Shown here in pieces: positions 1-64,000 of a stretch of DNA of 64,000 nucleotides (its first letter is position 1; each line of letters begins with the position of its first letter). The translations under genes and the position numbers were made by a program. Under the pieces are notes generated by a model. The model made no database searches, was not told where the DNA came from, and saw nothing but the letters and a program-made list of their open reading frames with translations. Origin of the DNA: Tetraselmis striata (taxonomy: Eukaryota > Chlorophyta > Chlorodendrophyceae > Chlorodendrales > Chlorodendraceae); assembly GCA_006384855.1 (NCBI GenBank), contig VCJN01003611.1:124001-188000 (forward strand). The letters run 5' to 3'.

Positions 1-618
1 CTTCCGGGAAACCGTTTCTTATATACCGCCGTAATATAGCGCGATTTGCATTTTGTTCGCTCCCGCCATTCTCCCGCCCCGGATCATCGAAAACCTGTAC
101 GTACAAAGGTACATATACCTGTACGTCCGGATCTACACTACTACGGCGCGCAGCGGGCTGCGCGAGCGCGCTCATAATCGATGACTGCCGCGCCGCGCGT
201 GTTCGCCATTCGTCGCTATTGGTTCGCCTCCGCTCCTAATCCGCCGGCCCCCGGCCTCCGCCCTGCTGGCCTGCTTGTCAGTCCCTGAGTAGGACCGCCA
301 ACCGAAGGCGTCGAGTCGTGGTGAACTTGTGTCAGAAGTGGGGTCCTACCAGACAACGAGGCAACTCGCGAGCTGCTCAGCCATACCGGGCGACTCGCTA
401 CCTGCATCCTCCCGGTGGAAATCCACACAGCGGGCGGCGCGGGAGGAGGCGGTGGCAGGCAGACCGTTCGGCGCCGGGCCGCAGGGCGGCGCTGTTTGCG
501 TCCTATCGCTTCGCACCGGGCGGGCCACAGAGACAGCGGCAGCGGCAGCGGCGGGCGGCGGTGCCTGAGCTCCAGTATTTGAGGCTTCAGGCAGGGCGTG
601 GGGGGGGAGCCAGTCGCT
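1..618. other. Upstream region, no gene recognised
   Basis: GC-rich sequence with several short palindromic GTAC-containing words near 95-125. No frame here shows a recognisable protein or a convincing splice pattern. The last part is probably the 5' leader and promoter of the EF-hand gene that starts at 619. I see no clear TATA box. Confidence 0.4.
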
Positions 619-1725
619 ATGGGGGCGCAGAACTCGAGCTTTCGAAAGTGCATAGTGGAGGAGTACCAGAGGCTAAAGAAGGATGGGCGGGACCACCTGG
701 TATTTTGGCATCAGCCCCCAGGCCCCACCGCTTCCCTCCGCCCTAGCCAGTACCCGACTACAGGTCGCGATGCTCACGTCCCCCCCCCCCCCCGGCGCGT
801 GCGCTTGGCAGACGGTGGACGAGCTCACGCAGCTGAAGCTGCCGCGGTCGCAGTGGACCGTCAACCTGAAGAGCTTCAGCGTCATGTTCGTGCTGGACAG
901 GTGAGGCTTCCCCCTGGGCAGGGCTGGCGCCGCCCCTTGGCGTTGGGGGTGGTGCTCTCATCTACCCCGCGCGCAGGAACAAGGACGGCCGCTTCAGCGT
1001 GGAGGAGCTGCAAGCGTTCTATGAGCTGGCGTGCGAGCGCGCCAAGCTGTACCAGACCTACGAGTACATGTCCATGATGAACGGCTACTGCACGCTCATG
1101 ATGTGGCGGTCCGTGTCGGGGGCGGGCGGGTACCAGGAGTTCTCCGACTGGTGAGTGGGCTGACTTGTCCCCCTGGCGCAGCAACTGACTTACGCCCGGG
1201 CATGCTGACCCGATCCCCCCCCCCCCCCCCCGGCCCCGGGTGGGCGCGCCCTGGGCAGGGTTTGCAACCTGCTGCGGGAGTGCAACAGCACAGAGCAGTT
1301 TCGGCAGTACCCCGGCGTGCAATACATCAACCGCGACAGCATCGAGACGATATACCATGTGCTGGGCGTCAAGGTCCCGCCCCCCTCCCCCCCAAGTGGC
1401 CAACGACACGCGGCGCCATGCTACTGCAGCCAAGGATACTCAATATGCCAACAAGTATTTGCTGACTGCACAGACCTCCTGTCCTCCCCCTCATTCCAAA
1501 CGCTTTCCCGCCTAGGAGTCGCAAGGGCTGGACTTCCAGTCGTTCTTCGACCTGCTGCAGCGCGCGGCGGAGGAGAAGGACCTGATGGACCTGGGCAACG
1601 AGGAGCTGGACGACTACCTGCCGCTGGAGGTGGTGGGCGAGTTTGCGCGCTCGATGATCCAGGGCATGCAGAAGGTCATGGCCGACATCTACCCCGCCAA
1701 CGAGGTGCAGCGGCTAGACTTGTGA
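619..1725 (+). CDS. EF-hand calcium-binding protein, 5 exons, about 222 aa
   Basis: Exons 619-699, 812-900, 977-1150, 1259-1373 and 1516-1725 join in consistent phase to 222 codons plus TGA. Residues 56-67 (DRNKDGRFSVEE) form a complete EF-hand loop with D, N, D, G and the final E in the calcium-binding positions, so the protein should bind one Ca2+. The start MGAQNS has Gly2 and Ser6, which fits an N-myristoylation signal, so membrane attachment is inferred. The rest is mainly helical and acidic (EEKDLMDL, EELDDYLPLE) and matches no enzyme I know. Introns contain runs of C before the acceptors. The first donor is uncertain: I used GT at 700, but the frame stays open for VFWHQ just beyond it, and those five residues could belong to the protein. 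The start is the first ATG in frame. Partner proteins are unknown. Confidence 0.8.
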
Positions 1726-2983
1726 GGCGAGCGGTCGCGGCGCGCTGGCTATATGCCTAGTCGGCGGATGGCCACTGTACATGTACTCGTACTACAGCGG
1801 GCGCGTGGAGCACCTTGCTTTGCTTCGCGAGAACAGCAGCCAGTGGACATGTCCACGTGGTGGTTTTTGAGGCAGCCAACTCTCTCTTAGGATTGGGGAC
1901 CTGGCCCTCAAAGGACGGCATGCAAGGCTCCGGCCGACCCGTAGAACGTTCATATATACAAGACAGCCTAGCAGGTGCTTGCCATCGATAGGTGGCAACA
2001 ACGTTCACGCTTGCTCCGGCGGCCGGTTGGACAACAGACGAGGGCGACGAAACAAGACGGAGCCGGCTTGCCGAGGCAGATGGAGCGTGGTCGCGGAGGA
2101 TTTCCCCTTGGGCCGCTATCTGGCAAGGATGGCTCCTTCTCTTGGCCGAGCGCGCAGCACTCGTCCACCCCGCCTTATCAGCTGCTTTCAAGTGGCTTGT
2201 GCTGTTGCACTTGCAGCGCTTCTACCCTGACACATACAGCGCCACACACTCCAGACAACGCACGGCACCCGAATGATAGCGCCGACGACGGCACGCACGG
2301 ACAAACGCCCCTTCCGCCGCCTCCCCGGCGGGTCGTGGGGGGGGGGGGGGGGGCGAGGACGACACCACTATCTATTTGGGTTAGGGACCTGGCCTTCAGG
2401 GGACCGCATGTAACAATAAGCCGACCCTGTGAGGGGTTATGTGGTCGGGCCGCGAGACAGCCAGCCCAGCACACCCGGATCAAGTCGTTGTAACAATATT
2501 ACTCGAAATTCAAATTGCTTCTCCCCTCCCTCAGTGAAAGTGTGTTAAGCAATCCCCACCCCCCCCACCATCCCCATGCGGTCTTGCTACACCGCCAGTC
2601 GGCCAGCTCCTCCGAAGTTTTTGGCAAAAGAGCCCACGACCCCTGCGCGTCCCTATAACCGTGCCCCTGGGAAGAGCGCAGCTCATGGCGTCGCATTACA
2701 ATAAGAAACGTGGGGCTGGGGCTGGGGCCGGGCGCGCTGCGGAGCCACCGGCCTCAAGATGCGGGGGGGGGGGGGTGAGGGGGGGTCTGAATAGGTGGTG
2801 GGAAACTTCTGCGCGGTGAATAAAATGGGGCGTTTCTTTTCCGGAGCACGTGCGGACCGCTCCGGGCGCGCTGTGCCGGAGGCGGCCGGGGTGCGCGCAT
2901 GTGTTGGAGCGCCGAACTTGAGCGGCGGCTAGGCAGCAGGGGAAGGCCGGGCATTGCAGCGAGCGATGACGGCGCTCCGCCGC
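1726..2983. other. Gap between convergent genes, no gene seen
   Basis: This is the shared 3' region of the EF-hand gene (+) and the ATP-grasp gene (-). It contains G-runs at about 2338-2352 and 2762-2776. Open frames here are short and of low-complexity GC composition, and none is convincing. Confidence 0.4.
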
Positions 2984-5900
2984 TCACTCGATGGGCAGCA
3001 CCTCCTGGATGGCCGCCTCCATCTGCTGCACCAGCGCGATGGCCTCGTGCACGTTGGGCCTCTCCACCATCATCTCGCACACCCAGCTGAGGGGAGGCAA
3101 GGGGGAGGGGAGGGGGCATCAGGCACGACTGTGAGCACCACCCCGGCGGGTTCAAGTCGCTCAGCCTAGGCGGCGGGTTTGCCTGCTGCATCAGAGGAGG
3201 GGGGGGGGGGGGGGGGGGGGCTCACGTGGGCATGCCGTCATCCACGCACACGCACTTGCCGCCTGCCTTCACGATAGGCCGTATGTACATCACGTCAGGG
3301 TGCTCCTTCCACTCGCCCAGGTAGTTGGTGTGCCTGCAGCGGTGCCAGCACTCAGTCTCTGGAGCCGCACCCCCCGGGGGAGGGGGGGAGCACCAACTGC
3401 ACGGCGTTATGACTGGGAAGAAGCAAGATTGCGTGGGGGGAGAGGAGGGGAGGGGGCACTTGAGGATGCCGCTCTTCTTGGCGTTGAGGGAGTACTCGGC
3501 GATGCAGCGCAGAGGCTTGGGCGCGGTGGGGGGACGCGCGGGGATGCCGACGCTGCACATCAGCTGCTCCTCCACCAGGTCCACGCCGTACACCAGCAGG
3601 TTGATGTCCCTCACGGGGCCGCCGCCCATGCGGCAGTTGACCTCGATGAGGCGCGCGCCACGGGACGTGAACTTGCCCTCCACGTGGAACACGCCGCACT
3701 GGAAGCCGAGCGCCGCGACCGCCTTGACGCTCAGGGAGAGCAGGTCCCGCTGCTGGTCCAACGGCTGCGCGATCGTGCATGCATCCGTGGCAGTGGTTAT
3801 AGGCGGCAGCAGGATAACACCAAAAGATCCTAGGCAGTCAAGCAGGCCTGGTGGCTCCCCTTTTCGTGCTGCCCACGTAACGCACGATGAGCATGCTGTT
3901 GTCTCTCATCATGTCAGTTGACATCACTCAATTCACAGCTTGAGGCTTTTAAGGTGTCTTTCTTTAATTGGGGGGTTGGGGGGGTTACCAGGATTGAGGG
4001 GCAGTTGGATCCGGTCTCATTGAAGTACGGCTCAATGGTGGGCCTGGAGGTAGGAGGGAGGTGAGAGGTGAAGGGGGGGGGGGGGGGGGGAGGGGGGAGG
4101 GGGGGTCCAGCAGCTCATGTGAGCATTGAGATGTTTAGGACAAGCACCCAGACCAGAAAGGGGGGGGGGGGGGGGGGGGGTTAAGTCGCTTGTGAGATCC
4201 TGGGGCACAGGGTCGCACCAGTTGTCGGAGATGCAGCCGTAGACGCACTTCCCTTCGCTGAACACCAGGTCGCAGTCCACCTCGGGCCCGTCCAGGTACT
4301 CCTCGAAGATCATGTCCAGGCAGATCCAGGTGCCGGCGTTGCCAGAGACGTCAGCATCTTCGCCCTGCAGCGCGCCCGCACACCGCCGGGCCATGTCAGC
4401 ACCCCAGCGAGCAGTCCTCCCCCCTCCCCTAACTCCCCCCCCCACCCACCCAACCGTGAAATATGCGCAGTAGTACGCCCACACACCCTCGCCCTTCCAC
4501 TCTCTACTGTTGACCCGCCCTCCCCCTGAGGCGCCTCCATCTCAAACCAGGCAGCTGTCAAAACACCAGCTCACTGTCCTCGAAAGAGACTTGAGAAAGG
4601 GGGGGGGGGGGGGGTCAACAGCATCAGCCCACCTGCATGATGGCACCCGCAACGACGCGGGCGCTCTTCAGCTCATTCGCCACCTTGCTGTAGGCCTGCC
4701 GAGGCCGGGGGCCGGGCAGAGGGGAAGGGGATTCAGCCCACGCATACAGACATCGAGCAGGACCACAACTTGGCCAGGTCAAGGCAACAAGGACAGCTCG
4801 TCGTGAGGGCTGCTCATCACAAAGGCAGGAGAGGGGGGGGGGGGGGGGGTGTCAGTTCACCTTGGTGAGGGCATCGAAGTTGTCGCAGCGGATGACCCCC
4901 AGCGACGCCGCGCCGTGGATGGGCTTCAGGACCGCGGGGAAGCCGACGATCTTGGCGGCCTCCTCCAGCTGGGACGGCTCCTTGATGAGGAAGTTGGCAG
5001 GCGTGGGCAGCCCCGCCTCACTCATGATCTTGCGCGTTTGGTGCTGCACGATGTGTTTTTTTTTTTTTGGGGGGGGGGGGGGGGGGGGCAGGGCGTCAGC
5101 GGGAGTGACGAGCCAGTGATGGGGCGGGGCGCAAGGGGGGGGAGGGGGGGGGGGGGGGGGGGGGCTCACCTTGTTGCGCGCGTTGTCCACCGCCTCACTG
5201 GTGTTGCCGGGCAGGCCGCAGACCTCCGAGAGGCGGGTCATCAGGGGCACCGCGAGCTCGCAGAAGGTGACGAGGCCGTCCACGTCGCCCATGGTGTCCT
5301 TGACCTCCCTGGCACAGGAGCAGGCAGCAGGCGGTCAGAACAGTACGCATCCATGACGCCGCGGCTGCACGAGTCAGGCGGTGATAAAGTGGATCCCCCC
5401 CCCCTCGCTGAGCCCGAGTCGCTATCACACCAGAGCTCTTTCCAATGCCACCAGGGGATTTCTCACTTGATGGCGTCCATGCACTTGTCAAACAGGACGT
5501 CGGTGTCGCTGAAGTCGATGGCGATGAACTTCTCAATGACGCCCTCCTCGACGAGCTTGCTGCTCCAGCTGTCCTCCGCGTCCAGGATGACGGCGCGGCA
5601 GCCCAGGTCCTTGATCTTCTCGTAGATGAAGCGCTTGCCGGAGTAGCCCGCTGTCACGATGACCACAATCGCGCCGCGCAGCACGTGGCGGCGAAGCTTC
5701 TTGGCCTCGCTGCAGTGCGCCGCAACAGTGAGCTCGGTGTCAGCGTTGATTAAGGCGGTAACGGGTGCGCCAGTGGGGGGGGGGGCTCACGTGGTGCGAC
5801 CGCCAATCTTTCCGGAGGCGATCTCGTTCAGCAGCGCGGCCGTAGGGGACTGACCCAGGCTGCTCTGAATCTGCCTAATGGACTCCGAGGCGGAGGCGGA

Positions 5901-6716
5901 GGGGCCGAGGCTGGAGGACAGCAGCTCCTGCGGTTGGCGGATCAGGAAGGATGAGGCTCAACTGGGGTGCGAAGGGGGCTGGACAGATGAGGGCATGCGT
6001 GGCGTCTTTGTGCCAACTGTGCTCAGGCTAGGCAGGCTGGCAACGAGTAGCGGGGGCGCGGACCATCTGAAGGGACTGCGACATGCTGCCGGGAGGTGTC
6101 TACAAGCACAAGGAGCGGAGGGGGAGGCGGGGTTCAGCCGGGAGTCATCACACACCATGATGCAGGGACATCTCTCCTTCTGAAGGAATCGAAATCCTGG
6201 GCAAGGCCAGGTAGGGCGGGCTACTCACTAGAGACATCCCGGACTTCAGAGAGGAGGAGATCTCCTGGCCGCCCCTGCGGTTGCGTGGGTTGACTTCGTA
6301 ATCGTGCTGCGGGACATAGGGGTGCCCACAGGGTGTCAGTAATGGATGAAGCGCGTTTCAGAGGTGTGAGTTGGATGTGATGCAAGAGGAAGGGATACAA
6401 ACAATGTGAAGACACAGTGTCGGAGCAAACTATGGCGGGGGGGGCATGTGTATCATGCCACCGAGAGAGCGAGCGAGCGACGCACCAGTGCTTCCGCGCC
6501 GCCGACCGCGGAGTACGTGGGCATGCTGCCCACCGGCACGTAGCCCTTGGTCTCGGCCATCGCCTCCTTCATGGCCTCCTGGTCGACGGCGGCCAGCTCC
6601 GCGGCGGGGTCCTTCAGGCACGGGAAGGAGGCCACGTCGTCCTTGCTGTCCGACTGCGCCACCGGTGGCGCGCCGCCGCCGGTCGACATGGCCGCTGTAA
6701 GCGCGGACTTGCTCAT
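2984..6716 (-). CDS. ATP-grasp ligase, carnosine-synthase-like, 12 exons, about 596 aa
   Basis: Exons (minus strand): 6716-6486, 6306-6229, 5927-5791, 5709-5467, 5308-5170, 5043-4861, 4695-4633, 4364-4219, 4043-3989, 3764-3460, 3333-3226, 3086-2984. All phases agree and give about 597 codons. A Rossmann-like N-lobe (IVVIVTAGYSGKRFIYEK) is followed by an ATP-grasp domain. That domain shows GFPAVLKPIHGAASLGV, the metal-binding acidic region EYLDGPEVDCDL, then DNWPTIEPYFNETG and RLIEVNCRMGGGPVRDIN, the Glu-x-Asn metal/phosphate site near the end of the fold. Such enzymes join a carboxylate to an amine with ATP. The overall pattern is closest to carnosine synthase 1 and related dipeptide ligases, but the substrates cannot be read from the sequence. 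The donor of exon 1 could instead be 6506 (7 residues shorter), and a 36-nt in-phase exon may lie at 6099-6064. No signal peptide, so probably cytosolic. Confidence 0.78.
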
Positions 6717-6787
6717 CTTGAGGATTCTGCGAAGAAGGCGTCGACAGTTATTTCTGCGAGGGCTGGAGCCTGGGGGCGTCGCAGCAA

Positions 6788-6820
<33 letters not shown>

Positions 6821-8112
6821 GTTGGTCCGCGCCACTACACGACGGGCGGGCGCTGTGCGACACACACCAGCTCAGTACCGAGAGGGGAGGCTGGCTTCCA
6901 GAATTGCGAGGGGCTATATGCGTTATCGGCACGTGCAGAGGGCGGGGTGCAGCCTTGCAGCCGTGCAGCCTGGCGACGAATGGGGGCCGTGAATCCGGGA
7001 TAAATGAGATGAGCAAATAGTCCTGCACGGGATGCGGGGCGGCCGATCCCTAATTAAGGGTTGTGGCTGCTGCTGCTGCGTTGCGCCGAATTTTACGGCC
7101 TCGCAACCCCCGCTTCGCGCCCTCTCGACCGGGGGAGCGACGGGGCCACCACTGTTGCACCCCGCCACCCGCACCCAGATTACGCACGGAGTCACAGGTG
7201 GCGCGATTCTCACCGAGACCAACTGGGTGCGATGTCCAGAGGTCGATGGGCTGGGGTGGTGACGTAACTACTGTTGACTTTCCGAAGGATTGGGGTGGTC
7301 CTCCAGCGGGCACCGTGAGTCGTTTATGTCACGTAACACGGTGACGCGACGATTTTCATATCCAAACCCATCTCACGATCTTTCGCATCGACCGACCGCC
7401 GCGCGGCGGTCCGCCGTCGGTCTGGCTCCATCGTCGATGATCCGGCCCCGCGTGCGAGAATTCGTGCGAGGCGCGCGCCACAGTCGTCGTCGTCATTCGT
7501 CGTCGGCTTTCAACGTCACGTGCTGCGGGTACAGTCGTTAGGGTACGGGCAGTAGCTAGTACGGGTAGTCGCTACATATGCTCACTGCGTGATGCTTGAG
7601 CCCATATCATAGATAGCGCCGAGTACTGGATCGCTGCCTTGTAGAGACGGCCGTCGTAGCGGCAGTCGTAGAGACACTGCAAGGGTTTCACTGCTGGTGC
7701 CAGTCCTGTCCCGGCCCGGGGCGAAAAAACAACGTAATGGTACAGGTGCGTGAGTACGATGTAGCGGCACATTGCCTTCTTTGTTGCACATGTATCGCAC
7801 TCCCGAAATGCTTGGTATTTTTAACATCAATGCTTTGACATACATATGCGCACCACACACAGAAGTAAAAGCAACTATGAAAGGTTTCCAGCAAAAGAGA
7901 GACACAAGCTTGAAACCAAGGTCGAGCAGGAGGCCAAGGAGCCAAGCAAGCACCAAGGAAGAGCCAAGGGAACCACGAAGTCGCCACGCTGCCAGGAACC
8001 AAATAAAGGGTCAAGAAAAGCACTGAAGCCAAGGAACGACCAGAAAGACCGAAAGGGTAACATGAAACCAATGGGGACCACCGCCCCGGGGTAGACCATC
8101 AACCGCGGCGAG
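6717..8112. other. Gap, probable promoter of ATP-grasp gene then repeat-like DNA
   Basis: The first hundred bases upstream of 6716 hold AG acceptor-like sites and a 28-nt G-run (6789-6816), so a 5'-UTR intron of the ATP-grasp gene is possible. Beyond about 7000 I find no supported gene. 7560-8100 is a purine-rich stretch whose long frames look accidental. Confidence 0.35.
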
Positions 8113-9043
8113 TACGCTTGCAGCCAATGACCCGGGTCATGCATAGCAACACATTCCGACGAGCGAGCGACGCGACGCCGGCGCAGGAGCACCATCACGT
8201 GCCGCGCACGCGGCCGCGACCCCGCCAAGAACGTTGTCTGCATGTGCCATGTTGATGAGCAATCAAGGAGAAACGGCGGCGCCACGCAGACAAGAGCTGG
8301 CCGATTTTTTGGCCAGTGTGTGGGTGGCTAGCTTTCGCGAGCTCCACCAAGAAGGCCTCAGCGTGCGGGGCCAGCGAGCCGAATAACTCGGAAACGGCGA
8401 AAGGAACAAAGCGAAGCATGCCGGCGGCCGCGTTTCGCACACCCTCGTCATACTTTTGGATTTTGTAGCGCTCTGCAGCCCATAATAATGAAGTCGTTGG
8501 ATCCGAGCTTGACATGCCGAGGATAGGGGCAAAGGTGGTATCGACAGCAAGCGTGTTCCCGCGGATAACACCATACCCAAAAAGACCAAAATCGGCCGGC
8601 CGGCCGTCGCCGCCCTTCGGAAGAGAAACAAGCACCGACGGGTCCGTGAGGATCTGGAGACCCACGCCCAGGGCGGACTTCACGTCGTAGTGGCAAACGT
8701 CGGAACGGCCATGTGCCGCCCACTCGTGTGCTGCGTGATTGGAGTCGCCCCCAGAGCAACGTGCTACGTGAGCAGCGTACGCGACCGCCCAAGCCGAAGG
8801 AGTGAATTCCTCGCCAGCATCCTCAAAACGGGCCAGCATGCCTTGCTTGTACCGAGGAGGAGCAAAAAGCGCAAGGGCAGGGCTCGCCAAGGGAGAGGAT
8901 AGGAGCCGCCGGAAGGCCAAATGCTTTGCTCCCGAAATGCTTTGCTCCGCGGATTGGGGCTTGCCCCAACTCGCATTACTCGAATGGGCCGACGCCCGAA
9001 CGGGTAGGGCGGACCTTTCGTGGTCAGTGCCGGGTATTTGCAT
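8113..9043 (-). pseudogene. LINE-type reverse transcriptase, C-terminal fragment
   Basis: A 283-codon frame on the minus strand contains segments typical of the C-terminal part of algal non-LTR retrotransposon polyproteins: DVCHYDVKSALG, GNTLAVDTTFAPILGMSSSD, KYDEGVRN and FVPFAVSE. The RT core (YxDD box) is absent, so this is a truncated remnant. The part from 8113 to 8550 is closely similar, in inverted orientation, to 52840-53262. The frame is disturbed near 8270 compared with that copy. The ATG at 9043 is simply the first in the open frame and is not likely to be functional. Confidence 0.65.
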
Positions 9044-9205
9044 GGCAGTGTTTTAGACGGTGATCCAACAGTGTTGGAAATCCTGTCACTGGTCTCTAAT
9101 TAGTCTTGCAGAATGCTTTGGCAATTTGCTTTATGACTACAACGGAGCGTCGCCTACACTCCGCGACTACGGGTACCCAGGGATTTCCGTAGCTGGATTG
9201 CTGCC

Positions 9206-9600
9206 TTTCAATCATGCATTCGAGTCTGGTTTTGCCAAAAAAGGTGCGGAGGCTGTTTTACAAAGAAAAGCGCCATTTTATGGCTAGGAAGGTTCAGCGA
9301 AAGGGGAGGGAATGTCGGAGGAGGAGCCCGCAGGGCGGAGGCGGAAAACGGGAGGGCGCTGCCGAAGGCAGCGAGCTGGAAGATGGCAGACGAGCTGCTG
9401 GTGGCTGTCCTAATTAAGTAGCTCCCCGGCCGGGAGCGCAGGGCTCGCGGGCGATGGGGTAGCCCCTACCAAAACCCGATGGTAACGGCTCGAAACCACT
9501 ACAGACCGTACGGGTCGCACTAGGACAGCTATAGTTCGTTAGGAAACCCCATAAACACGTTTAGATCATTTCAATCATGCATTCGATTCTGGTTTTGCCA
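9206..9600. repeat. Pair of 32-bp direct repeats 360 bp apart
   Basis: A 32-bp stretch at about 9207-9238 (TTTCAATCATGCATTCGAGT onwards) recurs at 9569-9600 with a single mismatch. The spacer has no recognisable coding content. It may be the remnant of a small mobile element or a local duplication. Confidence 0.5.
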
Positions 9601-12600
9601 GTTTACACGCGGTTCGTTTACGACTGCGAGCGTGGCCAGTCGGCAGGCGTGCCGACCAGACGAAGGCGGAAGATGTCTTGAGTTGTAGAGGGGTCTCGCG
9701 CCAAGAGGACCTCGATCGAGGCACAAGCGCATCAGACGCGGGCGGGAGATGTTGACGCCGGCATGACATAGGCCGGACGTGTCGCGGAATTAAGGCGCCG
9801 TCTCCCGACGACGCCCTATAGCATTGGTTGCGCGCCATGGTGGCGTGCGGCACGAGCCGGAACTGCATGCCAGTAGAAGCAGCAGGGGTAGCAAAGCCCA
9901 AGTTGGCGACGAGCGCCCAGCAAACCAGCGGCACATGCACGAGTAGGACGAGTACAGCTGCGCGCACGAGCGCGCAAGCGCGCCGAGTACAGTCAGGTGA
10001 AGTACTGGTGCACTGTACCCGACGCGATGATAACTCGTACCATGTACATGTACTGGCGATGCACGTTACGAGGGGTGGACACGCAACAACTCGCGATGAC
10101 AGCGATGTACCGTTGCTGTCATCACCAGCGGTGGTTGTTTCGCCCCCTTGCGCGGAGAGCGGCGGGTGAAACGCACAACGCTGAGGGCGCGGGAATGTGG
10201 GACCCTGTGTGGTCGTGTCGTACCGGCTCAGGTGTGTCGGGGTCGGTTGTCGGCGACGTCGCAGAAGACCCGCCGACTCGGTTAGCTGTCGCCGTGGGTC
10301 TTTCTTCGCGGAGAGCGGTGAGCCGACCGCCGTTGCTGCACCAGCGACGGCTGCTGACCAACCCACAAAGCGCAGGCTTAGGGTGATGCCACGAAACGCA
10401 CAAGTCGCGTTAGGTGGCGGAGCTGTCCCCCGGCGGGAAGCTCGTGTTGTCACAGATGCGTTGCCGTGACGTTGGAAGTGGGTTGGCCGGCGTAGAGGCC
10501 CCTGTAGCCTATGCCGCGACAGTGGCAGCACGGGCAGTGCCAAGGCTACCAAGGCGCCGCCCGTGCACGATCCCCGCCCCCATCCCCAGCCGGGGGTGCG
10601 TGGAGGCGGAGGAAGGGCCCGCGATTCCGAGGGCCGAGGACGGTCGTCGGGCCCGCCCAGGCGGCGGGTGGGGTTGAGTGTGATATATTATAATATCGTA
10701 TCATATCATATTATAATACATGTTTCTCCGCGGGATCGAACCCGGATTCAATGCGTGGGTAGATGCACCAACTGTAAGGATACCGCGCAAAACGCACCAG
10801 GCACTGGGTACCCACATGGGGATTTGTGTGGTACATATCCTTACACATGCATACCCTGTATGCTCGCGACTATCGCCTCGAAGACCCGCCGCTCGTAGTC
10901 GCGCATTGGGTCACCGACAACCACAGAGCCCGGATAGCCAGATGCTCCGCCGCGGGCTGAAAATGCCGAGCCCGCAGCACGCCCAACACTCCATGGTCAC
11001 CGTGCACACGCTTGATCTCGTTGAGACTCCGTGGGAAGGCCAGACGGACACGATGAAACGCTTTGTCGATGGCCTCGGAGTGGTTACGAGCGCGCGCGAG
11101 GTAAGAGGTGACGTCATGATTAGGAGCTAGCACGTAGGGTAGTAGCTCCTCGACAGCCACGAGGAGGGCCGCGGCAGTGTGAGCCCCAAAACACGCCATC
11201 CAAGTGTACTCCTCTTCAGCCGGTAGACGCCGGTCATCATGCTTCAGGTAGTCGTTCGTTAGGTCGGTACGCTATGGGAAGAGCCTAGGCACCCGGCTGA
11301 CCGGTCGAACGTCCGCGTAGCCGGGCTCTGCTCTCTAGAGTAGCTTTGGAGCCGCGAGGTAGTCGTCCCCGTCACTACTCCCGGATTTGGAACCGATACG
11401 GCCGCTATGGGTTGGCCCTGGCAAGTTGGGGCGCACTGCGCCCCCCCCCCCCCCCCCTTGTAAACATGTTACGGTACAATTAGTCGCTGTGTGTAACGCA
11501 ACGAAATTGGAAGATGGCACGCTCGCCTGTTGCGGCTGTTTTTATGTCTACTCGTACAAAAGACACGCGAACCTACCGTACGGGCGCAGCGACGGGTGAA
11601 TTAGTAACATGTACCACTTAGCAGCATTACATGTAGCCGTAAAAGCGGTTAGGAAAGGAGAAACCCTATATAACACTAATTACCGGACTCTCATTTCCGG
11701 GCTATATCATCACCGGACTATCATCGAGGCCTTTTAAAGTACTGATATTGGTTGAGGCGATGGGAGATGCGGCGCGCCGCGGCCGGGGTCAGCCCGCGGT
11801 GAGCAACATCACAGGTCGACGGACCGGCGGGGGCGGTATACTAAACTATGATTAATTCTTAGCTGAAAGATGCCCTAAATTTCAACACGTCAGTATTCTC
11901 CGCATATCGCTGCCTCTTGACATATGGCGAGGGGTTTCTATGGCACATTTTGCTCGTCCAATCAGATACTATCCGGAGAATATTGGCAACTATAGGTGGA
12001 GTCAGGCATAGCCGCTGCCCTAGCCGCAATGTTCGCGGGTGTTAGTGCATCGTGGGCTGCGGATGAAATAAAACGCACGGCTTCCGACTCCCGTCTCGCG
12101 ACCACGACGGCAAGGGCGCATGGCGCGGTAGCGGCCGAAGTTGCTTGCGTATCGACCACGGCAACAAACGAAATGCATACCGGCTATGTAGCAAGTAGCG
12201 TCGAGTGGGTTGCGCTGTGGTCGATCGATTGTCGCACATGTAGCATTCAGATTACATGTTGGCGGTAGACACGCGCAGCACGGCCGGGCCGGCGGACGGG
12301 GGCGCAAACCGGAGGAGATGTCAGCCGCGAACTTGCCGGGTTTCGGTGACCACATCCTCTGTGCGACATGCACACGGTTGCTCTGAGAGCTTGACCGTGT
12401 CACATTATAGAGAAACCTTAACAATACTACCGCCGCGAGGATAGTTACGGATGACGGTGGGGATGGGTGTTAGTGATGCACCCCGCGAGAGCCACGTTGC
12501 GCAGCTTTCAACACGAAGTACACCCGGGATCAAGTCGCTAGCGAGCGTTTGGCTACGGGCAACACCGACCGCCTCGCTCGCACCCGATTAGTAGCACGCA

Positions 12601-14089
12601 ACAGTTCAGAGAGGAACTAAAAAAAATTGGCGATGTATGGGTGCTCTTGGTGGCAGCAAGTCGGTAGTTGCGAGTCCCAAGGATGGGCGCTACTGCCAGT
12701 GTTGGCACCTAAGGGCACCTATAAAGCAAACCACCCATTTTCACCCCCACCACTTAGCCGATCCACATGACATACTTAATGACCGCCGTTGACCCCGCAA
12801 CTTCGGCCACACCTAGCTATGGTCCCTGCCCATGGCTAGGCAGAGTAGGTGGGATTGTGTCGGTTGAGTCGCGGTTAGGCTGGCGGATTATCTTCGCCTT
12901 TGTAGCACAAAATGTGTTGAAAACATGGCCTTTTCTCGCTTCTGGTAGAAAAACTCGGATATACCATCATAACGAAAGTGCGTAGTTTTCCAGACTTCCA
13001 GACCATCCGCAACTCCGTAAATAAACAACTACGTAAACGTAAACAATAATAGCCGGCGTAGGGGAGTCTTGAAATAGCTACAGTGCCACATGTACAGGCT
13101 ATCGCGCCGGAGGCTGTTGCGGTCGCGGCCGGAGGCTATCGCGCCGGAGCCTGCTAGTGCAGTGCGCGCGCCGGCACGCTACCAAATATATAGCCTCGTA
13201 TGTTCATCCGCGTGCCAGTGTGTCGGCCCGTCGTATGGGATATGGTGCGTCGTTTCTCACCGAAATTAAAGTCGTGCGCGTCATTTGCCGCATGCCGCTA
13301 CAAGGTTTAGTCGGTAGCGCTATATCCGATGTACAGTTAGCGCTACATGAGCTAGCTGCAAAAGGCGATCAGGAAACCACCGGAAAAGGTAATAGAACAC
13401 GTCCCCTGCAGCAATTGCGCTGTGATATTTTAGCCAACCATATGGCAGCTGTATATAATATATATGGCGACACATGTCGAAGGCAACATATAAGCGCGCC
13501 AACATTTGGGATATACCATAGATATCGACGCCAATGGGGCCGCGGCGGCGAGCCAGCATCACCGCAGCGGCATCAGCTACTTCTCGTTGCCTATCTACAC
13601 CGGACGCGCGTCCCGCGCCCCTTGACACGCAGAGCTGCTTCGCGTGCAGCAACGCCGACACTCACTAGCAGGGGACCCGTCGACAATCAGCGACTCTCCC
13701 CTCCTCTCCGACCCCAGCCAGGTGCTATCCGCGTCGCACTCCATCCAACGGCATCCCGTCGTTTTTCGCGGACGGAACGGCAGCAGCGGCGCGTCACCGT
13801 CGTCGGCAGGTGAGCTACCAACGGCCCGCGGATCACCCACGCCGACTCACCCACACACCAGCGCCGACACTCCTTGTTGGCGCTAGCCACTGGTGGTGGG
13901 GGATGTGAAGGGCGGCGGAGGTCGACGTTTTCCCACGCTACTGAAAGCGGCTGTGGTACATTGCGCTCGCTCGCCACGCTGAGATACCCTCGACCTGGCC
14001 GCTTGCTGTAGCACGTCACGACTCACGACAGTCGCAACGACTCATTGGCGAGGTTGCGAGTGCGGTGGCCGCTGGGGCAGCACGTCAGT
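9601..14089. other. Long stretch without a supported gene
   Basis: GC-rich DNA with many chance open frames, the longest of about 325 codons on the minus strand at 10552-9575. None shows a domain, a splice pattern or biased composition beyond that expected from GC content. An isolated 15-17 nt C-run lies at about 11443-11458. A sequence at 10722-10760 resembles the T-arm of a tRNA on the minus strand but lacks the rest. 11600-12000 is more AT-rich and featureless. The last 100 bases hold the likely promoter of the PDI gene. Confidence 0.35.
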
Positions 14090-14617
14090 ATGTTGGCAGC
14101 ACGCAGGACGATGGCGCCCGCTGCCTTGGGGGCACTCGTGGCGGTGGTGGCGGCCAGCCTTCCGGCGCTCCTCCTGGCTGAGGACCTGTCCAAGCTGATC
14201 GTCACCAAGAATGGCGCAACAGGTAGGTCAAGCATCAATACGCCTGGCGCCGTGCCTCTCCAGCCGCTGCCCAGGCATCGGCCTTGAACCCCCTTCATAA
14301 CGGCATGGCGCATGGCTGAGCTCCATGCCCTCCATCACCCCCCTTTGCAGCCAGCATCGGATCCGTGCTTGAGCTGGACCCCGACAACTTCGCCACTCAC
14401 GTCGCCGGCGACGTCAACATATTTGTGAAGTTTTATGCCCCTTGGTGGGACCCGCCCGTGCATAGGCAGATGCGTGCTGGGTAGGGGCGCACTCATGAGA
14501 GCGGTTCATGCGGTGGTGATGGCGACTGACAGTAGGCGTCGTGGCATGGACGTGCGACTGCAGGTGTGGGCACTGCAAGCGGATAGCACCGGTAAGCTCA
14601 CTCCTGGGGCAGCCCCC

Positions 14618-14650
<33 letters not shown>

Positions 14651-14736
14651 CGCATGCGGGGCCATACTGTGGAGCCAGTCGACATGGCACAACCGCCCCG
14701 ATGTTTCATGTGACTGGCAGCGTGAGAGAGAGAGAG

Positions 14737-14771
<35 letters not shown>

Positions 14772-15893
14772 CAGGTCTGGCAAGACTTGGCCGTGCATCT
14801 GCTCACAGTTCCCGCCCTGAAGCACAAGGTAACAACGCGCACAGTGGGCCGCACATGCTCCGCAGGACGGCCTCGGGGGCGTGGGGCGTACCCATGGCTG
14901 CAGAGTGACGCCGCCTTCGCCGTGCATGCAGACCATCATTGCGGATGTCAACGCGGACGAGCATGAGGACCTGGCCCGCGAGTACGATGTCAGCGGCTTC
15001 CCTACCTTCATCCACTTCCCCGCGTTCAACACCTCGCAGAGGCCCATGGTCTACACGGCCGAGCAGGATGTACGCGGCGCCCCTACCACCCCCGTCGCCT
15101 CCGCTGCCGAACTGTACGGTCACCGGCGCCGCTGATGCATGGCTGATGCGTGCCGCTGGTGCCCACCCAGGTGGCGAGCTTCACCAAGTTCCTCATGGCA
15201 CGGCACATGGGACAGGTGCGCTGCCTGCCCCCACTGCCACGCCTGCTCCATGCCCCCCTCCTCTCCTTGTATGTTGCTTAGCCAACTCTGCCGCCTTTGC
15301 CGCAGCTGTCCACCAAGCGGCGCGTCTCCAAGGTGTTTGCGCTGGATGTGCTAGCATGGCGATTCAGACAGGTGGGGTGCTGGATGGTGTCGCTGTCCAA
15401 GCGGCACCGTGCCCCTGCTGAGGCGCGGCCTGCCCATGTGCGCTTGCCCTCCAGGGCGATGCTGAGACGCAGGAGGACATGATGTCCCGGGTGCGTGCTG
15501 TGATGGAGCAGGAGACCACGCCGGAGCTGATGAAGCAGGCCGCGGGTGAGAGGCTGGGCGGGTCTGCTCTGTAACCCTGAACATGCTCTGTTCTACAGGC
15601 TGGCGTCTGGGGCGGGTGAGCTGACGGGAGGGAGCGGTGCGGGTTGTTGGGTGACCATGCTGACCGAGCACGCAATGCGCCATGGCCTTCCAGAAATATA
15701 CCTCAAGATGATGGAAAAGTCCCTCAAGGCGGAGGACTTTGGCAGTTTCTTTGAGAAGGAGCGCGAGCGGCTGGACCGCCTCATGAAGTCCGGCCAGCTG
15801 TCGGAGGACCAGATGCGGGACGTGACATCGCGGCACAGCATCGTCGAGGCTTTCATCGTGGAGACCAAACTGCCGGGGGGCGTATCTCTGTGA
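14090..15893 (+). CDS. Protein disulfide isomerase, one thioredoxin domain plus ERp29-type tail, 9 exons, 282 aa
   Basis: Exons 14090-14222, 14351-14444, 14564-14591, 14775-14828, 14932-15069, 15171-15215, 15306-15371, 15455-15545 and 15694-15893 join in phase to 283 codons. Residues 1 to about 30 (MLAARRTMAPAALGALVAVV...) form a signal peptide. The thioredoxin fold follows with FVKFYAPWCGHCK: active-site Cys77 and Cys80, and the cis-proline at 127 in VSGFPTFIHF. This is the catalytic a-type domain that makes and rearranges disulfides in the ER. Residues about 187-282 are helical (EIYLKMMEKSL, FEKERERLDRLMKSGQL, DVTSRHSIVEAFI) and match the ERp29 C-terminal domain seen in ERp38/PDI-D proteins. 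The protein ends KLPGGVSL, with no KDEL-type retention signal. The 28-nt third exon begins by completing the Trp codon and encodes the CGHC motif. Intron 3 has a long C-run and a GA/GT simple repeat. Confidence 0.85.
14619..14770 (+). repeat. Poly-C tract and (GA)n(GT)n microsatellite in PDI intron 3
   Basis: A run of about 30 C at 14620-14649 is followed by GA repeats and then GT repeats at about 14725-14770, ending directly before the acceptor GGCAG at 14774. The acceptor therefore has GT repeats instead of the usual pyrimidine tract. Confidence 0.8.
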
Positions 15894-16558
15894 GTGATCG
15901 GCAGCGCGCCGCCGGGTGCCGAGCTTGCAACCGTACCGCGCACTCTGTGACATCACCGACTTGTCACAACCGCACCCCCGCATCCCGTGCCTGCTCGCGG
16001 GCTGTGCGGGGATGACCACTGCACACGCGGCCATGTCCGCTTCTTTCGCACAGTGCCCATTCACCGGTGACGCACCACCACTGGGTATGTCGCACTCCCC
16101 AGGACACGGGATGTCCACCGGGTAGGCACGAGTCATCGCATCTATTGAAATTGAAATTTGTGGCTACTTTGTTCCTGCCAGTCTTCCAACTACCTACTCA
16201 GGCCAGCTGTCTTACGGCTTCATGAACCCGGATAGGGTCGGCCGTAGTCCGTAGCACGCAACCCTGTGAAGGCCAGGTCCAGGGAGTGGCGGCAGCACAG
16301 GGGGCGGATGGTTTCATGGCCGCCCGTGTCCCGCAGAGCATGATGCGACATAAGGGTGCACGCCGGCCGGGCGCTCCATGCATGAGGAGCGACGACACAG
16401 CAAACGGACAAACGGCCTGCCGATGACATCGAATAGAGCCTTGTTACGGGCGCCGACGCACCTAATAAGAAGCCCTACTATATGCCTCAGCCCGGGGTAG
16501 TGAATAACCCACAAATGAGAACATTCGCTATAGGTCCGATTTTTGTTAGACAGCTGAC
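15894..16558. other. Gap downstream of the PDI gene
   Basis: No gene recognised. The first part is the 3' region of the PDI gene. I see no clear polyadenylation signal and no repeat that matches elsewhere in the window. Confidence 0.35.
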
Positions 16559-17130
16559 ATGCAGGGCTGGCAATTCTTACTCCTCATTCTTCTTCTCACT
16601 GTGTCGGCCCCCGTAGGCATCTGCTGCTCGAAACACCCATTAAGCGAGTAGGTGGGGGGAACCAAGGGGGGCATGAGTGTAGACCGCCATTCACTGGAGT
16701 TTCGGAGGCTCCCTGCCACTGCCCCACGCATTACTTGCGTGCCATTTAGCACGGCAACCTCCCAGCCTTCACAGGCACGACAATGTCGCTGGAGCGGACC
16801 CCGGCACATTTGACGTGTACCATGGAATTGTGCGGGAAGGACTCCTACGAACAGCTGTGTGGCACGTTTGCCGCCCATGTTAAGCCGGCCCCTCCAGAGC
16901 CGCCGCCTACAGGCACCTCTGCATTCATGCCGTTTCTGGTGCTTCTGGCCGCACATGGCGCCTCATGCACCTCATGGAGCACCGGCCGGATCATCTTGCT
17001 TTGGCAGTGCGAACGCGTGATCATGTAGGGATCCGTCGCATGTCCATGCGGAACTTGCCATGGGGTGCTCGCCCGCCCACGGTGGAGGACCCCCCAAACA
17101 CCCGGCGGAGGCAGAAGAGTAAGAACCCGC
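16559..17130 (+). other. Possible small gene or gene remnant with signal-peptide-like start
   Basis: An ATG at 16559 begins MQGWQFLLLILLLTVSAP, which looks like a secretion signal, and a GTAGGC donor follows. Downstream, two segments after CAG acceptors read sensibly: HDNVAGADPGTFDVYHGIV at about 16781-16840, and a longer one at about 16930-17110 with WRLMHLMEHRPDHLALAVRT and IRRMSMRNLPWG. I could not join these in consistent phase, so the model is incomplete or the gene is broken. I do not recognise the family. Confidence 0.25.
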
Positions 17131-17486
17131 CCCCACCCGCCTGCGGAGCTGGCCTTACCAGGTCAGCATGTTGGGATCCTGCGCTGTTAATTTGCCAATA
17201 AAGTCATAATGTTGCAATGCCTGGTTGCGGCACAAATAATATCCAATTAGAACCCGGCTCAAGGGTTGCGAGCACACCCCACACCACTGCATCTCAGCAG
17301 CGGTGTGCCGGTGCTTCGCGTCATCACTGCTGCATCCAAAGTGAAGAGGGTCGTTGCGCCCAGCACAGCGGCAGCATGGCAGCCGCCCTGCTGGTGAGCC
17401 TGCAGGATCCTCTCTGGCGGTACCATCCGGGGCTCTCAGCTGCGCCATGCGTCCGCCGTGTCGCCCCGCCTGCCGTGACGCCAGGG

Positions 17487-20400
17487 TCACGGGGCCTCGT
17501 CCGTAAAGCTGTTGTCGCCGGGGTCCAGGTGCGTGATCGCCTCCTTGTCCTCGATCACCAGCAGCGTGTGCAGCAGCCGCCGGACCAGGTCCTCCGCGAA
17601 GAACGCGGTGTACTCCAGGTAGGCGACCGTGAAGCGCGTCTGGACCCGCTCTGCCAGGTACTGCAGGGGCACCGGGCCCGCCCTGAGCGCGCCGAGAGCC
17701 GCAATGGCGTTGCGCTCGTAGCGCGTCACGTGCTTGGCGTACTCCTTCTTCACGCGCGACGCCGCCTTGGCAGCCTCCTCGGCGTCAGTCTTGGCCTTGG
17801 CCTCCTTCTCCGCCAGGTGCCGGCCCAGCGCCATGGTGCGACCCACCAGCACGTGCTTGCACAGGTCAAACGCGACGTCCTCCGCCTCCTCCAGCTCCTC
17901 CTCCGTGCGCGCGTTGTCCATCACCCAGTCGTTCATCACCTCCAGCTGGCCGCGCTCCAGCACCATGCGGAAGCTGCGCATGATCTTCTTGCGCCGCTGG
18001 CTCACCATCATCGCCATCGCCGTCCGCACGCGCGAGCGGTTCTCCTCATGTGTGCGGATGCCTCCCTGCCTCACACGGCCTCCGCTGCCAGCCGCCGCCA
18101 CCTGTATCGACAAGCAATCGTCAGTCGCCAGCAATCGGATGCCCACACTCGCAAGTTTACAGCCACATCGGCCTAACAATATAAAAGACTGATTATATTT
18201 GCTGCATATGCTCTTACATATGATTATTCTATACTCCTATACGTATTCCTTTATATACCTGTACAATCCATATATTTACCTACTTTATACATATGAGAAC
18301 ATTTTGGTACGTATACTTAGATTCATCTCATATATCTGCGTTATCTGCTAGAATTGCATCAGCATATTGTCGGAAAGAATATGCTTTATACTGGAAGCAG
18401 TGCGACGGGCGTCAAGGTGACACCGCTTCGGCATCTTGGGTGATAAATAGGTGGCGGTTTAAAATCGGCGGGGACGCTCACCGGCTTGGCATCCTCCGAG
18501 AGCCACACCCTGGCGTGGCCGCCCGGCGTCGTCCCGCTGGCTGCCTTGACCTGGGCCCCCGTCGCCACCGCCGTAGGTACCTCCTCCGGGCGGGCCTTGC
18601 CTCCGCTGGCCCAGGCCACGGTGGGCGCGTGGCGTACCGGCGCTACACCGACGGCCCCCGGCAGCGGCGGATCGTCGACGGAGTCTCCGGACCCGCGCGG
18701 CGACGGCGCCCCAAAGGGCTGGATGTCGTCGTACGTAGTGCGGTTGGCCTCCGAGGCGAGGCGGTGCACGTCGGGGGCATCGCAGGGGGTCGCATCGGAA
18801 AAGCCGATGCGCCTCTTGCGTGGGCGCTGTTGCCCGGCCGAGTCCGACTTGGGGTCGGAGTCGTCGGCTACCGGCGGAAGGGGCATCGCCGGGGCGGAAC
18901 GGGACGTCGACGGTGCCGCCGAGGAGACGGTGCTGGCCACGCAGGAGGCCATCTGGGTGGCGCGCATCTTTTTCAGGCGCGCCTCGGAGCGTGCGAGGCG
19001 CCAGCGGCGCAGGATGAGCTTCACGCCGGGCGCCGAGTCGTAGACGACAAAGCTGACCAGCACGAGCAGCGAGGCGCTGATCAGGAAGACGAGCGCGTAC
19101 GACCCGATCTGCGCGTCACCGGCGGAGAGCAAGTCGCTAAAGAAGATAAAGCCGGCGAGTGCTATCACGATGTTCATGACCGATGCGAGGCAGTCCATGA
19201 CGTCCAGGTGGTTCATGTCGTACGGCCGGAAGCGAAGCACGCAGCCAGCGTAAGGGATAACGACCCAGACGACCGCGACGACCGCTTCGATGGGGTTCCG
19301 CAGCACCTGGCGCACCGTCACCAGCAGCGCCTTGCGCGCCAGGATGGTGAGCTCCCACCAGAACAGCTCCGGCTCGTAGCGCACGAAGAGGAAGCCGAAC
19401 TGGCGCTCCGCCTCGAGCAGCTCCCGCACGCGCTGCTGCATCTGCTTGCCCGCGCTGGCGGCGCCGTCACCGTCGCCGACAGCCCCCACGCGCGACAGCA
19501 TCTCCATGTGCAGTGCGGTGAACGCGCGGTCGCCGTACAGTGCGATGGCCTTGAGCTCGATGCGCTGGCGGAGGGCCAGACGGCGCGTGTACACGAGGTA
19601 CGCAAACAGCAGCGGCGTGCCGATGCTATAGAGGAGCACGCTGCAGATGGCCACCGGCATGAGGAAGGTGTGCAGGTTGGGCTCCGACCAGTTCCAGCAC
19701 TCAATGCTGGGCTCCGCCACCATGAACCAGCGGCCCGCCACCTCCTCGCAGTTGAAGTACTCCAGGTTGGTGTCCGTCAGCGTCGTGTAGCTCCACGACA
19801 GGAGCACCAGAAACGCCACTGGCACCTGCCACGACCAAGCCAACCCAAAGCTGCGTCTCAAAACATGCTCGCCAAGAGACACTCGGCATGCCCTCACGCA
19901 GAGCACGAATACCCCACGGATTTCCCGACTTGATGCTGCGCAAAACAATTCGCATTTGTTGGGACTGCAAACAATTAAATGGTACAGTATACTGAGTGTG
20001 TGGAAATGTAACATATCAGCAGAATACACAAGGAATATAGCAAGGAACCTCCGCCTCGATACCGCAATGAAGCAATGCGATGCGCCACCCACCTGCTCAT
20101 ACCACCGCCGCTTGCGGCTGATCGAGTCACCCGCCTTGGCGCGCTCCTCGTACGTCATCCCCACCATCGCGTCAAAGCCGCTGTCACCGCCCAGGGCGCT
20201 GCTGTCGTCCGAGTCGCTGCCGCCACCCTCGTCGCTCCGCCGCTCCGCGGCTTCCTTCCGCCGGTCGTAGCCGCCCTTGAGCTTGACGTAGGCGATCATG
20301 AGCGGCAGCGCCGCCACCGGCATCGCGTCCAACACCACCAGCTTGTTGAGGTAGTTCCAGTTGGTGGTGATGCACTCGGGCGAGAAGACGTCCAGGCGGA

Positions 20401-23400
20401 AGGTGAAGACGGAGAAGAGGCTGAAGAAGCGCGCCAGCTCGGGCGGCCACGCCAGGTCCAGCTGCATGATGATGGTGTTGGCCTGGTGACAGGTCGGAGG
20501 CCGTCTCGGGGTCAGTTGCATGCGAGCTGACCGTCGACGTTTCATCAACACTAGATACTTACTATCTACGCGCTTTGTCATACTCTTATCGAAAAAGAAC
20601 ACTTAGTCGATTGTACTTACATAGACATCAGAACACGACTCGTGCTATATATTAGATAGCATAAGTAATCTCGTGAGCCCACGCACTTATCATGACCAAC
20701 CCGTATTATGCAAGCCTCGATTGGGGCTTGCATGCAGCCCATAAGAATATCCCTTATTCAGTTTATCTACATTTGACCTCTGCCAGGCAGGGCAGAATCT
20801 CACAAGTATTTGCAGAGTGCGTATAACCACGTCGGCAGCCGTACTGTACCCTGTAGATATCATTGTCCAGTATACTGTTGATTTGATAGCTTTTCTAGTA
20901 AAATGATTTCAGGAACGAACATTTTATATAACATTACAAGGAAATGATCACTGATAGCATTGTCCAATGAAATGATATCAGAGACAAACAAATAGTGGTA
21001 CTGTGCTGTACTGTATCATGAAGGTTTCCAGAGAGCGCCGTGGTAGGGCTCACCTGCAGGTAGCCAAGCAGGATGTTGAAGGAGGCGAAGGAGTGCATGC
21101 GGGCAAGCTTGACAAGGACGGGGATGGCCAGCGCGACCGCCAGACCGGCGACGGTGTACAGCAGCCACGTGAAGTCGGAGCACTCCTTGCACTGCGTGTC
21201 GTTGGCGCGGTACCACTGCAGCTCGCAGCGAGAGCAGAACCGGCCGCGGTAGCCCGTCGCGCAGCTGGCCCCCACCACCTCGCCCACGCTGGCGTGGTGC
21301 ACGCAGGCGCCCGGCGGTGAGCAGGGATACGGTGTCCCGTCCTCCGGGTCAACCCAGGTGCCGGCTTGCAGAGGCTTGGGGCGCCACTGGTGTAGCTCGT
21401 CGCACAGCGTGCCGTCTGGACACGCTGTGCACGAGGTGTTCCCGCCTGTAACGGGATCCTGCGAGCAATGGGCAGTGTAATTTCAGCCGCAGCAAGTGCC
21501 AACTGACAGTTGGCAACAGCAGTGATGGTAATAGTAACACCTGTAGCAACAGTAGTCACAGTAGTAATACTAGTAGTAACATTAAAAATACAAGCGCGCA
21601 GGTGGCAAATAATTTCTAAGGGCGGGGTCTGGCCGTCTTTAATTTGCCACCCTTATAGTGTGTTTCTGTGTTTCTATCTCCATAGCATTTCGCTATTCTT
21701 TTCGATATTCTTATTATTAATGCTGATATATAATATTTCATCAAAGTAGATTGTTTAGACACGGTACTAAAGATTATATGATGTGATCATTTCACTGCTT
21801 GATTACAAGCACGGTGCTATATGTAATTCTTACCACTAAACGCGCTATGTATAATCCTTGCCAGTGTATACGCGTTGTATACACGTTAATGTAATGTACC
21901 ATATACCGGTACCAGTAAGGCAAATAATAGAATAGCAAATATAGCAAAAGATAACGAGCGCACCAGCAGCTATTGTGCAGTACCCGTACTGTCGGAAAGT
22001 GACTGTGGCGGCGCAAGGGGGGGGGGGGGGGGGGGGCTCTCACCGGCGGGTAGACGTAGTTCCCGATCGAGCACACGCACGCGTCGGGCTCCGCGCTGCC
22101 GGGAGGCGCCTCCATTGCAAAGTGCGGGCAGGTCACGCAGGATGCTTGCCCGGGGGAGTCCTGGTAGCTGTTGGCGGCGCAGGGGGTGCACAAGCGGGAG
22201 CCAGCGCCGGGGCCGGCGAAGCTGCCGGCGGGGCACTCGAGGCACACGGCCTGGTCCAGCCCGCCGTCTGGGGAGTTGTACGAGCCGGCGGGGCACGGCG
22301 AGCAGGCGGTTGGGTCGGTGGCGTCCGGGGTGTAGCCCGCCTCGCAGTAGACGGAGAATTCGACGGTCGAGGTCGTCGACGCTAGCCCAGACGACGGATC
22401 GACGGCGCGCCAGGTGAGAGACTCGAGCGGTGAACCGCGCGCGTCCGCTCGCGGCAGGTAAAGCGCAAAGACAGGCGTGCCGCTGCTGCCAGAGGTGGCG
22501 ATGGCGCCGCTGGGCGCGATGTCAGTGGTATTGAGCGCGCCAGGCGGCAGCACGAGGCCGCCGGGAAGCGGCAGCTCGATGTCGTCAGGTCCAAGGAAGC
22601 GCAGGCTGCCGCCGGCGGTGGGCGGGGTGAGCAGCTCGTAGGTCATGCCGAAATCCTGCACCGTCATGGTGTCCGGCACCAGCACAAACGACAGAAAGGC
22701 CAGCACCGCCCCTGCCCCCGACTGGGCAGCGCCGCTCGAGCCCGACATTAACTGCACGCCCGTAGCGGAGGTGGTGTCGGCGCAGGCATACGTAAGTTCT
22801 GACGGCGCCGACAGCCCCGCGAGCGCCGCCTCGAGCTGCAGCAGGGACGTGCGCCGAGGGGCGACGCTGTTTTGCAGCTCGGCGATCATCTCGGCGGCCC
22901 AGGTCGTGTCCACTGCGGCCCCGGTGGCGTTGCCGGCGTCCGGTGAGAGCAGCGCTCCCAGCGACGACGCCTGGAACAGGCCGCTCTGGGAGCTGCACGC
23001 CGGCAGAGGCGGCGGCCGCTGATATTCTATCGTCAACGTCACAAGCCCAGGCTGTCTCGAGCGTGCGCCAAACTGGTCCTGCAGGCGGCAACCCACGAAT
23101 ACGCAAACAAGATGTTTGATACTTCGTGTCGAATCCGCCGACAAGATCCGGCACATCACTTTATGAAGATGTATGGGCAGTTCATTTGCTGTATTCACAG
23201 TGCAACGACAGCCTCGGGTGTGATGAACAACATGAGCTCATGCATGTGAATCAAAATACGGCGGGCCAGCATACAATGGCGTGATAATGAAAAAAGTCGG
23301 TGCCGGTGGCGCCAAGGTTCGGGGTGTACGTGAAGGTGCTGCCGTTGATGTGCACCGAGCCTCGGGTGGTCGACAGGCACGCGTCGGACTGCGTGTCGGT

Positions 23401-26400
23401 GCAGAGGATGTACGTCAGCTGGTCGGCCTCGAGCGAGTCGTCGGTGCCCTCGAACTGCGCCGTGAGCGGCGCTCCGCTGACAGTGGTGACATTTAGAATG
23501 TCCCCCGCCTCGGGCGGTTCGTTGCTGAGCTCCGCCATGTCACGCAGAACCACGGCGATGGTGCCCCACACCGACTGAAGCCCCACGTCGTCGCCCTCCT
23601 GCACCGCGTACTTGAAGGAGCGCGCCAGCGAGCAGTCTGCGTGCCGTTACGACACACCGAGTCGGGTAAGCGACCACGGCTCAGTGTGATGGGGCTCGAA
23701 ACTGCCAGCACCCGTTCAGGGGCCATCCCTCAAGATTATGACCCTTCCCTCCCCCCGGGCCGACCCTACTATCCACTACCTTGTCGATTCGCTACGATAC
23801 GGCTTCGTGGATATACTTGCGCACGACTTCGTTGTTGCGAAATTCTTCAATCGGCGATCTTCCCGTGCACGTGATTGTGGGGTCGTTTCGAGTTTCAATC
23901 TGCCGCCGAGCAGTCCCGCAGACCGTACGACGAGACCGAACGACTGGATCTGGCCGTAGGACAGCATCAAACGCAACAATAAGAAACCCCCTTACAGTAC
24001 GGATGACCGACGTTTTCGACGATGTAATTCCTCGGGACGGCGCCGAGTGGCTGGGACGGGCGCACAGGCACTTGCATGTTAACCCTCACCTGCGTCGGCC
24101 GCAAAAGGGCCGAGGCGCGCGGGGTTGCGCCCCTGCAGAATGGACTCGGAGCCTTCCCACGGCTGCAGGTCCGTCAGCTCCAGCCAGTCCGGCATCTCCG
24201 CCACGCGCACCAGGATGCGCAAGTCGCCCACGCCGTCCACGCTGGCCGCAGGAATCTGGTACTCCGTCTGCTCCTGCCCGGCGAACAGCTCCACGGTCGC
24301 GTTGTTGGCGACAGGCAGGTCGGGCACGTTGGCGATGTCGATGCTGACGACCAGAGGGTTGGACGACAAGTCACCGTCCGGGTCGCCGCTGTCTCGCGCG
24401 GTCACCTGTGCCAGTCCGCGTATTAGTGGTGAAGTATGTCATCGTTTAGGGAATGCGCGGAATCGTTCTTCCCGCCCCCCCCCCCCCCCCCCCCCCCCCG
24501 GGATAAAATGAAACTGATTTATAATCAGCAATAACAGTAGAATCCCAGGGATATTAAATAGTATAAACAGATGTAAATAAATATAAACAGTATCATAGCC
24601 AAGACGCAGTACCCGTACGGGAGTACAGGTGTTTCTCCTTTCTCGCGTATTCCACCATGGGCGCAAGTGTAACCATTATCTTTATTTCTTTATTGTTCCT
24701 ACTTTTGGGTGCAAGTAATCCTTCAGCATCGCGGAGATTTAACATGAGTTATTTCTCAAATCTGGCATGGGGGGACGATTGGAGCCAACGGGGGCGCAGA
24801 GCGGCGGGCGCGCACCACCATGGTTTCGGAGCCATATGCGTTGAGGGCGCCCGTGAGACGGAAGGCGCCCGTCGCGGCATCCATCTCCACCTCCACCTTG
24901 CCCCCCATGCACACCACCTCGTACGACACCGGCAGCGCCTCCGGGTCGGTGGCCGCCAGCAGACCCTCGAACAGCCGGCTCTCCTCCTCCACCAGCGCCA
25001 CACGCAGCGTGCCCACGTTCCACACAGGCGGGTCGTTCACGGCCGTGACGCGCACGCTGCGGGCGCCGCGCCCTGTGACGCCGGTAGCGTCCGTCAGCTC
25101 CACCGCCGCGACACGCACCGTCTCGGGGTAGCTCAGCGGCCCGCCCACCGACACGCGGCAGCTGCGCAGCAGCACCCGGTAGTTGGCCACGCTGTCCAGG
25201 CCGTCCACCTGCAGCACCACCAGAGAGCCCCCGTCAGCTCGCGGCCCATGCTCCCGGATACAAAAGTATGTTGAAAGAGACTAGGTTGCGCGGGCTCCAC
25301 TGACACGAGAACCCTTCATTGCCGAGATCCATATCTGTAACAGTTTCAGATTGCGTTGGCGGGCCACCAAAAGAGGCGAATCATTTTGAATTGTGGAGTC
25401 AAAGATTCCGCGCTATGAAAGCCGGCACGGTTATGAGGACACTGCGAGCCTGCCTGCCAGAGGTCAAAGTGTAGACGAAACTTTAGCGGAACTATAGCGA
25501 ATGCTATATGAGGTGGATCAGCACCCAGTGTATTGCTTGTATACAACATATGTCCATTGGATAAGTATTTTGTACTAAAAATATAACATAATACTGCTTG
25601 CGAGGGCTCAAACCAATGTAAATTAATAGCATACCCAAAGCTATTGCCGTGCCACGACTACGCCGATGCCGCAACATGTGGCGCTGTGTCTGGGGGCACA
25701 GGCGCCCGCTGGTGCCCATCACGCAGAACCATGACCGACGTCTGGCGTGTATGCGGCACAGCAATGCACCGCAGGTGCGCGCCCAGTCCCTCTCTGGCGT
25801 GGCTGGGCACAGGTCCACTAGCTCCCAAGGAGGGGCGCACCTGCAGCTCCCAGCGGTCCGCCAGCGTGTTGGCCACGACCGTCAGGCCGCCGCTGCTCGA
25901 CTGGCACGTCAGCTCGTCGCTGCCCATCTTGGGCGCGAGGGTGATGACGGCGCGGCGCAACTGCGCCGAGTCGGGGTCCGTCACGCCCATCGTGGCGTCG
26001 ATGCTGACCGAGCCGTACTCTACCACCTGCAGCACGCCGGCAGCACCACCCCGCCATCTCAGTCATAGCCGCAGCAGGAGCAGGACCGTGTCTTTTGCCT
26101 TGCTGCCCGGCACTGCACCTCCTTCCTCTTCGTTCGCTGGGAGCGTGACCACATCACACATCCATCCACAATGTTGACTTACAGCCTTCGATAATGATAG
26201 CAAGAGCCTTTGCTATAATAAGCCCCAAATTGGGGTTGCATGCAACCAATAACGAAATTGGTTATAGCTCCGCTGCTATAGATTCGTCTGCATTTAACCG
26301 CTCGCAGGCCGGGCGGGTTGTAATTCGCAGTGATCTTATTGACGCGTCGGCACCTGTAGCGGCGGCGCATGCGGTGGATAGTCACTGTACGATGGCATGT

Positions 26401-29400
26401 GGCTAAGCGGGCAGGAGAGCGCGCTAGCCAGGCAGCACCGCACCTGCGCGTCTGTTGAGGTCATGCTCACTACCGGCGGGTCCGGCACGGGCACCAGGTT
26501 GAGCGCCCGCACCCACACCCACTCCTCGCTTGCCGTGAACGCCTCCACGAGCTGCAGCGAGACGGTGCGCGCGGCGTCCGCCGACGGCTTCTGCGCGGTG
26601 CTGGTGAAGGCCACCGCCCGCAGGAGCGCCTGCACTTCCGCCGGCTCCAGCACGCCGCCTTCAAAGCGTGCGCCAATAGTCAGCACGCCGCTCGTATCGT
26701 CCCACTCGGCGCTGTAGTCCGGCAGCGGCTCGGACGCGTTACTTGGCGACACGTAGAGCTCGTCCACGTCAAGGTTGGCGGCGCCCCCCAGGGTGATCCT
26801 CGCCTTGACAATGCCGTCCACCATGCCGTTGGACACGCCATTGTACGACAGGGTTGCTTCCTCGTGTAGCAGCACTGGCGGGCCGTCCTCTGTGAAGCTG
26901 AGAGTACGGCGGTCAGCGGAGGTGAGCGCCACTGTGGGCAGCACCTGCAGAGCCGCAGTCCACCCAAGAGGGTGGGGAGGGTGTAGGGGGGTCAGATATG
27001 GCCCGGACAATGCTGAGCATCGACATCGAGGCTCTCACAACAATAACCAAGCAAGCGGGGCGAAGGGGTTGTGTGTGAGACTGAGACTGCAAAGGGTACG
27101 GGAGGGGGGGGGTCCGCGGTAGGCGGTAAACGCTTGGGGCAGAAACAATAACAAGCGCTGGATATTCCAATGCGAAAGCATCCTGGCACGCATACTAACC
27201 TGCAGCATACATTGCCTCTCCAACTACACGTGCCGACGCAACTATCATAACAACCTATATTGTCATGATAACTCTCAAATTGCGTGTGCATGCAAGCTAT
27301 AAGAACCTGTGCCATACTTCCTTATACTTCATGCTTTAGTTTTGTCGGCATTTGACCTCTGGCAGGCAGGGCAAGTTCTCTTTTGCAGTGTTCTTATTGC
27401 CGCATCGGCACCCGTGCAAGCTGTGCGATGAGTGTGATTGACAGTGCACAATGCTGCACACAATAAGATGAACGTCGGCATGCATATCAGCGGTGAGCAG
27501 ACGCAATGTCCATCAGCCGCCGCTGCTTGGCCACATGGCAGGATACAGCAGCACAAGGCGCGGTGTGAGGGCGGCGCTGTCGCAGCACCCGCACCTGCAC
27601 CAGGCTCCAAATGGAAAAGTGGTCCGTCTGTACGTGCGCAAAGCCGCCCGCCAGGTCGATCTCCACACCTTGTTGCAGCTGCCACTCGCAGGCGTCGCAG
27701 TCGGTTTCGCAGCTGAGGGGCGCCCACACAAACTGCACCGCCGCGGGCGTGCTGGGCGTGCCGGCCAGCGGCCAAGTGATGACCGCCGGCCCGGCGCTGT
27801 CCAGAGCGGCGAGCTCTGTGAGCGCGTAGTACTCGTGCCCGGTGTCGAGCAGTGGGTCGTACAGCTCCGCGGGTGGCGGGCAGGAGACGTCGGCGCTCTC
27901 CACCTGGCGCACCGTGCCCGCAGTCTCAAGGTCCAGGCTACCAGGTAGTGTCAGAGAAAAGCCGGAGAAGGTCTCCAGCAGGCGCGTGCCGGTGTCGGTG
28001 TCGACAGGCAGGTCCCTCAGCGTGAAGTCTACGTCCACCAGCGCGTTGTCGACCACCGTCAGCGTGGCGCAGCGCTGCAGACCCGCGTAAAACGGGTCCG
28101 CGGATGACGCCTCCACACAGACCTCATAGTCCTGGTTGCCCTCCAGCTCGGCATCGGCGAGCGCCGCCACCGCGAGGTCCACCGCCACGCCGCCTTCCTC
28201 CACCACCTTCGCCAGCGGCTCCGATAGCTCGAGCTGCGTGCCAGAAGCTGCCGACAGCACCAGGCGAAGCTCCACCGGCGCTGCCGGCGTTGTCGACAGC
28301 CGCACGCGCACCGTCACGGCGGCGCCGCCCTCGTTGGCGCTGCCGGAAATATGCGGCAATGTCTCGGATGAGCCGTCGTCGGAAATGCAGTTTCGTATGC
28401 AGAGGCGCGCGGTGTCGATTTCCGCCCGCACGATGATCGCCTCCGCCCTCAGGCCATCGTACACGTCGTCGTCGCTGCTCGCGACCACGACCACTTCCAG
28501 CGACTGATCGCCTGTCTGCATGTTGTCATGCTCCACGTTGATGTCGAAGGTGCGGAAGCGGTCACTCGCATCGGCGTCGTCCCAGTCCGAAGGACGGAAG
28601 GTGCGGCTGGCCTCGAAGTTGCCCACAGTGAGATCCACATCCACCGGGGACGTCGGCCGCGTGTTCAGTGTCAGAGACAGCGTGCCCGTGGTGCCTTCCG
28701 AGATGCGCTGTGGCGCGTCCAGCTGCAGCCCGCCGACATCGTTGTCCAGCACCCTCACGGCCAGCTCCACCTCCATGCCGTCGTAGGTCGCGTCGTCGCT
28801 CTTCGCCACCAGGAAAAGGTCCTCCCTCTCGTCGCCGTTGGCCACATTGTCATTGATGCCGCGCACGTTGAAGGCGATGGCGCCGGAGGTTGCTGTCGAA
28901 AAGGTGATCTGCCCCGACCGGCACTCTTCGCTCTGATAATGGCGCATACAACACACAGCCGTAGGATCAGCACGTACCGGGCATGGATTGTGTTACCTCC
29001 TCAGCGTCCCGCTTGCTCTGCATGGGCAAGTACTGAGCTATCTGAGCTATCTGTAGGCTACTACGGGTGCCGACGCCGTAAAACACATCGCGAATAGGAA
29101 CCTGCCCTGCAAGCCAGAGTCACGAGTTAAAAAGACGAAGCTATAGCGGAGAAACAAAGACGAATATTCGTCTAGGCTGCTAATAACAAGCCCAATTTAG
29201 TGCGAAAAATAAGGGCTCTTGTAGGTCAGTCGGCCCCCGTATGTCGGGAAGCGGGGCTGTGTGCGTGCCACACCTGCGTCACGCAAGACAGCGACACGCG
29301 GTCGCCATCCGGCAGCTCGATGCGCACAGCGCTGCGCGGAGTGCTGCTCAGGCGGAGCTCGACGGTCACGGTCTGCTCCTCCGCCACCTCCACCGTGCCG

Positions 29401-32400
29401 TCACCACTCAGCTGCATGGCTGCCGCATCCAGCTCGTTCACTGTCACCCTCTTAACCTGTGACAGATCCGAGTATTCCTAGGACACAGACGTCCAAACAA
29501 TCATCAGACTAACTTGTGAAGCATGGATGAGGCAAGCCAGCGGAGGTCCGGGGCGGGGGGGGGGGGGGGAGGGGGGGGGGGGGGGGGGGGGGGATCAGGA
29601 AAAGCAGCACGCAGTCGCGACAGTTCAACATCGGTAGACATCCGTAGATCGAGCGGTTAGTTTAGGTGGTTAGCGGCAGGGTATAATCAGCGATGCTTTT
29701 TGGGCCCTAGAGGTACAGGTACGGTTGCCGACGCGGTGATACTTTAAGTAAGATGAGGGTATTAAGCAAGAAGAACAGTATAATGAGGATCATAAGCACC
29801 CCTTATTGCCCTGCCTGTCAGAGGTCAAATATAAGAGGTCATATATATATATATACGAAACTATTATATAAACGCGGAACAATGGCGAATATTCCTATTT
29901 ATAGATTTCTGGCAAACCCAATTTGGTTGAGGCTTATAATAAGGGTTTTTAAAGGTGCGTCGGCAGCCGGTGCATGGAAGAACACTTGAGCAGCATTTCC
30001 TGCGGCGAATTTCATTTCGCAGTGAATCCCGGCAAACGGTACAGCTGCTAGTACGCCTGGGTGTTTATCTATTTTGAGACGTACATTGGAGACAAAATGT
30101 GAAATGTAATTCAAGCCAATGTGAAATTCCGCAAAGGGTATCCCATTCGACAGAAGGCTTGGGGCGTTTCTATAGCGTGTAATGCAGCAAAGGACGGCAG
30201 CCGGTGCTGTCTCACTCACTCACCTCAAGCAGGCTTGAGCCCGTGGACAGCTCGATGACAGTCTCGGTCTCGCCCAAATCGGACGGCACAGACAAAGTTA
30301 CGGTCTGGGGTGTGTTCCAGCTGGTGCGGGTGAAGACGAGCGGGCCGCCCGAGAGAGTGACGCCGCTGCGCCCGCCGCTGCTGCGGATGTTGGCGCTGAC
30401 GCTCACGCTGCCGTCAGGCGCCTTCTTCAGAGTCACCTCGAAGGTCTTCTGCTGCCCCTCATCCATGCTGCTGGGCCCGGACACGTTGATGCCGCCCTCG
30501 TCGTTGTCATTGATGACTATCGTCACGGTGGAGTCGCCCGCCACCTCGTTCTCGCCGCCGCTGGAGTCCAGCCACGTGTGTGCGATTCTCACTTCGTGCG
30601 TGTTCTCCACCACACTGTCGTCCTCTGCTTTCACAAATACGAACACCTCTATGGAAACGTCCAGCACACAAGGAATGTCGGGGGGTCGGGGCGGAGAGGG
30701 GGGGGGGGGGGGGGGGAGTCAGCCGGGGGCTCAGCCGCGACGCAAGAAGAAGACATACCACAAACAAGAGTAAATACGTAGTAGTAATACTATGTAATGT
30801 ATAATAACAACAGTGTAATAATAAGACTATTCAAATAATACAGATAAGAATATTGCATCATATTGTATCAATATACTCATATACATATACACATATAAAT
30901 ACATGTAATTATATGTAATTATATAATACAATTGTATATGATCATATGATGATAATATATGTTATTTTACGCAATTGGGATCCAGTGATGCCCTGAAACC
31001 ACCTGGAGATCCATGTGAGGTTATGCTCTCTCTCAAATGCAAATAATAAACGATACATACCACAAACAGTAATAATAAATCGTAACACACACACCACAAA
31101 TAACAGTAGCAAGTTATAACAATTGATGCATGCCACAGAGGCAATGCGCCATTGGGTTCAGCGGGACGGGTGATGTGCGCACCTGGCTCGTCCTCTGTAA
31201 ACTCAATGTCCATCTGGCCGCTGCGGCCCCTGCCATCTGTCCAGATCTTGGCTTGATCCGAGTTGGACACCGTCAGGCGCAGCTTCATGGGGTGCGTCCC
31301 AACGGGGAGAAGCCAAAACCTGTAGTTGGGGCGGCGCGCAGAATTTGTGTCCAGTCAGTGGCGGGTCGCACGACGATGGAGCCGCCGGGGATCGAGCTGG
31401 AGGCGGGGGAGAGCGCACCCGTCCTCGTCCTCTCCCTCCGTCAGCACCACCCGCTGATCCTCAAATTGCAGTTCCTTGGGCTCGTTGAAGCTGCTGCCGC
31501 CATCGATATTGCTGTCACCCAATGAGGTGGGCGTGGGGGTGGGGGCAGGTGTCGGGCTGGGGGTGGGTGCGGGCGTCGGGCTGGGTGTGGCGGAGGGTGT
31601 CCGGCTGGGGGTGGGGGCGGGCGTCGGGCTGGGGGTGGCGGTGGGCGTCGGGCTTGAGGTGGGGGCGGGCGTCGGGCTTGGGGTGGGGGCGGGTGTCGGG
31701 CTGGGAGTGGGCGAGGTCGTCGGGCTGGGGGTGGCGGCTGGTGCGGCCACAGGCAGATCCGCCTCGCCCGCCTCACCCACCCGCACATAATCCAGCGAGT
31801 CCCCCAGGTCATCGGCCCCCTGCCCACGGTCCACGGTGTCGCCGTAGCCGAGCTGGCCGCCCGCATTGTCGCCCCAGCACTTTGAGAACGTGTTGTCGTA
31901 CTGCGGGTCGTAGACCCCGGCGCACAGATGGGTCGCCTGGCTGGAGGAGCCCCCAAATAGGCTAATGGATGGCGAGCCGGTTGGTGTCACTGACTCGGGG
32001 CCGTAGAGGCTGACGGCGACGGGCTCTTGAAAGCTGCCGTCCGCAGATCCTTGCCCTATTTGTCCGTCAGCGTTTGACCCCCAGCATCTGGAGCGGCCCA
32101 GCCAGCCAGCCACACACAGCAACACCGTCAGACATGCACACTATAACGCACCCCACGCGTAAATCGGTGTGTCTACCGTACCATTTCATTGAGTTTACCG
32201 GCCCATCAAATATAATGATTGTTTTGCAGCATCAAGTCGGACTACCTGTGTGTTGTTCGCAGGTTATAATGACATTGTTCCAGATAATACAGTTTTCTTT
32301 CCTCGCGGAGGATTTCAAAACTAACATACCACAAACCCAATAGAGCTCGGTTACGGCAGGTGAGAATGAGCGTGGCTATACTCGAAATAATATGCATTAG

Positions 32401-34287
32401 GTGACAGCGGTACAGGTACAATCACGAGCGGCCGCCACCGCTCCGCGCCGGCACTGGAGCTGTGCCGTGCTTAGCGCACTGGGCGGTGTGGATAAGGCAG
32501 CGGCTGTTGCGGCTGAGCCTGCTAGTGGTGATGCATCCTGCCCCTGCGCCCGCAGCATCATATCCCGCCCCTACATGATGCCTTCCTTGTTCCCCTTAGC
32601 CCACCCATCACCGGTGCTATGCCCCCCTCTCGATCTCCTGAACTTTGACATCCGCTATCAATCGGTGGGTGTAGAGCCGCGTGACATTCCTGGGGGGCGC
32701 GAGGCAAGGCGCAGCTGCGCCGGGTGGGGCCGGCCTCACTTGATGGTGTTGGCGCCTCCGCCCAGTGCGGCACAGGTGCCATCCTTGAACAGCAGGAGGC
32801 TGGAGGCGTACGTGCCATCGCCCCCGCCGAGGTCAACGTAGCCCAGGGCGTCCCCCATGGTGCCGACCTCGTGGCCGCGGGTGTTTGTGTCGCCGTAGCC
32901 CAGCTGCCCGTAGTCGTTCTTGCCCCAGCACTTGACGCCCATTTGCCCGTCGGTAGTGCTGAGGGACGCGCAGGTGTGGGCGTTACCACAGCCGACGTAC
33001 ATGATGCCGTTGACCTCCCCAAGCAGGGAGGGTTCCATTCTGTCGCCACTTCGAGTTGCCAGATTGCCCTGCCGCTGCGTATCCTCCAGCCCTAGCTGCC
33101 CAAACGCATTGATACCCCAGCAGTAGAGCTCGTCGACATTGGCATCTTCGTTGTACACGATGGCGCAGGTGTGGAAGTTGCCCGCGCACATGCGGCCTGC
33201 ATTGCTGTAGCCGACCGTCACGCTGGACGGGAGGTGCACGGCCTCCCCTGGATCCTCAAAGGAGGAGGTGGAGCCAACGCCAAGCTGCCCGTTGAGGTTG
33301 GCGCCCCTGTTGCAGCATACACTCACACAGTTAAGGGTAAACATGCAGCACGGTAAGATGGCAATGGCGGTGGGGAGGTGGAAAGGGATAAAAGGGGGGG
33401 GGGGGGGGGGTTAATGGTGCTGGTGACGGTGAAGACGCACTACCGTGCTTGCACGTGGCATTATTTTCGTTCTCCATGCCCCCACACCATGCCATGTGCA
33501 GGTGGAGGGCGCACCAGCAGTAGATGGTCACCGCCTCGTTGGACCCGGGCGAAACCGCAGCGCACGCGTGGTTCTTGCCCGCCACCACGACCTGGTACTC
33601 CGCTTTGCCGGCTTCGCCAGGCACCGCCACCAGCGGCAGATTGTTGCCCATGGTTCCAGGCGACCCGCCGTGCTCGTTGGCCGTGCCGGTGCCGAGCTCC
33701 CCATTGCTGTTCTCCCCCCAGCACTTGATGCCGCTGAGAGCCGCCCAGGCGCACACAAACTTGTCGCCGCACGCGACATTGCTCACGGCGCCCTGCAGGG
33801 CGTCGCCCAAGTCCACGACGTCAAGCTGGTCCCCCATGGTGCCGCTCGCATGGCCGCGGCTGTCAGTGTCTTCGTACCCCAGCCACGGGCCGCCAATCCC
33901 CCAGCACTTGACACCGTTGTCCACGCCGGTTTCACCGATTGCCACCACCGCGCACGTGAAGCCTGTCCCCTGGCACGAGTCCGATGTGGCTGAGAGCGAT
34001 AGCAAGAGGCACATCCCGACTCAGCGACCCTCATCAACCACCATATACGGGGACCGGCGGGCAAAGGCGCTGTCTATGCATGGAGGAGAGAGAGAGAGAG
34101 AGAGAGGTGCAACAAGGCGCAGTTTTCTCCAGCATCGGACTTCCGGGTGCCAGGACATGACAGAGGAGTGGGGGAGACCTGGTATGTCGGGGTCAGAATG
34201 CGACGGCAGGCACAACTCACCTAGCACGTTAACCAGCTGCAGCGACAGCGCGGCGACTAGCAGCAGCGTCGGATACGCGCCTGCCAT
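17487..34287 (-). CDS. Giant multi-domain transmembrane receptor, 18 exons, about 3172 aa
   Basis: Exons (minus strand): 34287-34221, 33989-33515, 33306-32740, 32087-31419, 31319-31183, 30648-30224, 29477-29274, 28932-27595, 26944-26444, 26026-25841, 25208-24816, 24405-24090, 23636-23275, 23078-22044, 21458-21054, 20482-20093, 19825-18392, 18101-17487. All phases agree (9519 nt). Order: signal peptide ([20 protein letters not shown]); RCC1-like beta-propeller repeats ([32 protein letters not shown]) to about residue 455; a (S/A)PTP stalk; Calx-beta repeats ending in VTIVINDND and [10 protein letters not shown] (about 590-1290); cadherin-like repeats ([20 protein letters not shown]) to about 1900; cysteine-rich GCC2/GCC3 or growth-factor-receptor-like modules to about 2300; about seven hydrophobic spans (for example [19 protein letters not shown]); then a charged tail with coiled-coil-like helices. 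It is probably a cell-surface adhesion or Ca2+-dependent sensor; its ligand is unknown. The least certain point is the last intron: a TAA follows at 18388 if the 18391 donor is not used. Confidence 0.8.
18102..18391 (-). other. AT-rich last intron of the receptor gene (proposed)
   Basis: GTATAA donor at 18391 and ATACAG acceptor at 18102 join phase-0 exons. The sequence is strongly AT-rich, unlike the flanking GC-rich coding DNA. If it were not spliced, the receptor would end in TAA at 18388-18386 and the 205-codon frame below would need another start. Confidence 0.55.
20672..20837 (+). repeat. Intronic TIR element, copy A
   Basis: In the receptor intron between exons 15 and 16. It contains the family core ATTTGACCTCTGCCAGGCAG and ends in ACGTCGGCA, the family's right-hand terminal motif. 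The left end is worn, so the start is approximate. Orientation is opposite to the gene. Confidence 0.55.
25415..25660 (-). repeat. Intronic TIR element, copy F
   Basis: In the receptor intron between exons 10 and 11. Read on the minus strand it has the core TTTGACCTCTGGCAGGCAGG followed by the family's typical CTCATAACCG end. Ends are approximate because the terminal motifs have diverged. Confidence 0.5.
26187..26352 (+). repeat. Intronic TIR element, copy B
   Basis: In the receptor intron between exons 9 and 10. A diverged core (GCATTTAACCGCTCGCAGGC) and the AATTGGGGTTGCATGCAA segment match the family. It ends in GCGTCGGCA at 26344-26352. The left terminus is not clear. Confidence 0.5.
27231..27410 (+). 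repeat. Intronic TIR element, copy C (best 180-bp copy)
   Basis: In the receptor intron between exons 8 and 9. It starts with TGCCGACGC (27231-27239), ends with GCATCGGCA (27402-27410), and has the family core GCATTTGACCTCTGGCAGGC at about 27350. Both terminal motifs are present, giving an inverted-repeat structure of 180 bp typical of a non-autonomous MITE-like element. No obvious target duplication is visible. Confidence 0.65.
29068..29236 (-). repeat. Intronic TIR element, copy D
   Basis: In the receptor intron between exons 7 and 8. It begins TGCCGACGC at 29068. On the minus strand it carries a degraded core and the AAATTGGGCTTG segment shared with copy E. The far terminus is degenerate. 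Confidence 0.5.
29726..29965 (-). repeat. Intronic TIR element, copy E (best 240-bp copy)
   Basis: In the receptor intron between exons 6 and 7. Left terminus TGCCGACGC at 29726-29734 and right terminus GCGTCGGCA at 29957-29965 are perfect inverted repeats. On the minus strand it contains TTGACCTCTGACAGGCAGGG. The interior is AT-rich and includes an (AT)n run at about 29845. Confidence 0.65.
30649..31182 (-). other. AT-rich intron 5 of the receptor gene with short tandem repeats
   Basis: A roughly 350-bp core (30770-31130) is far more AT-rich than the exons around it. An imperfect tandem repeat of about 32 bp built on ACCACAAACAGTAATAA is visible at about 31055-31115. A C-run on the sense strand lies near the acceptor side (30700-30716). 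I see no coding content. Confidence 0.5.
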
Positions 34288-34746
34288 GACGCGTCCTCGC
34301 ACTACCTGCAAACCGTGACACCGCGGCGGGATCAGTGCCGCGTCCGGCCATCGACGGTCCCCCTAAGCGGCGCAACACAGGGAACGAGCTGTTTCTGTCG
34401 CGTGCGCCATTCCTGCCTCGTCTCCCCGGGCAGTGTGGTGCGGGCGTTGCCGGTACCAGTGCGTACCGGATGGGGGCGGCGGTCGTCTCGGAATAATTTA
34501 GTTCGTACAGGTAACTCGAGGGTGAAACGCGTTAGGCGTCGGCATGCCCGAGGCGGGGGAGCGCCGCGCCGCGCAGGCCCGCCTGGCCGTTGTTCCAGTT
34601 AGGTGGAGGAATTGCCACAGGGATGCTGTCTTGTTGGTATGCTGAACGCCCGAAGCTGGCCGCGGGTCAAGTTCGCCGCCGCTGCGCAGACTTGGAAGGC
34701 TCGTGGACCCCCTAATACGTACTCGCATGCTGCCGCCGGTGGGTAC
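34288..34746. other. Gap upstream of the receptor gene
   Basis: The likely promoter and 5' leader of the receptor. No TATA box stands out. No other gene is visible. Confidence 0.35.
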
Positions 34747-34957
34747 CAGTACTGGTGTGAATTACAAGAAGGGCAGTTACAAATCCACCTACTGCTAGCG
34801 CTAAAAGCAGTACTAAAATATCAACACAGCAAGCCGCCTAGAATAAAGGCGGCCCGCATCAGTACTGGTGTGAATTACAAAAAGGGCAGTTCCCCAGAAT
34901 TAGAAAATCAACACAGCAAGCCGCCTGAAAGCGGCCCGCATCCCGCATAAGGCGGGA
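34747..34957 (-). repeat. Two tandem repeats at the 3' tail of the LINE
   Basis: The block beginning AGTACTGGTGTGAATTACAA occurs at about 34748 and again at about 34861, each followed by an A/G-rich stretch, AATCAACACAGCAAGCCGCC and a small GCCGC/GCGGC hairpin. Unit length is about 113 and 96 bp. The position, directly after the minus-strand LINE coding region, fits a repeated LINE 3' end. Confidence 0.65.
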
Positions 34958-36073
34958 TGGATGAGTGATGCGCACACGGTTCAGAGTCCGGGCCACGCGA
35001 GCACGTGTGTGTGTAGGTGATCCTCGGACGTGCTGTGCAGCTTCAGCAACGGGATGGGAGACGAATCTGCGCCGTCTGATGAGGCAGCGAGCACGCTCTC
35101 GAGCGGCCACCAAGCTCAGGACCCCGAGGAAATCTCTTGCGAGCAAGGCCTCCTGGTGAGCCCGGGTGATGCACCGAGTGCCCCGCGATGAGAGGGCACC
35201 CCGGTCCGCAGCCAAGCATGCGATACCACGCACTGTGCGGTGCACCCCCTTGCTCACCTCACCCACTGTGCCGAAGACCATGCCCGTGTACTCCGACATA
35301 TCCAGGATGTCTCGAAGAGGACCTTTCTGTCCGGGCTCTGTGTTGTGCCACGCCGCGTCCCGCGCAGCCAACCCCCGATGTATGTCGCCCAACAGGGAGC
35401 GCTCAAACCGATCCACAGCTGTGGCCCGGGGCACTGAAGTGTACTTGACCCCGTACCGCATAGTCTTGAACTCTAGCAGCGTGGACTTCAAGCTCCGGGG
35501 ATCATAGCTCCCGGTCACGACGTTGAACGCCGGAAGGGAGAGCTCTGCGTCCGGCACTAGGTCCTTGAGTTCATCCCGGGGTACGGTGTTGCCGAGAGGC
35601 ACTGCCTGCTGGAACAAGTCATCCACCTCCCGCCGTACCACGATACCTAGGTCGTGAACACAGTGATCGCGGAAGGCATCTGCGATAGCGTCGTGCTGTA
35701 CACGCCAGTGAGCGTCTCCAAGCGCCGGGAGGTTCATGAGCGCGTCGCCGTATAGATCAACAATGACGGGGTTGTGCTCCGTCGAGGGCAGAATAATCTG
35801 GCACCCAACCACCGGGGCCAAGCACGGGCTAGGCAGAAAGAAGTACCCGGCAGCGACCTCCCGCAGCTCATGCGGAGTCATGGTTGTCCGCGCGGTGGGG
35901 ATGGCCACTGTCCACATGCCTGACGCCGCGTCGAGCTGGTTGAACAAGATCCGTTCCCTACATGTGGCAGGGAGAGCGCACACCTCATTTCGAAGCCGAG
36001 AGTTGTTGGCCTGGTCTAGAAATGCCGTCAGCTCCTTTTGCGAGCCCGACGCAGCCTCCACTTCCCGCTCCAT
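34859..36073 (-). pseudogene. LINE polyprotein, C-terminal part with endonuclease-like domain
   Basis: A 404-codon frame continues the reverse transcriptase reading, shifted by one base near 36075. It includes a histidine/aspartate-rich segment (LPALGDAHWRVQHDAIADAF) and then PDAELSLPAF followed by TLLEFKTMRYG. The spacing of Asp and Glu-x-Lys resembles the PD-(D/E)xK catalytic core of restriction-like endonucleases, which some LINEs use to nick target DNA. That assignment is an inference. The end of the frame, past about 35000, is low-complexity and probably beyond the true protein. Confidence 0.6.
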
Positions 36074-38186
36074 CTGGCGTCAGTGCATCTGCGTCGCCGA
36101 GATGGCCAGCAGTAGCCTCTTGGAGGCGGCCCCACGCCTCGCGCATCTCCGCGGCGTAGCTGTCCGACCCATGAGCATCGTTGAGGAAGTGGTCATACTG
36201 GCGGGCGGAAGAATTTGCGTTGAAGCTGCCTCGGCCAAGTACGGACCCGAGCTGTGGGTCGAAGAAACCAGGGGTGGGGGTGTTGGTGCCGGAGTTCCTA
36301 GTCAGGAACCTTGGGAGGATGGCGTTCATGCAGCCGATGAAGGCGGCATCACGAACGGTAGCCATGCGGCGGATGCCGGCTCCCTTCAATCGAGTGGGGA
36401 GGTGAAGCCTGCTGCGCGCCCTGGCCACTGCATCCTCGCTCAAGGTTGCCACCTCCGCTGCCATGGGGTCGGGGTCGTGCAAAAGCTCCGCCAAGAAATC
36501 GGTGACCACCGGATTGGTGTCGGTGCCATACGTGGAGGGATCAAAAGAGACCCCTAGCACCCGTTCGACCGCCGCGAGGATGGTGGCATCCACCGCCTCC
36601 GCAAAGGCCTCCACCTCGGACGGAAGACAATTGCGGAGCCAATACCCCGCCTTGTGTTGCATGCAATGCTTGAGCAGGGCCCATGCGTGGTGATGCAAGG
36701 CGTGGGTGTACCGACGGCTGGGCTTGGCAGACAGAAGCTTGCTCAGGCTAGCGTCCACCTCCTCTCGTAGCTCCTCCGCCTTGCCGCGCATGTACGCCTG
36801 CACATACTCTGGCGATCCGAGCGGCACGTTGAGGACCGCGATGCCGTGATGGCCATCTAGCTCTGGCCACTCGATGTCGGCCGGAGCCTCACGCCGCGCC
36901 GCCTCCATGTCTGCGATGTACGCATGCATCTTGTCGAAGCGCACCTCAAGCCCCACGGACGCCTTGATGGACGTGCGGAAGGCGTGAAGAGCCGGCCAAA
37001 CGTGCTCCGGAAGGCCCACCAAAATTCCATCGTCGGCGTTGAAGCGCGCCGCCCCGTCATTGACCTCCAACGTGGTATCACACTGCTGCACCTCGGGGTG
37101 AATCGCGACGCAAAAGGAAGTCGTGGCCAAAGGTGCGCCCTGTTGCACGCCGTCCTCCGACCGCAGAGGGGCGGACCGGTCGTCCACGACCAGATACGAG
37201 TCCGTGGAGAGGGAGGCTAGGAGCGCAGGGATGACAGGGTGTAGTGGAGAGCAATCGATGTTGCGCTGGATGATGGTGCGGCGCCATGCTTCGTTGTAAG
37301 CGTTGCGAAGGTCTGTGTGGACGATGACGGCACGTGGCCCAAGCTTCTCGGCGATGAGCCGGACGCCGTGGATGAGCACAGAGTCGCCCGCGGGAATGCC
37401 AACGCCGAGCTGAGATGGAGCGAGCACCGACACGTATGCCTCCTTCATGTTGTCAACCACTGCCCGCTCCGCTGCGCGCCGCTCCGCCTCCCCGACTGCC
37501 ACAGGCCGCACGTCCGGGGCCCTCCCCTCGCCTAGCTTCTTGACAGGTGCCACGAGCCTAGCAGAGGCGACGAGCCGGTTGAACCACCCGGGCAGGCGAC
37601 CTTGGAGGTACATGGAGGCAACCTCCGACATGGCGCGGACTGCCGCGGGCCCGGACGCCGGGGCGTATTCGCCCACCAAGCAGCGGAGATACTCGTTGCG
37701 CATGCCTGAGGGCCCCGCCGCCACGTGCTGCTTGAGTTGCTGGTACGGCACGCGCATGTCCACCGTCAGGGCGGCCTCGTCCACCGGAATGTCATACGCG
37801 GCGTCTGGGATCGGGTGGCTACGGGACGGGTGCTTGTCGCGCAGCTGGGCGAGGATAGCAGGATCGGACAAGTCGCCCATACCCTTAGAAGATAGTCGGC
37901 CCGCCGCTCGGGAGAGCTCTCCGTCCTCCACCAACGCCACAACGGTGTCCGCGGTGCCCACGAGCAGCGCCGCAAAGAGATCGGCGTCCGTCCGACGCTG
38001 GCGGGCATGTCCGGCGTAGAACGCCTCAGTGCGCGCGTCGTCCCATGAGCGCACGAGTTCGGTCATGCGCCTCTCCGCGAAAGCGCGGAAGCGCCACGCC
38101 AAGGCTTGTAGCCGCCGCCGTCCGCCTCGGCTCGGGGCCCTAAGCAACAATTGCGGCAGCAGGTACTTCCACTTAAGCGCCCTATC
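35985..38186 (-). pseudogene. LINE reverse transcriptase
   Basis: A continuous frame of over 700 codons, after a TAG at 38189-38187, carries ordered reverse-transcriptase motifs. These are AAGPSGMRNEYLRCL, the arginine-proline box VRPVAVGEAERR, IVHTDLRNAYNEAW (first catalytic Asp), DGVQQGAPLATTSF (template-grip QG box) and FNADDGILVG (the YxDD-equivalent catalytic pair). The family prints target-primed DNA copies of its own RNA. The frame ends at 35987-35985 where the shifted C-terminal frame takes over, so this copy cannot make a full-length protein. Confidence 0.85.
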
Positions 38187-38997
38187 CTACACCACGGGGT
38201 CATTGGCCTCCATCGCCGCCACCACCCGCTCATTCACGCAGCGTTGTGCCTCTGCCCACGCTTCTTGAAAGTCAATCGGCACCGCCGTCTCCATGGACAT
38301 CTCCGCCGGCATGTGCACCATTTCCACGTCGGAGAGGTGGTCCACCGCGCCCCACCCCACCCCGTCGCCGGCTGGAGATGGGCGAGTAGGGGGGGGGCGG
38401 ATACCGAGCCCGTGAGGCCTGGCTACCGGGGTGGCCGGCCGGTGCACCCACCTCTGGCGGCGTGGGGGCAACAACCGGGGGCGCTGCGACGCCCCGGAAC
38501 GCAGCGACGGACGGCAGTGCGGGCGACGGCAGCACCGACGATTGTCCAGCTCCACCGGCGCGGCGCGCCCCCCGACGGCGGTGCCGCTCGGCCAACACGG
38601 CGCGCGCATTGGCTAGCCACGCGGCGGCGACCTCGGTGAAAGCCAACACATCGGCCGGGTGGTGCCTGACGCGGGCGGGCTGGAGCGACATGGCTGCGGC
38701 GTCAATCCTCGGCGCCCACGCGGCGCCCGCGGCGACGCCAGCGACTGAAAGCGCGTCGGCGACTGTCCAAGCCGCTGCCGGTGCTACGCCCCGCCGCGCC
38801 GGCCCGCTGTCGTGTAGCCTGTAATGCAGGCGGGCGAGAGCATCGAGGCCGGTGAGCGCTATGCCGCGGTTGCCGCCGGGCGGCCGCGGCTGGGGCCGCT
38901 CGGAGACTTCCTGGCCGGTCGGGGCGCCATCGTGATCGCGCTGTGACGCGCCGGGCCCCGAAATACTGCTGAAAGTACTGCGGCGAGGCGACGACAC
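38187..38997 (-). pseudogene. LINE 5' coding region (ORF1-like or N-terminal part)
   Basis: A proline/alanine-rich N-terminal frame (38997 to about 38395) and a second frame (about 38395-38187) look like one reading interrupted by an indel at the G-run near 38391-38399. The second ends EMSMETAVPIDFQEAWAEAQ and then VVAAMEANDPVV before TAG at 38189. The codons after that TAG stay in the same frame as the RT and read ALKWKYLLPQLLLRAPSRGG, a segment usually upstream of RT in this family. So only one stop codon separates the two. No nucleic-acid-binding motif is clear in the proline-rich part. Confidence 0.5.
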
Positions 38998-40293
38998 AGG
39001 CGAGGCAGCGCGCGCGCCGGTCGTACCTGCCGCGCCCGTCGCGGACTCGGGACTCGACGACCGGCTCGCCGCCTGGGCGTACGTGGGAGCCGGCGGGGCG
39101 GCAGTCGCGGGCGGGCTCGGCCTTGGCTGGGTGGCGTCGGGTGCACTGCCGGTGGACGGTGTTGCCGCGGGCGACGCTCCCGCCGCACGCGATGCGCCGG
39201 GGCTGCCTGATATATTGGACGAGTACTGGGGGGCGGCGGCTACCCGGGGTCAACGGCGCGTTCTGCCGCACCATCGGCGGAAGGCGCAGACATCGCGCGG
39301 CGCCCCGCCGGATACAAGCGACCCGCCACAGCCCGGGCATAACGGTGACGTCGCGTGGGAGGGGGTTGAGGGCAGCTACGCGATCGGGGCGGCGGGTGAG
39401 GCATGGCGACACACGGCCCCGCAGCGCCTCCGGGGCCGCTGGGTGGGTGGGGCCGGTGGGTACTGGTACCGGTGGTAGTGAGACTACTGAGGCGATGACA
39501 AGTTGATTTGTCGTTTTGGCGGGGCGGCTGGGCCAAAATAGATTGAGATGTACCGTAGTAAAGACTGTACAGGTACATTACATTCAATAAAGTAAAGTTT
39601 GCCAAGGGACAACGGCCGAAGCCGGCCCAGCACGCGCGTGACCTCTTGCGCTAAGTGCAGTCGTAGGTCTGGCATGGCCCTTAGACCATTGCCTCATTCG
39701 AACCCCGAAGGCCTAATGCATCAACCCAGGACACACCGGGCCGAAATTGCCGAAAATGCATAATCGACCAGGATTCGAATCCGGGACCTCGGATAAGAGA
39801 CGACAAGGAATATACATTCCAATAGTTGCTCAAAGTGGCCCCTGTTGCACAGTAGTCATGGCCACTGTCCGAGGTGCCGGCTATAGCTTTACTATCGACA
39901 TGCGATATTATCATAGCGGCCAATACCTTATTAGACATGACTCCTACTCATCTGGCTTAACCGCGTACGGCGAGGTGGGCGGGAGCGAATAAAAAGCCGG
40001 AACTAAGCCGGATCTTGAAGACCTCCTAACTATTTGTACTGGGATAGCCGAGGTTCCTGCGATCCCCGCGGCCCATCCACTACACCTTGACCTAGTGTCG
40101 CGTGACGATCCTCATCTTCCGTCGCTCATGCGGTACGAACCGCACGGAACCCCAGCTTGACCTATCCGCACCGGCCGAGGATGGAGGCGATGAGGGCAAG
40201 GTCCGATTGGCAACATGTGTGCGTCACTCGCGCAATGTGCGTGATGTGGACGCACACGAAGCTATCGGAGTATCACCACATCATGTAGACCAT
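38998..40293. other. LINE 5' region and spacer to the Gypsy element
   Basis: 38998-39480 is GC-rich and probably the 5' end of the LINE. 39660-40290 has no recognisable gene. A T-arm-like palindrome (GATTCGAATC) lies at about 39772, without a full tRNA. Confidence 0.3.
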
Positions 40294-40776
40294 TGTGACA
40301 GTTATACTATTGTGTAACTTGTCCTGCACTATCTTTGGCATAATACTGTACAAGTACCAGTACCGCAGAAAGGTGTAACATTCTACGGGTACAACAGGGA
40401 CTAGTACAAGGGCGCGCACGACGCGCGCACTAGTATTCGTACCGGGTATCGACTCCCCGAGGTCCGTATGTGTCTGCTCGGTATTTGTCAGTACGAGGCA
40501 ATATACTAAGCAATGCCATACCAGAACGAGGCAGACGTTTAGTCTTCTGTTCGTCTCTCCAAGGTGACGCTCTTCGCAGTGAGCGTGCTGCTATAGGTCG
40601 GCATGGTCTGACGGCCTGTGCCGGCACCAACCATAGTATATATAGCGGCGGGTGGTGACAACCTTGTAAGCAATTATTGTTGTATTCTCAAAACACTGTA
40701 GCCTCTCGCCTTTGCACCACCACTGCACACCCACCTTTGTTTGTATTTGAGTCTCTATCCGGCTGAGACTGGCGCA
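40294..40776 (+). repeat. 5' LTR of the Gypsy element
   Basis: Begins TGTGACAGTTATACTATTGT and ends ACTGGCGCA. It is 483 bp, the same length as the 3' copy. A TATATATA box at about 40640 and downstream sequence fit an internal promoter. Confidence 0.9.
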
Positions 40777-40777
40777 C

Positions 40778-40795
40778 TGGTTTCGGAGCGAGTGT
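40778..40795 (+). promoter_or_regulatory. Primer-binding-site candidate
   Basis: TGGTTTCGGAGCGAGTG starts two bases after the 5' LTR. It has the TGG start complementary to a tRNA CCA end and resembles the initiator-Met tRNA primer sites of Gypsy and Copia elements. Confidence 0.55.
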
Positions 40796-40848
40796 TAGCT
40801 CCAGATTCTTCAAGTCTTTCACTGCAAGTACTCCTCGTTTGTTGTATA

Positions 40849-41651
40849 ATGAGTGACGTTATGAGGCGCAAGTTTTCGCGCGCACAACTGGCGGCTCGAG
40901 AGCGGGACGCAGATACGAAACTGTCTTTCGACAGCGGTGTCGCAGCATCTATGATTGTTACTTCAGGCACTGGAGCTGGTGCTGAGCGTGACATTATGAT
41001 GACTATTGAACCGAATCATAATAATACCGCTTTTCTGCCCTGTGGAACCTCGACACTTATCGACCTGTCAGTTCGCGAACTCGCAGTACGTATGCCGCAA
41101 CTGAAACCGGGATCATGATGAATCCGGCTGACCTGAAGCTGTTCGACTGTGTGACTATCGATGGAACGGACTGCTTTTATGAGCTGAAGAATGATACTCG
41201 TTGGCCTTACCGTGCTGAACAGCTAGTTAATGAAAATCTGGTACAGTTTGTTGGCCCGCAAGTAGCGGCCGACCCACCTGCTGACAACGGTCCGCGTTTT
41301 CCTGATCGAATCACCATCGAGCCTGGCAATGATCGCCCGTCCTATACGACCGAGATAGCTTCGCACCTGCGGGGTAAATGGTGTCGTGCCGTTCCCTATG
41401 TCGCAGCGCAAGTTATAAACTCGGCAGTCGTCGATAAATGGTCAAACGTGTATAAGGCCGTGTCGACTTCTGATATATGGACCAACAAGAGCTACCCTGA
41501 CGCACCTGCTGTTACTGTACCGTTTCGTTATGGCTTCGACAAGTCACCTCTGTGGGAGGTCATCGACGACTACATGGCTGTCGACATAGCGACCGAGTTC
41601 TACCGTATGGAGCTGAAAATGACTAATACTAGAACTGCGTCTGAAAGATGA
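40849..41651 (+). pseudogene. gag-like frames of the Gypsy element
   Basis: Two frames overlap at ATGATGA. The first, 40849-41118 (89 aa), begins MSDVMRRKFSRAQLAARERD. The second, 41115-41651 (178 aa), contains YELKNDTRWPYRAEQLVNEN and TVPFRYGFDKSPLWEVIDDY. The position just after the primer-binding site and the helical, charged character fit a gag (capsid) protein. A frameshift at 41116 splits it. No zinc knuckle is visible. Downstream, 41652-42960 is open only in pieces. Confidence 0.45.
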
Positions 41652-41744
41652 GGCTCTGAAGAACGACTACCTGCTATACTGCGTCCGAGTTCGTCATAGC
41701 CGTTCGTATATCGGCTCAAGTACATGACCTTCAACGAGAAGACT

Positions 41745-41832
41745 GCATCTATAGCCTCATATGCATATGCATCGATGCATCTATAGACTCATATGCATCC
41801 GCATCTGCATCTGCATCTGCATCTATAGCCTG
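41745..41832 (+). repeat. Short tandem repeats (ATGCATCTATAG and GCATCT units)
   Basis: Imperfect copies of CATCTATAG(A/C)CTCATATGCA followed by several GCATCT hexamers. It is simple-sequence expansion inside the decayed gag region. Confidence 0.7.
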
Positions 41833-42429
41833 CAGGTAGTGATCGCAGGACGTGCTGGAGCGCCGGCGACTTCCCCCGAGTACGCGCCTGGAAGAGTATT
41901 TCGACATACTGGCGATAGCTCGGCGGGAGCTGAGCAACGAGCCGACGACCGTCGAGTGTACGGCGGGCCTTTGTCATCCGGAGCAGCGGAGCTCGGCGCA
42001 TCGCATGTTTGCTAGCTGAGGAGAAGCGCGGAGGAGTCGACGTGTCGACGGGCTGATCGACGACCTTTGGTAAGGTCTTTTCAGTGGCGACCGCTCCCTC
42101 GGCAAGTTGCCTCGGCACATCCAAGGTCAGTACGCACTTTAGATGATTATGATGATGTACCGTCAGATTCTACTAGTGCCCATGTAGATGCACCTACTGA
42201 TACGTTTACTGGTAGTAAAGCATCTGATATAGATACGAAAAGTATACTCGTTACAGCAGCTCGAAAATTGTCGGGTCGTCGTCGAGTAAATCTATCAATG
42301 GTCGTAAATATGTCCAGACTGCTGGTACACATACTGGTGTTAACTGGAGACTGGTGGATCGTATCTTTGACCCCCTCTATGACAAGTATAAGATTACTTT
42401 AGAGGGATGTGATTACCCATAAAGATCTG

Positions 42430-42783
42430 CCATTTTGATGGTCAATAAATCAGTTTTAAAACGGGACTTAGCTGGTGGATGAGTATATATTCATGCACCA
42501 TGGAACAGAGTAGAACAAATAGCTGCACACTTCGAACAGTGTCGTAAAGCTAGTCGTAATGATACTCTAGGTGTGTTTATACTACCAGCTTGGGATAAGT
42601 TTGATGCTATGACAAAGCATTGGAAACTAGTCCAAAAGTTCCCGGCTAGAACGCCTATGTTTACCCGTTTATCACCAAATAACGCTACTATCCATGCAGA
42701 GGTTCACCCATTCGTATATGGTTGGTGGACAATGCATGTAGTATACCTGATGATATTATGGATTCCAGCTCACCTATGTTGAT
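42430..42783 (+). pseudogene. Decayed Gypsy segment with HAPW and ILPAW motifs
   Basis: With stops ignored, the frame reads YIHAPWNRVEQIAAHFEQC and GVFILPAWDKFDAMTKHWKL. From family knowledge, algal LTR elements often carry a segment with N-P-P-[FW] and a later V-L-P-x-W in this place, of methyltransferase-like appearance and unknown role. Here the first motif has changed to HAPW. Stop codons at about 42421 and 42481 show that it is not functional. Confidence 0.35.
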
Positions 42784-42959
42784 GGGGAGGTGTCTGTGTA
42801 CACTCAGGATTTTAACGTAGAGTCAGAGAATGTTGACCAGAATATTTTTGACTCAAAAACCGTTAATGTATCGGCTGATAATGTTGATAATGTATCACAA
42901 CCGGCTGGTGTGGCTTCATTAAGTAAATGGGGTGATCCCAGGCCACTATTAAAGGTTGT

Positions 42960-43280
42960 ATCAGCTTAAATACTAGTGCTCGTGTAGATGCATTGGTAAA
43001 TAATGCGGCATCACTGAATTTTATTTCTGAGGACTTTGTCCGTAAAAATAATATTCAAATTGAGAAACTACCGAAGAAAATTCCGGTTCGTCTTGCTAAT
43101 GGTCAACGTGTGAATTGTACACAAATCGTTACCATTACTTTTGATATTGCAGGACACGCTTTGAGAACCGAGTATTTTATGTTCTTCGAGAGCTCAATGT
43201 GGCTGATGTTGTACTAGGATTAACTTGGCTTGATGAAGCCCAAGTATCTGTACAATATGGGGAAAATCGTGTTGAACCCT
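42960..43280 (+). pseudogene. Retropepsin-like protease remnant
   Basis: The frame ALVNNAASLNFISEDFV, then RLANGQRVNC, and after a one-base shift VLGLTWLDEAQVSVQYGEN follows the Gypsy aspartic-protease pattern: D-S-G-A, then ANG, then a hydrophobic-LG-WL flap and end. The catalytic DSGA is replaced by NNAA, so the enzyme would be dead even without the frameshift near 43200. Confidence 0.6.
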
Positions 43281-43372
43281 AATTGATGGTACAGAAATCC
43301 GCGTTGAAATAATAGAACGCCGCCCCAAATGTAGTTCGATTTCCGATCATTTATGTTTTCCGATCATTTCCG

Positions 43373-45737
43373 ATGTCGCGAGCCAAGGAAACGGTGGTGA
43401 AGCAACTCCGTGCCGAGGCGATCGCAGCGGAGGCCAAATATACAGCCAAGCTCGCTAAGGTCATCACGCAGCGCGACTCGGCGAAAGCCGCCACGCGGCG
43501 GGCTAAAGCAAAGCTCGAGGCAAGCCAATCGGGTTCGGCAAGGGCTCGGTCGTGTGTTATGAAAGCCATGAGGGAGCGGAAGTTGCGCCGGGCTTTCGGA
43601 ACCTTGCGCCAAGACTTGAAGCGGATCTCAGCCCCACCAGTGAGCGAGGCCGAGGCGTATCGCGGCTTCAAACGCCGCGAGGTCAAGAGGCTAACCGACT
43701 ATCTTGAGGCGCGCTACGAGGGGGGCGTGAAAGGGGACACAGTTGTGCAACTCGTCGATTGTTTCTGTAATGAGTGTCCCGAAATTCTTGATGCCGTTTG
43801 CCAGCAGCGCGGGTTGTATAGCACTGCGGAGCAGCATGTCGTCGCCGCGATCCGCGAGCACTGGACCGTGGCGCGCGCGTCGTACATCCGTGTAACCTCC
43901 AAGCTCACGTGGCGCCGCTACCAATACCTCATCCATGCCTTGTCTAAGCGTTGGGTCGAGGATAAGGGCGAGCATGAGGTGTTGTTGCTGCCCTATGGCA
44001 CACCAATGTGTCTGTTGCCAAGCAAGAACGAGGTGTGCGACTGGGAGGACCGAGTGGCGAAGCTAGCCGGGCTTGAAATTTCCGAGGACGGCAAGCGAGC
44101 CATCATCGACGTGATGCAGGCGTTGCGCACTCGGCTGGCCCAGTTCCCGAAAGATCAGTTGCCCGAGAGCAGAGAGATCGTGATCCAGTTTTGCGGTGAG
44201 CTGCCATCGTCAGTGTTACGAATGATGTGAATTGTTTTCATAATATGACATGCCATCACTGATGAAATTGTTTGTGCCTACAGCTGATGGCAGTACAGCC
44301 TTCAAGCTCGGCCATCAAGGGGCTGTGCTTGCCATCTTAAAGCCATTGCTGAGAAAGGTGGACGAAGAAGGTTATGTGATGGAAGGATGGGGTGTGGACA
44401 GCATTCATAATGCTGTGAAGATCATGCTGTACGAGGGGCAAGACAAGTACGAGCAGTTCATCACACAGATGGAGGCTATCAAGGATCAACTCATGGAGCT
44501 CTGCGACGGTTCAGGGATGAAGCTGCATGACGAGATCTACACCTTCAAGATGGTGCTGGGAGGCGACATGGCGTGGCAATCGGGGATCTACGGGCATGCT
44601 GGAGCAGCTTCTACATTTTTCTGCTTCGTGTGTGACATGCCTAAGCACTACATGCACCTCACGCAGAGTGACTACGAGCGGAAGGGCATGAGCATGCCGA
44701 TGATCAAGAGCGCGCAGTATGCAGCCATGCTAGCGCATGCAATGGGACAGGAGTACGGACTGACGGAGCCCTACCCGTGCCCAGGATGCGGTGAGACTGT
44801 GCACTTCCATGGTGACTTACCCCCCGCCGACACTCCGGCGGCGAGGCAGAATTATCAGCATGCCCACTTCGGCCAGCGCCACATGTGCCCACCTGGCTTC
44901 ATGATGATAGAGCCGGAGGACATGATCGGTGACACCATGCACGCGGGCATCCAAATCTGCCCGCATGTGGTGTGGCATACTGTCCACAAGCGGTGCAAGA
45001 CCAAGGAGGAAGCGGAAGCTATAATGGATGCCATGCAGCTTATCGGACTTCCGGGGCGGGATGTGAAGGTGAAGACTGGAAAGGGTAAGGCAATCACCAA
45101 GGCCGACCTACCTGCGTTGAGTGGTCCGGAGGTGAAGAAGATGGTGGATGGCCATGAGGTGGTGCTCGACGCCATCATCTCCCGCTCCGATCCCATCAGG
45201 CCCAATTTGAAGAAGGTGTGGGACTGCTACATTGCCATGACAACAGCATGGAAGGTGGACCCAGGTGATGACCTTGAGGCCCGCAGGCGGGCACCACGGG
45301 CACTGCGGGACGCCGTGGAGCTCTTCTTTGCCGCCTTCCTAGACATTGCCACAGCAGAGGACATCACGCCGTACATGCACCACGTGGCATGGCACTTTCC
45401 GATGTGGATGGAGCGGCACGACTGTATCGACCACTACAGCGCACAATGCATGGAGCACAGCAATCGGAAGATCAAGCATGGCTTCCGTCAAGGGAGCAAC
45501 CATCAGCCGCAGCGCATGTTGAGGAGTGGCAAGATGACGCTATCCAGGACAGGCCAAGTGCTAAAGCGCAGCACGCTAATGGCCCATCACCGAGACATGC
45601 ATGGCCCCCCTAAGCGTTCCCAACCCCACATGCCAAAGGAGAAGGCGGACAAGGTGAAGAAGGAGATGGCTGCAAAGGCATCCAAGCGCAAGAGCGTGAT
45701 GGCAGAGCGGGCCGACAAACACAAGAAGCAGAAGTAA
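43373..45737 (+). CDS. Transposase-like protein of unassigned superfamily, 2 exons, 758 aa
   Basis: Exons 43373-44195 and 44284-45737. The 88-nt intron has a GTGAGC donor and CTACAG acceptor, and removing it restores one frame through VIQFCADGSTAFKLGHQGAV. The N-terminal half is a lysine/arginine-rich helical region that may bind DNA. The C-terminal half has KMVLGGDMAWQSGIYGHAGA next to FFCFVCD (CxxC) and a second YPCPGCG (CxxC), then HHVAWHFPMWMERHDCIDHY and QCMEHSNRKIKHGF. An acidic residue before a GxxG and CxxC, and a late H...E-H block, are features of large RNase-H-fold transposases. I cannot name the superfamily or prove all three catalytic acids. The basic C-terminus (KKEMAAKASKRKSVMA) suggests nuclear location. 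Codon use is even and the frame intact, so this is the best-preserved gene in the transposon half. Confidence 0.6.
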
Positions 45738-45757
45738 ATATATATAGTTACAGCTAT

Positions 45758-47044
45758 CTAGTGAGCAGCCTTCCCCTTTTGAGATCTACCATACACCACG
45801 TTGTAACGGCGAGGGCGGGTACTTGGACCAACAGTACCCGCCGCTGCCTCCGGCTCCGCCGCTTCCTGCTCTACCAACCGTGCTGCCTCCGCCGCTCGCC
45901 GCGCCATCTTCTGCCTGTAATGCTGCCGCACGGCTGGGAAGTGTGCCGCATCCCAACTGTCTATACTAGTGAAGCTCTCTGCGCTGCACGGCGACGGCAT
46001 GTCCCGCTCCTCTGTGTCGCTGTCTGACCTAGCACTCTCAAGCTCCATGCGCTGCTGCCGCTGCTCAGCGCGCAAGCGCGCAGCTCGCGCTGCTCCTGAG
46101 GGCGCACTGCCCAGAGGGCACGGCGCTCTAGTCTATCCGCCTCACTTTCCCCTGGAGGGCCTTCCCACCGAAATACCGACCCCCCTATCTGCCTAGGGGG
46201 TGGTGGTGGAATGGGCGCGCTGCAATCCCAATCAAGAATAGTCTGCAGCGCGTCGCTATCATCGGTTGCGCCGACCAGATGCATAAAGTGCGACCTCACT
46301 ATAACTTGCAGCTCGCGCATGGCATATGCTTCGGGGTCAGCATAAGGGGGCAAGTGGGGCCATGCCTTTGGGTTTCTGGTGCTGGTGGGGTAGCCGGTCG
46401 GGAGCTGCAAGTCTGCGCCCTTCTTCGCAGCCACGACACCGGTGTGGAACAGCACGGTCCCCGCCCGCTCAAGTAGCGTGCTGCCGGAGTAGGGATATGG
46501 CGTCTCCGTCACCTCCAAGGCAAGCGGATACAAGACAGAGACCATGTCGCCGCGGTCCGTCATTCGCACTCCGCCATGGGCGCCTAGCGTGCTGCTCGCG
46601 GCGCGCCTTATGCCGAGCTGCTTGCATGGCACTTCGATGCTGCCTCGGCTTTAGCGGATCGCCATGCTTCTCGTGCAAGAAGAGGACCGACGCGACGCCC
46701 TCTGACGTATACGTGATGTATCTCACCACGCGCTTCCCCTTGTGGTCGGTCGTGTCCTTGACCAAGTGCCACAATTCTGGTCGAGACTGGCAGAACGCAA
46801 CTAATAGGTCGGCGGGAATGTTCTTGAAGCTGGCCGTCGCAAACTTGCGGCCGCCCTGCGTGTGTTGGTTGTTGCAGCGTTCGTAGAGCGCCTCAGTGAC
46901 CGCCGCGACCAGCACCCCCTCCTCCACGAGTGCTAGGGCTCCCAGGGCGGTAGAGCGGGCGCAATTCCGGCATACGTCGGTGGCGGCGGGCTGGTTGGCC
47001 GCGATGGCCAAAATGCAGCGACCGCAGTTCTCGCGCCGTGCCAT
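45758..47044 (-). pseudogene. Second gene of the cassette, zinc-ribbon protein, frame-disrupted
   Basis: Three overlapping frames continue one another: 47044 to about 46640 (starts MARRENCGRCILAIAANQPA), about 46640-46080 (VRMTDRGDMVSVLYPLALEV) and 46075-45758. C7-x2-C10 and C25-x2-C28 form a plausible zinc ribbon at the N-terminus. The first shift may be a small intron (GTCAGA at about 46701 to GCAG at about 46645). The second falls in a GC-dinucleotide run at about 46075 and looks like an indel. The ATG lies only 24 bases from the right inverted repeat. Function unknown; an accessory DNA-binding protein is a guess. Confidence 0.45.
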
Positions 47045-47080
47045 ACCGTTGCGCTGCTGCGTCGGCGCAACGCGGATTTC

Positions 47081-47560
47081 AGCCTATACCCACTTGTTTT
47101 AATGGACACAACGCCAAGGGTTGAGGGTGGAACTCAAATCCGCCCCGGTCACGACCTCAGGTAGCCCCCTCATTAGCTCTCTTGGGCGTGTGTCGGGCGG
47201 GCGGGCTGCCGACATCTCTCCGATTCGGCTCTAGGTGGGTGGGACAGGGGCGAGCAAATGCGGCGGAATGGGGCGCATCCGTACCTCGCCGTGGCGGACG
47301 CGCTGTCAATGTTGACAACTGTGCCCACTAACTGCCCGGCTGCCGCGCGTACAGTCTGCCAAGACTTTAGGTCCAAGGCTGTGGGGGTCGGGATGTGCAA
47401 TGGCTGCGGTCACGAGTGGCAAGCGCGTGCTGACGTGACCTTGGTGGCTGAGCGAGTGAGTGATGTGCAGGGCGCGTCGGCACGCGGCTTGCATAACGAT
47501 TACTCGTACAAAAATAGCGCGCCCGAAATATCCCGGTACCGGAACGCCGTGATACACCGT
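47081..47560. other. Unassigned segment between cassette and Gypsy integrase
   Basis: About 480 bp without recognisable coding sequence. It may be part of the inserted cassette, or remains of the Gypsy pol region. Confidence 0.3.
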
Positions 47561-47569
47561 TTGAGGTTA

Positions 47570-48204
47570 ATTACGGATTTAATCCTGAAACACCTCCTGA
47601 CTTATTGTTTGCCATGAGGCCAACAATACCTGTATCAGTCAGTGCTCAACAGAAAATCCGGTATATGAAAGAAATCCATGACTTAGTCAAATCGATTTTG
47701 GCAATTCATAAGGATGAATGAGTTAACTGTTCGCCCTAAGGAAAGGCATCAGAGGGATGTTCCCGTTTTCAATGTTGGAGATAAAGTGAGTATCGTAACT
47801 CGCTTGTTAAAAATCAAAGGCCAACCTAACCAAATTTAATGGACAGGCAGTTGGATCCTTTTACGATTATTGAAAAGATTGGCAATTATAGTTTCCGGTT
47901 GCAGTTGCCTCCGGGGATGAAGTTGCATCCGGTTTTCCATGTGAATAGTTTGCGGCCTTGTCCGACTGCACCTATTCGACCGGTTGTACCAATGGTCACG
48001 GGTTCTGAGGAAGACCCTGACAACCAGAAGTTTGAAATTGAAAAGATATCCGCAGTCAAAATCGGCTTGATGCCTGACCGCAAAGGATCGCAATTGCATT
48101 TTTTGGTGCATTGCGCAGATCATGCGATCGCACCTGTGTGGCATCGTCTGTTTGATGTAAAACGGAATGTTGCTTTGCAGAATTTTATGGATACACCTAT
48201 GTAG
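47570..48204 (+). pseudogene. Gypsy integrase C-terminal end
   Basis: Pieces in shifting frames read FEVNYGFNPETPPDLLFAMR, QQKIRYMKEIHDLVKSILAI and VPVFNVGDKVSIVTRLL. The intact frame 47839-48204 then reads DPFTIIEKIGNYSFRLQLPP and LHPVFHVNSLRPC. This is the standard end of Gypsy integrase (GDKV...GPF.I..KIG...Y.L.LP...HPVFHVS.L). After it come KFEIEKISAVKIG and HFLVHCADHAIAPVW in the chromodomain-like place. Stops at about 47721 and 47836 disrupt it. Confidence 0.75.
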
Positions 48205-48299
48205 CTGAAATTTGCTGAGTCAGATGTGTTTCTGCAGCATGCGGCTAATTATCCGGCTAGAATTCCAACTGCAAATCAATACTGCCTTATGTTGTCCAC

Positions 48300-48315
48300 G
48301 GGGGGAGAGATGCAG
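48300..48315 (+). promoter_or_regulatory. Polypurine tract of the Gypsy element
   Basis: GGGGGGAGAGATG ends three bases before the 3' LTR, as required for plus-strand priming. Confidence 0.7.
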
Positions 48316-48798
48316 TGTGACAGTTATACTATTGTGTAACTTGTCCTGCACTATCTTTGGCATAATACTGTACAAGTACCAGTACCGCAGAAAGGTGTAA
48401 CATTCTACGGGTACAACAGGGACTAGTACAAGGGCGTGCACGACGCGCGCACTAGTATTCGTACCGGGTATCGACTACCCGAGGTCCGTATGTGTCTGCT
48501 CGGTATTTGTCAGTACCATGCAATATACTAAGCAATGCCATACCAAAACGAGGCAGACGTTTAGTCTTCTGTTCGTCTCTCCAAGGTGACGCTCTTCGCA
48601 GTGAGCGTGCTGCTATAGGTCTGCATGGTCTGACGACCAGTGCCGGCACCAACCATAGTATATATAGCGGCGGGTGGTGACAACCTTGTAAGCAATTATT
48701 GTTGTATTCTCAAAACATTGTAGCCTCTTGCCTTTGCACCACCACTGCACACCCACCTTTGTTTGTCTTTGAGTCTCTATCCGGCTGAGACTGGCGCA
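48316..48798 (+). repeat. 3' LTR of the Gypsy element
   Basis: 483 bp, about 98% identical by eye to 40294-40776. It is followed by CCAT, the target duplication. Confidence 0.9.
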
Positions 48799-48802
48799 CC
48801 AT

Positions 48803-51070
48803 GGCCAAGGAGGAGCCCCAATATTTTCCCGGTCGCCACTTTTTTCTGCGACAACTACACCCCGGAAGTTATGGAGGTCATGTTCGGAACTTCGAGGATC
48901 AGGTCTGTAATTTCGATACCCCTCCCTCTGACAAAATTGATTGGTACCCCTCCCTTTGTGACGGCCAATCCCCTGGTTGTACAAGACCACAAAACTGAAC
49001 CCGACCGCCCCTCAAGCTTAAGCCTTGAGCGTTTCACTGACGAGCGTACTTGCGTGATCTTCCTTGATCGTGCCCTCGCTATGGGGCGGAAGTACACCTC
49101 GTTTTGCAACTACCTACCCGAGGTGGCGCAGTCGTGGGAAGCCAAATTGACTAACTAAAGCATACGCATGAGGCGCCGGTCTGCGATATCCCTTTTTTTA
49201 TGGCATGATACCTCACGACAGTTCAAATAGTGGCTGACCGACCCCGTGCATGGTAGTCTTGACGAGACATCCTTGCTTTGAGACCACTGCCGCAACATTT
49301 GTCATATCCGCGTGCGCATGAAGAGCGGGACAGTCAAGCCCTTCCGGGTCGGCTAGGGCCACAGCTAGGGTTCCATACCCGGCTGAGACCACAGGCAGGG
49401 CACCTGATTGGTTAGGGTTCCATACCCTGGCCATAGCCCTGAGCGAGGCGCAGAGGACATACCCGAGATCAGAGACCCGCCCAAGCACACCTCGGCGGGA
49501 CTTCTAAGGGAACTCAGATAGTACCTCTAGTCGGGACCTCTAACAGGGACCCCTGAGGTAGACTACCTACAGAAGACGAAGTATTGTACTGTTCGTGGTA
49601 CAAGGCGCAAGACTCATTGTAGCCGCAGCCGAGTAGCAGTATAGGACTTAATGAGTACAATTAGAGAAGGGAAGTGCGTAATGCGTCTGACGCGCGGTGC
49701 GCGTGCGATAAGCACTTAGCGTGACGTGCGGGTGCCTTGCCATGGCCGCGATCGCGTGCTTATAGAGGGCCTCCGCCTTCTGGCGGTCCCTCTTCCCCCT
49801 TGTCTTGCTTGTGTGTGCCTGTGTTTGCCTATGACAGGCATAGGCAAGAGCTTGTGTACGGGACGGAGACGGTGCAAGAGACGGAGATCGGCTTGAGGAC
49901 TCACCGAGGGCCAAAGGTAACCACGGTAGCATGCGTGCTTGTCGTACGGTCGCTCACGTGTTGCTCGCTGCATCGTGCGCGCGCGCTGTTGGTGGTGCTC
50001 GGTTGTCACCATTCGACGCGGTACCGACGTGAAGTATTGTAGGAACGGTTGATAGCCGCGACCAGAACTGCATAAAGTACTGCAAGGCGTGGCGATGACC
50101 TGTGGTGAGAGGCTTTATTGCCACTGGCATTCACCCTCCTGAGTACGGGCAAGACCAGCAACGCTGGTCTAAACTAAAGCCCTATAGGCGTCTGAGAGAT
50201 GCCTATAGTGACTTAGGTTCGCGTTCAGACAAGGGGGAAGAGCGCTCGTGGGTGAGAGTGAGTGCTAGAGGTGAGGAAAGGCCTAAGGGGTGTTTGGAGA
50301 CAAACCTATATGGGAACTGCTCCTAAGAGTACATAATACTCGAAGGGTGAGGGGACAAAATCCACTAGAGGTTGGGCCAGGAAGGCCCTCGGACTAGTGA
50401 GGTGACGAGGTGTGGAGTGATTCGAGTTTCCTTTTGGGTTTGGTTACGAGCGAGAGGCAAAGGGTTTGCTACCTATGGGGACACTTTGTGTTTGTGCGTG
50501 AGCGAGCCGTGAACATTGAGTGGGCGAAGGGCACTAACACCAAGCTATGTGTGTTGCTGAGTGGCCCTTTCACCCGGCGCGGCCTCTGAGTGAGGGCCAC
50601 GGCGTGCCGACGCTCTTTCACCATCCCGCGGGAGGTGAGAGGGCGGCGTGTTCCTTTGGGTACCTGCTCCGGTTCTTTTGGCCTGCTCCAGTTCAACGGT
50701 TGAACGACGACATGTGGTAGGAGGGAGGCAGGGCGTGAGCCCGGGAGTGGGAGGGCGCCGGCTTCACAGTCGTGCGTCAGTGCCGGAGTGCACTTGGAGG
50801 GAGCGACATCGCCGCCTGAGGGCCCCAGCGAGGGTGACGGCTGGTGGGTGCGTGGCTCAGCTCGCTGCCAACCTCTTCGTGGTGGTGGTGTGGATCTGAG
50901 GTTCATCGGCACTTAGTTGTACCGGAGGTGGGAGCCGTTCGTGTATCGGCTTGAGACGGGTGTGCGCCAACACCGGCGAGGCGACGCGGCGGCAGCCCCT
51001 CAGATTTCTGAGGCCGCGTGGACGCAGCCCCCACTTCTGAGCTTGAGGGCCCCGGCGAGGGCGACAGCCA
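48803..51070. other. Region without a supported gene
   Basis: A 130-codon frame ending at 49158 (RTCVIFLDRALAMGRKYTSF) has no recognisable domain. A 9-bp stem hairpin TTGCCTATG/CATAGGCAA lies at about 49826-49848. GGGTTCCATACCC words recur at about 49370 and 49430. 50100-50900 is G-rich and open in several frames by chance. The end of the stretch may hold an upstream exon of the 51071 gene. Confidence 0.3.
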
Positions 51071-51907
51071 GTGGACGCGCTGGACGGCGCGGAGGGCGGC
51101 TTTGCCCTAGGCGACCTGTGGGCAGCACTGGACGAGCTGGAGGAAGACCAGCTGATCAAGGAGGTCGTGGAGGGGCTGCTGAACGACGTAGACGCAACCA
51201 ACCAGGAGGGTGAGGAGTGCGATCACGGGAACGCTTACGCATACAACAGCAGCGAGGCGGAGGACAGCGGAGGCGACGAGGACGAGCTCTACTTTTCCCC
51301 GCTGCCAACACGCAACCCTAGACGAGACACGTTGTACGGACACGCGTACTTGGTGGACGACGCAATGAGCGACGACGAGATGGAGCCGCGGAGGGGCAAG
51401 GGCTCCAGCGGGAGGTTGTGGGCGGGTCACGAGAAGGCCACCTCAGAGCACACGTTTGAGACGTGGAAGAACTCTACGGACTGTGCCATGGAGAAGGAGC
51501 AACAACAGGCAATTGACCGCAACAGACCGTTCAACGAGATCCACGAGGTTCACGTGCTGCGGGGCCGCATTCAGCCGAAGTACTTGGAGTCGCTAGAGAC
51601 TACATTCATTAGCTGGGGAATCAAGTACGAGGACTCGAGGATCGTACGGAGGCTGGAGGGCGCAGAACGGCTCGACTACTACCGCCGGTTGTTGGACAGC
51701 ATGTGGAAGGAGCTCGTCAACATCACCAAGCAGATCGAGCCGCATTCGGAGCGGTACAACAAGTGCCATCGCTCGCCTGGTGAGATTGTGCGCGACTTCC
51801 GCAATCTGTTGCAAACGCACACTAGGGTCAAGAACCTGGTCACCGAGGAGACGACACGCATTGTGGGGATATCGCGCGTCAACACGGAGTTCATCGCGCG
51901 GGCCTAG
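51071..51907 (+). CDS. Unidentified acidic protein, about 278 codons, 5' end uncertain
   Basis: A continuous frame from after a TGA at 51044 to TAG at 51907. The first codon listed is GTG. The first ATG in frame is at 51365, so either an upstream exon is missing or translation starts internally. The N-terminal half is acidic (LDELEEDQLIKEVVEGLLND, SSEAEDSGGDEDEL). The second half is mixed-charge and helical (YYRRLLDSMWKELVNITKQI), ending RIVGISRVNTEFIARA. Even composition and length suggest real coding sequence. I recognise no domain. It lies between two LTR elements, so an element-encoded protein is possible. Confidence 0.4.
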   Translation: MDALDGAEGGFALGDLWAALDELEEDQLIKEVVEGLLNDVDATNQEGEECDHGNAYAYNSSEAEDSGGDEDELYFSPLPTRNPRRDTLYGHAYLVDDAMSDDEMEPRRGKGSSGRLWAGHEKATSEHTFETWKNSTDCAMEKEQQQAIDRNRPFNEIHEVHVLRGRIQPKYLESLETTFISWGIKYEDSRIVRRLEGAERLDYYRRLLDSMWKELVNITKQIEPHSERYNKCHRSPGEIVRDFRNLLQTHTRVKNLVTEETTRIVGISRVNTEFIARA

Positions 51908-51973
51908 GGCAAGACGCGTTTCAGCCCCCGTATCAATTATTCGCGCAACAACAACTCGTGGACTACACGATGA

Positions 51974-52017
51974 ACAAAGTACAACAATGTTATGTAGTCT
52001 ACATTGTTGTACTTTGT
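51974..52017. repeat. Perfect 16-bp inverted repeat (hairpin)
   Basis: ACAAAGTACAACAATG at 51974-51989 and its exact reverse complement at 52002-52017 are separated by 12 bases. It lies 66 bp after the stop of the preceding frame. Confidence 0.85.
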
Positions 52018-52839
52018 ACTGCGGGAGCCGACGAAGGAGCGAAGAACTGGCGACCGAGGCGGACGAGAACGAGTACAAGCCAAGCGAAGTACGAGTATGA
52101 GCATTGCGAGTGCGAGTACACGTGAAGGCGAAGTACTGGTACGAGGACGACGAGGCGACAGTACGCGCGACTATAAGGCGACTAGTAGTGCATGACAGTA
52201 TTACGAGTACCCACATGGGGTTCGAGTAACGTGTATGTACCTGCGTACTAGCAGCGGCGATTGTCGTACGCTATGGTGTCACCTGCTAGAGGATGATAAT
52301 ACCAAGCGTTAGATGGAGCGCTGCCTTGGAGTATTAGTAGTAGGTGCTCGAACCTACTAAAACCACCTAGAACGCTATATCGGATATGCGAGTGCCTTTT
52401 CGTGTGTGGATAGCGATAGAATATTACCACTAATTCCCCTCCCTCGTTGGGTTGAGCGGAGGAAAAGGAGGACCGCGTCCGAAATCGCCTGGAATACGAG
52501 AGAATACGAGAGAATACGAGAGAATCGATACCGGTTGCAATACGGTTTTATGACGGATTTTTAGGCGTCCTCCGTCCGTCCGTCCGTCCTCCGTCATACG
52601 CGCTTCGTGTATGAACCGTCATACGTTCGGTGTTCGCTCGTTTGATTTCACGGTACAGGTACGAGTACATTTCATTTCTGAATGGACGCGCGTGTATCCT
52701 AGCCCAAGCACGTCATATATCCGTCCGATACGCCAAAATAACGCGGTACCGCAGCGCATTTTTAATGCTGAATCAGCAAGCGAGACGTGCCCGCCTCTTT
52801 TATTCTTACAACGACTATACGTGGTCCAAGTATAGTCGG
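52018..52839. other. Spacer with simple repeats
   Basis: Contains three to four tandem AGAATACGAG-type units at about 52492-52525 and CCGT tetramers at about 52566-52590. No supported gene. Confidence 0.5.
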
Positions 52840-53262
52840 TTGCTGTCGATACCACCATTGCCCCCATCCTCGGCGTGTCAAGCTCGGATCCAACGAATGC
52901 TTTGCGGGCTGTAGAGCGCCACAAAATCCATAAGTATGACGAGGGTGTCCGAAACGCCGCCGGCATGCTTCGCTTTGTTCCTTTCGCCGTTTCCGAGTCT
53001 GGCTCGCTGGCCCCGCATGCTGAGGCCTTCTTGGTGGAGCTCGAGAAAGCTAGCCACACACACACTGGCCAAAAAATCGGCCAGCTCTTGTCTGCGTGGC
53101 GCCGCCGTTTCTCCTTGCTCATCAACATGGCACATGCAGACAACGTTCTTGGCGGGGTCGCGGCCGCGCGTGCGGCACGTGATGGTGCTCCTGCGCCTGC
53201 GACGCGTCGCTCGTCGGCGTGTATTGCTATGACCCGGGTCATTGGCTGCAAGCGTCCTCGCG
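52840..53262 (+). pseudogene. LINE reverse transcriptase fragment, inverted relative of 8113-8550
   Basis: The frame reads GVSSSDPTNALRAVERHKIH, KYDEGVRNAAGMLRFVPFAV and then GQKIGQLLSAWRRRFSLL, the C-terminal segment seen at 8113-8550 on the other strand. Similarity starts at TTGCTGTCGATACCACC and ends near GGCTGCAAGCGT. It is truncated at its 5' side and ends 134 bp before the Copia LTR. Confidence 0.65.
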
Positions 53263-53395
53263 CGTGGTTTTTAGTGCTGATTCAGCGAGACGTGCCCTGT
53301 AGTACAAACAAATGAAAGCAACGTGCAACCGAATCAACAAAGTACCGGTACGGTGTACCTGCCTCATGTCACTCACATACTGTACACAGCCCCGA

Positions 53396-53864
53396 TGTTG
53401 ACGAACACTGGTCGCATCATGTGATCAACTGGTCCACTGAAGTGTAAGTGAGCACATCTGGCTTATAGGCAAATAAGCCTGATGATACTATATTCGTAAT
53501 AGTGCAGTATAAATTACGGCTACTGCAGAAATGATGGAATGTAGTGGTACTATCAAGTGACATACACTGGACCTGCAGAGCAAGACTGGTGTGAGGCATG
53601 TGAAGACATGCCTCATATAACACTTGATCAAACAAACCCAGATTTCTGACAGGTGTCCGACTGAACGGGAATAGCCTTTTAGATATTGGAACCAGATCAA
53701 GAAGCATGAGAAATGGACAGATGAGCAGATGGAGCATGCCCCTAGCAAGGGCATTCTGCAGATGAGAATATAATGGGACATTTCTCATCATTTGTAATTA
53801 CAATATTCTGATCCCACAGACTCTGTCCCAACATACAGCAAGATAGGAATTCTCCGAAACTCTA
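53396..53864 (+). repeat. 5' LTR of the Copia element
   Basis: Starts TGTTGACGAACACTGGTCGC. CAACA at 53829-53833 pairs with the TGTTG start, but similarity with the 3' LTR continues to 53864. The 5' copy has four extra bases (TACA) near 53834. Confidence 0.85.
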
Positions 53865-54231
53865 CAGATTATGGCTAGCTACAAGACTCAAAGCTTCCCC
53901 TGCTTCTAGCTCTGCTATTCAGTTCTTCGTGCCTGTGTGCCTGGAGGTGTGTGCTCGCTTACTTCGTGCCAGCAGCTTCGCTGCTGAGGAGAGGAGGATG
54001 TGTGCCTCTATCAAACGTTTTCTGCTCACCTGTCAAACCTTTGGCCAGCTCTCTCTCGGCAAAACTCGACCTTTCCCTACCTGAGAAGCGACCCAGCTCC
54101 GAACTCTTCTGCCCTTTTCTCAGCCCCACTCAGCTCCACTCTCTGATTGTGGCTGTGACAACCGATCGTCTCAACTTTGGCAAAGCTCCCCCTGTCAGTC
54201 TCTCCGAATGTGTACCTGATTCCCTTGCATC

Positions 54232-55750
54232 ATGTCTCTCCCTGCCAAACTCAGGCACAAGGAGGCCAAGTACCTGGAATTTCAGGAGGCCAATGATGCT
54301 CGCCTCCTAGTGATCTGGTGCATCTCTGTGAAGCGCCACATCCGCGGTGTTCATGGGTACCGCAATATCTTCAGCGCTAATGACACCAATGTTGATGACG
54401 CGCATCTCAATGAAGCTGTCAACTTTATGGCCTCAATACTGCTAGATAATCAAGCCAAGGGCATCGTGCTCAAGGCCGCTGATCGCGCCAGTGAGACACC
54501 AGGCGGACGCGCGGCACTCAAGACCTTGGAGGAACTCCGCGCTTCATACCTTCCAGATGAACGTATCCTTCTCGCTCAACTAAAAGCGTCACTGAATCAT
54601 GGGCAGAGTACTCATGAAAATCTCCTTGACTTCATGACCCGGCTGGAGGACCTGCAGATTGCCATCAAGGAATGTGGTGCGACTGTCTCGGATGACGACA
54701 TGCTCGTATCCCTGCTCAATGGCATGCACACTGAGGAGGCCACTATCCGAGCAGTGGTAAAGGGGGACCCCACTGTCACCACCTTCGAGCTGGCCAAGGC
54801 AAAGATCAGGACTGTCCAAGACCACATCATCAGTATGAAGCAACATGGCGCTGCCTTTGCTGCCTTTGCGCCAACTAGGGGGGACTTCTTTCGCTGCCCT
54901 CCAAGCCCGCGTGACTGAGCTGGAAGCTGAGAAGAAGAAGAATGAGGCTGCAAGTCCGAGGTAGACGAACTGAAGGCTATGGTAGCTGCAATGCAATCCC
55001 AGCACAACGCTGGAGGCGGCGGCAGTACACCGCGCTTCAATCCGTAGAACCGCCGCTACTACAACTGCAACGCCATCGGACATTTGGCCCGTAACTGCCC
55101 CAAGCCCGGCAAGAGGAAGACAGCAGGAGAAGGCCGCCCAAGGCTTGCACTTGGTTCAGAGGAGCCGCCCGCCAAGGAGCTTGGAGCACTGTCGTTCCAC
55201 ATGGCGCTACTTGCCAGCGCCACACCTGAGCTCCCACCCATGCCGACTGACGCTTGGTCCGTGATGCCTACCAGCCGTCGCACCATGATCAGGGCAGCGC
55301 CGCCACCCCCGCTCAGCTCCCACAACCCGTTCGGTTCCCTCACCTTCTCCGATGACACCGCCGACCCAAACGATGAGCCTACCCTTCTGGAGGAGCGCGA
55401 AATGCGAGACGCCATCGCCGCTGTGTCAGTTGAAGAGCAAGCTATCGCTGCCGCCGTGGCGGCAGTCGCGGAGGAGGAAGCTGCGGAGCGTGCCGCCATT
55501 GCTGGCGTTGCAGCCTTCATCGCAGCCGACCCTGTGGCCATGACTGTTGCCCGCACAAGCAAGGCGATCATCCTGCCCAACGACGTTGCCATGCGCCGAG
55601 CTATCATCACAAATGACCCCACCCCATGGCATGTTGACTGGCTGCACTCGGCTGCCCACCGCTCGGGTAAGGCACCAGTCCCGATGCCAACTGTGACGCA
55701 CGTCGTACCGGCTTCTCGCTTCAACGCGTCGACCAGCAGTGGCATGTGAT
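54232..55750 (+). pseudogene. Copia gag with altered zinc knuckle
   Basis: The frame 54232-54918 starts MSLPAKLRHKEAKYLEFQEA. It has the UBN2-like capsid pattern (LLAQLKASLNHGQSTHENLL, LQIAIKECGATVSDDDMLVS, LLNGM). A one-base shift near 54885 moves to QARVTELEAEKKKNEA, a second stop follows near 54960, and a third frame (55048-55750) continues with the nucleocapsid part YYNCNAIGHLARNCP. The CCHC knuckle keeps the last three ligands (C, H, C), but Tyr stands where the first Cys belongs. The rest is alanine/glutamate-rich. Not translatable as one protein. Confidence 0.75.
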
Positions 55751-55884
55751 CTGACTGCAGCCGCCTGAGCGGTCATGATCTCGGGTACGACAGCGCCGAT
55801 GATGAAGAAGCCATGCTGGTGGATTTCCAGCGTCACTGAACGCCAGCTGCACTTGCAGCATGTGGCTTCCCTCCCGTTGATTAT

Positions 55885-56376
55885 ATGACATTGTCACCCG
55901 TATCTAACGACACTGGCTGCGAGAACAACAGCGTTCCTAGGCTTATTAGCGACGACAGTATCAGTGACAACGACTTCTACCAGCACGCAAGCCCAGTCTC
56001 GCTGTGTGGCGTACCCACTACTCAGCCGCACATGACTGACAGCGTCTTCCCCGACTCTGACAACATGCCGCACCTGACCTCAGACAGCACTCATGATGAC
56101 AAGGCCGTCTCGATCAGTCGCCGCTCCTCCTCGCTGGTCGCACGCCGCAATCCCAGCACCCGTGCATTAAAACTTCACCGCCACGCCATTCGTGCCGCTG
56201 CCCGCACCTTCAAAGCGTGGCCCAATGCCAGCCTCCCTGGGATTTCCCCAACTACGCATGCTGTCATATCTGGACGATGCCATGGACTCCTTTCGCCTCG
56301 TGCCCCGCGATGCCGTGTCCATTTAAAATCCATCGACGCAGCATGTTGCTGCTCACGAGGGCGTCTCATCCAGTAA
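55885..56376 (+). pseudogene. Unassigned Copia segment between gag and methyltransferase
   Basis: An open frame of 163 codons, rich in Ser, Asp and His (LISDDSISDNDFYQHASPVS), with a basic end. No domain recognised. It sits where the gag-pol junction would be. Confidence 0.3.
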
Positions 56377-56589
56377 CGCCAGGCTCTCCATGACCAAGAG
56401 CGCACGTCGTCATCGCAATCGCCGCTCAGCTCGTCGCCTTCGGAAGCGCGACCCCTTTGCCATCGGCGGCACCAAGCACCTTGCAGCCACCACCCCAGTT
56501 GTCATCCCCTCTTCCCTCCCAACGCTATCGACCAACTGGAGACTGCTCCGGCGGCCGCTGAACAACATTGTTTCCTGGGAGAGGCAGCG

Positions 56590-57590
56590 CCACTGCCGTC
56601 CATCCGCCACGTTCTTGCCGACCCTGCAGCACTGGTGCCCCACCATCCACTCCATGTTGTCATCCTCTGCGCAGGAACCACATTTGGCGTCATTACCGAA
56701 CTATGTGCAGCCGGACACTGCATTGCTACCATCACACTCGTGGAGAATGGCGCCGCAATGCGTGCTACCGGGATCCTAGAGCTCAACAGAATCCGTGCAA
56801 AATGGACTGCGCTCATCTCATCTGATGCGATCGCCAATGCCTACGATCGCCTCCCCACTCATGACGTCCAGGTCCTCACCACAGACACGTTTGCCGCACT
56901 TCCGCGTGTGGACCTTCTCGTGGCAACACCTCCATGTCAGCCGTTCTCATCAGCTGGGAGGAATCAAGGCATGCATGACCAGCGAGCCAAGCCCTTCTAT
57001 GCCGTCTGCCGTCTCGTCAAGCAGCTCAACCGCGCACATAGCGGTATTACATACGTCATCGAGAATGTCGCTGGAGCCGGGCGTTTCCCCGCCATTCGCG
57101 CGGCCCTAGGGACCTTGTCCTGGCCCGCGCACACGACCTCGGATCATCATCCCGCCGCGACACCCTACTTTGGACCAACGCGCGCAGCCCGGACGCCATG
57201 CAGACCCACTACCATCGTTCGCTCTGTCACCCGACCAGCGTGGGCGATTTGATTGCCAAGGGTGGGTTCGCACCGGAGTGGCAGGCTCCCGCCCACCTGC
57301 GTCACAGCAAGTTTGGCAAGTTTGTGTCCCGCAAAGGCAGTTTCGCGCATCGGATGCATGGGTCCACCCCGGGCAGCAGTATGTTGCTACACAATGGCGT
57401 GTATGAGGAGGCACCCACCGACATCAAATGCATTTCTACGGGCTTCGATGCCAACACCGTCGACTTCCCCGAGGTGTCCGCCGATCTGCGTCGACGTATC
57501 ATTGGAGCGTGTGTGGACTCCAACGTGGCGCGCTGGCTGATGGCGGCCATCTCCTCCGCGTCCAAGGACGAGAGCGCTCTTCCTAGCATT
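56590..57590 (+). pseudogene. Cytosine-5 DNA methyltransferase domain inside the Copia pol
   Basis: The frame from about 56590 carries HVVILCAGTTFGVITEL in the place of motif I (SAM binding), DLLVATPPCQPFSSAGRNQG with catalytic motif IV PCQ (Cys codon 56935-56937), and YVIENVAGAGRF with motif VI ENV (57061-57069). A one-base shift at about 57105-57115 leads to the frame LVLARAHDLGSSSRRDTLLW, which continues as a motif VIII and target-recognition-like region to about 57590. That second frame then runs unbroken into the protease. The enzyme class methylates C5 of cytosine in DNA. The short form resembles the DNMT3 group more than long maintenance enzymes, by eye only. The copy is inactive because of the shift. 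Confidence 0.75.
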
Positions 57591-58870
57591 TACACCTTCC
57601 CCCACAAATGGATCTTCGACTCTGGCGCTACCTCACACATGGTTTCGCAGTACGAGGACTACTCCGACTATCAGACCATACCGCGCCGATGGATCAGCGG
57701 CTTGGGCGCCTACGCTATGGGTACCGGTACAGTCCATATCAGCATGCGAGCCGTCAACGGCGATACATCCTGCAGCACCCTTCACAACGTTCTTCATGTG
57801 CATGATCTCGCTTCCCGCCCCAATAACGAGGTGCTTCGTCTCTTCAGTGCGCGGCAGGCGCAGGATGCCAATGCGGCTCTACAAATAGTCATGACAGCGC
57901 GCAACAACGCCATGCAGATCTCCGATGCCGTAACGATTCCCATCGAGAATGACGGGCGCTTATTTATCCTGCACAGTCACGTGCTCCGTCAGGGACGACG
58001 TCGACGTCATGGTAGTCCGGTGGAAGCTGCCACAGCCCTCCCCGCAACAACCTCCAGCGCATTACCATCACACAAAATGTTGTGGCATGCGCGCCTCGGT
58101 CACATCCACGAGCGCGCCATGCACCGAGTTACCAATGGGGGACCCAATGCCGACCTGCGTCATACCAGCCTTCCGTTCTGCAAGTCATGCGCAATCGTGA
58201 AATCCGCTGTGGCCCCGATGCCGCGCATTTGTCATAAGAAACCAACTGTGCCATTCTCTCTCGTTGGGAGCGACTTCTGGGAGCTGCGCACTCCTTCGCT
58301 GCAAGGCCACACGTACTGCTGTGGGTACGTCGACTACGCGACATCCTTGGTGTGCTTGTTCTTCTGCAATTCCCGACAATGTGCTACCGCTACTCTGCGT
58401 TCATTCACCACCATGGTGGTCAGCTACGGCCATTCGATCGCAGCATTGCGTCTGGACAACGATACAACCTTCCGCGGTCAAGCATATGTGTCTGCCTGCG
58501 ACGCCCTAACCATTCGCCGCACATATGCAGCACCATACAGCCAGTTCCAGAATGGGCTGATGGAGCGCACATGGCGCATCCTCAGCCAATGGACTCGTTG
58601 TATGCTGGACTACGCCAGCCTCCAACACACCTACTTGGAGTTCGCTATGTCCGTCGCAGCCTACATCTATAATCGCACCTTCCGCCGTGGAGTTCGTGGA
58701 ATTCCACTTCACCTCGTGATTGGCGCCATCCTAGACTTGCGCCATCTCCGTGTGTTTGGCTGTGATGCCTATGCGCACGTTCCCCGCAGTACCCGGCACA
58801 AAGCTGCCCCTTCCGCCCGCCAAGGTGTCTTCGTTGGATACTCCACAGACTCGCTCGCCGGCATGGCTTG
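57591..58870 (+). pseudogene. Copia protease and integrase
   Basis: In one frame: the retropepsin motif WIFDSGATSHMV (Asp at 57618), then the pre-integrase zinc region MLWHARLGHIHERAMH with FCKSCAIVKSA, then the integrase core. The catalytic D,D(35)E triad is visible: VGSDFWE (Asp 58272), LRLDNDTTF (Asp 58455) and NGLMERTWR (Glu 58563), with 60 and 35 residues between them. A frameshift at about 58860 separates the start of the C-terminal end (VYFPATRYVVASRSVTFDE in the +1 frame, up to a TGA at 59035). Confidence 0.85.
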
Positions 58871-59043
58871 TTTACTTTCCCGCCACGCGCTATGTTGTGG
58901 CCAGTCGATCCGTCACCTTCGATGAAACTGATCGCTCAACGCCCTGCACCCTGGAACACCCCGATCCATGGCCGTCTGCAGCCCCTCGGGAGGGGATGAC
59001 TAAAGAGTCAGGAGGGGCCACAACCGCCAAGACATGAGGGGCT

Positions 59044-61053
59044 GTGCCCCGAGCAGTATGTCCTACCTGCTCGTCATCAACTCACTCCATGGAACTCCCA
59101 CCAGCATGGAAGCCCACTCGCGCCTGCAACATGACAATGCGATCCGATGTCAGCGAATCCGACAGCTGCAGCGACAGCGACAGCGACAGCAACCCTATCG
59201 AGCACCACCGTGTACGCACTCCGCCCCCGCCTCAGCCGCCAGCAGCGCCACCAGCAGAAGGACCAACACCTCAGCCACCTACCCCAGCTATACCTCCCAG
59301 CACCCGCCCGCAGCCCCCAGCTCAGACAACCGCACCCCCCGACTCCGCTGCAAACCTCAACCGGCCGCAGCGCAGCAGACATGCCCCCGGCGTATACGAT
59401 CCCACCGATGGCAGCACCGTACCACGAGGGGTCACCTACGCAGCTGTGGTTCAAGAAGACTTCATCCGCAACATCGACCCGTGTGAATGGGTACTACTGG
59501 CGGGCGAAGCACCTGGCGACCCGCTGACCTACACGGAGGCCATGAACTCGTCTCTGGCTGCCTGGTGGCTGGAGGCAATGCACCATGAGTACAACTCGCT
59601 GGACTCAAGGCGCACGTGGGAGCTGGTGGTCCTGCCCGGTGGACGCAAGGCTGTCAAGTCCAAGTGGTTGTACAAGACCAAGCACAACTCGGATGGCACA
59701 ACTGCAAGATAAAAGGCTCGCGTGGTAGCTAAGGGGTTCTCACATGTCGAGGTCATCGACTACACCGACACCTTCGCACCCACCGTGAAGTTCACAACCC
59801 TGCGAGTCATTTTTCCCATTGCCGCCCACCATCGACTTCACATCGAACAGACCGATGTGGACTGCGCGTTCCTGTACGCGGATCTGAGCGAGGAGATATA
59901 CATGGAGCAGCCCCGCGGCTTTGAGCAGTATGGACCTAATGGCGAGAAGCTGGTGTGCAGACTAAGGAAGGCCGTTTACGGTCTAAAGCAAGCACCCCAC
60001 AACTGGCACAAGCTACTCAATGACTACATGACATCACAACACTGTCGACAACCGCGAACCGACCCTGGCGCCTACGTCTTCCGGAGCAGTGATGGCGGCA
60101 TTATGGGCATTATCGCAATCTACGTGGACGACATCATCATTGTCAGCAACTCGCGCCCGTGGATCGCCCACTTCAAGCAGGCACTCGGACAACGCTTTGA
60201 CATCAAAGAGTTGGGCACCTGCTCATGGCTTTTGGGCATGAAGGTGGAGCATAACCTGACAGCCGTCGTGATCAAGATTCATCAGTCCAAGTACATCCAT
60301 GACATACTGGAGCGCTTCGGTATGAGCGACTGCACCCCCGCACATGTCCCAAGTAATGGCAACGACCCGAGGGCGTCAACCGCACTGGATGACAGCGCCA
60401 CCACCACATACCGGAGCCTCGTTGGAGCACTGCTGTACGCAGCAGTTGCAACACGTCCTGACATCGCGGAGGCCGTCTGCCGCCTATGCCGATTCATGAC
60501 ATCAGCAACTCAGACACACATGGAAGATGCACGACACTGCCTCCGGTACCTGAAAGGAACTCATGACCGGGGACTGACTTTCGGAGGAGAATGCGAGTTT
60601 CGTCTTCATGGTTACAGCAATGCTAACTTCCCAACAATGTATCCCAGTCAGTGCAATTCGACCAGCGGTTATGTATTCTTTAATGCAGGAGCAACCGTCA
60701 GCTACCTATCCAAGCTTCAGCCATTGGTAGCACTCTCGACAACAGAGGCAGAATATATAGCGCTTTGTGGCATAGCCCAGGAGGCAATGTTCTTGAGGCA
60801 GATGCTATCAGAACTAGGATTCAGGCAGGACGGCGCAACAGCAATCGGAGAGGACAACCAGGCTTGTATTACAACAATCGCCACCAACGACGTGACCTCA
60901 GCCCCGACCAAGCACATGGACATCCGACTTCACTTCGTGCGAGATGCACAACGCTCTAAGAAAGTCAAGGTGTACTATGTGCCCACTGCTGATATGCTGG
61001 CTGACACCTTCAAACAAAGCCACTTGCGTCCCGCCAGCAGTTTGAGGCCTTGA
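59044..61053 (+). pseudogene. Copia reverse transcriptase and RNase H
   Basis: One frame interrupted only by TAA at 59710-59712. Before it: RTWELVVLPGGRKAVKSKWL. After it: KARVVAKGFSHVEVIDYTDT, IEQTDVDCAFLYADLSEEIY (first catalytic Asp), VYGLKQAPHNWHKLL and YVDDIIIVSNS (catalytic pair at 60121). RNase H follows with YSNANFPTM, STTEAEYIAL and KHMDIRLHFVRD. The first RNase H Asp (normally YSDAD) is Asn here. The TAA sits where related elements have the Tyr of Y-K-A-R-L-V. The N-terminal part, 59200-59400, is a proline-rich linker. Confidence 0.88.
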
Positions 61054-61103
61054 ACTCGCGCATCATGAACTACAATATTGTACCTGCAACCAGTGAGGAG
61101 GGG

Positions 61104-61568
61104 TGTTGACGAACACTGGTCGCAGCAGGTGATCAACTGGTCCACTGAAGTGTAAGTGAGCACATCTGGCTTATAGGCAAATAAGCCTGATGATACTATA
61201 TTCGTAATAGTGCAGTATAAATTACGGCTACTGCAGAAATGATGGAATGTAGTGGTACTATCAAGTGACATACACTGGACCTGCAGAGCAAGACAGGTGC
61301 GAGGCATGTGAAGACATGCCTCATATAACACTTGATCAAACACACCCAGATTTCTGACAGGTGTCCGACTGAGCGTGAATAGCCTTTTAGATATTGGAAC
61401 CAGATCAAGAGGCATGAGAAAAGGACAGATGAGCAAATGGAGCATGCCCCTAACAAGGGCATTCTGCAAATGAGAATATAATGGGACATTTCTCATCATT
61501 TGTAATTACAATATTTTGATCCCACAGACTCTGTCCCAACAGCAAGCTAGGAATTCTCCGAAACTCTA
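61104..61568 (+). repeat. 3' LTR of the Copia element
   Basis: Matches 53396-53864 with about 14 mismatches and one 4-base gap by eye. The polypurine tract GAGGAGGGG is directly upstream (61095-61103). Confidence 0.85.
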
Positions 61569-61773
61569 GACCCGCGTCCGCCGACCCGGGGCCCGGCGTC
61601 CTTCGACGGACGGGCGACGGTCGAACCACGGCGTCCGGCGTCCGGTTCACGCGGCGGGCTTGGCGTTTCGCTCCGTGCCCGCCCCGTAGACCTGACGGCC
61701 GGCCCGACCGGCGGGGCCGCGTGTGGGATGCGGGCCGCTTTTTGGCGGCGTGTAGTGCTGATCTTTTAATACA
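61569..61773. other. Short GC-rich spacer
   Basis: No gene or repeat recognised between the Copia LTR and the tandem duplication. Confidence 0.4.
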
Positions 61774-63304
61774 TTAAACTACTTCCATGAGCTGGCAGGT
61801 AGGCACTGGGCAGAGGGAGGCACAGCCAGTTTTGCCAAAGGACAAGTGTCGGTGAATTACATCGGCGCCGAGGCACGGCAAGACAACCAGGATGGGAGTG
61901 GAGGGTGGGTGTTGCGCAACCAACAGCAAAAGGGATGGACTGTGTCGAGTCCGTGTCCCGCCCAAATAGCCAGTGCTATCGAAGGGTCTAGAGCAGCTGC
62001 CACCAACCCTCCGGTGCCGGGAATGCCGGCGGCCGATGTACGAATCGGCGCAGGAAGATTCCGGAAATTTCCGGAGCATCGTGGCGCCGATTGCACACGG
62101 CCGACTAGGGTTGGCACCGCTATAGGATTGGGGCATCACTCGGTTGTCGTTTTCTAACCTCAGTTGATACTTAACAACGATTAAACTACTTCCATGAGCA
62201 GGTAGGCACTGGGCAGAGGGAGGCACAGCCAGTTTTGCCATGGAAGCCGAAGGCCACAGCGGCCTGACGGCGCGCGCTTCCCACGTGCCCGCTAGGCCGG
62301 TGTTTGAGAACAAGACAACGCACCGACGGATGCCCGGGCCGGCCACACGAGCGGCAGCTGTCTCCACGCTCCCTGTCCATCGCTTGTGCGCAAGCTGCGG
62401 ACGCTCCACTTGCCGAACAACGAGCACGGCTCGCGCGACGCATCGGAAGCGCCGCAGAGCCGATCGTGCAGGCGAACGCGGGACGCCAGGCTAACGCAAG
62501 GACCGCAGTGTCGCGACGACACGCGCAAGAAGATGCGATTCGGCCCCCTCTCCAACGTCTCCACCACGAGGCGCTCGAGTAGCGCTCCAGTGACGCGTCG
62601 CGCGCGATAAGGTGGCCAGTAATTTCAGAAGAAAGCTCCGGCGGCGCCACACGTCGGAAGCCGTAGTAAGAAACCGGCAGATCAGCGCACGACGCGCCGG
62701 GATGTCAGCAGGGTAACAACTCGGGTGTCGTCTCGCGCAAGGGTGACGGACTCCCGCCACGCCGAAGGCAAGCGGAGGTCGGAGGGATCCGGGCTGCAAG
62801 CACCATGGACGGCTGATACCACAGAGGTGTCGGACGTCACGCTGGCGGGCGAGCAACGCGGGGCCGGCGCGCGATGGGAAAAGCGCCAGCGTGCCACGCC
62901 ATACGGGCCGGCGCGGCTGGCACGCCCGCTCTGCGCGATTGGGCGGCCCATGAACAACCTAGCAGCGGAACGCCATCGCTGCGGAGGTTTAACGTGAACC
63001 GATGATGCCGAGCACACGGTCCCTCACGGCGCAAAGCACCGTGCGATTGTCTGTTGCGCAAGCAACAACAAAAGGGATGGACTGCGCCGAGTCCGTGTCC
63101 CGCCTAAATAGCCAGTGCTATCGAAGGGTCTAGAGGTGCTGTCACCAACCCTCCGGTGCCGGGGATGCCGGCGGCCGATGTACGAATCGGCGCAGGAAGA
63201 TTCCGAAAATTTCCGGAGCATCGTGGCGCCGATTGCACACGGCTGACTACGGCTGGCACCGCTATAGGATTGGGGCATCACTCGGTTGTCGTTTTCTAAC
63301 CTCA
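61774..63304. repeat. Tandem duplication A-B-A'-C-B' of a repeat element
   Basis: Block A (61774-61837) recurs as A' (62181-62240). Block B (61912-62162) recurs as B' (63054-63304), over 90% alike. The first unit has only about 75 bp between A and B; the second has about 810 bp (block C). So the first unit is an internally deleted form of the second, or the second carries an insertion. Confidence 0.8.
62186..62650 (-). pseudogene. Gag-like fragment with CCHC zinc knuckle in block C
   Basis: A 154-codon minus-strand frame holds CRSCGRPGHPSVRC at 62356-62315. This is an exact C-x2-C-x4-H-x4-C zinc knuckle, as in retroelement nucleocapsid proteins. The surrounding residues are basic. No reverse transcriptase is near, so this looks like the remains of a non-autonomous or truncated retroelement. 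Confidence 0.45.
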
Positions 63305-64000
63305 CCCCCGTCCTATCCTAACCAAATACCTGTAGCGATCCTGACTAATTTGGTAACCCGTACATTAAAAAGATCGTGGCCGTGGGATCCCTGATGACGT
63401 CAGTACTGGTTAATCGTACGGTCCATATCCCATAGTGATTTGAAAACCAAATCGCTATTTGGTCATCGCGGGTGTTCGGATTGGTGGTCAAATCACGAGG
63501 CTCCAGTAATTCGGACCTCGGCGAGTGACGAGATCACTCGCGTTTCCTATTTGGTCGCGTAACGGTCGGTACGTCAAAGAGGCTGGATGGACGGCGCACA
63601 GGCGCCCATCGTTCATCGCACGGCTCGCAGCTGTCGTGTGTAACGAACTCGCCGCCGCCCACGGGTGGCCCACCTGCGGCCCGCGCCCCACCCGTGGCAC
63701 ACCCACCAGTCCACCACCCGGCCGCCATTACCCGTCTACTGCGTGTTCGGCCGCCTACGTCGAGGCAACCGCCCCAACCCGAAAGTCAGTCAACGTTTCT
63801 CGCCTAGGGGCTATGGCTAGCGTACAGGAAGAGGACAGTCGCTTCGCTCTCATCCCAACCGATGACGACGAGGAACACACGGCGTCATGGCGGGCGGCGA
63901 GCAGTCGGACGCGCCCGCCGTGTGTGCGCCAGTCTGAGCGGCGCCATGGTAGTAGGCGGGTGCCACATATGTAGGCGGCGCAATGCGATATACCGTCAGT
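63305..64000. other. End of window, no supported gene
   Basis: A plus-strand frame at 63525-63974 includes an ATG at 63814 with an acidic start (MASVQEEDSRFALIPTDDDE). It could be the first part of a gene running past 63974, but nothing identifies it. Confidence 0.25.

Follow-up and report, generated by a model that had tools for sequence, protein, structure and literature searches.

A multi-copy group of Copia retrotransposons in Tetraselmis striata carrying a predicted cytosine-5 DNA methyltransferase within the Gag-Pol polyprotein

Here we describe a large group of Ty1/Copia retrotransposons in the chlorophyte alga Tetraselmis striata whose single Gag-Pol polyprotein includes a complete predicted C5-cytosine DNA methyltransferase (DNMT) of about 310 amino acids, located directly before the protease (PR). 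The domain is part of the element, travels with it and is kept by selection, and we propose that it is packaged into the particle and methylates the cDNA of the element; to this reading as a whole we assign a probability of about one half. Retroelements having their own DNA methyltransferase are of general interest, as the silencing mark of the host becomes a tool of the parasite. In the sections of the literature considered here, detailed descriptions concern LINE, DIRS and Gypsy elements, and a many-copy, recently active Copia set adds to them. Moreover, DNMT-bearing and DNMT-less Copia families, as well as one-frame and RT-deleted copies, are present in one genome, which provides a natural comparison of the methylation of insertions in the same cells.

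The window element and its split methyltransferase domain

The window, i.e. the whole stretch of DNA analysed, comprises 64,000 nucleotides (positions 124,001 to 188,000 of contig VCJN01003611.1), and positions 53396-61570 of its + strand constitute a full-length but decayed Ty1/Copia element; the region 56590-58870, to which the preliminary description was devoted, covers only the DNMT, the PR and the integrase (IN). The element is flanked by a target-site duplication, CCCGA on the left (53391-53395) and CCCGC on the right (61571-61575), in which four of the five letters agree. Comparison of the LTR pair delimits a 5' LTR (53396-53866, +) starting with TGTTGACG and a 3' LTR (61104-61570, +), which are 96.16% identical (469 columns, 14 mismatches and 1 gap). 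Directly 3' of the 5' LTR lies a probable primer-binding site (53867-53880, +), which is like the stretch found after the 5' LTR in relatives and which, we assume, might base-pair with a Met tRNA on its anticodon side, the arrangement known from classical copia. The polypurine tract AGTGAGGAGGGG (61092-61103, +) is located ahead of the 3' LTR, and AGGAGGGG directly precedes the 3' LTR in all 12 listed elements of type A, the type of the window copy, and of type A'.

The internal region, which is likewise encoded on the + strand, begins with a gag region whose first open stretch (54235-54918) shows about 91-92% identity to the gag of A- and A'-type copies; the Pfam gag match in the window copy is insignificant (E=0.13). 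It is followed by a CCHC zinc knuckle (PF00098; 55060-55104; E=3.8e-5), the DNMT, a protease region with the motif DSGATSHM (Pol_BBD, PF22936; 57609-57815; E=5.9e-10), a GAG-pre-integrase domain (PF13976; 58053-58202; E=1.8e-7), the integrase core (rve, PF00665; 58251-58541; E=6.6e-7), the SH3-like domain of the integrase (PF25597; 58731-58853; E=7.3e-14), a reverse transcriptase (RT) with one stop codon inside (RVT_2, PF07727; 59611-60351; E=1.1e-50 for the part past the stop) and an RNase H (RH) region (60400-61000). The rve match reaches 30 bits, under the curated cut-off of 32.6, and the D,D(35)E spacing reported in the preliminary description is correct when counted by eye. RNase H gave no Pfam match in the window element and was assigned by similarity between copies (92-94% identity in the five one-frame A-type copies). 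The order of the Pfam domains (knuckle, Pol_BBD, GAG-pre-integrase, rve, SH3, RVT_2) is that of Copia elements. The element thus has the features that define Ty1/Copia: the arrangement PR-IN-RT-RH with a Copia-type RT (RVT_2), together with an LTR pair starting with TG, a polypurine tract and a 5-bp duplication. Its decay is evident from stops and frameshifts in the gag region, the DNMT, the interval between IN and RT, and the RT.

Downstream of the element, the window contains a 253-bp direct repeat (61910-62162 and 63052-63304, 95% identical), each copy of which holds a partly self-complementary stretch of 50 bases. An rRNA in the flank (61576-61760) was considered and rejected, as no Rfam family reached its gathering score anywhere within 52500-64000.

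In the window copy the DNMT is divided over two frames. The N-terminal half (motif I, motif IV with PCQ and motif VI with ENV; 56641-57113, frame 0) is supported by homologues and by a PF00145 match of 47.1 bits (cut-off 22; E=3e-12) at 56848-57072, which covers profile positions 44-112 of 324 and sits in a frame-0 open frame, 56377-57249. The frame switches near 57111, and the C-terminal half (motif VIII with SRRD, the TRD and motifs IX-X; 57111-57590) follows in frame 2, where it belongs to a 627-residue open frame with Pol_BBD, rve and SH3. When used as the sole query, this C-terminal half gave no match by profile or BLAST; its recognition depends on relatives, in which a single frame encodes both halves, and on their profile, which can be aligned to DNMT3A before and after the TRD. 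The two halves are 86-94% identical to those of A- and A'-type loci. The preliminary description had read the motifs PCQ, ENV and SRRDTLLWTN as a methyltransferase between gag and protease, with its second half in frame with protease and integrase. All three motifs are present, the profile search that it had named as a check places PF00145 between the zinc knuckle and the PR, and the common frame of the second half with PR and IN has been confirmed.

Copies across the assembly, selection and recent movement

The assembly searched comprises 224.1 Mb in 2903 contigs. A search with the PF00145 profile resulted in 123 scored matches from 337 candidates, most of them partial (approximately profile positions 35-120), like that of the window. 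Around these 123 listed hits, 20 stretches were fetched, picked mostly for long open frames, and in 18 of them the two halves of the DNMT share a single frame with the PR, followed by the IN. The other two contain a DNMT inside another retroelement (L025) and a different methyltransferase with no retroelement DNMT (L028), respectively. An unbroken frame from gag to RT, which the preliminary description had proposed to look for in other copies, exists: gag, DNMT, PR, IN, RT and RH occupy a single open frame in six of the 18 stretches, i.e. in L010, L012, L013 (2299 codons), L014 (2298), L017 (2295) and L026 (2483). The first five of these are of the window type and have 2295-2299 codons. The PF00145 score is 45.8 bits in the intact copy L010 and 18.5 bits, below the cut-off of 22, in family C (L050).

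The number of copies is large. A match to the retroelement DNMT was found in all 20 shorter pieces taken around further hits (L030-L049), being split between frames in five of them (L034, L036, L046, L048 and L049) and partial in some others. The DNMT of L050 as query matched at least 125 stretches of the genome at no fewer than 117 separate loci, after merging of neighbours separated by less than 1500 bases, with at least 24 matches lying in stop-free open frames of 2000 codons or more, and the DNMT of L025 matched at least 44 further places among the matches listed, counted by eye. Some of these places may be alleles, because contigs that are nearly identical, such as C1546 and C2482 with their common pair of profile matches, could represent haplotypes.

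These copies bear directly on whether a host methyltransferase pseudogene could have come to lie beside or inside one element by chance. The window copy taken by itself, with its halves in different frames and its many stops, would fit such a juxtaposition, but the same domain recurs in the same place and frame in the 18 stretches, and matching loci exceed one hundred. The other copies in the same genome rule this explanation out, and the probability that it is true is practically nil; as the preliminary description had argued, the DNMT belongs to the polyprotein and is no chance neighbour. Relatives without the domain combined with insertion scars at the window copy, a pattern that would have spoken for a neighbour, were not seen; families B and C are closer to the window element than is the one DNMT-less Copia family sampled (L051).

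Conservation of the domain was analysed in an alignment of ten DNMTs (Copia families A, B, C and D, and the non-Copia F), in which identity to the first sequence goes down to 29%. Invariant in all ten are C10, G12, the residues of PPC.P.S, ENV, R173, W178, N180, M267-G268, G289 and N295; they include the motif IV catalytic Cys (C99), the Glu of ENV (E141) and the motif VIII Arg (R173). Q100 of PCQ is present in nine, and only family C (L050) has PCA. In four A versus A' pairs, which share history and are not independent, pN/pS of the DNMT was 0.20-0.24 (Fisher p 1.6e-9 to 7.9e-11). Elsewhere in the A versus A' comparisons it was 0.24-0.36 for PR-IN, 0.06-0.18 for gag and 0.62-0.85 for the 513-codon linker before the DNMT (p 0.04-0.58). 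The A versus A' comparison indicates that the DNMT codons are under purifying selection and that the catalytic residues are kept. Between young copies, where changes are few, dN/dS of the DNMT was 0.50 (L010-L013) and 0.56 (L010-L017), and it was 1.11 (3 synonymous and 10 nonsynonymous changes) for the RT-deleted pair L018-L020; judged by these few changes, the DNMT does not look constrained.

A clean LTR pair was obtained in 14 of the 16 stretches run (the exceptions being L019 and L029). The two LTRs are 100% identical in five elements (L011, L012, L013, L018 and L027), 99.8% in L014, L017 and L026, and 98.7-99.6% in L010, L015, L016, L020 and L022, the corresponding value for the window copy being 96.2%. 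The 5-bp target duplication, read by eye, is exact in 12 of the 14 elements and agrees in four of five letters in the other two (L020 and the window copy). The five elements whose LTRs do not differ also have an exact duplication and have therefore moved recently, and the window copy is a decayed member of a large, recently active group.

Part of this movement concerns a derivative without RT. The same 1479-base in-frame deletion, with identical breakpoints, is found in L015, L018 and L020, which occupy different target sites. It takes out the entire RVT_2 region and part of the RH (Pfam run on L015 and L018); in these three fetched copies the gag-DNMT-PR-IN frame stays open. Allowing up to two mismatches, the deletion junction was detected at 12 places in the genome (reversed control, 0) and its undeleted counterpart at 16, the window included. 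According to a comparison of lists, a DNMT match is located 1.3-1.6 kb upstream at nine of the 12 junction places, not all of which have long open frames, and the other three (C832 and two on C1064) are absent from the DNMT match list. Since the LTRs of L018 are identical, the RT-less derivative has moved recently, with RT presumably being supplied by full copies.

Families, type of methyltransferase and capture of the domain

The DNMT is present in five Copia families, A (window, L010), B (L026), C (L050), D (L024) and E (L058). In all five it is located just N-terminal of the PR, in line with the placement at the N-side of pol in the preliminary description, and the aligned DNMT ends approximately 24-34 residues ahead of the protease match. 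L051 is a Copia element with a 1561-codon frame in which gag, PR, IN and RT are present and the DNMT is absent. When no outgroup is included, A+B, C and D+E are set apart in the DNMT tree as in the RT+IN tree; support in the DNMT tree is 93/94 for A+B, 68/99 for D+E+F and 45/11 for D+E, and long branches were flagged in both trees. A distant outgroup joins the C branch of the DNMT tree (60/93), a placement that we do not trust. In the RT+IN tree, L051 joins A-B-C at 100/99, apart from D and E. The simplest reading of these patterns would be one capture of the DNMT at its present position, with a loss in the line of L051.

It is possible, although we consider it doubtful, that the DNMT was captured twice or swapped between elements, in which case its presence in five families would reflect module exchange and not one ancient capture. 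The grouping of the DNMT-less L051 with A-B-C and away from D and E fits such an exchange, as does the outgroup position on the C branch, which departs from the RT+IN tree when D+E are taken to be outermost. So does the divergence between types A and A': dS is 0.18-0.19 in the DNMT and lower in gag (0.05-0.07), the linker (0.06-0.08), PR (0.11-0.12) and IN (0.06-0.13). In the DNMT and linker (aligned to window positions 55929-57512), the divergence between L013 (A) and L018 (A') amounts to 5-8.5% per 200 columns, compared with 0.5-5% elsewhere, and this higher value, synonymous sites included, makes module exchange possible. Finally, a related DNMT resides in a different retroelement: L025 (G000:C2687:15800-25799) is a non-Copia element with RVT_1, a PCIF1_WW match, a DNMT of the same kind (28-35% identical) and RNase_H, in which the open frame reaches up to 3505 codons. 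The PCIF1_WW match lies about 410 bases before the L025-type DNMT at all four places listed (C2687, C653, C2172 and C596). Against module exchange stand the same position and similar spacing to the PR in five families and the separation of A+B, C and D+E in both trees without an outgroup; moreover, a single capture followed by loss in the L051 line accounts for the pattern.

As to the type of the enzyme, DNMT3A was the best PDB match (4.8e-9) to a profile built from the ten sequences; it aligns in three collinear stretches that correspond to motif I, motifs IV-VIII and motifs IX-X, the first and last of which are weak (1.0 and 6.8 bits). The same profile matched bacterial M.HaeIII at 5.3e-9 (core alone), DNMT2 at 6.7e-8 and DNMT1 at 0.23. 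We use "DNMT3-like" as a label for the predicted enzyme, M.HaeIII scoring equally on the core. The profile aligns in motif order with the catalytic domain of DNMT3A/3B (PDB 6w89 and others), but these enzymes have PCN and WGN where the retroelement DNMT has PCQ and WTN. Searches for MBD and DNMT1-RFD domains, run without a positive control, gave no match. By tblastn, 295 records of a phage collection matched the N-terminal half at less than 60% identity (best E about 1e-6) and none matched the C-terminal half at E up to 1; no close donor was thus seen in the phage collection. Scans of IMG/VR for related loci yielded one phage methyltransferase match (42% over 55 residues) and otherwise nothing.

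Taking these observations further, we tentatively propose an ancient Copia clade having a particle-packaged DNMT that would pre-methylate the cDNA. The DNMT would be a module transferable among algal retroelements, as suggested by its occurrence in five Copia families and in the PCIF1-type RVT_1 element, by the possible exchange between subfamilies and by the spread of the RT-less derivative with gag-DNMT-PR-IN open.

Possible roles of the domain and related systems

By analogy with the biology of Copia elements, a DNMT that is part of Gag-Pol would be packaged into the virus-like particle together with RT and IN and would be freed by the element's protease. It could then methylate the newly made double-stranded cDNA, either inside the particle prior to integration or at the integration site. 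The methylated cDNA might be marked as host-like, or the chromatin state of the new insertion might be set. We infer that self-methylation could hide the element from the host.

Methylation of this type may leave a CpG footprint. Between the window copy and L013, transitions were counted at 34 of 1062 CpG (3.2%), 51 of 1149 CHG (4.4%) and 51 of 2433 CHH sites (2.1%), so that the CpG rate is 1.5 times the CHH rate and below that of CHG. The CpG/CHH transition ratio of other pairs was approximately 1.1 to 2.6, and L024-L023 showed too few changes. The observed/expected CpG ratio (o/e) was 0.78-0.97 in stretches with DNMT elements (flanks included) and 0.854 in the stretch of the DNMT-less L051; the window outside the element, at 1.0, is above the DNMT elements, but also above L051. 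The CpG-decay test gives little support to strong, heritable CpG methylation of the DNMT elements.

A weak CpG footprint also fits an absence of DNA methylation, and the DNMT might be real and selected but act on RNA, either the packaged genomic RNA or the tRNA primer, and not on cDNA. We consider this unlikely. It may be supported by the match of the profile to DNMT2 (6.7e-8), which is a tRNA methyltransferase, and by the PCIF1_WW match in the other DNMT-bearing retroelement (L025), PCIF1 being an mRNA cap methyltransferase. In the sections of PMC5890265 considered here, RNA methylation is raised for SymbioLINE-Dnmt; the same sections report that the DNMTs of SymbioDIRS-Dnmt3 methylate CG, which speaks for a DNA substrate. 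A DNA substrate is also favoured by the fact that the match extending to either end of the domain is the one with DNMT3A, which acts on DNA.

A further alternative, which we regard as decidedly improbable, is that the DNMT enters the nucleus with the integrase and acts mainly on host chromatin, near insertions or genome-wide, the benefit or truce being achieved via host methylation and not by self-marking. The presence of DNMT and IN in one polyprotein is compatible with this alternative, and so is the RT-less derivative, which occurs at 12 places and keeps the gag-DNMT-PR-IN frame in the three fetched copies; a host-wide effect has been proposed in Symbiodinium (PMC5890265, in the part considered). 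However, CpG is not depleted around the element, the o/e of the window without the element being 1.0.

For SymbioDIRS-Dnmt3, methylation of cDNA has been argued alongside the reported CG activity (PMC5890265, sections considered). As described there, SymbioDIRS-Dnmt3 and SymbioLINE-Dnmt of Symbiodinium resemble the present element in having many copies and selection on the DNMT, and the DIRS form shares an ORF with RT; they are tyrosine-recombinase DIRS and LINE elements, whereas the present one is Copia, and the Symbiodinium Copia elements are stated to be without any DNMT domain. KnitGypsy-Dnmt3 of Klebsormidium nitens (de Mendoza et al. 2018, PMC5890265) is also an LTR element whose Pol polyprotein contains a DNMT, with its key residues conserved and under purifying selection, but it is a Gypsy element whose repeat structure is described as DIRS-like; it belongs to a different superfamily and presumably reflects a different capture. 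On the descriptions in these sections of PMC5890265, the present element differs in type from all three. According to one sentence in PMC12344493 (Mol Biol Evol 2025), which cites PMC5890265, certain members of DNMT3 lie within LTR Copia elements. The section in question names Copia ("LTR Copia and DIRS") and describes no element, and the LTR case of 2018 that it cites is Gypsy; the sentence may be a slip or refer to an undescribed case. In open-licence literature represented mostly by titles and the first parts of abstracts (including PMC9998398, PMC6338049 and PMC10675990), there was no description of a Copia element with a DNMT.

Other C5-methyltransferases are present in the genome. A second multi-copy family of about 325 residues is represented by L002 and L009, and also by L003-L007, L055 and L057, with three copies on contig C1230. 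In L002 and L009 it adjoins an ORF containing NDDDLCFKYC, a motif that we take to be as in virus- or Polinton-like elements. In L008 (G000:C2385), a 327-residue C5-methyltransferase is located beside an ORF that by eye resembles a Tc1/IS630-type transposase. The genome also has C5-methyltransferase genes apparently split by introns, and the gene on C1546 is, we presume from its motifs, DNMT2-like.

Among other features, the genome gave 63 light-harvesting (PF00504) matches, the best with 184.8 bits, which identifies its bearer as a photosynthetic eukaryote; together with size and G+C, these scores may suggest a green alga. In the window, two consecutive open frames of 304 and 497 residues (43316-45737, +) resemble a transposon-encoded protein and had no convincing Pfam match, and a 733-residue open frame on the opposite strand (35985-38186, -) with a weak RVT_1 match (E=1e-4) probably belongs to a non-LTR retroelement.
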